64,000 nucleotides of DNA from the NCBI RefSeq assembly GCF_964204645.1, contig NC_134031.1, forward strand, positions 2,463,001-2,527,000, given 5' to 3'. The DNA is from Tubulanus polymorphus. Its lineage: Eukaryota > Nemertea > Palaeonemertea > Tubulaniformes > Tubulanidae. Below, in pieces: positions 1 through 64,000 of the stretch. The notes beneath the pieces were generated by a model, which made no database searches, was not told where the DNA came from, and saw only the letters and a list, made by a program, of their open reading frames with translations. The translations under genes were made by a program, and so were the position numbers. How positions within the stretch are numbered: the first letter of the stretch is position 1; every line of letters begins with the position of its first letter.

Positions 1-520
1 TTTTTTATTAATTGTTTTTTTTAAATGTATTTTTTTAAATTATGTTCTATGTATTTTGTACTATTTATTACAATTTACATCATCAGGAATTTTTTATCAG
101 TGAAATTATGGGCTCACTTAAAAAAAGTGCTACAAAATCACCGCTGCACCTAAATAATTGTTTATTATAAAACACCACGATTAGTATGAAAGCCACTCAA
201 CCTTATGATATGGATGACAATGAAAGAAGTCAAAACAGCTATAAACAAAATTAAAACGATCAAAATCATTGCAGGTCATTATTATCATTCCTTTATATCA
301 TTTTACTCCTAGCTATACCTCTCTTATATATACCTCTGTGGATACAATGTACTTAGATATAAGTTTTCATATACCAAGCTATGATTATCTACATGGAAGC
401 TCAATGCTAAAACTCTGTGAAAATCAATATATTAGACTCATTAGTCAAATCGCTTTTATGGGCCTTCAAAAAAATTAATGTCATCAAAAATACATCAACA
501 GTTTGGTATACTTATTATTT

Positions 521-573
521 GTACCAGGGAAGTGTAATGAGTATTGAATCTCATTACACTTCCCTGTTTGTAC
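521..573. repeat. Short inverted repeat (hairpin)
   Basis: The 17-base arm CAGGGAAGTGTAATGAG is followed by an 8-base loop and its exact reverse complement. Outer bases GTAC at both ends extend the symmetry. It may be a tiny MITE remnant or a cruciform-prone site. At about 53 bases it is short for an animal pre-miRNA. Confidence 0.7.
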
Positions 574-1387
574 ATAGAACACTGCCTAGTCTATGTTTTT
601 CTAAACTACGTGATGATATTCGGGGGGCGTAGCCAGTCTATACTAATTGTACTAAAGGCCCGGCCCTTCACTTTTCGGCCAAGGAGTCATTTTCAATATT
701 CAAAGTCCATAAACTTGCTGGGCGAGTTCAGGAGTTCAAACTAATAACGTTCCAACATCCATTTTTGCGTTTAAAAGTTGCAACTGTTTAACTGACTACG
801 CTCTCCCTTTTGAACATTTAGGCTATGCAAATCATTTTCACCCACAGATAATATAAATGAATCACTATTTCTAATATTAATAATCGAATAAAGACTATGA
901 GAGTAATTCATCCTATGAACTATGTCATTATTACAAATTATGCAAAGCTATGTTTAACTGAAGTATGAAGATTATCTGAACTATCCTATCAATATTATAT
1001 CTCAAATTAGGTGTATTTCAACCGACCTACAAGTCGAACTGATCAATACCATGCATTAATGGAGCGCAAATTTTATGAGACTCCAAGAAGGAACTTTAAG
1101 GACTTAAATGACTCATCTGTTTAACAAATCTAAACAGTTTGCCTAATCAATATAAAGAATCAGGAGGATGCCATTTTTTTGAAATATTCAAATATGAATA
1201 GTTCCTTCTCAGGCCCAGAGCCCAAATTACCTAATTTTCATTAATCGACATTTCAACTACTAATCAACTATTTCTTTAGTTTATTCCGCCCCTTCAAATA
1301 GACAGTGAATTTTGTAAACTCATGTTACACATCAGACTGATTTGTAAAAAGGTGATACGTAAAATAAATGAATACTTCACATATTCT

Positions 1388-1480
1388 ACTGTTGTTGCTG
1401 CTCCTGAATAAGGGTTTATAAGATACGCATTGTCTCTGCTGCTCCTGAATAATTGTAATAAGACACGCAATGTCTCTGCT
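1388..1480 (+). repeat. Isolated pair of 41-bp satellite companion units
   Basis: Two diverged copies of the unit that starts GCTGCTCCTGAATAAG and ends in a GCATTGTCT-like motif lie about 2 kb before the main array. Inside the array the same unit separates blocks of the 58-bp satellite. These copies are more diverged than those inside the array and are probably a relic of an older or wider array. Confidence 0.75.
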
Positions 1481-1961
1481 CCATCAATTGTAGAAGAACT
1501 CCATCATTGAACCGATGAACCGATGCTGGCTGAATTTCTCATCTGGACTTCAGCAGTTAAATTCAAGTTGGATTCATTCTGCTGACTGTTCTAATCAGTA
1601 GATTCTAGATGGTTAGTTGATCTTAGTATGGGCTTTATCTCATGTGATTCAGCTGAAAATATCCTGTATTCACACAATATTTCATATAACATTAATCATA
1701 ATAATTTCCATGTAAATCAACTTACCTTTCAAGATTGCTGAGTATCGGCTAGGATTGTCTTAGTTGGTTCATAAGTTAAATTTGTTGGACTCTTCCTTGG
1801 TAGTTGATGAGTTCAATTCAAGTTGTACCTTCTATGATTGCTGGGTTCATTATCGGCGAGGATCTCCTGGTTTTTGAGTTTCGAATCGGCCCCTTCTGTG
1901 CGCTGTTCTCTAATTGGCAGATTTCTGATGATTTGTCGACATCAAGCTCTCGTTTGAGTTG

Positions 1962-2152
1962 GTGTCCCTTACAATCCTACCACACCTGCTGGGAGCGAAA
2001 CTGAAATGGGAAATCGAAGTACAGATATAGTTGTGTGATCGGCGGTCGAGTTTACAGAATTCATTTTCTTTAAACTCAAGCAAATAATTGGAAATTTGGT
2101 TCCAGTTCATTCAAACAATCTTCCAACCAGTCTAAACGGCAAGCGACTGATT
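1962..2152 (+). repeat. Dispersed ~200-bp repeat, copy 1
   Basis: Related copies occur at about 29325-29565 and 32610-32815. Shared landmarks are GTGTCCCTTAC near the start, a GAAATCGAAGTACAGATATAG-like centre (20 bases or fewer conserved in any run), and GGCAAGCGACTGA near the end. No terminal inverted repeat was seen, so a SINE-like origin is possible. The satellite array begins directly after this copy. Confidence 0.65.
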
Positions 2153-3404
2153 GGGGTTAACTTTTTTTCTCTGCCTATTTTAATATCGAGATTTTGGATA
2201 TCTATATTACAAGGTTAACTTTTTTTCTGCCTATTTCAATATATCTAGATTTTGGGGATCTATATAACAAGGTTAATTTTTTTTTGCCTATTTGAATACA
2301 TCTGGATTTTGGATATCTATATTACAAGGATAATTCTTTTTTCTGCCTATTTGAATACATCTAGATTTTGAATATCTATATAACAAAGTTTATTTTTTTT
2401 CTGCCTATTTAAATACAACTGGATTTTGGATATCTATATTTATACAAGGATAATTCTTTTTTCTGCCTATTCCAATACATATAGATTTTGGATATCTATA
2501 TTACAAGGTTAACTTTTTTTCTGCCTATTTGAATACATCTAGATTTTGGATATCTATATTACAAGGTTAAATTTCTTTTCTACCTAATTTATTACATCGA
2601 GATTTTGGATATCTATATTACAAGGTTAACTTTCTTTTCTACCTAATTTATTACATCGAGATTTTGGAAATCTATATTACAAGGTTAACTTTTTTTCTGC
2701 CTATTTCAATACGTCTAGATTTTGGATATCTATATTACAAAGTTTTTTTTTTTCTGCCTATTTAAATACAACTGGATTTTGGATATCTATATTTATACAA
2801 GGATAATTCTTTTTTCTGCCTATTCCAATACATATAGATTTTGGATATCTATATTACAAGGTTAACTTTTTTTCCTGCCTAATTTATTACATCGAGATTT
2901 TGGATATCTATATTACAAGGTTAATTTTTCTTTCTGCCTATTTCAATACATCTAGATTTTGGATATCTATATTACAAGGTTAATTTTTTTTCTGCCTAAT
3001 TTATTACATCGAGATTTTGGATATCTATATTACAAGGTTAACTTTCTTTTCTGCCTAATTTATTACATCGAGATTTTGGATATCTATATTACAAGGTTAA
3101 TTTTTTTTCTGCCTGTTTCAATACATCTAGATTTTGGATATCTATATTACAAGGTTAATTTTTTTTCTGCCTAATTTATTACATCGAGATTTTGGTTATC
3201 TATATTACAAGGTTAATTTTTTTTTCTGCCTATTTCAATACATCTAGGTTTTGGATATCTATATTACAAGGTTAACTTTTTTTCTGCCTAATTTATACAT
3301 CGAGATTTTGGATATCTATATTACAAGGTTAAATTTTTTTCTGCCTTATTTATACATCGAGATTTTGGATATCTATATCACGAGGTTTACTTTTTTTCGT
3401 GCCT

Positions 3405-3640
3405 TGCTGCTCCTGAATAAGTGATTATAAGATGTGCATTGTCTGTGCTGCTCCTGAATAAGTGTTTATAAGATATGCATTGTCTGTGCTGCTCCTTAAT
3501 AAATGTTTATAAGATACGCATTGTCTGTGCTGCTCCTGAAAAAAATTGTTTATAAGATACGCATTGTCTGTGCTGCTCCTGAATAAGTGTTTATAAGATA
3601 CGCATTGTCTCAGCTGCTCCTGCTTAATTGTTTATACATC
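3405..3640 (+). repeat. 41-bp companion unit block 1
   Basis: About five to six tandem copies of the GCTGCTCCTGAATAAG unit, each with a TTTATAAGATACGCATTGTCT-like tail (core ATAAGATACGCATTGTCT). The block breaks the 58-bp array and starts a higher-order duplicated segment. Confidence 0.85.
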
Positions 3641-5760
3641 TGGACATCTGGTATATCTATATTACAAGGTTACCTTTTTTTCTGCCTATTTGAATACATT
3701 GAGATTTTGGATATCTATATTACAAGGTTTATTTTTTTTTCTGCCTATTTCAATACGTCTAGATTTTGGATATCTATATTACAAGGTTAATTTTTTTTTC
3801 TGCCTAATTTATTACATCGAGATTTTGGATATCTATGTTACAAGGTTAACTTTTTTTCTGCCTAATTTATACATCGAGATTTTGGATATCTATATTACAA
3901 GGTTAAATTTTTTTTTTCTGCCTATTTCAATACATCTAGATTTTGGATATCTATATTTATTACGAGGTTAATTTTTTTTCTGCCTAATTTATTACATCGA
4001 GATTTTGGATATCTATATTACAAGGTAAACTTTTTTTCTGCCTATTTCAATACATCTAGATTTTGGATATCTATATTACAAGGTTAATTTTTTTTTTCTG
4101 CCTAATTTATTACATCGAGATTTTGGATATCTATATTACAAGGTTAACTTTTTTTTCTGCCTATTTCAATACATCTAGATTTTGGATATCTATATTACAA
4201 GGTTAATTTTTTTTCTGCCTAATTTATTACATCGAGATTTTGGATTTCTATATTACAAGGTTAACTTTTTTTCTGCCTAATTTATACATCGAGATTTTGG
4301 ATATCTATATTACAAGGTTAATTTTTTTTTCTGCCTATTTCAATACATCTAGATTTTGGATATCTATATTACAAGGTTAATTTTTTTTCTGCCTATTTCA
4401 ATACATCTAGATTTTGGATATCTATATTACAAGGTTAATTTTTTTTTTCTGCCTAATTTATTACATCGAGATTTTGGATATCTATATTACAAGGTTAATT
4501 TTTTTTTCTGCCTATTTCAATACATCTAGATTTTGGATATCTATATTACAAGGTTAACTTTTTTTCTGCCTATTTCAATACATCTAGATTTTGGATATCT
4601 ATATTACAAGGTTAATTTTTTTTTCTGCCTAATTTATTACATCGAGATTTTGGATATCTATATTACAAGGTTTACTTTTTTTCTGCCTAATTTATACATT
4701 GAGATTTTGGATATCTATATTACAAGGTTAACTTTTTTTCTGCCTAATTTATACATCGAGATTTTGGATAGCTATATCACGAGGTTTACTTTTTTCATGC
4801 CTTGCTGCTCCTGAATAAGTGATTATAAGATGTGCATTGTCTGTGCTGCTCCTGAATAAGTGTTTATAAGATACACATTGTCTGTGCTGCTCCTGAATAA
4901 GTGTTTATAAGATACGCATTGTCTCAGCTGCTCCTGCTTAATTGTTTATACATCTGGATATCTGGTATATCTATATTACAAGGTTACCTTTTTTTCTGCC
5001 CATTTGAATACATTTGAGATTTTGGATATCTATATTACGAGGTTAATTTTTTTTTCTGCCTATTTCAATACATCGAGATTTTGGATATCTATATTACAAG
5101 GTTAACTTTTTTTTCTGCCTAATTTATTACATCTAGATTTTGGATATCTATATTGCTTTATAACTTTCCTTTCTGCCTATTTGAATACATCTAGATTTTG
5201 GATCTATATTACAATGTTAACTTCTTTTTTCGGCCTAATTTTATTACATCGAGATTTTGGATATCTATATTACAAGGTTAACTTTTTTTTCTGCCTTTTT
5301 GGATACGTCTAGATTTTGGATATCTATATTACAAGGTTAATTTTTTTTTCTACCTATTTCAATACATCTACATTTTGGATATCTATATTACAAGGTTAAC
5401 TTTCTTTTCTGCCTAATTTATTACATCGAGATTTTGGATATCTATATTACAAGGTTAATTTTTTTTCTGCCTGTTTCAATACAACTAGATTTTGGATATC
5501 TATATTACAAGGTTAATTTTTTTTCTGCCTAATTTATTACATCGAGATTTTGGATATCTATATTACAAGGTTAATTTTTTTTTCTGCCTATTTCAATACA
5601 TCTAGGTTTTGGATATCTATATTACAAGGTTAACTTTTTTTCTGCCTAATTTATACATCGAGATTTTGGATATCTATATTACAAGGTTAAATTTTTTTCT
5701 GCCTTATTTATACATCGAGATTTTGGATATCTATATCACGAGGTTTACTTTTTTTCGTGC

Positions 5761-6000
5761 CTTGCTGCTCCTGAATAAGTGATTATAAGATGTGCATTGT
5801 CTGTGCTGCTCCTGAATAAGTGTTTATAAGATATGCATTGTCTGTGCTGCTCCTTAATAAATGTTTATAAGATACGCATTGTCTGTGCTGCTCCTGAAAA
5901 AAATTGTTTATAAGATACGCATTGTCTGTGCTGCTCCTGAATAAGTGTTTATAAGATACGCATTGTCTCAGCTGCTCCTGCTTAATTGTTTATACATCTG
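5761..6000 (+). repeat. 41-bp companion unit block 3 (copy of block 1)
   Basis: It is essentially identical to the block at 3405-3640 with a 2358-bp shift, including the odd unit with AAAAAAATTG after GCTCCTG. This shows a recent segmental duplication inside the array. Confidence 0.85.
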
Positions 6001-9000
6001 GACATCTGGTATATCTATATTACAAGGTTACCTTTTTTTCTGCCTATTTGAATACATTGAGATTTTGGATATCTATATTACAAGGTTTATTTTTTTTTCT
6101 GCCTATTTCAATACGTCTAGATTTTGGATATCTATATTACAAGGTTAATTTTTTTTTTCTGCCTAATTTATTACATCGAGATTTTGGATATCTATGTTAC
6201 AAGGTTAACTTTTTTTCTGCCTAATTTATACATCGAGATTTTGGATATCTATATTACAAGGTTAAATTTTTTTTTCTGCCTATTTCAATACATCTAGATT
6301 TTGGATATCTATATTACAAGGTTAATTTTTTTTCTGCCTAATTTATTACATCGAGATTTTGGATATCTATATTACAAGGTAAACTTTTTTTCTGCCTATT
6401 TCAATACATCTAGATTTTGGATATCTATATTACAAGGTTAATTTTTTTTTTCTGCCTAATTTATTACATCGAGATTTTGGATTTCTATATTACAAGGTTA
6501 ACTTTTTTTCTGCCTAATTTATACATCGAGATTTTGGATATCTATATTACAAGGTAAACTTTTTTTCTGCCTATTTCAATACATCTAGATTTTGGATATC
6601 TATATTACAAGGTTAATTTTTTTTTTCTGCCTAATTTATTACATCGAGATTTTGGATATCTATATTACAAGGTTAACTTTTTTTTCTGCCTATTTCAATA
6701 CATCTAGATTTTGGATATCTATATTACAAGGTTAATTTTTTTTTTCTGCCTAATTTATTACATCGAGATTTTGGATATCTATATTACAAGGTTAACTTTT
6801 TTTTCTGCCTATTTCAATACATCTAGATTTTGGATATCTATATTACAAGGTTAATTTTTTTTCTGCCTAATTTATTACATCGAGATTTTGGATTTCTATA
6901 TTACAAGGTTAACTTTTTTTCTGCCTAATTTATACATCGAGATTTTGGATATCTATATTACAAGGTTAATTTTTTTTTCTGCCTATTTCAATACATCTAG
7001 ATTTTGGATATCTATATTACAAGGTTAACTTTTTTTCTGCCTATTTCAATACATCTAGATTTTGGATATCTATATTACAAGGTTAATTTTTTTTTTCTGC
7101 CAAATTTATTACATCGAGATTTTGGATATCTATATTACAAGGTTTACTTTTTTTCTGCCTAATTTATACATTGAGATTTTGGATATCTATATTACAAGGT
7201 TAACTTTTTTTTCTGCCTAATTTATACATCGAGATTTTGGATAGCTATATCATGAGGTTTACTTTTTTCATGCCTTGCTGCTCCTGAATAAGTGATTATA
7301 AGATGTGCATTGTCTGTGCTGCTCCTGAATAAGTGTTTATAAGATACGCATTGTCTCAGCTGCTCCTGCTAAATTGTTTATACATCTGGATATCTGGTAT
7401 ATCTACATTACAAGGTTACCTTTTTTTCTGCCCATTTGAATACATTTGAGATTTTGGATATCTATATTACAAGGTTAATTTTTTTTTCTGCCTATTTCAA
7501 TACATCGAGATTTTGGATATCTATATTACAAGGTTAACTTTTTTTTCTGCCTAATTTATTACATCTAGATTTTGGATATCTATATTGCTTTATAACTTTC
7601 CTTTCTGCCTATTTGAATACATCTAGATTTTGGATCTATATTACAATGTTAACTTCTTTTTTCGGCCTAATTTTATTACATCGAGATTTTGGATATCTAT
7701 ATTACAAGGTTAACTTTTTTTTCTGCCTTTTTGGATACGTCTAGATTATGGATATCTATATTACAAGGTTAATTTTTTTTTCTACCTATTTCAATACATC
7801 TAGATTTTGGATATCTATATTACAAGGTTAATTTTTTTTTCTGCCTATTTCAATACATCTAGATTTTGGATATCTATATTACAAGGTTAAATTTTTTTTC
7901 TGCCTAATTTATTACATCGAGATTTTGGATATCTATATTACAAGGTTAACTTTTCTTCTGCCTATTTCAATACATCTAGATTTTGGATATCTATATTACA
8001 AGGTTAATTTTTTTTTTCTGCCTAATTTATTACATCGAGATTTTGGATATCTATATTACAAGGTTAACTTTTTTTCTGCCTAATTTATACATCGAGATTT
8101 TTTGTATAGCTATATCACGAGGTTTACTTTTTTCATGCCTTGCTGCTCCTGAATAAGTGATTATAAGATGTGCATTGTCTGTGCTGCTCCTGAATAAGTG
8201 TTTATAAGATACACATTGTCTGTGCTGCTCCTGAATAAGTGTTTATAAGATACGCATTGTCTCAGCTGCTCCTGCTTAATTGTTTATACATCTGGATATC
8301 TGGTATATCTATATTACAAGGTTACCTTTTTTTCTGCCCATTTGAATACATTTGAGATTTTGGATATCTATATTACAAGGTTAATTTTTTTTTCTGCCTA
8401 TTTCAATACATCGAGATTTTGGATATCTATATTACAAGGTTAACTTTTTTTTCTGCCTAATTTATTACATCTAGATTTTGGATATCTATATTGCTTTATA
8501 ACTTTCTTTTCTGCCTATTTGAATACATCTAGATTTTGGATCTATATTACAATGTTAACTTCTTTTTTCGGCCTAATTTTATTACATCGAGATTTTGGAT
8601 ATCTATATTACAAGGTTAACTTTTTTTTCTGCCTTTTTGAATACGTCTAGATTTTGGATATCTATATTACAAGGTTAACTTTTTTCTGCCTATTTCAATT
8701 CATCGAGATTTAGACATAAGAAACTTTGAATCATTCCCACACCTTGATAAATCCAGAATTCAGCAAAGTCTTTTTAAAGATTCAATAAATCCTTCGCGCA
8801 AGAGCCAGAGTTACACTTCCTGTATTCTTTTAAAATCACACAATATTAATTTATACAATTGTCTTATCAACCCCTATGGTTTAGCTTTGAGCACTTTTGA
8901 GATGAAGATACTGAATTAATCTTCATCGTAGATACCTAATCAGTCATCTAATCTCCTCTATGATTTAAATTATCTGGGACAATATTTTATACGGGGCTTG

Positions 9001-10949
9001 AAATTTCTACACGAGATGAATTTCTGATCCGGAACAAATTTGGATTGATCACTATTTCAAACTGCTAATTTTGCATGAGAGCTTTCGATACCTAGTTTGA
9101 TCCAGAATTCCCCAAAACCTAACTGATTCAACAGATCCTACACATATGTGGCCCAGTTAGACGCAGACGACATTGCACGATACAGTCGTCTCATCCACTG
9201 CACTATTTTTTGAATAATTTTCACTTATATTAATTATATTGAATTGATTTTAATCAATCTTCTAGATATCTAAAGCAATCCGTTAATTAGTAATCATACT
9301 AGCTGCATTTTAATTGTCAGTTGAATTCATCACTATTTGAATTCATCAGAACTTAAGATAAAAGCACATTTTTAGTGGTAAATTAGAAATTCTCATAGCC
9401 AAATTGCTATATAATCTTTATTTCCCTTTTACAGTACACTGTGTATAAGGACCGAAAGACTTTGTTATGACTGGACCTCCCTGGTGCGGTGCGAGTCATG
9501 ATGCTGGAATATAGATTGAAGGAGAGGGGTTAGTAAAAAAGAGCTATTAGCAAGAGGAATAAGACCTAAGTTTAGGATATCCCGTCAAAATAAGGCTTTC
9601 GATCTGACATACACAGTGAAATTGAAATATTCCCCCTTCCAAATTCACGAATGTATTTGTGCACAGATTTGTTTTATCACCCTTCGATTGGAAGTCAATC
9701 TGCGTGAAATGATTTTGGCAATATGTATCAGAACTAATACAGCTGTATGAAGACACAATAGGTTCACTTTAGATACAGAAAAATAAATGTGCTCAGATAC
9801 GCATGCATCAGCTTTAAATGTCCATGGACCTGAATTAAAAATAATTTCATATAACATACTGAATTTACCTTACCGGTAATTGTAGATATCTAAGTAATAC
9901 GTTAATGAGTAATTCAAGCTATATTCTAATTGTCAATTAATAAACTATATCTATTATGCGTCACTTGACACACAGTATGGCTTTTAGATATCATTTGAAT
10001 CAGTAAGGTTTTGGTAAATTTTGGCAATATTGAAGAGCATGACCAGTCGCCGTAAGTACGGCAGTTGGAGATATAAATACTGATCAGTCAAAGAGCCTGA
10101 TTCACTTATCATAAAGATATGCTCAAATATACATACATCAGCTATATCTAAATTGTCAGTTTAATGATATTTATAATGGACCTGTATCACATATATATTA
10201 TTTCATACATAGCAATAAATAGTTTTTGATCTTACATGAAATATTAAATTCATCTTAATTGTAGATATCTAAGCCATTGGTTAATGAGCAATTTTTCCTA
10301 GCTATATATATGATGATTAAAACAAGGCACAGAGTATGGCTCTGGGGAATGACTTGAATTAATTACAGCTTTCTTTATTCTAGATTTATCAAAGTGCTGA
10401 GACCTAATCACAATTTCTAAAAGACCTGCAGTCCATCACTCAATCATTTCGTCCAATATTGTAAATATTCAAGCAATCATTGCCCTAGCTATATTTCAAT
10501 TTACTTTTAACAATATACCGGCCATAGAGCTTCAACAAAGTAGTGCGGAGATGGTGAGCTTGACCAGTGTCTCTATCCTCTCCAGTGCCTATGCATTCTA
10601 CCCCAGAAATATCAACTTAGCTTTATGTATGTATGCATTCCTGTTGCCATGCAGGATGAGACTGCCAGGTTTGGTTGCGGCAGACTTTCGGTGTTTGGTT
10701 CATTCAACATGGAGTCTTTTGTGGGCACTTCTAGTGGGTAGATTTTAGATGGGCCTTTCCGGATTAACCTGAAATGAGTAAAAGAACGATATTCTGTAGT
10801 TACACAATCCTTTCTGTGTCATACATCGTAATTTTCACATGTATCAACTTAACTTTCAATATTGCCGCGTTCAGTGTTCTTTTTTCGCCATCTTCTGTAG
10901 TCGCCTTCAGCATCTTCTTCTTCATCTTGGGAGTCCTGAAATGAAAAAA

Positions 10950-11240
10950 AAAGAGAAGAGCAATGAAAACCTGGTACGGAACAAAAATAATGTCTTTACA
11001 GCTCTCCGTCGCCGGTCACATGCCGAGAACACCAGACAAAGAGCCAGCCAGGAATATACTGCCCTCTACACGCCCTCACACAGAACGCGAAAACCAGGAT
11101 GACAACGCCTCACATTCCCCATCTAACTGCAGGATGTACTGGGCGACGTCAGTAACTGACACACCTGTTAAATTGCACGAAACACAAATAGCGCAGTACA
11201 ACCAGCTTGACCGGGTTGAGATTCAGGATCTCAACTAGCA
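10950..11240 (+). pseudogene. Decayed non-LTR-retrotransposon-like 3' fragment, copy A
   Basis: The frame contains LQLSVAGHMPRTPDKEPARN, then a basic stretch. This resembles the (R)L.FAGH..R motif seen near the C-terminal end of many CR1/RTE-type non-LTR reverse transcriptases. A related fragment lies inverted about 500 bp downstream (11574-11790), and the two share about 150 bases at high similarity. No reverse transcriptase catalytic domain is visible, so this is at most a relic. The assignment rests on the motif only. Confidence 0.45.
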
Positions 11241-11500
11241 CCCAAAAGCGTGACAAGAGACTTCATCCACTGACCGAGGTTGTCACAAGGACACAATGAA
11301 ACTAGCACTCACAAGCCGACGAGAGACTTCATCCACTGACCGAGGTTGTCACAAGGACACAATGAAAACTAGCACTCAAACTAGAAATCAAAGAGCGTGA
11401 CAGTAGAATCATCCCTCAGCCGACTCAGAATACCAGAAACAAAGAGCGTGACAGTAGAATCATCCCTCATCCGGGCGGTCACAAGGACACAATGAATGCT
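11220..11500. repeat. Short tandem repeats between the inverted fragments
   Basis: Two copies of a unit of about 65 bp containing GAGACTTCATCCACTGACCG, followed by two copies of a unit containing AGAGCGTGACAGTAGAATCA. Both sit between the inverted retroelement-like fragments. Confidence 0.7.
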
Positions 11501-11573
11501 AGTAGCGTGACAATCCAGTATAACCGCTCCATTTGTATCCCGCGCAATCCCGCAAATATGCCCGTCATTGACA

Positions 11574-11790
11574 TCACTCAGCACACTTTGTAGATAGGTG
11601 GGGGCAGTGAGGCCTCGTCATCCTGGTTTTCGTGTTCCGTATGAGGGCGTGTAGAGGGCAGAATTTCCTGACCGACTCTTTGTCTGACATCCTCGACACG
11701 TTACCGGCAAAGGAGAGCTGACGCTTTCGGACATTAGTTTTGTTCCAGCAAACGTTGAAATTCGACAGAGAAATCGGCCCTGAAAAATAA
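11574..11790 (-). pseudogene. Decayed non-LTR-retrotransposon-like 3' fragment, copy B (inverted)
   Basis: On the minus strand the frame reads RKRQLSFAGNVSRMSDKESV and then a basic segment. It is homologous to copy A at 10950-11240 but in opposite orientation. The minus-strand open frame extends further upstream (to 12005) with a hydrophobic segment that I do not recognise. I treat that extension as chance. Confidence 0.45.
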
Positions 11791-13065
11791 AACGGATTAA
11801 ACCCTGAAAAATAGAACGCATTAATTAACACGGAACAGTACAGGACAGCACAGAGACGAACAGTAACACATAAAACATAAAGACGTCGTTCCTCAGGAAG
11901 CAGGAACAGGAGCAGGAGCGCAGCGAAAATCGCCAGGAGGAGAATCCACGGTAGCATGTTCACAGTGTGAGTTAGCCGAGGTGAATGGTCTATGCTTATG
12001 TACACCGTGGTCAGCCGGTGACGTATTCAATAGCGCGTATAAATGATATCAACAACTCTGAAAAGCCGCAATTGTGTCTCTATTGTTGAATAGATTTACA
12101 ATGAGAGCTTATAGAAGGTTCCACTGGGTTGAATACGCGCCAGCTATACAATATCGTGGAACTTTAAAGGCCATGATTGCATGAAATAAATGACTTGATT
12201 CCCAACAGCTTCCCTCTCCGAATTTAGCCGCCGCCGTGATTCGACCAGGAGTAAATTAGGCCCCTCAAAGTTGATACTTTGTTTCTCATCCAAACCTCCC
12301 TCGCCGGCGCCGGACATGAGGGCGGGCGAATTTTTTGGTTATGAGATTTTTAGAAATAAGCTTATAAAACAAAAGTGGAAATAAACTCGTATCTTATATA
12401 TTTTCCAGGTAGACGAAGGCGGGAAGTTTTTTCTGTTTAAATCCAAAAATTATTCACTGTGTAGAGGTCTAGAAAATTAGTGAAAAACATCTTAATGTTT
12501 TGAAAAAGTGGATATCTTTATGTCATGAATGTATACATTTACTGGGATTCGAACCAAGCGCCACGTGAATTAATTACCTCCACAATCAAACATTGTAATC
12601 AATTCAAATTCAATTCAATACTTTATTTAGATATTTTGAAGACTTTATATGGTGTATCGTTGACGGGTTGTTTGTGAATTGAACTCGTACATCTTTCGTG
12701 TCAGGGAATGATCTGTCGATGAAGAAAGTCAATTCGGTCAGTATTTTCTTACCTAGAGTCCATGATGAAATATACTCATCAGCTGCTCGTGGTCTTCAGC
12801 AGCAGCAGCAGCAGCCAGGATGGATAAAAAATACCAATCTCCCGCGCTCCCGACTGGCGACTCGACTTAGTGGTTACATTCTCAAGCACTCCTCAAGACA
12901 CCAGTTCTCTGCATTCGTCAGTTTGAGGCTCTACTCAGCAATATCTTAACCAGTTTGCTTTCTCCTCGACCTCACCCTGTCGCAATTAATGTTGATCATG
13001 CAACTTACTCCTCCCTATTCTGAATACCAGTCGTTGTTACGGTTCCGTACAACCAGGAACAACGG

Positions 13066-13368
13066 CTAATGTCCATTTCAACCTGACTTGAGAGCATTTC
13101 ATGCCTTCGTACCAAACTTCAATTGGTAGGCATGGAGACATATTGTTAAACTTTGAAATCATGGAGTCACTTCTCTTCATTTAACCCCTTTCAGTGAAGA
13201 CTTTTTGCATATCCTTCAATACAGTTTCAAATGGATTAAAAAATGATGATTTAGGTCGACTGCTTGTCCTGTCTGGTCCTGATAAGACCTTCATCAGGTA
13301 TGTACTATAAAAAATGAGCAAGCTAGGCCACCCGGAATGCTCTCAAGTCAGGTTGAAATAGACATTAG
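13066..13368. mobile_element. MITE-like element, family CTAATGTCYATTTCAAC, copy 1
   Basis: The left end CTAATGTCCATTTCAAC continues into a GACTTGAGAGC motif. The right end is its near-perfect reverse complement (GAAATAGACATTAG). A second copy lies at 55897-56250. The two share inner landmarks such as TTTAAC, GAAGACTTTTTG or its complement, and CTGGTCCTGATAAGAC-like sequence. There is no coding capacity. Transposon class is not assigned. Confidence 0.7.
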
Positions 13369-13888
13369 GTACTAGACTAACTCCTCCCTACTAAAGATTA
13401 CAAAATTACAGGTAGCCTCTCTAGTAGACCATCCATGCGATGATGATGTATGTAACCCATAAGATTTTTTCCCTAAATAGCTCTTATAAATTTATCATAT
13501 AGTTCATATAGGCCTAACAAGAAAATTCAATGTATGATAAAATAAATCACTTATGATTTTGAAAATATATCAAATATTACATGAAAATCATGTTTGGAAT
13601 ACAATCTATGATTTAGATATTATTACTGGCTGATCATTGGGTAGAGATGATGAGCTGGCAAGTGTTGTGAAAATTGATTATTTAGCAGCAGGCCAGTGAA
13701 AGGTCAGTGAGAGAAGAATTTTATTAATAGAAAGGCTCTGGTGACACGTGTTGTCTGGTGACTGGAGAAAATCAACAACAGATGTCGACATTAAATTGAT
13801 GTCTTCCCGTGCCGGTATTTAATAGACATGTCTCACCAAGCATTTAAAATACTGAGAAAAGAAAGTCTTGTACATTAATCGTTTGAAC

Positions 13889-16800
13889 ATGAATGAAGAA
13901 GTTGATAAGACGGAGGTCTCCGCCGAGCAAGGAGGCAGTGTTCGCAAACGCGTTGTGGAAAAAGAGGATTCGAAGGATACCGCTGCGCATTCTAAAGCCA
14001 ATGAAAAGGAAAAAGATGAGGCGTTGGATAAGAAAAATGATGATTCGGATGATGAAAAGGTCTTAGAACTGCAGTGAAGTCCGCTTAATTCGGATCATTT
14101 AGGACCAACAAAATTCATCCCGTTTACGGGAGATATGGATAAAACGTCATTTTCTCGCATATTAATGAACAAATCTGGACTGCAATGTCCAAATTAGACC
14201 AAAATACGGATTAAGCCAATCCGGATTAAGCGGTTAGACTGTATATTTAGTTTAGGAAGCCTAGATTTATGAGGTCGTTAAATGTGATATATGAATAAGG
14301 CTTTCAGTGTTAACTATCAGACTTTGACCCAATTTCAAAGTTCATTATATTTCCATATTCTATATAGCCTGTGCTATTGCTATCATGCATCGATTAGGAG
14401 AACTGAGCTGAGAGCTAGGATATCCAACTAAACTTGTTCTTATATCCAGGTTTTTTTATTTCAATAGGCATTACGTAGGTTTTCAGGGGCAAGTTAAAAT
14501 TAAGTTCATGTTCATAGAATCAGGGAATCAGGGAATTTCTGGTTAAGGGGTCAGGGAAATCAGGGAAATATCGTGGAGTTGTGAATTCCCTGATTTGTAC
14601 GAACCTTTAAGTTTTTAAGAATTATTTATTTTTTCAGGGTAAAAACGGCACCAATTCCACTAGTGGAGTATGGAATGCGCGTTGGCATAAAGGACTGATA
14701 TTCACATTAGCGTGCGTCGTATGTTCGAGTTCATTGATCGTTTACTTGATTTATAACTATTCGTCGATCGTCGCGCGGCACCGGAAAAACCCGTTGATGA
14801 TGTCGTGGAAAGATTTCGAAATGATCGATCTGCCGGCGGAAATGATAGCGAAAAGTAAAAATGTTAAAATTCACACGCGAACCGTGGATTTCAAGTTAGA
14901 TGGACAGGTAAATTTTGCTAGTTCAATACCCGGAGCAGACGCAGCCCTTGTGTTGCCGTGGTTTTGAGTTTGGAGACTTTGAAATTAATTCATGTTTCTT
15001 TTACTGAATATTCTGAATGAATCCCTGTCTTTCTCTATGAGAGTCAAGTAAAACCCTTAAATATGAAGAAAAATGTTCAAATACCATATAGGCCTATCTA
15101 AGCCCCTGTTTCATTTAGAAGACTGTTCATAAAGGATTCATACCCCTTTAGGTGTAATAGTTTGTTTTTTTTTCAGCCCAGCTTGAAAATCATATTTTAC
15201 TGGATGATAATGATCAACGATTCATGTTTTACAGGATGTGAAGACGTTCGTACGCGAACCTGAACAACAAGGCGATAAAACAGCGGTATTACTGTTGCAC
15301 GGCAACGCGTTCTCTTCGGAAAACTGGCAGAAAATCGGAACGATTCAACTGGTAGCGACTTTCGGTCATCGTGTGTTCGCCGTCGATGTTCCAGGTAGTA
15401 AGTTAGTTCATCATGTCTGACAAAATATCAATGGCACATCGGCCTAGTGTGACCATAATACGCATTGTTGTTTGTAGCAAGGAGCAATGCGGCATTGCAC
15501 TGCTTTACAATGCTGCAAAATATGACAAGTTGCTCTTTCAATGAGGATTCTACGTTTGACTGTGGCAATCAAGGATTCCACTTGTGGCAAGCGAGGAAGC
15601 ACTAGGTAGTTTGCTAGCGTGTTTTAGAATAATACCACGATTTCTCTTTCAATAGCGAATAATGAATTAAACTTGTGCTATACATGAACAGAATTTATCT
15701 AATTTCTGATATGGGCTAAAATCAATCTGCCCTGTTGATACACGCTATCTAGTGAGATAACCAACTGCACAGGGTCCTCATTGCTGGAAATAATATCACA
15801 TATCCATAAAAAAATGTATATCTATTTTCAGGTTATGGTAATTCCCCTGCCATCGGAAAATACGATAAAGGCTCATACGTGGAGAAATTGATCGAGGCTC
15901 TGGGTATAACCCGTCCAATATTGGTGGCGCCATCGATGGCCGGATCGTTCGCTATGCCTTTTATATTGAAGAGTCCTGAGAATGTACACTTAAAACTGAG
16001 TGGATTCGTACCTATAGCGATCGTAGGAACGGAATACAAAAAACATTTCTTCTATCAGAAAGTATTGGTAAGTATAAGTTGAAATAGGAAATAACGAAAA
16101 TTTGATGAGTAGAACTTTCATCCAACTAAATAATCAGTGATTACCTGATTCAGTTAGACAAGATATCAAAGTTCAAGAGCCATATGCCTCGAGTCCTCAA
16201 GATGTTTAGATTTTGAAAACCAGGCTCTTAAGTCCATTTTAATTCTATAGCCAATAGAATATGTTTTTATTATAGAAATTTAAGTGTTCATTGTATTAAA
16301 ATCTGAGACCAATTTTGGCCGGGGGGGCAGTTGCTCATAAGTTGGTTAAAGATAACTGGTGCTTTGCTAGTTGCCACTATGAGATATCTCCTTGTTAGCC
16401 TGTAGCTGAATGCCAAGACAATCTTACCAGTTACACCAACCAGAAACTAGATACTAGACTGATCTCGTAGTACTTTACCAGTTACCGCTATAGATGTACC
16501 ATGGATATGTATGGAATGATGTTATAAGTTGTCTCAGCTGAACTGTATGAGACACGAGTCTATTGTGCTATTGTACGTATTGTTATAGTAGGAAGACGGC
16601 ACCAGCTACAAACTGCTCATCAATTACAAGTTTTATTAAAGAAAATGACTCATCATTTACAAAGAATAATATCGAGGAGACACCTGTATCTTAGAGCCAG
16701 ATGTTTAACTATTATTGAATTTAAACCGTTCTTTATTAATATCGCATCAATTTTTGTTTGATACGTCGACTATAGCCGTGATCACATAAATATTCTACTC

Positions 16801-17406
16801 GAGTCAAATGTGGCCCACTTTCTCTCGTTACTAAACTGCTATCTAAACGATGCTGTGGCAAGAATGAGGCGAGTCACTTCCAGAACCAGTTAACATTCAC
16901 TAGCAGTAATTTGACCTGTACTAAAATTTGGGTACAGGCCTGGTCCGATGTTTTTGGTCGGGCCATAATTGGATCAGTTCAAGAATGCTTGTGTGATCGC
17001 GGCTTGATGATAATGATTATTAAAGGTACCATTTAATTAAAAGAAACCCACGATATCAATTCAAACATCTGTTTTTGTTATCGGCTAGAAGGATTTTACT
17101 CAAAATTAAAGAAAAAACAATAACAGTTGTTTTGAATTGATATTGTGGATTTCTGTTAATGATATTCATCAAGACTGTGAATAGTTTAAAAACATATTAC
17201 AGGTACCTACACTGATAGTGAGGGGATCACGAGATAAACATTTAGGCAAACTTTCGCAACGCAACTTAAAACATATGAGAAACAGTCGCGTTTTCGTCAT
17301 GAAAAACGCGCGACATTCGTGTTATTTGAATAAACCGTACGAATGGCATCGTCTGCTTCGTAGTTTCCTAGCGACTATTCAAAAACACGCGAATAAAATC
17401 AACTGA
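13889..17406 (+). CDS. ABHD14: ABHD14-like membrane-anchored alpha/beta hydrolase, isoform with last exon a
   Basis: Exons by phase and splice consensus: 13889-14059, 14638-14907, 15235-15394, 15832-16067, 17203-17406, giving 346 aa. The N-terminal about 57 residues are Lys/Glu/Asp-rich and the first donor (GTCTTA) is weak. Residues 76-98 form one hydrophobic segment, as in the type II membrane protein ABHD14A. The hydrolase domain starts near residue 148. LLLHGNAFSSENW (166-178) is the oxyanion-side strand-loop. PSMAG contains the nucleophile Ser235. GSRD gives acid Asp290, and NARHSCYL gives His317. The ending P.EWHRLL..F matches the family. Known relatives are serine hydrolases or lysine deacetylases (ABHD14B). 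The substrate here is unknown. The start is the ATG in exon 1, where the frame remains open upstream to a TTG. A candidate ATTAAA poly(A) signal lies at 17867. Confidence 0.88.
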
Positions 17407-18648
17407 TTCGTATTGTTGTAGTAAGGATTTGAATTTGGAAGTTTTGATTCTGTAGAAACCCTTCGTAGAACGCGGGCAGGGGCCTGTTTTATAGACCAAG
17501 GATTCCCCAGTCCCACAGTTCAGAGTTAACTGACTACTGAGAACTACTAAACTGAATCCAGTTTGTGAACAGGAACGATCCTCAGGTCAAATAACTCAAC
17601 TATCAAACTCAAAACTACTCCATATAAATGGCGCTAGATTTTGTCTTTTTGACAAAGTAGTAAATGTTAGCCTACCCCGACTAGGTGGTTTTGTGGTTTT
17701 TAGTAATGATCTTTCTTTTTTTTCACATCAAGTGAAATGTTATTCATCCTTTTCTTTATGATCTTATTTTCTTTTTACTTCTCTGCTTTGTACGTAGTGG
17801 GCATCCAGAAAATATTTTCCCCTTGAAAACACCTTTAAACTTCGTACCATCATCATTCTTATCTGCATTAAATTTCATATTACATGTTTAGAACGTTCTA
17901 AACTTAGTCCATTCCTATTTCAAAAGAACCAAGCGTTCACACCTGCAAAAGGTCTCTTCTAGATTGGGCCAAATTAGAACGTACTAACTAGTGATAGTGT
18001 GAGCGTGGCTTATAAATAGTGCGTGTACCAGGGTCGCCACTTACCATGAAATCAGGGAAAAAGTCTGGGAATTTCCTTTCCTTTCGAAAAAGCCAGGGAA
18101 TTTTGTAAAAAGAAAGAGCTAAAAATCAGGGAAAAGTCTGGGTAATACGTTGAGATTTCTAGATTGTGCGTATAATTAAACAGTTTCCATCTATGCTGTA
18201 CATATTTGACTGCTAATTGATTGTATTCTTTTAGCAGATCAAGTCAGGGAAAACAACATGCGTGTCAGGGAATAGTCAGGGAGAATAGTCAAATAAAAGT
18301 GGCCACCCTGATGTACATGTATGCATTTCAATGCTTTTAAGCGACATTGAAATATTAGGTTATCATTGAAATATTTCATGTTGGAAAAGGATCAAGAATT
18401 CAGGTATTTTGATGATTGTTCTGACGATTATTTTTTCATTATTTCAGGTACCGACGATGATCATACGAGGTGAGAACGACCATGACCTCGGTGAACAGTG
18501 TCAAGGTAACCTTCAAATGATGCCGCAACACGAGACGTTTGTCATAAAATCGGCCGGCCACGCGGCTTACATTGACGTCCCCGACGACTGGCATCGACTG
18601 CTTTTCAATTTCATGTTCGCGATCGAGAAACGGAAATTATCGACGTAA
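13889..18648 (+). CDS. ABHD14: ABHD14-like hydrolase, isoform with last exon b
   Basis: This uses the same first four exons as the other isoform but ends in 18448-18648, giving 345 aa. The alternative last exon starts in the same phase (0) with VPT after a good acceptor (TTATTTCAG). It is homologous to exon a: 28 of about 66 residues are identical by my hand alignment. It keeps the catalytic Asp (RGENDHDLG, Asp290), the His (SAGHAAY, His317) and the P..WHRLL..F ending. Because exon a ends in a stop codon, the two exons can only be alternatives, with exon b used when exon a is skipped. A poly(A) signal AATAAA lies at 19312. That exon b is expressed is inference. Its intact frame and catalytic residues argue against a pseudo-exon. 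Confidence 0.75.
16775..17003. mobile_element. MITE-like element, family GTGATCGCGGC, copy 1 (intronic)
   Basis: The ends are GCCGTGATCAC and GTGATCGCGGC, inverted relative to each other. The interior has GGCC/GGGCC-rich motifs and a TGCTGTGGCAAG.ATGAGGCGAGTCACTTCCAGAACC-type segment (key core GAGTCACTTCCAGAACC) shared in reverse with copies at 28455-28783 and 32900-33229. It sits in the last intron before exon a of the ABHD14-like gene. Confidence 0.6.
18029..18310. mobile_element. MITE-like element, TIR AGGGTSGCCACTT, copy 1 (intronic)
   Basis: The left end CAGGGTCGCCACTT and the right end AGTGGCCACCCTG are inverted repeats. The interior repeats short CAGGGAA motifs. A related copy is at 47637-47847, where TTTCCATCTATG and GCAGGTCAAGT-like blocks are shared. 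It lies between the two alternative last exons of the ABHD14-like gene. Confidence 0.65.
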
Positions 18649-19311
18649 AATACTTTTATCATAGAATTAACTTTAAAGATTTCGGATGGGAGTAGGGTTT
18701 AAAATGCCCTATTTATACTCCTTTGTACATTATGCTTAAAATGTATGGACGGGCTGGGGTTAAATTCTCGAGCCCTTCACTTACCAATAGGGCACATCCT
18801 CATTCCAGAAATTGCCGAGGAAAAGGGACGTTTTTGGTTTTTTTAAAAAGGTTGAGTTTCACGCTCTCTTCATCTGTTAAAAAATATTGTAGCATCGGAA
18901 AACTTATTTCCAGCGTGTAATCTTTAGTAATTAATAGTAATGCGTACATTTCATCTGACGGAGAAAGTGTGAGGAAAAGGGGCGTCTTTATTTTTGTGAA
19001 TCTGGGAACGAGTACGTTCTGCCACCATTAGAAGTGACGAGCTCCTGGGTTCGAATTGCCTAAGGGGCCGAAATGTTTGTAAGGTCAGTATCGGTACTAC
19101 ACTGTAGTTGTATTTCTATTGTATAAAAACGATACTGGAATATTAATAGAATTGTTAACTACTGCGTTAAAACATAATGTAATTATGTTCGTATAAAACT
19201 AACCATTATGTTATTATGTTTACATCATTGACAAATCCATGACATATAAAACTGAATGGATTACATACATTTTACGAGGATTTATAAATTATCTCTTTTT
19301 CTATATATTTC

Positions 19312-19317
19312 AATAAA
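19312..19317 (+). terminator. Candidate poly(A) signal for the ABHD14-like gene
   Basis: AATAAA about 660 bases after the exon b stop codon, followed by T-rich sequence. It is the first AATAAA I found downstream on the + strand. Confidence 0.4.
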
Positions 19318-19462
19318 TGTTTTATCCTATTCTACACGTTTCGTTTATTTCGTTAATTCCATCGGTGCATTTTACTGGTCTAATCTAGAATTTGATGACT
19401 TCTCTTACCATTTTCTGCAAGTCATGTATGGAGCATTAAAATGGTGTTAAGTGCCTTGGATC

Positions 19463-19505
19463 ATAGAACTCAAATCGAAATGGAGTTTGATTTGAGTTCT
19501 ATGCT
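19463..19505. repeat. Perfect 15-bp-arm hairpin
   Basis: Arms CATAGAACTCAAATC and GATTTGAGTTCTATG surround a loop of about 12 bases. No coding or known regulatory context. Confidence 0.7.
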
Positions 19506-19888
19506 TGGATGGAATAATCTGAATGCCATACCACCAGCTATTGGAAGAAAATACACGTAAGAAACAAACAAATTTCATTAAATCTAAATGAATTATATTT
19601 ATTCTCTAATTTGGTGGTCTATGAAATGAGTACAGATTCCAGTGGATTAATTTATCATTTGTTCCTAGATTCGTCTACATTTTGATAATGATTGTAATCA
19701 AAGATATCTCATTGAAAAAAATGCAGCAGGGACAATAAGATCTTTAGAGTACAGATAATGAGTATCAAGAATTTTGCATAAAACAATTATGTAACCTTTC
19801 ACTTGAAATTAACAAATTTAGTTAAGAAATGTAGGAGGTATTCAGTACTAGGCCACTCTCTTAGATGTCCTTGGAGATCTACCTTGTG

Positions 19889-20038
19889 CAGACCAGACTA
19901 TCTGCTATCTCTAATTGTATTAGTTTTCACCAACACCGAGAGTAATTTGACAAAAAAGTAGTAGTTGGAAAAATGAAATAATTATCATTTTCTGAGTATT
20001 TTGGGAGTAGTTGAGCTCGCAAATAATAGTCGGGTCTG
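19889..20038. mobile_element. MITE-like element, TIR CAGACCWGACTAT, copy 1
   Basis: The left end CAGACCAGACTAT and the right end ATAGTCGGGTCTG are inverted repeats. The interior carries TAGTAGTT-type blocks. Related copies are at 31346-31532 and, with a less clear right end, from about 27941. Confidence 0.6.
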
Positions 20039-21386
20039 TTTGTGAGTGGATAGTTGCTCAATGCTTGCTTAGCATTTAGATACTCATTTAGTTTAAACTT
20101 ACAGTCAAGACGACATTTTGTTCTCAATTGACCGATGAGCATTTTGAGAATGAAGTAGAGTTCACTATGCCAACCGATGATGTTGAATTAATGCAATTGC
20201 CAGTGAAAGAACGGTCGAAAGGTGAACTCAAGCGCAAGAACTCGTCATAATTGATGATAAATAGATCCAAAATCAATGACCAAAACAACTATCCTTATAC
20301 ATGTGCTTATCTCAATTAGTGATAAGTCCCTGTATACTCGACAAGAATCAGCCGCGAGATATCTCGTAGTAGCAATGATTGCAGAACTAAAAATAATTCA
20401 TAACAAATACTTTATAATTCAATATCTTTGCACTTCAACAACGTGCTCTGTCTAAACATAGAAAATAATATTGAACATCTTATGTACATTTTCTAAGTAC
20501 ATTCATACTTAATTACTGCTTGTTTGTACAATAGTTTTTGTAGTCAATGAGTTTTTGTTACCTCATTTTAACTCCTACGTTGTATTTACAAATAACTGAA
20601 AACTAGTGTGTGAATATTAACACATTGCACGAAAGAAAGAGGGAGAAGGAGAAGGAGAGGGAGCGAGGGAGAGATCATGTATTTAAAACTACTATATACA
20701 CGTATATAAATAAAATATGCACAAGACAAATTCAGCGAATTAAAACAATAGTGTGACCTCTAAATCATATATTTATAAATATCACATTTTCGCTTTCTAT
20801 AAAACATCGAAGAATAAAATTCAGTCTCCATTTCTCCATTCGACGTCACTTTGGTAATAGTTTTAGAATTCTGAGTCTTTCAGAACATACAGATATACAC
20901 GTTAAACGTTCAGAAAATGAGAATTTTTTTCTTTCTTGAGTTGAGTCTACACCAAAAAGAAAGCTCGTTTCAAACTGCACAATTTCAATTCAAGTTTTTG
21001 AAGATTCTACCTAACGAACTATGCAGAGATGGTGCACGCAGCATACATTTATCTTCAAAAATAACCTACTAAAAGTGAGGGAATTCATTCTAATAAGAAA
21101 TAGTCGTTTCCTTTTACATAGCTGAAAACATGTTCTATTCCACTCATTGAAAACATGTATTTCTTTCCCACTAGCCAAAAACATGTTTCATATTTCCACT
21201 CACTGAAAACATATATCTCTTATCTACTCATTGAAAAACAATTCCAAAAACATGTATTTTCACTTACTGAAAACATGTATTACCACTCTCTTTCTACTCG
21301 GTGAAAACATGTTTTTTCCAGCTCACTCGCAACTCTCGTTATATTTGAACTCGTTTATTGCACTCGGCTCATCAGATTTACTGAAA

Positions 21387-24300
21387 TTACGACCCATTTT
21401 CGTGGTTTTCTATCACAACTGTCGGTTGCGCCGCTTCTAATATCGTTCCTGACTTCGACTTATTAAACGCGCTGTCATCATCATCGTCGTCTTCCTCGTC
21501 AGCCTCATCATTGTCGGTAATCGTATCGTTGGTGTGCGTGTCGACCGAGTGTAGACGATATTTGTCGAAGTTTGATATGGTGGCGCCACCGTCGAAATCG
21601 GAGATATTACTGTCCGTGTCGGAGTCGACAACCGCTGCTGAGCCGAGTTTATATCCGATTCCGCTTAAGCTGCGATTCATTTTGAGCTGCAACACCTGCA
21701 CAATAGATTAGAATGAAATACAGTCAGTTTTATATAATAAAGGCAGCAGTTTTTAACAAAAGCTTAAAAACATGCATTAAAAACATCCATGGAAGTTTAA
21801 CAAGCTCCCTGCCCCCAATTGCCAGCATGAATATACTCGTAGGTTGGCACTGGTGCTGTTACGTAGTCAGCCTTTGGTCGAAATGACCAATGAGCATTGA
21901 GAATGAAGCCGAGTTTGTTCACATTGCCAGCCAATCAGGCACTGTGTCATTCCCGTGTGTCTGAGTGCGAATATCTTACTGTAAACAGTAAGAATCAGCT
22001 ACAAATATATTCACAGTGGAAGAGTATATTTGTAGCTGGCAGCGAATATTTAAAGGATTGAGGTTGAAAATAAATAATGAAACATTTTGCGGTAAAGAAA
22101 TTGAGTCATTCATATAATGAAACATCAGATTGTTGAGGGCCTTATTCATCATTACATGATTTTGTTACCTCATCTTGTAAATCAGCAATTCGATTTTCTA
22201 AATCGTTATCTTTCTGTTGTATCTGTCCAGCAGTTACAAGTTCTTGAGTCTGGAAGAAGAAAAACAGCAACATTTACGAAAGGTTTTACACGAAGAGATG
22301 ATGAGCACGTTATCGCACGCTCCTCACCTCTATCTCCAACTCAGCGATCCTCTGTCTCATTTCAGCTATAGTCTGAGTATGTTCGGCATCTTTTATACGA
22401 ACCATCATACTTTCCTCTTTCCTCTGAAATTTGATAATGAAATGAAAATATCAGCGGGAACAATACAGGGGGCATACCAATGTATTTAAAGGAATAGAAT
22501 ATAGAACTGTAGCTAGAAAGTTTGGAAAAGACCCTTCCCCGACTAATCCCTAAAGTGAATCAAGCAACATTTTAAACCCCCATATAACTGTCACTCAACC
22601 ATTTTTAAAGACCAGTTACTGTTACTCAACAGGTTTTACCTATCCCTTACTATCAATCAACAGCTTTTACCCATCCCCCTCTGTTACTCAACAGGTTTTA
22701 CCTATCCTTTACTGTCAATCAACAGCTTTTACCCATCCCCTTCTGTTACTCAACAGGTTTTACCTATCCTTTACTGTCAATCAACAGATTTTACCCATCC
22801 CCTTCTGTTACTCAACAGGTTTTATCTATCCCTTACTGTCAATCAATAGCTTTTACCCATCCCCTTCTGTTACTCAACAGGTTTTACCTATCCCTTACTG
22901 TCAATCAACAGCTTTTACCCATCCCCATCTGTTACTCAACAGGTTTTACCTATCCTTTACTGTCAATCAATAATTTTTACCCATCCCCTTCTGTTACTCA
23001 ACAGGTTTTCCCATCGCCTTCTGTCAAGTGAGGTAGACACAATGAAACTTGCCTTCGATTCTAAATCTGCTAATTTACGTTCGTTATCCTGCATTCGATT
23101 TTTATATTCTCGCTCGCGTTCGTCGCATTCGGTCAATCGCGATTTCAACTTCATGTTCTCCGTATCCAACCGGTGGATCTGATGCGTGCAGATCTGATTC
23201 TGGGTTTCGAGTTCCATCACTTTTTGCTTCATGTCTCGCAATTCGGATGCGGCTTGCGTCTCGTGCAAACGCGACAGAATCAGTTCATCTTGAAGCTGTT
23301 GAGCGTTCGTCTTACTCTTACTGCCGGATTTACCCAGCTCCATATATCGCTGAAAATAAAGACAAAATGCAAAAGATTAATAAAGAGTCACAATCAGAAA
23401 TTAAATGACACAACGTTTTGGACCACAATAACACTACATGACCCGCAAAAACAATCTATAGAGAATCCCACAATAATACATCTTCACCCGTCAAGGGATT
23501 CGAACCCACTACGCTAAAGCTGTTCCCCTAAGCTGTAGGTGGAAGTGAGTTTGGGGAGTGATACCGGACCCCTGGCAAGCGAGGAGATGGCAATAATACC
23601 GAAAAAATAAAATCCAAAAATGTCCCCTAAAGCTAGTAGTTTATTCATTGTTTTGACTATAGTCATCTTCAGATTGCTGAAGACGCTTTATCAATCGTTA
23701 CCACAATAACAACCCTGCTTTCCTGTTATCCGGGTATCTTAACATCTATCAGCCATGGTTTTACGAACCTGGTAATCTTCTTCATAATCTTTCAACTTTT
23801 TACTCATTTCTTTCATTGATAACGTCGCCTCAGCCTCCCGTAGTTTACCAGCTATCAGCTCCTCTTGTAAACTGACTATTGTTACGCACGGCTCGCGTTG
23901 TAGTTGATCATTCTCCTGTGAAACACAAGTTATTTGTCAGACCGTTCTAATCTAATGAAAATATCAACAAATTACCATAAGACTAATTTATATTAAGCCT
24001 TTCAGTGCGTCTACTAATAAATCAGTTATAGATTTTGCTAGTACACCGCACTGCGGTGTATTGATGTAATTAGTAATTATCTCTCTTGAAAAATGGCAGC
24101 ACCTATCAAACAGTAAAATACTAATGTCTATTTATTAATGGATGAGACCTGTTTTTCTGGGATATTTTGCTTACTTTTTGGGGTACATACCTCATTTATG
24201 TCTTAACAGAATGCCAAAAATCGCGGACAACAACTGAATATCCGATATATTTCCAGTTCTGTACCAATTAGATGCATTGGCAAAAAGACTCCTTAAGTCC

Positions 24301-27300
24301 AATTGAATGAGAGAGAAAATCCTCCATTTTGTGAAATTTCTTGAATTTTTACATTGTCACCATGCCTACGAAATGAAGTTATTTTTCTTGTGGGGTCTCA
24401 ACAACTAAATCAGGGTGGCGTAGGCATGGTAACAATGTTCAAATCCAAGAAATTTGACAAAATGGAGGATTTCCTCTCTCATTCAATTGGACTTAAGGAG
24501 TCTTTTTGCCAATCCATCTAATTGGTACAGAACTGGAAATATATCGGATATTCAGTTGTTGTCCGCGATTTTTGGCATTCTGTTAAGACATAAATGAGGT
24601 ATGTACCCCAAAAAGTAAGCAAAATATCCCAGAAAAACAGGTCTCATCAATTAATAAATAGACATTAGTAACTAACAATACACTGCACCGCGGTGTAGAC
24701 GCACTATAGTGGTATTCCTGTTATTCAACATACTAGGGTGGAATTTTTTAAAATTTTCAAATTATCTTCAGCACTATAGGGTATTAATTAGTCAGCACTG
24801 AAAGGTGTAAGCTGAAAGGTGTAGGCTCGACTACAAAACATGTTTGAATCTTATGGGAATTTTTGTATCACTCATCTCTCCCTGGGAAAAGTAGCATTTC
24901 AGCTGCTACTAGCGCTTAGTAGTTTCCTATTTGACCAGCTACCCAATTACCCCTAGGCAGAGATAGCCAATGGGAATAGGTTTCTTGCCCAGGGAGACTG
25001 CAGGCTGGGTTCCAACCAATGTCCTGGTATCCTGCATTAGCGTTAGCCGGCACCGCTTGCCCCTGAACACTCATCTAAATGTCTTACTACAGATTGCTAC
25101 AACGTACCTGTTCTAATTGTTTGATTTTATTCGTCAGCTCTTTCACGTTTGAAGTCGACGCGGCGTCTTTCATTCGATAATGCTCCACCTCGCGACTCAG
25201 CTGTCTGATCAGTTTCTCCGCGTGAGTTTGATCTTCCTCTGACGTCGAATTATTTTTCTACGAGTAAAACGGCAAGAAGTTAACAGGCATGACAAGGTCA
25301 AATCTAATCTCTGGTATAATAAGAACTGTGGAACCCAAACTGGTTCCTAAATATGAAATAAAATACAACTCGGATTTGTGCGACTCGCAAATATAGAACT
25401 AGGTCCTGAAACTGACCTTGACTTGGTGGTTGATACATGATAATTAATGCTTTTTACTTGGTTCTTACTCGATCTTATTTTGCAAGGCTGTTTTGATGGT
25501 GAGGGTGTATCGTTTATGATCAACATCAATGTAAGACAAATTGACCGTCTATATAATCAGTCAGTGAATTGTAACCTAGGTTTCTCCCCAAAAAATCGAC
25601 AATTGATAATATTCTAGCTGCTACAGGCATCACTTGCAACAGCTCACTACTCGCTAAGTTTTAATTCATAATAATGGGTCCCTCTTCGACAATCAACTAA
25701 CCTCTTGTTGCAACCGCTGTATGACTTCCTGTGCCTCCGATAATCTACTGATCATATCCTCTTCTTTCATTTTTGACAGCGATAACGTTCTCTGCGTACA
25801 GATGACCATTTCGGCCTGCTGCGCTCTCGCTAACTGATCCTGTACTAACCGATCGGCGAGTTGAGCCGTTTCTTTCTCTAAATTCTCGATTCTTTGTTTC
25901 AGCAGACGATTTTCAGTTCGAAGTCGCTGAAAATGAAGAGAAGGGTCGAAAAAAATCATTACAAATTTATATGATTCCCACTGTAAATGTATCTAATTTT
26001 TACACAGACCTGTGGAACAGCTCATGGGGGCATGTGACAGTTTTTACTTCATTAACCTGGATAAACTTATGTTAAGCCCAGTAGCTAGTTTTATAGTTAC
26101 GCTTAACTTAGACCCAGTGGTTAACTCAATTCATTGTCAAGTGAGTAATTGAGTCAATAGAGTCAGGGAGGTGCCCACCTCCCTGATTGAGTTAACCCCA
26201 GGCAAAAGTTTAAGGTGATCTATAGATCTTGGGCACCTTGAGGCTTTCAGACTGGTTTCAACTTCAACCTTATATAGTGAACTTGCCGGTTAATTCATAT
26301 TCTAATTCAATTAACCCCCTGCTTAAAGTTGAATACAGGTCTATGAAATCCACTCCTTGGAAAATAGCTCATGTTGCCTTTGAGACCTACCCTTAGTTCG
26401 ACTTGGTCTTCGTGTTCTCGACTTTTGATTTCGTTATACTCTTTTTCTAATCGCTTCAGTTTTTTCACGCTGTACTTGATTGTCAGAGCGAGTTGGACTA
26501 GATTTTCGGGATTCCCTTCGTATTTGGCAGGAATGTCTTTTTGTATATACTGAAATATATGACAAGTTTCATTGTAACTCTTACAGTTAAACTGTGGAAC
26601 CGGGTTCAGACCTTTCAGTCTGTTTCACTCACTGTAATCATGCCTTCCATGTCTAAAGCGAGCAGATCTTCTTGACTGGAAACTAATATGGCAAGAGCAA
26701 CTTTGAACACAATTTCCATTCCCTAAATGGAGAAATACTAGCGATGAAGCAAGTTTGACGCTTGTCAGGATGTTAAACGAAGGGAAATTCAGTTTTACAA
26801 ACCTCGGAGAGGAATAAATCCATGATTCGGCAAGAAATGCTAAGTGGTAAAGCCGTAGTGAACAGGGTCAGGAACCAGGATGACGCGTACATTGATGTGT
26901 GAAAACACTGAGACTGGAAATGCAAATAAAGATCGGGCAGTTGTTCCTACAAAAAATAAAACAATTCATTAGCGGTCAGGTTAGATTAAGCCCAGCGGCA
27001 TAAAGACAGGGTTCACACTGATGACCTTTGGAGGAATTAACACATTCTTTTCAGACCCTTACAAATGGCTTTTATCACATTTTTACATGACAACGCCAAT
27101 CTAATAACCATTGCAACAGAATGTGAATTAAATTCCATTATCTAACTTCATTTATCGACTGACTCAAAAGAAATTCACTGATCGATTCAAGTTAGGGGAA
27201 GTCTACTGCATTTCTATTTCGGAATATGTCTCACCTGGATCAAACACTCTAGCTTGAACATACATAGACCTAACTCAGCCATACCGGGTTTAAACAGATC

Positions 27301-27762
27301 TCTTAATTTATAATCTTGCATCATACAAACTAAACAGGCGAAAGCTTCCTCCTCGGGCATCTGAAATAATAAACAATCGTATCGAGTTTTATACCAAAAC
27401 CGATCCTGAAACGGAGATGAAGAAATGATGTATTTACCTGCATTAGTAGCAAACCGACAATAAAACCGCTTCCTTGACAGTAGCCAACTTCTCTGTCATA
27501 TAGAGAATAAGCCTATAATAGACAATACAACAAAGTTAAGTTAAGCAGCATCAAGTTATTCCTTAAAATCCTTTTTATTCGTTTTTCAAGGTAGCTTATT
27601 TCATCTAGTTTCATCAGCGCTTGTTAGCAACACGGTGTTACTTCTTCCCAGGGAGAGATGACTGATACATGTTAGAGTATAAAATTTGGCTGGGATAATA
27701 ATACCGAAAATGTAAAGCGCTCTGTGCAACCTAGCTGGATTTAGCGCTATATAAGACACATA

Positions 27763-27811
<49 letters not shown>

Positions 27812-30800
27812 CTACAAATACAGCCCTCTAGTGACTCAGTACATAGGACTACCAGTACTTTAAATATTCAGAACTGATACCTAAATACAACGCATTTCTC
27901 CACCGAACAAACTACGCTAGCTCCTGCAGTGAACCGACGTAGACCAGACTACCTGATATCATAATGAATAGTAGTTTTCACAAAAAATGAGAGAAATCTG
28001 ATGATGAAAATAGTAGTTCGCTTAAAAATTAAATGAAATTATTTAGATTTGGAAATTATTTGAGAGTACTATTTTAGGAAGTAGTTGAGTTCTTAAGAGT
28101 GGAAACTATCTCAAATAGAAGTAGTCGCGTATTGTATGGACTAATTGTTTCTAATTTACCGGTTCCAGAACTGACCTTCATAACGTTAAACAGACTCTCC
28201 TGACCGAGTCCATCTTTCTCTTTGAAGAAGTCGTGTTCGGGGTAGGTGCGCGCGATATCGCGACGGATCACTTTCTCGAACGGCGACGTTTTCTTCATGA
28301 ATTCCGGATACCAGTCTTTAGCCGAATGATTGTGAGCGTTACACAACAGCTGCCAGACTAACCCTCGGAAATGATACGGTATTCCTTTCCTTACCAGATC
28401 CTACACAACAGAACGCAACGTTTAAGAATTCCAGTCGTCGGGTCAAAGAATTAAGCCGTGATCGCGGGGAGACGATTTTTGCCCGGCCCAAACTTCCAAG
28501 CTCGGATCAGATCCAAGTTCAAATTAAGTCTGTACTTAATAAGGTAGCGTGTTCAGACATAAATCACTCATTCGATGCTAAAATGAGGTCAGTCACATAC
28601 TGGACCCATTAGCATTCACGAGCTAAGATTTGGCATGGTCCTGTTCTAACATTCTCATTACTGGTTGGGGTGAATTTTGTCCAAGCCAAACATGCACGAG
28701 CCACTTGGCACAAGTGAGAATATAAGTAGGCCCGAGCCCGATATGTCATTGGCCAGGTCAAAATCACGTTGTTTGATCGCAGCTTTAAGCTTGACTACGA
28801 AACGGGGCCCCACAGGTACAAGAAATAAATCGATTATTCATTGCATTTATACGAACCTTTCGGCTACATGCGGTTTCAGTAAAACTCAGCCCCAGGGGCC
28901 AGTTCCATAATTCAGACTTATGTCCAAAAGCGGTCTCAAATACAAAACTGGTCTTAAGTTGTAAGATTGGCTATAGAACTAAGACAGTCTTAAGTCTAAG
29001 CCATGACTATGGAACTGGGCCCAGGAGCTCAAACAGTAGATTAGTTATTAATTCTACTTACACGAACGTATGATTTGCGTTTACTATAGGAATCCCAATC
29101 ATTGATTATTCGTCCCCACATTACCCATGAATCTTCAGTTCCATTCGCTACAATATAGAAATAAAAGCCTTTATTTTCAAGTATCCTATAAACCATTGAA
29201 TAATGGTCGTGAGAAAATGACATTCTATCCTAAGAAGAAAAATTAGAATTTCATTTCGAATCATGAAAAAGGAAATTGTTTCGTTTATTCATTTGATTGA
29301 TTGATTTGAAGTCATACCAATTTTTGCTGTGTCCCTTTCGAACCCACCACGCACCCACCAGCCGGGAACTAAGAAGGGGGTTTGATTTTAAAATCACAAA
29401 TCAAAGTAAAGATACCAGACGTAGTTGGATGGCCGGTCGAATTTACACAAATTTTTTTCTTTATCAAATCGAAATACATAATAAGAAATTTCGGATCTGG
29501 TTTATGTAAACAATCATCTTTCATCCAGCGTGAACCGGTGGCAAGCGATTGATTGAGGTTTGATTTCGTTCCAACGCTTTAATCCTGGAATCAAATTTTA
29601 ACCCCTTTATTTTCATTTCATTTTAACCCTTTGATTTTAACCCATTCATTCGTAGTTAGTTTATATACATGCAGTTTAAATGGAAATTTTTTAATGGATA
29701 TTTGCCATGCTATTATTGGTGTTGCATCCAGTAGAACCTGGAACCGTGCGGCACACACCTATATAAATCAGTTCAATATTGCAGTGCGGAGACAGTTGTG
29801 TACATAGAAACGCGAACACGACTAGCAACTGAATTAATCAACTCGATATCATTATATTCTGATACTGATATCACAATTTGTATCGGGATGATTGAAATGG
29901 CCTTTAAAACTGAAGGCTTTCATTCTTCAGATCACTGGCCAAAATTGATACATGATTTACATAGGTCTTATACAATTGTGCATCATGCTCCATTGTCTAT
30001 GGCTAATAGTTGGTTTTAATACCTTGGACTTATAAACTTGTTTATACATCCTTGGTATCACATATTGCACAGATCCTCCCAGTTCCACGGTGGTGAGCAA
30101 ACAGCTAACCCAATTAAGGTAATCTTAAATGTTTTAAGTCAAATTGGCACTGGTGAATTGGGTTCAGGGGCCGGTTGCATAGTCATGGCCTAGACTTAAG
30201 ACCAGTCTAAGACCAACTTAGTTCTATAGGCAATCTAACAACTTAAGACCAGTCTTAAGATTTAAGACAACTTTTGGACTTAAGTCATGACTGCGCAACT
30301 GGCCCCAGGACCCAGTTCTATAGTGGTGAGTTAACTCAGTTCATTTAAAATGCATCAAATTTAAATCAAAACTGTGGAATTGGTTTCTCAACAGAAATCA
30401 AAAGTTCTTTCAAGCATGATAACACGAGCGTGACTTCACAGTCTACTCATAGCAGCCCAAATTCATGTTTAAACATGCAGCAAACACTAGCAATTATCGC
30501 ATTCAAAACTATCTGAATCTATAGTGAAAATCCATTTTTAATTCCAGGGTTGCAACATTCTCAACACGCCGTGTGTGTATGTTATATCAATTAGCATCAA
30601 GCTCGGGCGTAAATGGCGCCACATTCATCGGAATTCTACCAATCGAGAATGTAAAATATTCCCCAGGCTAGAGTCGAGCTCTTTATACTATAATTACTCG
30701 ATGGAGAAATTCAGGGCTTTTTTTCGAAACATTCCATTCTTACTCTGTAATATTTCAGCATTTCAATGACTGTAATAATGTAATATATATTTCAATCCCA

Positions 30801-33800
30801 AAACCAGTGATGGAGAATCAAAGTTAAAAGAGGAGGAAAGCGTTTAATTAGAAAATACCGCTTCCCAAATAAGCTGATCATCGCTAGCACCCGATATAGG
30901 GGGAAAATAGGCTGTAATTTGAAATGAAGGCAGGCGCGGATCTAGGGGTCTTACGAACTTCTGTAAGACACTCAAAATATAGAGGACCCTTTTTAATTCA
31001 AAAGGTACTTTATGTGAAAATTTTGTCCAAAGGAAATTGTAAAGGCCCAATTTCATTGTTAATTCCAGAAAGGGTATTCCTCCTATTAATTTGGAACTGC
31101 CAAAATGTCGCTTTTATTCATTTTCCCTAGAATATTTTAGAAAGACCCTCAATCTTGCTCCTGGATCCGGCCTGCCGTGTATGGGAAAATGGCAATATAA
31201 AGATTACTTAGGATGATTTTGAAGGTCCAACTACGGCTATGCACACACGACCCTGTATGGTGAAACAAAATGATGAAAATTCACTTTGTTTAGAAAAGTG
31301 TTGTATTATTACATGCCTATAAAGTATAGATAGTCAGTTAGGAAGTCAGACCTGATTACCATAAGGGTATCTACCTTCGTAGTAATTTTCACCACAATTT
31401 GACACCAAAAAAGTAGTTTTATTATTGAAAATGTACTAAAAATTATTCTGATTTTAAGAGTATTTCGACAGAGTTGGCAGAAATAGAGTAGCGACTACTC
31501 TCAAATATGTAGTAAAATGATAGTCAGGTCTGTGTAGTTTAACATGGTTATGACATGCATTACATTAGAATATATAGATATATTTTCTAAACCGCGACTG
31601 AAGTGAAAACCAAATCGATTCCATCGATGTTTTTGATAAAATCCTGAGCACGCGAGTGCAGCTGAAGTGTTCAAAAACGTTCGAAGTTATCAGCCACGTT
31701 TTTTTAATTAGTAATCATTCATCTACACGCGATGAAATAGAGACCGAACCGAAGCGAAATGACACTCCTCTACACGAGAGACGTCGTTCTTCACCGGAAA
31801 ACTTGACAAATCTTTGAAGGATGAACAATTGATTGTAAACTGGTAGCAATTCGCCACCGTAGTTGACTTCCAATTGCTTTTTCAATATTTTGCGAACTCT
31901 TTGACTATTTAGTCTTTGCCTTTCAGGCGTACTGATGATGGCTAATAGTCTTTAGCCGAAACGTTGCTCAAAAATATAAACCTTTTCCTCGAGAACTTTA
32001 CACGTTTGGCTGAAATTATTGTGGGATTTATCTTGTTCACTAATTCTGTACATTCCATCTATTCCTTTTGTAATTATTTGTATCCTTTTAATTGATGACG
32101 AAATAAATATCATTATTATCATAAGATATGCTCGACACAGAGTAAAAATCATTTTCACTTATTTCCGAAAACAGTGCTACTGCACCTTCCTAGTTCAGGG
32201 TTATAAACAACAATCAATAAATGAAAGCGCTTGCCCGCTGAAACTGACAATCAATTCACGTTCAAATCAGTCATTGATTAGGATGGAAAGAACAAGTGCT
32301 CGAATGGAGGCCTAATTACGTTTCGAGCTAATATGAGAAACTGATTGCATTGATTATTAATGCGTGTTCTTCTTCATTATCGTTGCATGCGCAAATAATA
32401 GAAATCATTTCATGCTTTCATTCATATCGTTTTCGCACTAAATCGAACGCGGTCCCGGATGCGGATGATTCGAGACCTATGACCAAAAATTGTCTCAAAT
32501 ACTAACCAGACTGTTCTACGTTATTATCTTTGATTGTTTTTTTGATCTTAAAATAGGGATTGTCCCTGTTGTTTATTTGGTTTGTAAATTTCGTTAGACT
32601 TTTTGATTGAGTGTCCCTTACAGACCCGCCACACCTGCCGGGAGCAAAACAGGGGGTTTGATTTTGAAATCGGAAATCGAAGTACAGATATAGTTGTTTG
32701 CTCGGCGGTCTAATTTACAGAATTTTCTTTTTTAAATCGAAGTACATAATTGGAAATTCGGTTCCGGTTCATTTAAACAATCTTCCAAGCAGTCTGAAAC
32801 GGCAAGCGACTGACTTGATTGTTTTTTAGTAGGAAGGTGCGAGACAACCTGGTTATATAACGGCTTTTATAACATACCCTGTTATAAAATCGAAATTAAG
32901 TCGCGATCACACGAGCGTTCTTGACCCCGGTCGAATTTGGTCTCTGCCAGAGTAGGCCCGGGGGCCAACTGTTCACACGGGTTCCAAATGGGCTAGACAG
33001 AAAACTATGGCCCAGGCCCGTGCAAAATCATCCCATACGAATGCTTATTGGTTCTGGAAGTGACTCACCTCACTTGCCACAGCATCATTTTGATAGCATT
33101 TTTTTAGTAATGAGTCAGTGATACATGTGTGAACGCACTCTCTTATTAAGCATGGGCCAAATTTGATACGAGTCTAGCAAGGTATGGACCGGTTTGAACC
33201 GGGCCAAATCATCTCCATGAGATCGCAACTAGAGAAGTCTTGACTACAAAACCAGCCACACAAGATTATATTTTTTTCATAATGTCATGAGATGACTCAA
33301 CATGCTAAGACATCAATATCAATCAAACAATTCATGCCGTCATTTGTCTCAGTAATTAGGAGTGTACAGTTCATTAGATAGTTTAGTCAAAAGATCATCG
33401 GATTCAAGTATATTGTGTTTAGTTTTTTTATAGAACATGCTACCGTTGTTCCTACCCTCCAAACGCGGCTTGCGAATAACATTAGTACTCAATTTCACTA
33501 AAGCCGATTCCAGAACTGAAAAATAGCCATTTTCGTTACGAGCAGCAGCAGCAGCATTGGTATCGCAAAACTTATCACTTTACTTTTTCCATTTACTTAC
33601 AAAATTCTGAATAATCTTGTCTGTATCCTTGTCATTAAAAACATATAATCCTATTTTAACCCTTGATGTTCTGAACAAGCAAATTGGTCGGGTCTGGTAG
33701 GCCCTCATATTCAATAAGCAATTATTGGTACAACCCCAGGTCAGGGGCCATGACAATACACCGAAAGATAGCAGAAATCTTGGATTTCAAAAAAGCCATC

Positions 33801-35481
33801 TATTGTGCATTATTAGCATATCTATATACATTGTGGATCCATTTCTCTGAAAGTTATAAATTTATTCTTCAATTTCTCAAAAAGTTCCAGAAGTCGAAGA
33901 GTCGTCTAAAACCAGATAAGGTTGGATTCGCTTCAGATTAAAAATTCAACAGAATGAATTCTAGGTGATCTTACATACAATTTTGTGCAGTAACGAACTA
34001 TGAACTGTTCGTATTGAATAACATATGTTACAGCTTTAAAAGTGGGAACATAATTCCAGTTGGTGTGGTATACCTAGGATGAGTTGAAGCCATCAGATCA
34101 TACTTGATAGCCTGCTATACGTAATACATGTTGTGTGTGTTTATCTAATAATTAATCATTCAAATTTGCATTAAATGAAGGAATGATCGGTTGTGAATAG
34201 TTTGCACTCAAATACATATCCAACATAAATAAATACCGCGCCATATGGATATATGCTATTTACTGTTAATTACATGAATAGTGTCAAATAAAATAGAAAT
34301 TCCTACGATTAAACAGTCAACTTTCCCGTGATAATCAGGTTATTCAAACAAAGTACCACAGATTTGGAAAATTTGAGTGGAAAATATAAATAGATTTGGA
34401 GTTAAGTTAGCAATGTTTAGACTCTAGACAAAAAAATCTAGTCGAAACGTCACAATCACAAATTAACGCTAATGGAGGATCGACTCGATTTCTTTTACTT
34501 GTTAATTGTGACTTTTTTCTTCAATTTCTAATAGCCTTATTGATTGGTAACAAGGATTCTACTCTATTTTCCTATTTCTACGCGTGGTGTCTTCTGGTAC
34601 AACCCTAGTTTTTTGGTGCAGAATAGAAAAAGAAAGAACCCTGTTCATCTAAAAGCTATGTTATCAGATTTCTTACTCACCTGGGTCTTCATCGTACGTC
34701 AAGTTACTGACGTGACTATTCACTGAATTATTCGACAAAACACTCGACAACGAATCTTTACGAGAATGACTCGAAGCATTCGACTGAACGCTTAAAGATT
34801 TCAACGATTTCTCATCAGCTTCCAGTAACCTGCAATAGAAATATACCGATATTCATCTCGTTAGTTAATAACAACAGGCTTTGAAAAGCCTTCTTTCGGA
34901 TTGCAAGAATGATCACCGGACCACAGGTTGACTTTCAGTGACGAAAGATCAACACTATTACACAATCAAAAATTCCACTAGAATCCACTGGAATTCCACT
35001 AGTAAGGAAGATCAACAAGGTGCCACTAGTAGAAAGTCAGTCCTTCGCATTCAATTCCAAGTACATTTAGTATTTAAAATGTCGTCTCAAATCAAAAGAA
35101 TCATCTGAACTGATTACCAAGTACCGGTAGTTAGGCTCTGGAACCAAAATGTGCTTAAGGTCTAGTTCTTCGAGTTGCAGTCAAGATTAGATTTAAAACC
35201 AGCCTAAGTACATCTTGTTTCTATGGGATTCCTATGAAATACACCTAACAACTTAAGACAAGCATTAAGATATAATTAAGAACTTTGGATTCAAATAGCG
35301 ATTATACAACTGGGCCTTCAAGACTCAAAACAGCTAAGGTGGATAAGGCCTAAGTGGATATTGAAATGCTTTACCTATTCGCTGCCTCGAGTTTAGCCAA
35401 CAGTTGTATCTCTGTATCTGATATTTGTTCTTTACCACTAGTGGCTGGTAATCTTAAAGGTGACTGCTCGCATGAACTCAT
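21387..35481 (-). CDS. EVI5: EVI5 homologue: TBC-domain Rab GTPase-activating protein with long coiled coil
   Basis: Coding exons (minus strand): 35481-35375, 34829-34681, 29147-29062, 28400-28176, 27512-27438, 27360-27235, 26946-26803, 26722-26633, 26549-26391, 25926-25702, 25257-25108, 23915-23769, 23349-23053, 22423-22328, 22249-22169, 21695-21387. All phases join, giving 821 aa (human EVI5 is about 810). The N-terminus has LLAKLEAANRLLEADEKSLK and a Ser-rich stretch. The TBC domain (about 115-330) carries KGIPYHFRGLVWQLL, the Arg-finger motif IRRDIARTYP and the Gln-finger motif VGYCQG. Then comes an EVI5-type coiled coil (about 355-720) with RLRTENRLLKQRIENLEKE and LQEELIAGKLREAEA. The C-terminus is acidic (D/E run). 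EVI5 proteins act on Rab11/Rab35 membrane traffic and at the centrosome and midbody. Catalytic residues are intact. The start is the first ATG in the first recognised exon. A non-coding 5' exon is likely upstream. The exon 23053 donor is GC (GCAAGT). Confidence 0.95.
22615..23015. repeat. ~61-bp minisatellite in an EVI5 intron
   Basis: About six to seven head-to-tail copies of a unit containing CTGTTACTCAACAGGTTTTA, CCTATCC, ACTGTCAATCAACAG and TTTTACCCATCCCC. It ends about 40 bases from the GC-type donor of the 23053-23349 exon. Confidence 0.9.
23470..23530 (-). repeat. tRNA-B-box-like SINE fragment
   Basis: On the minus strand the sequence contains GGGTTCGAATCCC, a B-box of a tRNA-type RNA polymerase III promoter. 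I could not fold a full cloverleaf, so a decayed tRNA-derived SINE is more likely than a tRNA gene. Confidence 0.35.
24005..24704. mobile_element. ~700-bp foldback element in an EVI5 intron
   Basis: The outer ends GTGCGTCTAC and GTAGACGCAC are inverted. The inner arms, about 240 bases each (24121-24370 and 24417-24668), are near-identical inverted copies around a loop of about 46 bases. The arms start CTAATGTCTATTTATTAATG, which is similar to the TIR start of the MITE-like family at 13066 and 55897. A small palindrome (TACACCGCA-C-TGCGGTGTA) lies at 24042-24060. There is no coding capacity. Confidence 0.85.
24850..24990 (-). repeat. SINE/LINE-like fragment
   Basis: It contains GTATCACTCATCTCTCCCTGGG, whose reverse complement core CCCAGGGAGAGATGACTGAT appears near 27650. 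The two are therefore opposite-orientation copies of one dispersed element. Confidence 0.5.
27600..27811 (+). mobile_element. Retroposon 3' end with (ATT)n tail
   Basis: It has AAGCGCTCTGTGCAACC and TTTAGCGCTATATAAG followed by a long (TTA)n run to 27811. The GCGCTATATAA plus ATT-repeat ending is typical of several invertebrate SINE/LINE 3' tails (general knowledge). It lies in the EVI5 intron between exons 27438-27512 and 28176-28400. Confidence 0.65.
28455..28783. mobile_element. MITE-like element, family GTGATCGCGGC, copy 2
   Basis: The left end is GCCGTGATCGCGG and the right end TTTGATCGCAGC in inverted orientation. The interior is GGCCC-rich, as in the copies at 16775 and 32900. It is intronic in EVI5. 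Confidence 0.55.
28893..29024. mobile_element. MITE-like element, TIR CAGGGGCCAGTTCCATA, copy 1
   Basis: The left end CAGGGGCCAGTTCCATA mirrors the right end TATGGAACTGGGCCCAG. The interior has repeated TTAAGTC/GACTTAAG and CTGGTCTTAAG motifs, which make it strongly self-complementary. A second copy lies at 30165-30308. It sits just 37 bases from the donor side of EVI5 exon 29062-29147. Confidence 0.8.
29325..29565 (+). repeat. Dispersed ~200-bp repeat, copy 2
   Basis: It shares GTGTCCCTT, GGGGGTTTGATTTTAAAATC and GGCAAGCGATTGA-like landmarks with the copies at about 1962 and 32610. Intronic. Confidence 0.6.
30165..30308. mobile_element. MITE-like element, TIR CAGGGGCCRGTTSCATA, copy 2
   Basis: The left end CAGGGGCCGGTTGCATAG and the right end CAACTGGCCCCAG are inverted. 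The interior has GACTTAAGACCAGTCT and ACTTAAGACCAGTCTTAAG. It is the same family as 28893-29024. A more diverged relative seems present at about 35140-35325. Confidence 0.8.
31346..31532. mobile_element. MITE-like element, TIR CAGACCTGA, copy 2
   Basis: The left end CAGACCTGATTA and the right end ATAGTCAGGTCTG are inverted, with an AT-rich interior containing TAGTAGTT/GTAGTTTTA blocks as at 19889-20038. It is intronic in EVI5. Confidence 0.6.
32610..32815 (+). repeat. Dispersed ~200-bp repeat, copy 3
   Basis: Best preserved of the three copies. It has GTGTCCCTTACAGACC, GGAAATCGAAGTACAGATA, GCTCGGCGGTCTAATTTACA and AACGGCAAGCGACTGA. Intronic in EVI5. Confidence 0.65.
32900..33229. mobile_element. 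MITE-like element, family GTGATCGCGGC, copy 3
   Basis: The left end is GTCGCGATCAC and the right end GAGATCGCAAC. The interior is GGGCC-rich with GGTTCTGGAAGTGACTC and TTGCCACAGCATCATTTTGA. Similar inner sequence occurs near 47565-47590 without clear ends. Confidence 0.55.
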
Positions 35482-35513
35482 TTTCGTCAATGGTACCGAT
35501 TCATCGGATGAGT

Positions 35514-36926
35514 CTGAAATAAAAAGTAATCAACACATTAACATTAAAAATTTAGACAACACCTTCGCGGCGCAGATGTCACATTTCTAGGAAGCTTTCC
35601 TAGAACACAGATGTCATTTCCAGTAATTTTTCCTGGAAAATGCAATGACATCTGTGGTGTATTATTGTCAACGTGCGTAGAGTGGACCCCACCCTCAGCA
35701 GTCTAGTCATTTGAGCCCAAATGCCTCACGGCTTTGTTCATGAAAATAGATACATCAAGGGGCACCGAAATGAAATCTTGCTTAAATTCTCATTTTCGAC
35801 CTTACCCGATGCGTACTTTAAATGATAGCCCATATCATTCAGCGTAAAAAAATTCCTACACCATAGAACTCACTAATTCTATAATATATAGTCATATCTA
35901 GTTCTAGTACTGGTTGATGAATGAATGGATTTAATTGTAGGAGTTATCAGTCTAATTACATTTGTGACTGACAGCAGGCCAAGAAGAAGGCTGTTTCTGT
36001 TTGTGTTTTTACGTTGATTCAATCATTGCGGCAGGTTCTCTACTATGTCTAATAGTTTGAGATGCTGTCACTTCTGACATCAAACATGGAAACTTGTAAT
36101 TGGCAGTGTCGAGTTAAGATTCATCCAGATTGTCAAAAGGTTTTGTAATGTCAGTCAATGAACTGATGAAGAGGAACTTCTTCAAATTCAATCAGAAAAT
36201 ATGAAATATATAGCATCTTCTAATTACCTGCTGATTTTAGCTATTAGTTTGTAAAACTCCCCGGATAGCCGATATCTTATAGAAAACAAGCAATCAACAT
36301 TTCAACACGTTCCGAGCCTCAATTACAGCGATTTTTCAACACGATTAATTCCTCCAGTTGACACAACCCAAAACATTAGTCACACATAGGTACCGTCAGC
36401 TACCGCCACCTAAGGAGTCGATTGATCACTACCACACTTCGGAAATTTTTGTTAGGGCCTGATTCTAAGAGGCCTGAAACCACCGAGGAAACTATTATTC
36501 ATCGGTAGAAATTATGCTAAAAACTAATATTAAATCTGAAAATCCTGATAAGAATTATGTCGTGCAGGATTCGAAACTGCTGAACCATTCTCATGCATTT
36601 TGTGATTCGAACTCAGTTTCAAATTTGGAGTATCTTTTTGAGTATTTTTTTTTCGAAAAGCAAAAGTTATATATTTATATACACTGAGGTTAGAGCATGC
36701 AAAAAGATTACAACTAAAACCCAGTTGCTTCGTGTGCGTAAAATGCGGGATTCGACCTCGGCAGGCGCTTGGTGCCGCCGGACAAAGCCGAAGCAACCCG
36801 AACAAACTCGAACAAAGCCGGAAATTACCGACGGCGAACGCGTTAGTTGAACGCGAAACACGCCATTTGCATTTTCATTCTCCTTGCACCACGTTGTTTT
36901 TTGAAGAAAATTAACCCGATAGAAAC
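35514..36926. promoter_or_regulatory. Divergent EVI5 / FUBP 5' region
   Basis: The two genes point away from each other with about 1.4 kb between the first recognised EVI5 coding exon and the FUBP ATG. The last about 190 bases before the FUBP ATG (36740-36926) are clearly more GC- and CpG-rich than their surroundings. They include an ATTTGCAT octamer within CGCCATTTGCAT at about 36863. This looks like the FUBP promoter and 5' leader. A non-coding EVI5 first exon is expected in the interval but I could not place it. No TATA box was assigned. Confidence 0.5.
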
Positions 36927-39900
36927 ATGGCTTCAGCAAGACCAGACCAGACAGCTCCTATAGATAATGCAGCATTCGCTGATGCAGTAGCTCGAGCTAA
37001 ACAGGTATCCGTAATTAAACAAATAAATCTGTCGTAGTTAGTAAATTATTTGGTAGAAGTTTCTTCAATTTTTCTTCGTTGTTTGTTTGTGGTCGGACCT
37101 CGTGCGTTGTTGGGGAAACCAACTGGAAGCTTGATTGATTCTACCTCCTCCCATTCTATTCTTGCTTCGTCCAGCAATATCAGAATGACATCATTTACAA
37201 TAATTTCTTGTTTTTGCGTCAGTAACTTTTGTTGCAGTTAGTGATGACGCCGACGGAGGTTACTAAACTTCTGGCCATGTTGTTGGACGAACTCGGGGGG
37301 ACTAACATTGAGCAGTTGGAAAGAACTTTTAGGATGGGTGCCAGAATAGTTCGGTCTACATTAATGGCATCATTGGGCTCGTCATTTTTACTGGGTTTTT
37401 ATCAAGTTTACTGAATTATTTGATTTTGTGTCAGGATATTAAACCATCCATGTATTCTCTTTACACTCATTTCGAGTTTCTTTTTTCAAATCTCTAAAGA
37501 TTACTTGATCAAAGTTGAAAGCATCTTTTTCTACCCTACATTCATTTCTATTTCAGATCGCTGCCAAAATACAGCAGAATCAACCGTCTCAGAGCCCTGA
37601 TGCCGGGGGTGGTGGAGTTAAACGCCCGATGGAACAGGATATGGGTACGTATCACCGCGATCCGTAGACGGCTGGAGAGATCGATAGATGAAACAGTTTT
37701 TGTCTATTACGAGTTTGACCCGCTGTGTTTTGATTAGGCTTGCAACCGTATTACACACATATTTAGAATGAATTGTGTTTCTATTCGTGATCGAACTATT
37801 TATTCATTTGCATCGATACTAAGAATTCTCTATTTAAACAATTAAACTGCTACTAAAACGAAAAGTAAGTTAGAAATAAGCTGATAGCATTCCCTGTTTT
37901 TAAAAGTTTGAATCTGAGGACGTCAACGAAAACAACTTTTACTTTTGTTACAGTTTCTGGCCATAACGGTCATAAGAGACATGCTAGTGAAGCTTGTAAG
38001 TAGATCAATAGCAGCTCATCCCTGAAATATTGCGTAATCATGAGCTTTAAGGGAGGACAGTTCACACAATCAACTTAACTTATTGTCACTAAGTCTGCAA
38101 TATGACACGAATGAGAGATCTAATAATATATGTCATTTACATCCTAATTGTTAACCCTTTCCTATTCCAATACATTCGTTTATTACCAGCACCAACCTTA
38201 AGAGAATAAGATTCATGTTGCGCTTGTCTAGTATTGGCCGGGATCGATTAATTTGGCCTAAGTCAAAATTGGGCCAATGTTTTTAGCCAGACCAGATTTG
38301 GGACTAGTGTTAGCTATTATTTGGTTCCAGACAAAAAAATTCTGGGGCAGTTAGAAAAATGAGAGGCAGCCGTCTTAAAAAGAAACGAAAGTTCTAGTGG
38401 ATTTTCGTTTTAACCCCACAAATCATTTTTAAGGACGAACCTATGTAGCTGGTACCGGAAAGGGTTACAATATGGTTTAATAATGAGTTTACTTAAAGAT
38501 TAGCGGACAATATTTTCGGGAGAGCTAAGAAAGAAAACGTATTTTGCAAACGTGAAATTCATACCTCATCGAAAACACTATAAATTATTAATCCTCATCT
38601 AACATTATACAGTCGTCTCATATGCATAAATTACATATATATCATATTTAATTAGATATACTATTAGAGAGTGGTTGACGTATATTTATATCCTAAAACA
38701 AACTTTGAAGCTTGTTTCATCACTATTCCCACTCTAAAAAAAATCTGCTTTTTTCGAATAACTTTCGTCGTCCTCGAGTAAAAAGAATATAACTTGATTT
38801 GGTGAAAATAACTGTTTGTCGAAGTAACATCTTAAATTCATAGCCCTGAGATCTCTGACCTCGTCACTCTCTGTATCTTTCAATCATTAAATATTTTCGT
38901 TTTTTTTTTTCCACAAAAAGCACTTCAATTCATACGATTTGAATTTAAGGAAGAAGAACTTGACTGAAATGTTTTCTGTAATTTTTGCCCTGACAACAGG
39001 TACATACAGTGGACTCATCCTTACGTGGTCTGGTGCCGTTCAACAATGATATTGCTGATTTCCTTGAAAAAACAGATTCTTCTCTGGGATAATAAATTCT
39101 TGACTTCCGATTATGATAATCAGAAGTCAAGACGTTGTTATCCCAGGGAAGAATCTGTAATCATTGTAGTCTCGACACCAATAAGGAATAAGGCTGAGTC
39201 TACGCCACACAAATTTTTAATCAACTATAATTTTGTAGTGCCAGTTACTAACTTTTTACCATTAGCAGTGAATGAATGGCTAAATTATAACAACCTAATA
39301 ATATAGAGCTGTAAAAAGCTTGGCTTCTTCATTTCATGTAAAAATGTCTCTTTTTGCGAGTGTCCTCTCTACGTTATAACAATATCTGTGTTCTCAGTGT
39401 ATGATATTTAAATAAAGTGTTGATAACTGTCGAGGTTCCGATTCAGGATTGTGGGTATGGGTTTCGATTGATCGAATATTTTTTTGTAGTTTTAATTTTG
39501 ATCAGTCATCCACGATTATTTGAGATTATTTGGACGTTGCGCGACTACGAGATGCCATACGCCATCTATTAGTTGAATGATGGCATTGATATAGTCGCAA
39601 ATAAACGTGGCATGTGGAACTGAATTATAACTAGATAACGTGGACACTGCACCCTATTGGCAGCATAGAAGGTTCGATCTCGTTCGATACCATATTGTTC
39701 ATATTTGCTGTTTTTCTATTTCAGCCATCAACGCGCAGCTTCGAGCTATGGCAGAACAGCAACAACAGCAGAGGTTAGTATTTCGTTCATTAGATCTCTT
39801 TTTATTAACGCTTTCTGGGTTCATAGCAGCCTGTCGAGTCGACCGTCTTTAATTCATCCGATCGATCAGTAAACTAAGGGTCTTTAATTGGACAGGTTCC

Positions 39901-42900
39901 ACGTCTTAGATGAAATTTTTTCCTTAAATCTGAAGATATTTGGTAAGCTGTTTTTGACTCAGTAGCTAGGTGGGCTGCTATGAACTATATCTAGGTGTAT
40001 TCGGGTAGGATGAAGGGTGGAACGGTGTTGAGTTATTCGATGATATTAAAACAAACCTTACATGATTATGTACTTGTAGCTTCAATATTGGCCACTTTGA
40101 TCAAAGGTAAGAAACTGTTTCGTTGTCGTATGGATTTTGGAAACCCTTAACCACAACTCACTGGCCGGAAAATTTCAGTCGGAAAATTTGTTGATTTGTC
40201 CATGAAAAGTTGTCTGTATCCTGAGTCCTAGGAATGTCTATTTGTAACGTATTGTGCGGAAAGTTTTGAAAGAAAAATCGACGCAATCTGCGTTTATGAT
40301 TTAAGTGGATGGTTTGTCCCAGGGTCCAGTTCCGCTGTGAGTTCCAACCCAATGAAAATGCTCTGGCGGTATTTTTAACTCGCCCTCAACTTTGGAACTA
40401 GTCGTCTACTCAGTGAGATATTTAAACAAGAGTCACAAATGAACTGTGAATATATGTTTGTACAGTTAATGGATGAAACCCGCTATCAAAGAAAAATAGA
40501 GTGCATTTTCACTTTTCAACTCAAATGCTATGAGCCATTTTCAAAGACATTTGAGTTGAAACGTCCAACTCTCTCTCTTACAGTTTCTCCTGAGATTGTG
40601 GGTTTTATGACAATCGCTTGTCAGTGAAAACTGGAATGTGTTCACAGTTTAATTACATAGACAAATTGTCTTCGTTCAAATGATATTTTCGCTCATTCCT
40701 CGCAAATTACTAACAACTATATTTACGAAAACTGATGGTAACAAACTTATTTATCCAAGCTCGAGGGTTTTATTTCAGCATAATTTGACTTAATGTACTT
40801 TAGTTCGCTAGCCACCCTCTAGTATCTGTGTGACTCACTATTATAAGGTCATATTAAGAGTTAAACGATTCGGACTTATTGGTAGTCTGTTGAATCGAAA
40901 ATGTGCAATGATCGAACATCGAGTCAACAGGACTTGAGCATGTTTTAAGTTTTGAGTTAATGGTGCTGAATACAATCTTTTGAGACTGATAGAATTAAAA
41001 CCTTACTGGCTTAATGGGTTTAGAATTATCTAGTTCAGGGCCCAGTTTCACAAAAAGGTTTAACTCTTAAATCGATTTAATTTCTCAATTAATTCAGTTT
41101 ATCTTAAATCAATTTAGGCCTTAATCCTTTTTGTGAAACTGGGCCCAGAGTGGTAGAATTTTGGTCTTTGTTCTTTTGTATGAACTGATAAACCTGTCCT
41201 CAATCAGGCTCAATACTTCTTGATTCCTTGAAAATCTTCTCAAAATTGAAGAGCGTCTCCAATTTCTTATGAATATAATAAATTTCTTGGAAGGATTATT
41301 TGTATGCGGCGCGCGGGGCGTTCATTGAACCGTGAAATGTATATTGTTATTGTAGAAGTCAAGCGAATGAACAGGCCGTTCAAGCGGCTCAAGCCGTCGC
41401 GCAACAGATCAATCAGAAGATCGGAGTATCGAGCGCGTCGATGCCCGAACAGTCTTTCGGACAGCGACCGGGACTCGGCGGCATGTCCGCTCCCGTCGGT
41501 GGAGGCGGTGGTGGTATGATGTCCGATGAACACGCGATTCCAGATCGCATGGTAGGATTGGGTAAGCATTGCCTCATTCACGATATTCGCACTTCATCAT
41601 CGACAATCATACAGTATCTCTTAATTCTTAAAGTGCTCGTTCAAAACAGAAAATGCGCTTAAAGGTGCTCGAATCCCCTTTAATTTAAACTAAATACCTG
41701 AAACTCCTTTGAAACTCATTCACTTTAGAGAAATAGGTGCATCAATTGTACCTCATACTGACGATACGTTGTTTGTTATGAGTTTTTTTTACGATGCTAT
41801 ATTAAAAGCCGATGCTAAGTTATAACTGCCATACTGTTCCCTGAATACATATTGGTTTTAAGGCTTAGTAACATTAATATATTGACTGTTGTTACCCTTC
41901 ATTCAATAAATTCCCTACAATCAGCTCCTCGGATTTGTCTTTTTGGATGGATTTTAAGCTACTAATTTGTAGAATTAAAGCCACATTAGCACTGTTCAGT
42001 GTTTGTTCTATCGTGCTTATCATTGAAATTGTTCCATTTCCCTATTTCAGTGATTGGTAAAGGTGGTGAAACGATCAGTACGTTGCAAGCGAAATCCGGA
42101 TGTAAGATCCAGATCGCAGCCGATAGTGGCGGTGAACCTAACAGACTGTCGACCCTTACTGGTACCCCGCAAGCGATTGCGTAAGTTTAGTTGAATCACT
42201 ATAGCAGGGTTGAACTTTTCGCATCATTTGTACCTCATACTTACGATACGCTGTTTGTTATGAGTTTTTTTATGATGCTATATTAAAAGCCGATGCTAAG
42301 TTATAACTGCCATACTGTTACTTGAATACAAATTGGTTTTAAGGCTTAGCTACAATTGCTATGATTAAATCAGTCAGCGTTAGTAGTAATTCAATGAGTA
42401 TTCATTTCTAATGTATCGATTTGACCTTTGATTCCTTTGTGAATAAGTGTATTTGGCAATACGAAAGCGCTGAAAATTGATTTAAGAGAGAGGCCGAGTG
42501 GTTTAAGCTGCCGGTCACTGGTCTTGTCAATCCAGGGTTTATGGGTTCAAACCCTGGTGGCTACAGAGTTTCTTGGTTGAAGGTTCTTCTCTGGTCTCTC
42601 CTCATTGGGAAAAAGAAACATCGAACCCGCTTATAATGCCCTGCGTGGTGCTTAGCGCGTTGAGGGTGTTAAAAAAAATAAAAAAAAATAAAAAAAATGG
42701 ATTTGAATCAACAGCGTGGTGAATTTATTTTCAGATGCGCCAAACGGTTGATACAAGAAATAATTGACGGTGCGTGTAACACGATGATGGGCGGCGGCGG
42801 CGGCGGTGGGAATCAAGGTATGCAGGACCACTGCCTCGAGATGAAGGTTCCCGGAAACAAAGTCGGACTTGTTATCGGTAAAGGAGGAGAGACCATCAAA

Positions 42901-45900
42901 CAAATTCAGGTAAGTTTCCGGCAGACTCGACCTGGGCTTAATTTTTCCAGTATCCTCGTATTCCGACCATACAAGATTGTTTGTAAGGATAGTAATAATT
43001 GAAGTGAAACTATCCCGACCGGATACGAGAAATCTCCGATTTCACCACCATCAGAATCAAATGCAAACTGGGATTCCAAACTTGATAAGGCAGGATACTA
43101 TCAGTATAGGATCTTGAGTCAAATGTTTCGATATTGATATTTTCTCTTCGACTACTCCATACAAAAAGTCCTCAAATTCTGGAATAATATGATTATGATG
43201 ATGATATAAATCCTGATGTGCATTTTAGTTAGTTAAATAACGTGGTATTTGTATTTGTGATTGTGTGTTTCAGGAGGAAACCGGCGCTAAGATGGTCATG
43301 ATACAAGATTCAAATCAGCAGACTCATTGCGAGAAGCCTCTGCGTATATCCGGAGATATGATTCAATGCGAGGTAATAGTCGTCTGTCGGAACAGTTTTG
43401 ATGCGCGCACAATCTAGAGCCTTCATTTTCTACTCATGAAATGTTACGGTGTAGAAATTGTGCGAAATAAAATCAACGATTCGATGGTTCATCGTTCGGG
43501 GTTTGAACGTCGCGTTTGATTCCAACTGAACCACTGTCGTTACACTCAACAATGCTTCATAGTCGCTATATACAAATGTTTAGACAATCTACGACTCCAT
43601 TATCCCTTGAAAACTCCTTCCCATAGAAAATGCTTACAAAGGTGGTTGTTACTCGCTTCATATGAGCAAAATGCCTGAAACGCTTCAAAATTCCTTTGCT
43701 TTTTAAGAAATAGGCAATTAGAAACGTTTTGTAGTTGTCCAGTAAACTACGCCTTAATTGGTACAGTTGGAACTAGGATCATTTCTTAACCCAATTAGGT
43801 GATTACTGAATTAGTAACAGAGTTTAGGTAGTGTAAAGGATAATAATTGCTAACAAAACCACTGAATTAATGTGTGTGTGCCTTGATAAACGGTACCGTT
43901 ATTGGAGTCTACAGTAATTGGGATATGAAAATGATGCAGACGCTTCCATCAAAATTTGAAATTTTCTCCTTGGAAACTCCTTTGACCTTATATCCAGGAA
44001 TGACTGATCATCTGTCCAGGAACCCTGTAGTAGTTAGAGGAGTCATTCAAAAATTTTTGATAGGCGCGCGCACAATCTAGAGCCTTCGTTTTCTACCCAT
44101 AGAATGTTACGGTGTAGAAATTGTGCGAAATGAAATCAACGATTTGATGATTATCCTTCCGGAGTTTAAACGATGCGTTTAATTTCCGCTGAATCGTCGT
44201 CGTTACACTCAATGCTTGATAGCGTTATAAACTGGGTTCTTACGGTTTTCTATTCGGAAATTATATTTTCTTTTTACCGGTAGATAAAAAATCAGAGAAT
44301 GTCCCGAAATAATATAGCAAACTTTATGAAAACACTTTGTTTGCCTGTTCTATGTTGGCGATGTGTAACTTAGGGGTGTAGAAGATTCATAATCTGGGTG
44401 AATGAAAGTAATAAAAAATGGAATTGGGAAACCCATAAGAACTCTGTACAGATGTTAAGACCATAGCGTGAAATGTTTCTAATGTATGTTCGTGTTTTTC
44501 GCTTTAACAGAGAGCTAAAGAACGCGTGTTGGAGCTTATCACCGATAAAGAGGAGGTATTTTGTGTGTTAATGAAATTTCGGTTGATTTGTTTAAAAAAA
44601 AGTATTGCACCTTTTTATTTTAAATTCTGTTCATTTCAGCATATGCATAAAGCTGGTAGTTACGGCAGTATGGGAAACAATAAACGAGATGTAAGTTATA
44701 TGTTTTTTAAATAAAAAATCTGTCGATATTTCAAATGTTGCTACCGATTGATTATTGCTCTTTTCGTATTTGTGCGGGAGTACACCTGAGACATTATTTT
44801 AATCGAAAATTTCAGATCACGGTTCCAAAAAATTGCGTCGGCCACATTATCGGTAAAAAAGGTGACATGATTAAGAAAATTCAAGAGGAGACCGGAGCGA
44901 AGGTTCAATTCAAGCAAGGTAATTAATGATTTCAACTTAAAACTCGGGGCCAACTGTTTGAAAGCAAGTAAAGTATCAGATAGATGCAGTTTTGATACAG
45001 TCGTGTAGCAAATCCCAAAAATATTGAAAAAGGTTTATTATTTGACATTGACTTCTACATCCTAATGGTCATCTCAGAAATAAACTTCGAATAAACTTTT
45101 CCTGAAGATGACTACCCGGTACTAGGTTATAGTCGAAATTTCATAAAATAGATCATAACCGAAGAAACCTTTTCAAGCACTTTTCCGAGTGATGGTTATT
45201 ATATTGAATCGTAATATATATTTGAATCGTCAGTTAATCACTGGTCAACTGATGTCACAACTGTAGAGATAGATGTTGTACTAATGGCATTGTTTCTTGT
45301 AATTTAGATGATTATTACTGTGAAGACCCTCACATGAATGACGAACGAACGTGTTGTATATCTGGTTCTAGTCAAGCTGTAGAATGCGCTGTCGCTGCTG
45401 TCTATGAACTCATCGAACAGGTTAGTGCGTTTGAAAGTGATGCAAATGCTTACTCAAAAATTTAAAATTTTCTCCTTTAAAACTCTACACCGGAAATGAC
45501 TGGTCTGTATGAAACGTTACTATGATAACTCGGTTAAATTTGTCTTGTAGAAACAGCGTCAAGCGGAGATGTACGGTAATCGTGACGGCGATATGATGGG
45601 TAATCGCGGTGGACGCGGTGAACGAGGCAGTCGATTCTCGGACGGAGGCCAGTCGCGAGGCGGTCCGAATGGATACGGCGGTTCGGGAGATGAATCCGGA
45701 GAAGGTTTGACGGAGACGACGTTCTCGGTTCCGTTCGATAAATGCGGTTTGGTCATCGGAAAAGGTAAGAGACATTTTCAGGCCTTCAGGTCAAACTACT
45801 TAATAGAGACAAATTTATTGTCTAATGTGCCTTGAAAATGCTTATTTCTGCCGCTAGACGCACATAAGTACTTTCAATTAATAAGGAGGCATTATTCCAT

Positions 45901-48151
45901 TTCCTTTATTTGTTTGATCAATTATTGATTCAAAAGTTTAAACGAATGACTCACACATTTATCCTCCCTTGACTGGTATTTGTACATGCTGGTATGGATC
46001 CTGCCATGGCACGAAACCCAGTGCGCAGATTAACCATGAATACATGCTGTACCGATCAGATTGCATACTTATTTAATTGCTGTTTCTGTTTATTTCGTTA
46101 GGCGGTGAAAATATTCGTTTTATCAACAACTCCTCGCATGCGCACGTCGAACTACAGAAAATACCGCCGCCTGACGCTAGCGTAAAAGTGTTCAACGTAA
46201 GAGGAACCCCGAAACAAATTCAACACGCCGTGGAAATTATCTGCGAAAAAGCCGGCCTGGTGAGTTATAAATCAGGGGTTAGAATGGGACATGTGAATTA
46301 TATCAGAGGGCTGCACGATGTCTGAAAATGTTTTTAAAAAGGAATTCAAGAAAAATGTCTCAAAGTTTTTTCGATGTGGATGTTGTTCCTGCGTAATCGT
46401 TTCTGCTTGGTTTCATTGTCTCCTCGTGAGATGTTGAAGTTCACAAGCTGCTAATTTGCGCGGATAGAAACGCGAGATTAATTTTAGGCCTTGTCAGTCG
46501 CCGTTGACGGGTTAATTAGTGCACCTCGCTACAAAACTTTTAAAACATGCACGTGGAAAATTCAGTTAAAATTTTAGACTAGGTGAATCGTGGAAAAGCC
46601 GAGTCGATCACTGGATGAGGATTTCTTAGCTCAGCTGCACAGTTATGACTTCAGTCTTAAGACCGGTCTTAAACTTGCCACACAATTCATTCATAGTTTT
46701 ACATATTTTATTAACCATATGAAATTGTTGTTTGCTTTCCGTAGCCACATCCAGGACTGGGTCCGCATATGACCCATTGCCAGGGAGGTCCTCATAACGG
46801 AGGCCAATCAGGAGGTGGATTCAACAATTATGGCGGGTAAGTTATCTTCATTTGACGGGGCTTAAACTATTTCATAACAGAGACGTATTTAGGTTTAGTA
46901 TTTAGTTCTGCCATAAATTGATAACATGAATTTTTTTTTGCAGACAACCGCAGAATTCAGGCGGAACCCCTCAGCAGTACACGCCCCAGGGCTGGAATAA
47001 CGTCTATCAACAATGGCAGCAACAGGGCAGTAACGGCGACCCGAGTAAACAGGCCCAGGACGACAACACGGCACGATGGAACGCTTTCTATCAGTACTAC
47101 GGACAACAACCGCAACCAGGACAGGCAGGACAAGCGCCTTCTCAACCGGGACAGTCGCCATCACCAGCAGCTCCAGGTCAGTCAGATTCTGCACTCGTTT
47201 AGGCCTCGCGCATTAGTGACGTAAGACGAGTCAGTGTTCAATCATCGCGACTCGTCAGTCATTCTACGTGTGCTACAACAAGTTAAAGGGAGGATTCGCT
47301 AACGCCAATAAGGGGAGTAATAAACCCCTGATGTTTGGAGTTTGATAGTAGACCTCTCTACAAGTTATAACTTCTAAACCCCCAATTATACAATTTTGAC
47401 CTGGGCCAACCCTGCAAACTTATGATTAGTGGGTCTGCCTGTTTGACACTTGCCAAATAAGGTCCCACCAATGATGTCAGACCAGGCCCATGGCAGATCT
47501 TAGCATGTATCAATTATTTCATATGAATGCTAGATATTTCTGGAAACGTCCTTACTTGCCATAGCATCATTTTGATAGCATTTTAATAATGATTGACTGA
47601 TTTACGTGTTTTGGCATTAAACGGAAGCAAAGTTTGAGGATGGCCAGCTCCCTGGAAATCAAGGAATTTTCTTTTCTTTAAAAAAAGTCAGGGATTATTC
47701 GAGGAGTTTTGTAAAAAAAAAAAAAGTTAGAAGTCAGTGAAATTTGTCGAGATTGCTAGATTGCATGTAACATCAAACTGTTTCCATCTATGTCTTGCTG
47801 TGCTAATTGTTTGGATTCTAAGCAGGTCAAGTATAAGTTGCCACCCTAACGAACGAACTGTCAACGTCTTTGAATGTGAATGCTGTTCTTTTTACAGCTG
47901 TAAATGCAGTGACCGGACAACTAGATTACAGTCAACAGTGGGCCGAATATTACAGATCGCATAACATGCCCGAATACGCGGAAGAGATCCTACGCCAGGC
48001 TGCGAGTCGACAAACCGGACAAGCGCCGATGAATCCTCAAGGGCAGTTCGGACAGGGCAACCAGGGCCAATTCTACGGACAGAATCAATGGGGTGGTAAT
48101 CAGCCGGGACAGTACGGACAGTACAACCAAGGATGGCAACAGGGATCGTGA
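36927..48151 (+). CDS. FUBP: Far-upstream-element-binding protein family (FUBP/KHSRP), four KH domains
   Basis: Exons: 36927-37004, 37557-37644, 37954-37995, 39725-39773, 41356-41561, 42051-42180, 42735-42909, 43274-43372, 44511-44555, 44640-44690, 44816-44918, 45308-45420, 45551-45764, 46102-46259, 46745-46836, 46944-47176, 47898-48151. All phases join, giving about 709 aa (KHSRP about 711). The N-terminus FADAVARAKQIAAKIQQ is the family's conserved helix. KH domains lie at about 140-209, 230-303, 322-393 and 446-515. Their GXXG loops are GKGG, GKGG, GKKG and GKGG, all intact. An RGG/Gly-rich linker precedes KH4. The C-terminus is Gln/Gly/Pro-rich with two Tyr motifs (WNAFYQYYGQQ; QWAEYYRSHNMPEYAEEILRQ core AEYYRSHNMPEY). 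The family binds single-stranded DNA and AU-rich RNA, controlling transcription, splicing and decay. The 42-base exon 37954-37995 is phase-symmetric and probably a cassette. Nuclear location is expected. Confidence 0.95.
39066..39160. repeat. Imperfect long hairpin in a FUBP intron
   Basis: The left arm contains AGATTCTTCTCTGGGATAAT and TTCTTGACTTC. The right arm has GAAGTCAAGA and GTTATCCCAGGGAAGAATCT. They pair with a few mismatches over about 36 bases. Possible MITE. Confidence 0.65.
40495..40575. repeat. Diverged hairpin relative of the 55627 element
   Basis: It contains TTTTCAACTCAAATGCTATG, AGCCATTTTCAAA and CATTTGAGTTGAAACG, matching the arms of the hairpin at 55627-55788 with deletions. 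It lies in a FUBP intron. Confidence 0.55.
41036..41148. mobile_element. Short MITE-like palindromic element
   Basis: The left end CAGGGCCCAGTTTCACAAAA and the right end TTTTGTGAAACTGGGCCCAG are perfect inverted repeats of about 20 bases. The inner TTAAATCGATTTAA/TTAAATCAATTTAG continue the symmetry. It is about 113 bases long with no coding capacity. In a FUBP intron. Confidence 0.85.
41745..41880 (+). repeat. Direct repeat upstream of a FUBP KH1 exon
   Basis: It contains TGTACCTCATACTGACGATA, TTTGTTATGAG, AAAGCCGATGCTAAG and TTATAACTGCCATACTGTT. A near-identical copy lies at about 42224-42356, on the other side of exon 42051-42180. Confidence 0.9.
42224..42356 (+). repeat. Direct repeat downstream of a FUBP KH1 exon
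   Basis: Second copy of the 41745-41880 repeat, with about 480 bases between equivalent positions and only a few substitutions and indels. Confidence 0.9.
42489..42699 (+). mobile_element. tRNA-derived SINE with A-rich tail
   Basis: An A-box-like GGCCGAGTGGTTTAAG is followed about 50 bases later by the B-box GGGTTCAAACCC. This resembles a Ser/Leu-type tRNA head. A body of about 120 bases unrelated to tRNA and a tail of AAAAAAAATA repeats follow. The 3' tail ends about 35 bases before the FUBP exon at 42735. A full cloverleaf was not obtained, and the body and tail rule out a plain tRNA gene. Confidence 0.8.
43398..43560 (+). repeat. Duplicated intron block, copy 1
   Basis: GCGCGCACAATCTAGAGCC, then TTACGGTGTAGAAATTGTGC and CGTTACACTCAA. 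It is repeated at 44062-44225. The GCGCACAAT and ATTGTGCG ends of the first 70 bases are inverted and could pair. Confidence 0.85.
44062..44225 (+). repeat. Duplicated intron block, copy 2
   Basis: Second copy of the 43398-43560 block, about 665 bases downstream in the same intron (between exons 43274-43372 and 44511-44555). It is diverged at scattered positions but the short inverted repeat is kept. Confidence 0.85.
47637..47847. mobile_element. MITE-like element, TIR AGGRTGGCCA, copy 2
   Basis: The left end AGGATGGCCAGCTCC and the right end TTGCCACCCT are inverted. It shares GTTTCCATCTATG and AGCAGGTCAAGT with the copy at 18029-18310. It ends about 50 bases before the last FUBP coding exon. 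Confidence 0.6.
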
Positions 48152-50665
48152 GTTAAACAGGTATTTATTTATAATACGTATATATATATATATATACGTG
48201 TAACGTGATCTTAAACGATGTTTATTAGACAGGGCGGTTAAGGGCTAGAGGGTCGCCGCGGAAGGTGAGTATTCGGGATATGAATGTCTAATATAAACGG
48301 GCGTTTTGATTTTCAGGCTCGCGTATCGTCACTCATCACTTGATGACGGTCGACACCACCTCAGTCTCTGACGCGCTCCAAACACATGTTTCTTTTCTAT
48401 TGTTTTTCGCAGGTTGTGCATTTGATGAAGACACTTGTATTCATGTTGCCGATATGTAGTAGTGTGTACTCTATCTCTCTCTCTATTATATATATATATA
48501 TATATGAATATAAATATATATATACAATGCGTGTGTTATCTCGTGTCGAGGTGACCGCCATCTAGAACCATTCATTCATTCACAGTTAAAATCGATCGAA
48601 CTATTTGAACTATCGACGGGAATATTAGCAAAAAAAGTAACCGTGAAATTTCGTTCACCGGGCGCGGCTTGAACAACGACAATTTCAGTGCGCTTCGATG
48701 AGATACCGATTCACCAGGTGTCGCTAGTGGTTACTCGGATACCCGCGTTTCGATTTCCTTCACATTTCGTTTAGATTGATATCAATTATCTGTGAAATCT
48801 ATACTGGTAATGGGAACTGATTAATCGTTCTCAATTCATCGAAAATGAAAATGAAAATGTCACGTCATCTGGTGAGCACCGCCGGTACCTCATTGAAAAT
48901 GTGTATCATCGAAATACTACGGCGGAGATTGTCGCTGTTCGGCGAAGGAAAAAGAAGGTTTTATTATAAGTAACTGCTATATTTGAATATCAGATCTGTA
49001 TCATTTGTTGTTAGTCGCAATTTTCCATTTTTCGTTTCGAAATAGATCAAATATGTTCGTATGAAAATATGATCATTGGTTGCTTGGTACGTTCGTAGAC
49101 AATATTCGTTGACCAAAAGAAAACAAAAAACTGCGTCTCATAGCGGGTTTTTCTCCTGTTTTTTTTTTGTTTTTTTTTTTCGACGCAAAGATATTTAAAA
49201 ATTTAAAGGTATTTTTTGTACTTTTTCGGGGAAATGAAAAAAATAAAATCATTCGTCATCGCCTGTTTTTTTAAAGCTGCCTGTTTTACGTCTAATGATT
49301 GTCTCTCTCTCTCTCTTTCTTTCTCACTCTCTCTTCGTTGATGATTTATGAATTGATCCTGTGCATATCGTGCGAAGTTTTTGCTCTCGTTCGAATTATT
49401 TTTCGCCCAATGATGATTGATTGAAAAAATGCCTTGCCTTCCAGCAGTTGTCATCATTTTCATCCTGGTGGTGAATCCATGCCTGCATTCAGTCAGTATT
49501 CGTTCATTTTCATCGTAGTTTTCGTTCATGAATATATATATATATATTTTTTCCCGTCACGCCCCGTGTCCCTCATATCGACCAGGTTTATTCAAATAAC
49601 ATCCATACATGTCTATGATTATGATAATGATTCTCCATGTTTTATTTATATATGTATATTGCTGTGATATCTGGTAGAATTTGATAGTATATTCCCTATT
49701 TAAATGATATCCCTTGCATTGATAATTGATGTTGAATAAAATGCTATTTTCATCACTCTCCGTTATGAGATCCCCGGCGGCCGCTGGTCCTAATGCGGTT
49801 ATCACTTATCCGTATGTAGATAGGGGTCGACCTACACAGACATACCAGTGCTATGGCGACCTGTGCTGCTAGCTACCTACAACAGTCGTCTTGTGTTTAT
49901 GAAGAGGGCAAGTATCTGGCCTATACGTCATAGGTTAGTTGAACTCTGCTTCCAACTTCACATTTGAGGCATTCTCTGAAAGCAAAACAAATGACACTGC
50001 CTCTTCTAATCCATTTGTTTCACTCGTATATATGTATATTTTTACACTGTCTTGAATTGATTTGAATTGTCCATGATTTTTTTTTTTTGTATACCTGATA
50101 TATATTATATATACATGTATGTACGACCATTGTCTCTTTTGAATACGAACTTGAATATCGAATCGATCTGACGCTGATGATGTCCTTCTTACTATTTGAA
50201 ACCTGTATTTGCGATATGATTACCTGTGACCTGTTGAATTTATTATTCACATTATGCTCGCTCTCACATGCTAATATTAATGATATATCGATATATTTAA
50301 AACGCTAACTTTTGACGAATGACCATTTCGCTTCATACTATATATAATAGATGTATGTTTGTTGACCTGTATATATATTACATGCTATCAAGAATTTCAT
50401 TCATTTTTGCCCAACTGTTTAATATTCGTCCACGCATTCTCAGCTTGGAAAAAGCTCTGTTTGAATAATATGTCCTTCGCTCCATGACTTGAAATACATG
50501 ATGATTCTAATATCATTCCAAAGTGTAGATGATTATATATTTTACCCTCCCGAACCCCCCATTGAACTCTCGATATTATTCTTGCTCTGTTATTATCATC
50601 ATTATTATTATTACCATTCGCACCACTTGTTTTTTCTCTTCTTGATTATGACTTGTAATGCTAGG

Positions 50666-50743
50666 TTACGGTAGTGGCTTGGATGGTCGGATTCCTATAA
50701 CTTCCCCAGCTACTGGACAGCCTGTCGGTTTCACCTGGTGAAG
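50666..50743 (+). CDS. Possible alternative terminal exon of FUBP (25 codons)
   Basis: After TAATGCTAG the sequence reads in one frame GYGSGLDGRIPITSPATGQP and then VGFTW and a stop. The phase (needs one leading G) matches the donor at 47176. Skipping exon 47898-48151 would therefore give a short Gly/Pro-type C-terminus without the second Tyr motif. This is inference from phase and composition only. The acceptor has a mediocre pyrimidine tract. Confidence 0.25.
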
Positions 50744-53296
50744 ATTCCTCATTTGTCTTCTAGCATCTGTGTCCGTTTGTGTGTGTGACTCTAGCAGAGC
50801 TGTCAACCCGGTTGACAGCCTCGGTCTCTCACTCTCTTCAGATCCAATCCCTTTTCCAAACATTATCAATTCATTTCTGATCTCGCGTATCAGAGAAGGA
50901 CGTCTCTGCGGTTGTCAGCTCTCGTTTGTATCAAATGAATGACGTTGTCTTCTCTTCAAAAACTCCCATTTTGACTGATGATGATGATGCGATTGTTTAC
51001 TTACTCCTCCCTACAGCAGCTAGGATATCATGCTGCCTTGTACTTTTCAAATGTACTCGTTGACTTGTGTAGCCATAAACCCAGGCCGTGTCAATCATTG
51101 GTGAGCTTCAAAAGCTCTCGATGAAGTGGCGATGTTTAGCGTTTGAGTCCCGATCCACATTATCGCTATATTCTTTTCATTAAACAACAACCACTTGAAG
51201 ATTTGGCAAATTTACTATCGATCCATGGTCCCGTATAAATCTTGTAACTTCGGCAGAACGTTGGCACCGGTCGGGGTTTACGGTGTTTGTTCTCCTAAGT
51301 TTCGACTGCGTATGATTCTGTTCTTCCATATGTTTTGATTATGCCGTTTTCGAAAAACAGGTCTTACTAGCGTTGGCTCATCCGTGAGGTGATGACTTGA
51401 TCTGAAGAAGGCGTTTTTTAAGATGGCGTTCGACATCAATCCCTCGGATAAACAACGTATATATTTTACCATGTAGATTTTCTCATTAGGCAGGCGGTGT
51501 ATTTTAGTATTTTGATATTTGTTGTCGTTTTTCATTTCTGCCAAACTGACAAATTATTGATGAACGGATCAAAATGTGAAATGGAAAAAAAACTAGTCAA
51601 ACTTGGGGTCTTTTTTAAACTGTTTTTGTAACCGGAATTCGAACTTGAATATGATGATATGATATGGTATTTTTGTTAGTTGTTGTTATAAATCGGTATA
51701 TTGCGCGCACTTTGACAAAAACTATGACGATAAATTGAGAAAAATGTTCTCGCTGTTTTTGTACTGTTTAACGTATAGGCGACCGAAAAAAGGTAATTGA
51801 AAATGATTATCGAATATTGAAATAATGTCGACGACGAAATTTTTAATCCGGCGAGCTTTCTCTTTGCTTCTCAGTTGCTTGCTTCTAATATTTTTTTCGT
51901 AAAATGTCACCACCACAAACGGTAAACGATAACGATGTATTTGTTGTTCATAAATTAAATGAAAAATAAAAACCACAGGGATTGTTTTTTCATATATGCA
52001 TGATAACGTTGATGATCATATTCTTGCCAGGTTCACTATACGATAATTGATGATATATATTTGAATATGATATGATATGATATGATATGATATATATATA
52101 TATACTTGCGTTGCCTCTATTTGTGTTGCCATGATGTACGTTTTGTCGTTTTCTAAACAGGCATACTTTAAATATGGGAACAAACAAGTCGAGGTAAGGC
52201 CGAGTGGTAAGTCAATTCTATGAATTGATCATTGATCCGCAAATATTGCTTACCTGTATTGAATGATGATATATGATATTATTGACTTGGCATCTATATT
52301 GATGGTACATGTATATTGATCCTAATCACACACGTTTAACTCGTCTTAATCGGACGAATTTTCTCTCAATTTGTCGCCTCTTGAATATTAATCGGATGAA
52401 AATGAAAACGATATTTTTTAATGATAATGATGAATGATTATTGTGCTCACTCGTAAACTGATGATAATCGCGCGTTTTAAAAAATGATATCACAATTTCT
52501 GCAACTGTATTTCTATTATGATTATTATTATTATTATGAACATGTTTATCGATTGACACGATCAACAAAAACGTTTTAATGCATTTGTCCACCAGGGGGT
52601 TAGGTGTTCGACTGGCTTTCATGAATTGCGAGGAATATTTTTCTTCTAGTATTTTTTTTTTTTTTGTGTACGTACCAAGCAGGAAATAAAGAGCAGACTT
52701 TTTCGTAACATTTGTGAATATATATATATATATGCATTAAGAACTTATATCTATCCGTACAGCGAAATGCTTAATGGTTGAATATTAGTAAAATATACCT
52801 TGTCGTTAACTAAAAGAAAAAAAAACTGGTGCCGCTTAGATGGATAGATGGAGATACGAACGCGCATGCGCGGAAAAAATCCGGCTTTTGTAAATAGGCG
52901 TCTTGTTTAATCGTGTTGGTTCTCTTTTTAAGTATCGAAATCATAATCTAGGGATAGTTGTTTTGTTAGATGTAAAAACAATGCAATAATTAACTAAACA
53001 GAACAGTGGAGACAATAGCTGGCAGCTGTCGCGGATCAGATTCTATTTACCGGGTAATAATAGTTGATGATTTGCGCGTTTCGGTTGATAATTATTCATT
53101 GCGTCTTCGTATATTGCTCGGAAGAAGTGTTTTTATTGCTTTGAAGATGGAATTGAATATAGAAAAAGAAACTACTAAATACTGATAATTAATAATGCAT
53201 TGTATGGTATATGTATTAACACTGCTGTGTGTATATAGTTTGTTTTCGTTCAACTGTATCTGAAACGTATCTTAATTTTTTGGTGTCATTAAAAAG

Positions 53297-53302
53297 AATA
53301 AA
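53297..53302 (+). terminator. Candidate distal poly(A) signal
   Basis: AATAAA followed within about 25 bases by TG/T-rich sequence (TTGTGTATGTTTCGTG), a good cleavage-site context. It is the last such signal before the next gene. Confidence 0.4.
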
Positions 53303-54872
53303 CTTCATCTTGATTGTGTATGTTTCGTGTTAAGAGTTTGTTTGTTATTCTGGGAGTGTTGCTGACTGTGGTTAGAATCTTCTTTCCCTTTGATGTCGAT
53401 CTTACATTGCATCAGTCTCGAGAGGAAGCCAGTAGATGACACCCCCAGATGAGAGGGGTCTACAATACCAAATGAATATACGATGATAAATGTCCCTACA
53501 AACCGAACAAGAAATTGTCCATGCGTTGAGCAGTGAAAAGATGCGCACATGTACCAGCAGGTAATGTTGGTACGCGTTGAGGATATTTACTTTGCCTCAG
53601 TGCAGGAGGTGTTCCGCACAGCGATTGATAATTGGTGGATAACACAACGTAGATATCAAGAGGCTGTCATATATGTCACCATCGCGTTTGCCAAACTGAT
53701 ATAAAGCGAGCGAGTTTTGCTTGTGATGGAATTCCTGTCTGGACAAACTGCTTAGACTGAAATCCAATTGGTTATAGTGGCAGCCGGTCGGCATTGATAC
53801 CGAGAAAGAATAATTTAAATTTGATGCTAGGATAATTTTGAGGATTAGAGGTCATTAGAATATTGGACTCTATAGTTATTCGTAAAGGACGTGTACCCGA
53901 CGCTTGCGGGTTTGACTTTACTTAAAAACTGTTTTCGTCGGTAAATAGCATTACGTGATTAAGGAGTTACGCACCCGCTGTAATCAAACCGTATTTCTAC
54001 AAACTGCGAAAAATTTCGCCGATTTTCAGGCATTAGACGGTAAGTTTACGGGACTTAATATCAATTTATGCATATTTCAGCATCAGCTTATTACAACTGA
54101 TAATACACAAGTGAGATATTCGGTAGCAAAGAGTGGTGATATGAGTAAATTGCAAATATCTGATAGTAGTCACTTGCCAGGGCCCAGGGGCGCTTTTTGC
54201 CAATCGGCACAGAGTGTTCAAATCAAAAAAGATCTTACTCATTATCCTGTGTATCTTAGGATGTCATCTAATGTGTATGTTAGCTTTGTGTTTGGCCCTC
54301 TGATGTAAGCAGCCCCTGCACGAGTATTATCTAGGATGAGGAGTATATTTCACTAGTAGGATTCGAACCCACGACAACTCGTCGCTCGGTTGTGAGTCAA
54401 ACATCTTATTTACCAAGCCACTGAGACGAGACAAAGTTGGTAAATGTTAAATCTTATGTAAACGAGTCGTAAACAAAAGGGCAGCTTTTTCAACTGTAAT
54501 ATTTTCAAATTAGGTCTGATGGGCAAAAGGGCGAGGGTTAAAGAGATTTAATATTTTAAAAGCTGTAAGCTGTAAGTAAGTTGTGGGTCTAAAATCCGGT
54601 CCAGTTGTAGAATGCTACACTTAGTATGGAGGTCAAGTGTTTGAATCCTGATATTTGTGATATTTCTCAGAATTTTCTAAGTCCATTAAAATTGTGCAAC
54701 GAGTCAGTTATAGGTTCTAACATCATCTACCCTGTAAGATGTTAAATGGCAGATATCTTATTTCTAATCTTTTTCTTTTCTCCTCTGTTCACTGCAGCAC
54801 AGGTTGAGGTTATATTATATCGTCAGCTGTTCGCACTGTTTTTTAATACCTGCTGCTGACCATAGAGACAAA
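53303..54872. other. Intergenic / 5' region of the DUF3715 gene
   Basis: No supported gene. The open frame at 53955-54308 has no family similarity I recognise. A tRNA-like minus-strand fragment lies at 54355-54430. The last about 100 bases before the ATG at 54873 are probably the 5' leader. Confidence 0.5.
54355..54430 (-). repeat. tRNA-like / SINE-head fragment
   Basis: On the minus strand, TCAGTGGCTTGGTAAA resembles an A-box and GTGGGTTCGAATCCTAC a B-box with its T-arm. The acceptor and anticodon stems do not pair well in my reading, so I call it a tRNA pseudogene or SINE head. Confidence 0.45.
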
Positions 54873-57800
54873 ATGACCGATCTACCAATGTGTAAGTATC
54901 TTATAATAACAATGAAACTATTCTCATAAAACCTCTAAGTTTTCACTATGATTTATGATGGTTAATCACAAACATCATATAACAGACCATGAATCCTGCT
55001 CTGACTGCCACGGATTCATGTTACTGCATCGACCGAATTGACCGCGAGACCCGAGGCATTCGGAGAATAATGTTTCAATTCTGTCTGATAAGAAGAAGTT
55101 ATCTTATCATGTTATTTTTGTTTCTCCGATGATGAAGTTTAGTCAAAACACTCGGAATAAACCGTTTAATCATCAACTGTGGGTTTTGCTCATTAACTCT
55201 GAAATTCTGATATTAATCAATACCAGTCAAAATTAAGCTTAAAATTCTGTATTTTTTGGGGATTGAAAGCCTTGCTACTTCACAGCCACGATGTCACACT
55301 TAACAATGAATGCAGCCCGTTTAAAATTCCAGCATTTGGAGAACAGTGTCCATGAATCTTGTATTGTTTGTGTATTGCGTTTCAGATTCGGTTCAAGAAG
55401 TTCCGATCTCGAACGGTTTGATATCGCAGATAATCAACACGAGTCAACTCGATTCACAGGCGAATAAATGTCCGTGGATATTGACTAAAGCTGAAATAGT
55501 ACAACACGCTCAATTTGACTGCGAATATGAAGGTTTGTACTGAGATACAGAAACGGTTGTGATGTTAAATTACCCGGCCTGTCGGAAGCAAAATGGCAGA
55601 ATTTTCCACGCAAACTCAGATGATGTTAGACGAAACCCCAAAATAAAAAGAAAAACTATCTGGTAGTTTAACGTTTCAACTCAATTCTATGAGCCATTTT
55701 CAAAACAGTTTTTGAAAATGGCTCATAGAATTGAGTTGAAACGTTAAACTACCAGATAGTTTTTCTTTTTATTGTGGGTTTTTGTCTACTATTGATATTG
55801 GACAGCCAATTGTCTATGGAAACCAATCAGATGATGTTCATTGTCTGAAACAAAAATGTTTGCAGTGGCCTTTATATATATAGGTAGTCTGCTATACCTA
55901 ATATCTATTTCAACTTGACTTAAGAGCACATCAGGTGCCTGCCTAGCTCAGTCTGTTTTGGTGGTAAATACCTGATAGAAGTCTTATTAGGACCAGAAAG
56001 CACTGGCAGTGGACCTTTAAACATTGATTTTCAATCCATTCTTCACCTTATTGAAGGATATCCAAAAAGTCTTCATTGAAAGGGGATAAAAAGAGAAAAT
56101 TGAAAAGTTTAACAATATGTTACCATGCCTACACACCAAACTTCCAGTGCTTTCTGGTCCTAATACGACTTTTATTAGGTAAGTACCAACACAGACTGAG
56201 CTAGGCAGGCACCTGATGTGCTCTCAAGTCGAGTTGAAATAGACATTAGGAACGACTGATCGTGGATATTGACCCTGGATGAGGTTTTCTCATTTTAATT
56301 CTAGAAAAGAAGGCCGAAACGCTGGGATTTTCGCAGGCGAATTCAAATTGTGATTTGTCGAATAGATACGGTTTTTGCACCGAGTCGGACGACGAAATCA
56401 TTAAACAGATGTTGCTGAACGGACTGATGATTTCCAACGTAAAATACAACACGCTCGGGTTCAGTAAATGCGGCTCTTACGTGACGAGATTCATCGACGT
56501 CTGTTTGAAGTATTATCACTTCCAGAATCCGAGCGAAGATGACGTACGCGTCGTTATATTCAAGGTAATTTATCAAAACTCGCGCGTTAATATCGTCGTG
56601 GTTCCTCCTCACTGGGAAATCGGATAAAAACGGAAATATTTGCGAATTCGATAGATTTTCCTTGATTATCCGGGAAATGTTTGGGAAAGTAGTTCAGTGT
56701 AGTTTATGGATGTCATATGTTTGTAAACCTGAACGCAAATTTCTTGAATATCGCTAGTCAAAAATGTTGATATCGCCCGTAGAATGATGGTATTATCTGT
56801 TTTGCGAATACCCCGTTACTAGTTGGGGAAGTTTAAAAATCATCTATGAAATACTTTGAATTACAAAACTGTGGGAACGGTGTAGTATGTTGGATTTTAT
56901 TCCTATTTTATTCAAGAGATGCTTTATTAATTTTTACCTGCTGATTAATTGTTTTTCAGTATTTTCTCGGGAAGGTTACGAAATGCGTTCCGAAAGCGTC
57001 ATATGCTACTGAAATAATCGAACCGACGCAAGGATTCGACGCCCACCAGTCGGTCATTGAACCAACTCCCATCGAACCTATTCATCAGCAGTTCGAAAAA
57101 TCACAGGTAGGCTTATATCAGTTATACTCTTCAGCAATCTCATGTGGCTGGGTGAGTACTCTGACTCCTGGGTGAGTACTCTGACTCCTGGGTGAGTACT
57201 CTGACTCCTGGGTGAGTACTTTGATTCCTGGGTGAGTTCTCTGACTCCTCGGTGAGGTCTCTGACTTCTGGGCGAGGTCTCTGACTCCTGGGCGAGGTCT
57301 CTGACTCTTGGGCGAGGTCTTTGGTTCCTGAGTGAGGTCTCTGACTCCTGGGCGAGGTCTTTGGCTCCTGGGTGAGGTCTTTGACTCCTGGGTGAGTTCT
57401 TTGACTGGTTAGTTATATCACAAGCCCCAGTTCCAGCAGTTGAAATGAGTTCATTTTTTCAATATCTCAACTTTGCTTAACCATGTAATTTGAGGGATAA
57501 TAGAATATTATTATTTCAATGTTACTATTATTATTAACATATATAATTTTGTTCAATATTTCGTAGGTGTATTTGTATGAATTCGACTCACTCCGTGGTA
57601 TTCCGGTAATGCGTCCACGTCAGTGTATACCAGTAGCTGTTTTGTCGTACACGAAAGACAAAATGTTGGAAGCGGAAATTTACCGCACGCGAGAATGCGC
57701 GAAGATGTCGTCGAGCGACCTTGAAGACTCCGGGTCGCAGTGTTCGAACAACAGCGCGTCAGAGAGTCTGAAAGGCAACGATCGATTCGCGAATAACCCG

Positions 57801-59024
57801 CAGTTGAAGGCGATCGTCGACGCCATCAACTCGCGCCCGATAAACAGCGCGCCGATTCTACCGCGTCGTAAACGAGTCGGCGCGATACCGACGGGTGGCG
57901 CCGGCGGTGTCGATAACTGCGTCTCCGTGTCGGAGCGGTTAGCCAACAATCCGCAGCTGAAAGCGATCGTCGATCAGATTAATTCGCGTCCAGCGTTGGA
58001 GAACGCTCCGATGTTACCTCCGCGTAACGGACGCGTGCCGCGCTCTAACGGTAAAGCGACGTATTACAATCAAACGCCGGCGGTTACGGCGTCCAGTCCG
58101 AATTACGGTTACAACGACGCGTATTACGACTACAACGACCAGTATTACGAGTACGTCTGCGATTCGGCAGCGCCCTCTACGTCGTCTTCGTCGTCATCGA
58201 CCGCGTTTTACCAGAACAATCCGTGGCAGACGCAAGAACCGTCTGTCGGTCGTATCGGTGGTGGCGCCACCGGTAGCGTTAACGCCCAGCGAGGCGCTAA
58301 CAATCTACAACACCATCGAGGAGGCAGCATGAACGCAGTGAGTCCGCGTCGTGGCAGTAACGGCTACCACTACAACCCCGGTAATCAAAAACAAATGCCG
58401 CCATCTGGTGGTGGCGCGTCGTCGTCAAAAAATTTCTGGGATAGTTACGAGTACGGCAGCGGGGCGCCTGCTCCGTCACGTGTCACCAATCAATATCATC
58501 AGCAACAAACAGCGCCGCTGCAGCGTCACAATGAAAACGGCTCGGGGGGCGCTGTTAATTTCGGTTACCACAGTTACAACAATGACAGTTATTACAACGT
58601 ACAGCCTCAGAATCATCGCGGCGCCATTACCGGAGGCAACGGAGTCGCGAAGAGTTATCAGGGAGGACGTGGATTGTCTTTTAGAGGACGAGGAAGAGGT
58701 AGGTGAAACAGCAGCGGCTAGGTGACTTACGAGCTCAGTTCCACGCTCAGGTTTTATTCCATATTCCTCATGCTTCAGGACAGATAAACAGTACCGATTC
58801 TACAGTAATTGGGATATGAAAGTGATGCTGACGCTTCCATCAAAATTTGAAATTTTCTCCTGTAAAACTACTTGGAAACTAATTATACCTAGGAATGATT
58901 GATCTGTAGCGACCCTGTCTTATTAGAACGGCGCTAAAAGAAGCAAAGCTTGCCATCGATTCATTAGTGAAATTCTCGTTTTATCATTTCAGGGAGAGGC
59001 AATGGTTTCCAGCATTTCCATTGA
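54873..59024 (+). CDS. DUF3715 (TASOR/TEX15-type pseudo-PARP) protein with RG-rich tail
   Basis: Exons 54873-54891, 55386-55532, 56305-56564, 56960-57106, 57567-58698 and 58993-59024 join in phase, giving 578 aa. Residues about 70-225 match the DUF3715 pattern. They include RYGFC (76-80), a conserved FIDV.L.YYHF segment, VVIFKYFLGKVTKC, then YLYEF and RPRQCIPVAVLSY. This is the N-terminal domain of TASOR, TASOR2 and TEX15, a PARP-like fold without known activity, used in transposon or gene silencing. Unlike those proteins of well over 1000 aa, this one then has two copies of a 19-residue motif (264-282, 315-333), a low-complexity Asn/Ser/Tyr/Gly region and a RGRGRGRG tail. That tail is a typical RNA-binding and methylation-prone sequence. 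Without the last splice the frame ends at 58706 with RGRGR. A nuclear or germ-granule role is inference. AATAAA is at 59118. Confidence 0.8.
55627..55788. mobile_element. Near-perfect 160-bp hairpin element in intron 2
   Basis: Arms of about 80 bases pair almost perfectly around a 3-base centre (CAG at about 55706). The outer ends are TAGACGAAACCCC and GGGTTTTTGTCTA. The inner part includes TTTCAACTCAATTCTATGAG and its reverse complement. It has the shape of a snap-back MITE. The related sequence at 40495-40575 shows it is a dispersed family. Confidence 0.85.
55897..56250. mobile_element. MITE-like element, family CTAATGTCYATTTCAAC, copy 2
   Basis: The arms begin CCTAATATCTATTTCAACTT and end with the inverse AAATAGACATTAGG. 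They extend about 110 bases each, including AGGTGCCTGCCTAGCTCAGT and CCAGTGCTTTCTGGTCCTAA, with small differences. The central part resembles the copy at 13066-13368. It is intronic, ending about 55 bases before exon 56305. Confidence 0.85.
57151..57410 (+). repeat. 13-copy, 20-bp minisatellite with splice-donor-like units
   Basis: Exactly thirteen 20-base units with consensus GGTGAGTACTCTGACTCCTG. Units 1-4 keep GGTGAGTAC. Later ones change to GGTGAGG or GGCGAGG. The array begins 44 bases after the true donor (CAG/GTAGGC at 57107) of the DUF3715 gene. Confidence 0.95.
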
Positions 59025-59117
59025 ACTGTCTGTATTGAACTCACATCGGTGAATACGTACCCCGCTAAACTCGTGATGATTCTAATTCTCTCATTCTGTT
59101 CAAACTGCTGTAGTTTT

Positions 59118-59123
59118 AATAAA
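59118..59123 (+). terminator. Candidate poly(A) signal of the DUF3715 gene
   Basis: AATAAA 94 bases after the spliced stop codon at 59024. Confidence 0.55.
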
Positions 59124-60385
59124 CGATTCATTGGTTCTTGATGTGCCATAAAATACAGTGAAAGCACTCTGCTCGCCTGGTCGCGATCCGTTGAGGCGCG
59201 GTCATTCCCGACAATCCGGGAACGATCGATTTGATGAAAAAACTGGGAGTTTCAAAGCACGGCATCGATATGTATACATTGTAACTGATGTTAGCTCGTG
59301 GCTTTTACAATACTCAGTATTTTATATTTGAATTTATGTATCATCATTATTGTTATTATTATTATAATTATCATCAGCATTATTATCTGATTATCATCTT
59401 ATTATAATTATCTTATTATTATTATGATTATTATTATTATTATTATTGATTACTCTGTATTAAGAAACATCGAATAATGTTTTACCGACCTGTTATAGCT
59501 ACACTGTCCCGATGCGTATAGTGTTTTTCCTGTTTTCATTTTGAGGGGCCATTATGCAAGCTCCCTCCATATACCTTCCCCTTATGTATGCAATATCTGC
59601 TGATTTGCATACTGGAAGGTGAGCTCCTTCGCTGCGGATTTGTACAGTAGAAGTCGCTTCATTCGGATCAGCTAAATTTACAAATTGATCTACCAGGTAA
59701 TTCTGATATTGGTTTTAAGCTCCACCTATATATAATGATATGTAATTATAGATGTCGAGTCGTGATTTCTGATAAACTGGATGAATTTCGTTGGTACCAA
59801 TGATCCTAACTATGCACGTTCTTCTGTACAGATCAGTGCCCTCTAAATGGAGTGGAACTTCTGTCACTGCAACGTTTTGATAGAGTGGAAACTCTGTCAC
59901 TGCAGATTTCAGGTAGGGATCATTCATTTATTACATACGCATTAGGGAAGGGGGGAGGGGTCAGTGCAATTGCATACTGTAATGCTAAATGTATATGAAA
60001 AAATGGCCGATTCTGCGTACAGAGGGGAAGAGGGGTTGAAAAATTCAAATTTTATGCGTACGTAATAAACGAATGATCCCGTACTTGAAAAACCTATGAA
60101 TAATTGAATAGCCAGTTGATTCGACCGACCAAGAAAAATCATGTTTACATGTACGTAGACTAATGCTTTGTGACAATTGTATTGTATTTCGTATTTAGAC
60201 CACAATATTTTCAGCATAGTTATTTGCTACTATTATTCCATGTTAGTTATTATTATTACTATTATTATTGTATTATCTTCAATTTTTTTGCAATTTCGGT
60301 ATTTTTGAAATGAAATATGATGCAGCCCTGACCCTCTGCGCCCCCTCGAGTGATTTGATGCCTCGTTATGACTGTCAAAACTTCA

Positions 60386-60707
60386 CAGTGAATTGTCTTT
60401 AGGGATGGCTCCTGGCTGAAGGTTGACCACACTCAATGAAACAGTGAATTGTCTGTACGGGTGGCTCCGGGCTGAAGGTTGACCACACTCAATGAAACGG
60501 TGAATTGTCTGTAGGGGTGGCTCCGGGCTGAAGGTTGACCCCACTCAATGAAACAGCGAATTGTCTGTAGGGGTGGCTCCAGGCTGTAGGTTGATCACAC
60601 TTGCGGTGAATGTGAATTGTCTGTTGGGGTGGCTCCGGGCTGTAGGGTGATCACACTTGCGGTGAATGTGAATTGTTTCTTCGGGTGGCTCCTGGCTGTA
60701 GGTTGAT
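60386..60707 (+). repeat. 57-bp tandem repeat, about six copies
   Basis: The unit contains GTGAATTGTCTG, GGGTGGCTCCGGGCTG, GGTTGACCACACTC and AATGAAAC. The last two copies belong to a variant (GTAGGTTGATCACACTTGCG), so the array has two subtypes in separate halves. Confidence 0.9.
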
Positions 60708-61344
60708 ATATCTGCATTAGAAAGTGTTTGATAAATGACAATTTTACCAGTTGAAAATTCTCTTTCGTCATATCAATATTATATATAGATATATATATAA
60801 ATTAGTGTATAATTTTTTTAGTATTTCATGCTTCTTTTTCAAGTTAAAGTCCTCATCGTTGATTTGATTATTTTCGTAGAAGTAATTGGCAAAGTACATG
60901 GAATGAACGAGTGTTTGAATGAACAATCGACGGTTAAATAGCCGTTCATTCAGTGTACTCTCCAATTGTGACGTTCGTTTTTTTCTCGGTCCCTTTAAAG
61001 TTTTCATGTCAATATTATTGTTGTGTTGTTGATGTGTGAAGCGCTTTCCGTTGTCAATTTTCCTATGGAAATAAAATATCAAAATGTACACAATGCTGTG
61101 TTGTTCAGTGTGTTGGAAGTGGAAATTGAATTCAATCTTGCAGGAATATTGTGGCTAAGAAGAATTCTAAATCTCGATTACGAGACCTCTTCACCGAAGA
61201 CGCGAAACATTTGATAGAATTCGGAATCGAAAACGTCAGACGATCGAAAGATCGGTGAATTGCGTCATATGAGTAAAAACAACCAGTGACCTCTAATCAC
61301 ACGACGATATTTAGATGGCTTGCCAGGGATCGATTACCTCCGAT

Positions 61345-61440
61345 TATCGCATTCCCTCGGCTGGGATTCGAATCGATGTTACCGAGACTGCCACGGTACG
61401 AAGTCTAGCGATGCCATCAGGTTCGAATCCCTACCGAGGA
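61345..61440. repeat. tRNA-B-box-like inverted pair
   Basis: CCTCGGCTGGGATTCGAATC (about 61347) and, inverted, CAGGTTCGAATCCCTACCGA (about 61419) form a stem of about 22 bases with a few mismatches. Both arms contain TTCGAATCC, the core of a Pol III B-box, on opposite strands. Probably two SINE heads or a SINE-derived hairpin. Confidence 0.6.
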
Positions 61441-62337
61441 AGGATGTATTTGCCGGATGAATTTTTGACCCCTGCCTTCCCTGTGTCAAAACATAGTTGA
61501 AACCAGCAATTTGATACTCTTATCCCCTCGGAATATGTATCTTTTACTAATAATCCGGGATGTATTTCGTCAAAAGAATCTCAACCCCGAGGATGAGATT
61601 CATCCAAGAAATGCCTTCTTCTGGACCTTGGCCTTCTAACTATCTGAGATATGACACAAGTTCGATAAATAAGAATATAGAAACGAACGATCGATATTCT
61701 TCTTTATTCATTCATTACAACAGCAGATAAGAATAATTACAAATACGTGATGATAATAATAATGATAAATATAAATAATAAGAACAAAAAAGATATTTCA
61801 AACATCGACGACCTGGGTCCTGTAAATCACTATTGTGCTTGTAAACCAATAACATTCATCCACCACGTGGAGATACATCAAATAGATAATAATCCCGTAG
61901 CCAGGAAGTTTCAAGGGCAGATTTTATCCCAATAATTTTCGATGTAAGAATTTACTAATACAGCTCATCAAGAGATATCTAAGATTTGAGTCGGGTCAAA
62001 TGCAGCAATCAAATTCAGCGTACTAATACCAATATGTTACCTTGTGACAAAGGTAGGATGTTTGGTGTCTCGTGTCGACCATTAAGCTTTTGCGTCGGTG
62101 ACCAGTCAAACTGGTCGTAACTGATTGTCAAATGCCCCATTCGTCTGATGAGGGAGAGTTGGAGTTAATCTTATAGTGTAGGACAACGTTTTGGAGTTTT
62201 CCTCGAATTCAGAAAGAAACGCCAGCAGAAAAGAAAACATCGACCGTTAATTAAAATGCTATCCATTTTAAAGAAGTTAACAACATAATCTATGACAACA
62301 TTCACTTAGCTCCAGTAACAGGAGAAGATTATAAAAG

Positions 62338-64000
62338 TTAAGACGGTGGGAGTTTATCCTGTAGTGTAGGTCTACGTTTCGGGGCTTTCCCAGTCGGGTC
62401 GACAGATTGAATTCTCGTGACTCCTCGAATCTCTGCGTATTTAAGCCGGAATGACCTATACGCGTATATATACGGCCACATGGCTGACTTGAGTGGTACG
62501 ACGAAAAGACATATCCAATGAACGACGAATTGCGATAAATTGAGCTCCATCACATTTCCTAATTTCATAATTATAACGATCATCGTACTCAAGGCATTCA
62601 GCACTATTATACTCTTGATTCGCAGTGTATACTTCATATCTATAAGCTGTTCTGTAGTCATCGTTTCTTTCGTCAGAGTGGCGTGTTTAGCGTACATACC
62701 CAGGATTAGCGACATGATGCAAAGAGCGATAAACGACATCGAATCGATGGCGATCTCGATTCCGTGAAACGTCTCCCAACCTGCCACGAAATTCCCGAAT
62801 AAAGTAGTCGACAGGCAAAGGCCATTGGTTTCGTACATAGCTTTCCCGAGATCGGGCAAAAACAATACAGGTATCAGGCAAATAATCATCCCGTACAACC
62901 AGGGAAATATCAAAGAGAGTCGAAAGAAGTGCTTGTTTTCAAAAACGGATGATTTGAAAAATGATAGAATTTCAATGACGCGTTCAGCAGACATGAATAG
63001 AATTGCAACGAGAGAAATTTGATAACTCAACGACCAAAGAATACCAACAGCCTTACAAACACCTGACTTCAGCAACCATAAAGCCCATTTGTGATACTCT
63101 CCTGAAGTTGTCTTACTCGTAAAAGCCACCAATACGATATATATAGCCATCGGTAATTCGGATAAAGCTACATTCGAGACAAGAATCGACGTGGCAAAAT
63201 TTCGCTCGGTACACAGCTTCCAAATCGGTATGACGACATTGCCTACTAGTGACATCACCCCGACTAGCCATACTACGTTTTGAATAAAATCATCAGTCAA
63301 CAGATCGCCGCAGGTTGAGAATTCGTCTATATTCGGCGTACAACGACGTATCGACGACTGCAGACAACAATAACTGAAATGTGACGTAATCAGTGTGGAC
63401 AACGAGTCGATTTGAAAAGCTCTAGGATCGACATCGACCGGCAAGTTCCGGGAAATATCTAATTCTACCAAACTATTCATATCAGAGAATGCCAAACCAT
63501 CGATTCTATTTAACCGGTTTTTCTTCAGGGTTAACTTTTGCAAGGCGACAAGTCCCCGAAAAGAAAAATCTTCGATAACCGAAATGGCAAAATAAGAAAG
63601 GTCGAGACGTTTTAGCGAAACTGCACCGATGAAAGCAAGGGGTTCAATGGTGGTTATTCGGTTTCCGCGAAGCTCAAGACGGCGCAGATTCGTCAGACCC
63701 CTGAAAGCGTTTCGTGGTAAAATCGAGACAAAGTTGAACGCCAGGTTGAGCTCGTAAAGACTCCCCATCGTAGAGAACGCAGATGTCGGAAGAGAATTAA
63801 TATGGTTGTAAGACAGATCGAGACGTGCCAATGAATAATACTCTGAAAATGTATCGTTAGTCAGCAATAATCTGTTATAAGAGAATACCAGACCTCGTAA
63901 ATCTTTAACCATTTTTGACGGTAGTTCGGTTAAATTTCTACCCAAACAATCGACAAACAGTCCAAATTGACGACACGTTTCAACTTGACCATCGGCAACT
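62338..64000 (-). CDS. Leucine-rich-repeat G-protein-coupled receptor (LGR/RXFP-like), 5' partial
   Basis: The frame runs without a stop from the window edge to TAA at 62338, about 553 visible residues. The N-terminus is missing. The visible start CRQFGLFVDC looks like an LRR N-terminal cap. About seven LRRs follow (L..LDLSYN, L..LNLAFN, LRRLELRGN, LKRLDLSY, LQKLTLKKN). Next is a cysteine hinge, HFSYCCLQSS...C...C, as in relaxin and glycoprotein-hormone-type receptors. Seven hydrophobic segments follow, starting at FIQNVVWLVGVMSLVGNVV. TM3 ends in AERV in place of DRY. TM7 has WPYIYAYRS in place of NPxxY. The C-tail is short and basic with Ser/Thr sites. All visible parts lie in one exon. Ligand unknown. 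It may be a diverged RXFP/LGR or one of the expanded invertebrate LRR-GPCRs. Confidence 0.88.
   Translation of the reverse strand, partial: VADGQVETCRQFGLFVDCLGRNLTELPSKMVKDLRGLVFSYNRLLLTNDTFSEYYSLARLDLSYNHINSLPTSAFSTMGSLYELNLAFNFVSILPRNAFRGLTNLRRLELRGNRITTIEPLAFIGAVSLKRLDLSYFAISVIEDFSFRGLVALQKLTLKKNRLNRIDGLAFSDMNSLVELDISRNLPVDVDPRAFQIDSLSTLITSHFSYCCLQSSIRRCTPNIDEFSTCGDLLTDDFIQNVVWLVGVMSLVGNVVIPIWKLCTERNFATSILVSNVALSELPMAIYIVLVAFTSKTTSGEYHKWALWLLKSGVCKAVGILWSLSYQISLVAILFMSAERVIEILSFFKSSVFENKHFFRLSLIFPWLYGMIICLIPVLFLPDLGKAMYETNGLCLSTTLFGNFVAGWETFHGIEIAIDSMSFIALCIMSLILGMYAKHATLTKETMTTEQLIDMKYTLRIKSIIVLNALSTMIVIIMKLGNVMELNLSQFVVHWICLFVVPLKSAMWPYIYAYRSFRLKYAEIRGVTRIQSVDPTGKAPKRRPTLQDKLPPS

Follow-up and report, generated by a model that had tools for sequence, protein, structure and literature searches.

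A predicted hydrolase gene of the nemertean Tubulanus polymorphus contains a single nucleophile exon followed by two exons, A and B, each of which can close the reading frame. This raises the question of whether one gene can give rise to two enzymes that differ in their C-terminal part. The stretch of DNA analyzed, hereafter the window, comprises 64,000 nucleotides of contig NC_134031.1 (positions 2,463,001 to 2,527,000), and all coordinates refer to it. We consider it likely that the locus is one ABHD14-type, probably membrane-anchored hydrolase gene with two homologous alternative last exons.

The gene lies on the + strand, as do all features described below, and was modeled with five coding exons per form, giving proteins of 346 (A form) or 345 (B form) residues. 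The likely first coding exon (13889..14059) encodes a charged stretch of 57 residues in an open frame that continues in phase 0 into exon 2; its donor (gtctta) is poor, and it is the least certain of all the exons. Exon 2 (14638..14907, bordered by ttttttcag/GGT and CAG/gtaaat) is hydrophobic and probably encodes a membrane-anchor segment and the start of the hydrolase domain. The Kyte-Doolittle maximum over 19 residues was 2.45, centred at residue 86, a value that reflects hydropathy alone and a position that includes the uncertain exon 1. ABHD14A possesses a hydrophobic N-terminal single-pass anchor, and the segment at residue 86 recalls it. Exon 3 (15235..15394), placed by its splice sites and by alignment with human ABHD14B (structure 1imj), encodes the next strand and an HGN region, which we take to be the oxyanion region. 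Exon 4 (15832..16067) is the nucleophile exon, with Ser235 within P-S-M-A-G, and its donor (gtaagt at 16068) is common to both endings. Last exon A (17203..17406) encodes 67 residues and ends in its own TGA, and last exon B (18448..18648) encodes 66 residues and ends in its own TAA.

The assignment of the gene to the ABHD14 family, proposed in a first-pass annotation, was borne out by comparison with solved structures. Human ABHD14B was the best match for both forms, with 134 bits for the A form (E 5.8e-38, query residues 95-281) and 126 bits for the B form (E 1.3e-35). The runner-up was in either case archaeal Ta0194, with 63 and 58 bits, respectively. Pfam matches above the cut-offs were limited to the general models Abhydrolase_1 and Abhydrolase_6, both over the half common to the two forms, and NCBIfam gave 17 and 15 weak matches, every one below its cut-off. 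A search of the animal's own genome with Abhydrolase_1 returned 15 matches elsewhere, among which the ABHD14-type locus was absent; exon-by-exon family searches thus overlook such genes. Taken on its sequence, the gene encodes a predicted ABHD14-type serine hydrolase. Human ABHD14A and ABHD14B have the values 5 and 4 in a column that we took as exon counts (PMC5990648), and on that reading the five coding exons of each form agree with the number for ABHD14A. The table of a 2021 review lists no substrate for ABHD14A (PMC8389839).

Exons A and B were compared as a possible homologous pair. Re-reading of the sequence gave the same exon coordinates, AG acceptors and separate stops as the first-pass annotation. 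The common phase 0 after 16067 was likewise found (AAA GTA TTG/GTAAGT, with the frame continued by both exons), and the residue numbers of Asp290 and His317, carried by each exon, proved right. An ungapped alignment contained 28 identical residues of 66, as had been counted by hand, and both exons open with GTACC directly after the AG. The BLOSUM62 score of A against B was 151, far above the maximum of 43 (mean 21) in 2000 shuffles of B, and the resemblance is therefore above chance. When A was compared with the whole window by tblastn, B was found at E 3e-16 and the next best match at 0.02. In the own-genome search, A as query (limit 0.001) returned itself and B alone (B at E 4.9e-12), and B as query (limit 10) returned itself and A alone (A at E 4.3e-12). 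As terminal exons, the two are similar in sequence, share phase 0, encode 67 and 66 residues and are arranged in tandem 1041 bases apart. Neither A nor B contained a stop within the frame, a frameshift or a lost triad residue. Homology, matching phase and separate stops thus uphold the earlier claim of duplicated last exons, as far as the DNA sequence can tell.

Ser235, Asp290 and His317 occur in triad order in both forms, and a Ser-Asp-His triad like the one predicted here is stated for ABHD14B (PMC9270251). The aspartate and the histidine were kept in all 20 rows of an alignment composed of the A form, the B form, 1imj, 3bdi and 16 archaeal loci (L001 and L002 being the same place), the archaeal loci being the 15 top-ranked of the matches found in 50 of 292 genomes. 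Among the 18 homologous rows (17 distinct), the catalytic histidine was preceded by G in 11 and by one of Q, T, N or D in the remaining 7. B has G at this site, and A has Arg, which occurred in none of the 18 homologous rows. The human ABHD14B motif CYLDKPEEWH is nearly retained in A (CYLNKPYEWH) and altered in B (AYIDVPDDWH). Since A nearly keeps this motif and B keeps the G before the histidine, each predicted exon retains family features that the other has lost. One might suppose that both endings are spliced but that one of the two forms lacks hydrolase function, for example A with its Arg before His317 or the more derived B, and serves as a decoy or regulator. The Arg of A, unlike the residue in all 18 homologous rows, speaks for such a role, but both forms have the Ser, Asp and His of the triad, and several residues are tolerated before the histidine among the homologues. 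We hold a decoy to be unlikely; it overlaps with the reading of one gene with two last exons, which is itself certain of no function.

Wider scans with the A form gave little. Pattern scans returned 60 stretches of prokaryote contigs and 71 stretches of viral contigs, with no relative among them, an alignment scan gave one archaeal locus, and a plasmid scan gave distant matches (70 records, 30 among the matches listed).

The claim that the two endings share the upstream half of the protein was examined in the assembly (267.8 Mb in 77 contigs) with exons 2-4 and A as queries. Exons 2-4 were each found once and the last exon twice, as A and as B, which agrees with one set of exons 2-4 serving both endings in the predicted gene. 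Tandem duplicates of whole genes are known to give rise to spurious mutually exclusive exons (PMC3923563), and B could by analogy be the remnant of such a duplicate and belong to another transcript. A permissive tblastn on the window, however, did not detect exons 2-4 in the interval from A to B, and the assembly searches with exons 2-4 and the last exons showed no other partner for B. The gap of 1041 bases between A and B and the retention of acceptor, phase and frame by B argue against this origin as well. Since neither search turned up exons 2-4 a second time, we regard a tandem gene duplicate as very improbable. Because the frame of B is conserved and no other upstream exons were found for it, joining of B to 16067 makes the most sense. 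This is the sole ABHD14-type locus seen, which is no proof of a single copy, as gaps in the assembly could hide another.

The age of the exon pair was estimated from its divergence. Over 62 codons, A and B differed at 31 first, 16 second and 43 third codon positions, and the proportions of synonymous and nonsynonymous differences were 0.86 (saturated) and 0.38, respectively. Comparison of two stretches around A and B by blastn showed no convincing homology outside the coding parts. Besides the trivial overlap of these stretches, the top rows were a self-match of an 18-nt palindrome in the A-B intron and a match of 20 nt within the two exons; the other rows had E values of 0.45 or more, one of them being a match of 22 nt that spans both acceptors. 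Judged from the saturated synonymous sites, the pN value and the lack of convincing intron homology, the duplication is old. Neutral drift of one copy was simulated with the other copy fixed and indels absent, and at none of eight settings did any of 3000 runs give the observed combination, namely the identity, an open frame, retention of Asp and His, and the change at third positions. In sequence terms, protein-level constraint has evidently acted on the pair over a long period. At 0.3 substitutions per site, an open frame together with at least the observed identity was obtained in 348 (A) and 582 (B) of 3000 runs, so that recent disuse of one exon is compatible with these figures. The pattern of constraint describes the past, and one exon may have lost its use recently.

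As to which copy is derived, A shared 28 and B 19 of 58 aligned residues with human ABHD14B. At sites where the human protein agrees with just one of the exons, it agreed with A at 13 and with B at 4 (two-sided binomial p about 0.05). A tree built from 11 hand-picked rows of the 20 aligned (64 columns) showed A and B as sisters with support of 85/86, and the branch of B was longer (0.74 vs 0.40 for A). The duplication probably postdates the divergence from the human ABHD14B lineage, a tentative dating from a comparison with one other animal sequence. From the same comparison, and because A is nearer to human ABHD14B (28/58 vs 19/58), we tentatively take B as probably the derived copy.

The first-pass annotation had credited both last exons with a good acceptor. 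This holds for B, with 14 pyrimidines in 17 positions, but not for A, which has 7 of 17; at least as many were found at 76.9% of 355 AGs between 13000 and 19000. An AATAAA within the last codons of A (17392..17397), starting 12 nt before the stop, is a possible poly(A) signal, the chance expectation being about 0.06 per 60 nt of window. Another at 19312..19317, about 660 nt past the stop of B, is a likely distal signal. A weak proximal and a strong distal last exon are a usual layout for regulated last-exon choice.

Just 5' of the acceptor of A lies a MITE-like dispersed inverted repeat (17031..17165, right edge not fixed) with 35-nt arms that are 86% complementary, the end of an arm being 37 nt from exon A. 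With 40 of 99 candidates scored, at least 57 match rows were obtained for it in the own genome, two of them at the locus itself, and since the matches reach the end of the query, the element may extend nearer to exon A. The region 17000-17230 had a folding z of -5.6. A hairpin acting as a regulatory structure was considered on account of this strong fold and set aside, as the element has many copies in the genome and a mobile-element remnant suffices to explain it. Other repeats were noted in the window as well. Short repeats with the core tcagggaaaa occupy 18046-18253 in the A-B intron, and similar ones were seen by eye near 14520-14570. Long minisatellite arrays with a unit of 58-59 bases extend over 2155-8711, with short arrays of a 41-base unit interspersed among them. 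At 10999-11720 lies an imperfect inverted repeat, possibly a fold-back element, whose arms measure about 200 bases and are 74% complementary over 142 nt and 79% over 56 nt.

The dispersed inverted repeat may have weakened the acceptor of A, and with a weak polypyrimidine tract and this element adjoining, exon A may now see little use. This leads to the idea that only one last exon is in use today, either B working with A fading or A working with B rarely used. The first version draws on the acceptor of A and the neighboring repeat; the faster change of B, with human ABHD14B siding with A at 13 sites against 4, also speaks for use of one ending. Yet both exons are free of stops, frameshifts and triad losses, and the protein-level constraint on the pair is strong. 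Use of a single ending therefore appears rather unlikely to us, and we retain the reading of one gene with two alternative last exons.

Long-range RNA pairing was evaluated as a possible switch between the endings. Pairing of the start of the intron after exon 4 with the A-B intron, the region before A and the region before B was equaled in 2, 1 and 0 of 100 shuffles, respectively. The pairing with the region before B, with a candidate helix of 16111-16155 and 18345-18394, was beaten by 1 of 211 window stretches and, in a local test, by 1 of 30. A second match to either helix-arm region was not found in the own-genome search. In a stricter local test with 120 controls per comparison, 4 of the random targets and 12 of the random donors were as good for the region before B, and 30 of 120 were as good for the region before A. 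Suggestive at first, the pairing was weaker under these stricter controls and was not counted as evidence. Tandem terminal exons and competing RNA structures have been described, and the 3' variable regions of Drosophila PGRP-LC are selected via competing RNA pairing (PMC9013439). As described there, PGRP-LC resembles the present case in being a single gene with 3'-terminal alternatives and differs from it in the competing pairing, no convincing long-range pairing having been found here.

In the favored model of one gene with two last exons, exons 1-4 would supply the anchor, the oxyanion region and the nucleophile Ser235. If 16067 is joined to A and the transcript is polyadenylated early, one C-terminal fifth with Asp290 and His317 would result; joining of 16067 to B and late polyadenylation would give an alternative C-terminal fifth with the same two residues. 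We infer that both junctions (16067/17203 and 16067/18448) are made. Our guess is that substrate, partner or regulation is not the same for the A form and the B form. The more specific proposal of the first-pass annotation, two membrane-anchored hydrolases with one nucleophile in which the acid/His part and the surrounding walls are swapped by splicing so that the substrate or partner is changed, is possible but somewhat doubtful.

Homologous 3'-terminal exons are already catalogued as a class. The Kassiopeia predictions comprise 34 cases in C. elegans and 41 in A. thaliana, and the choice between such exons is supposed there to depend on multiple poly(A) sites (PMC3923563). By its general class criteria, these cases share with A and B a matching phase, similar length, sequence similarity and a position as neighbors in one gene (PMC3923563); the piece swapped here contains two members of a serine hydrolase's catalytic triad. 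A survey of human exons handles terminal candidates separately (PMC5740500). In mammals, the retained introns recorded for human lung cancer include ABHD14A events (PMC7693837) and exon skipping is reported for Abhd14b (PMC7139363), events which, as described in these sources, differ from the two homologous last exons found here. No report of homologous alternative last exons for ABHD14, and nothing related on mutually exclusive exons carrying a hydrolase catalytic triad, was found in the open-access literature searched.

The locus offers a clear example of duplicated terminal exons, old and constrained, that involve an active site. Natural variation in the acid/His part, set against an unchanged nucleophile part, would amount to an experiment already in place on what the acid/His part contributes to specificity in the family.
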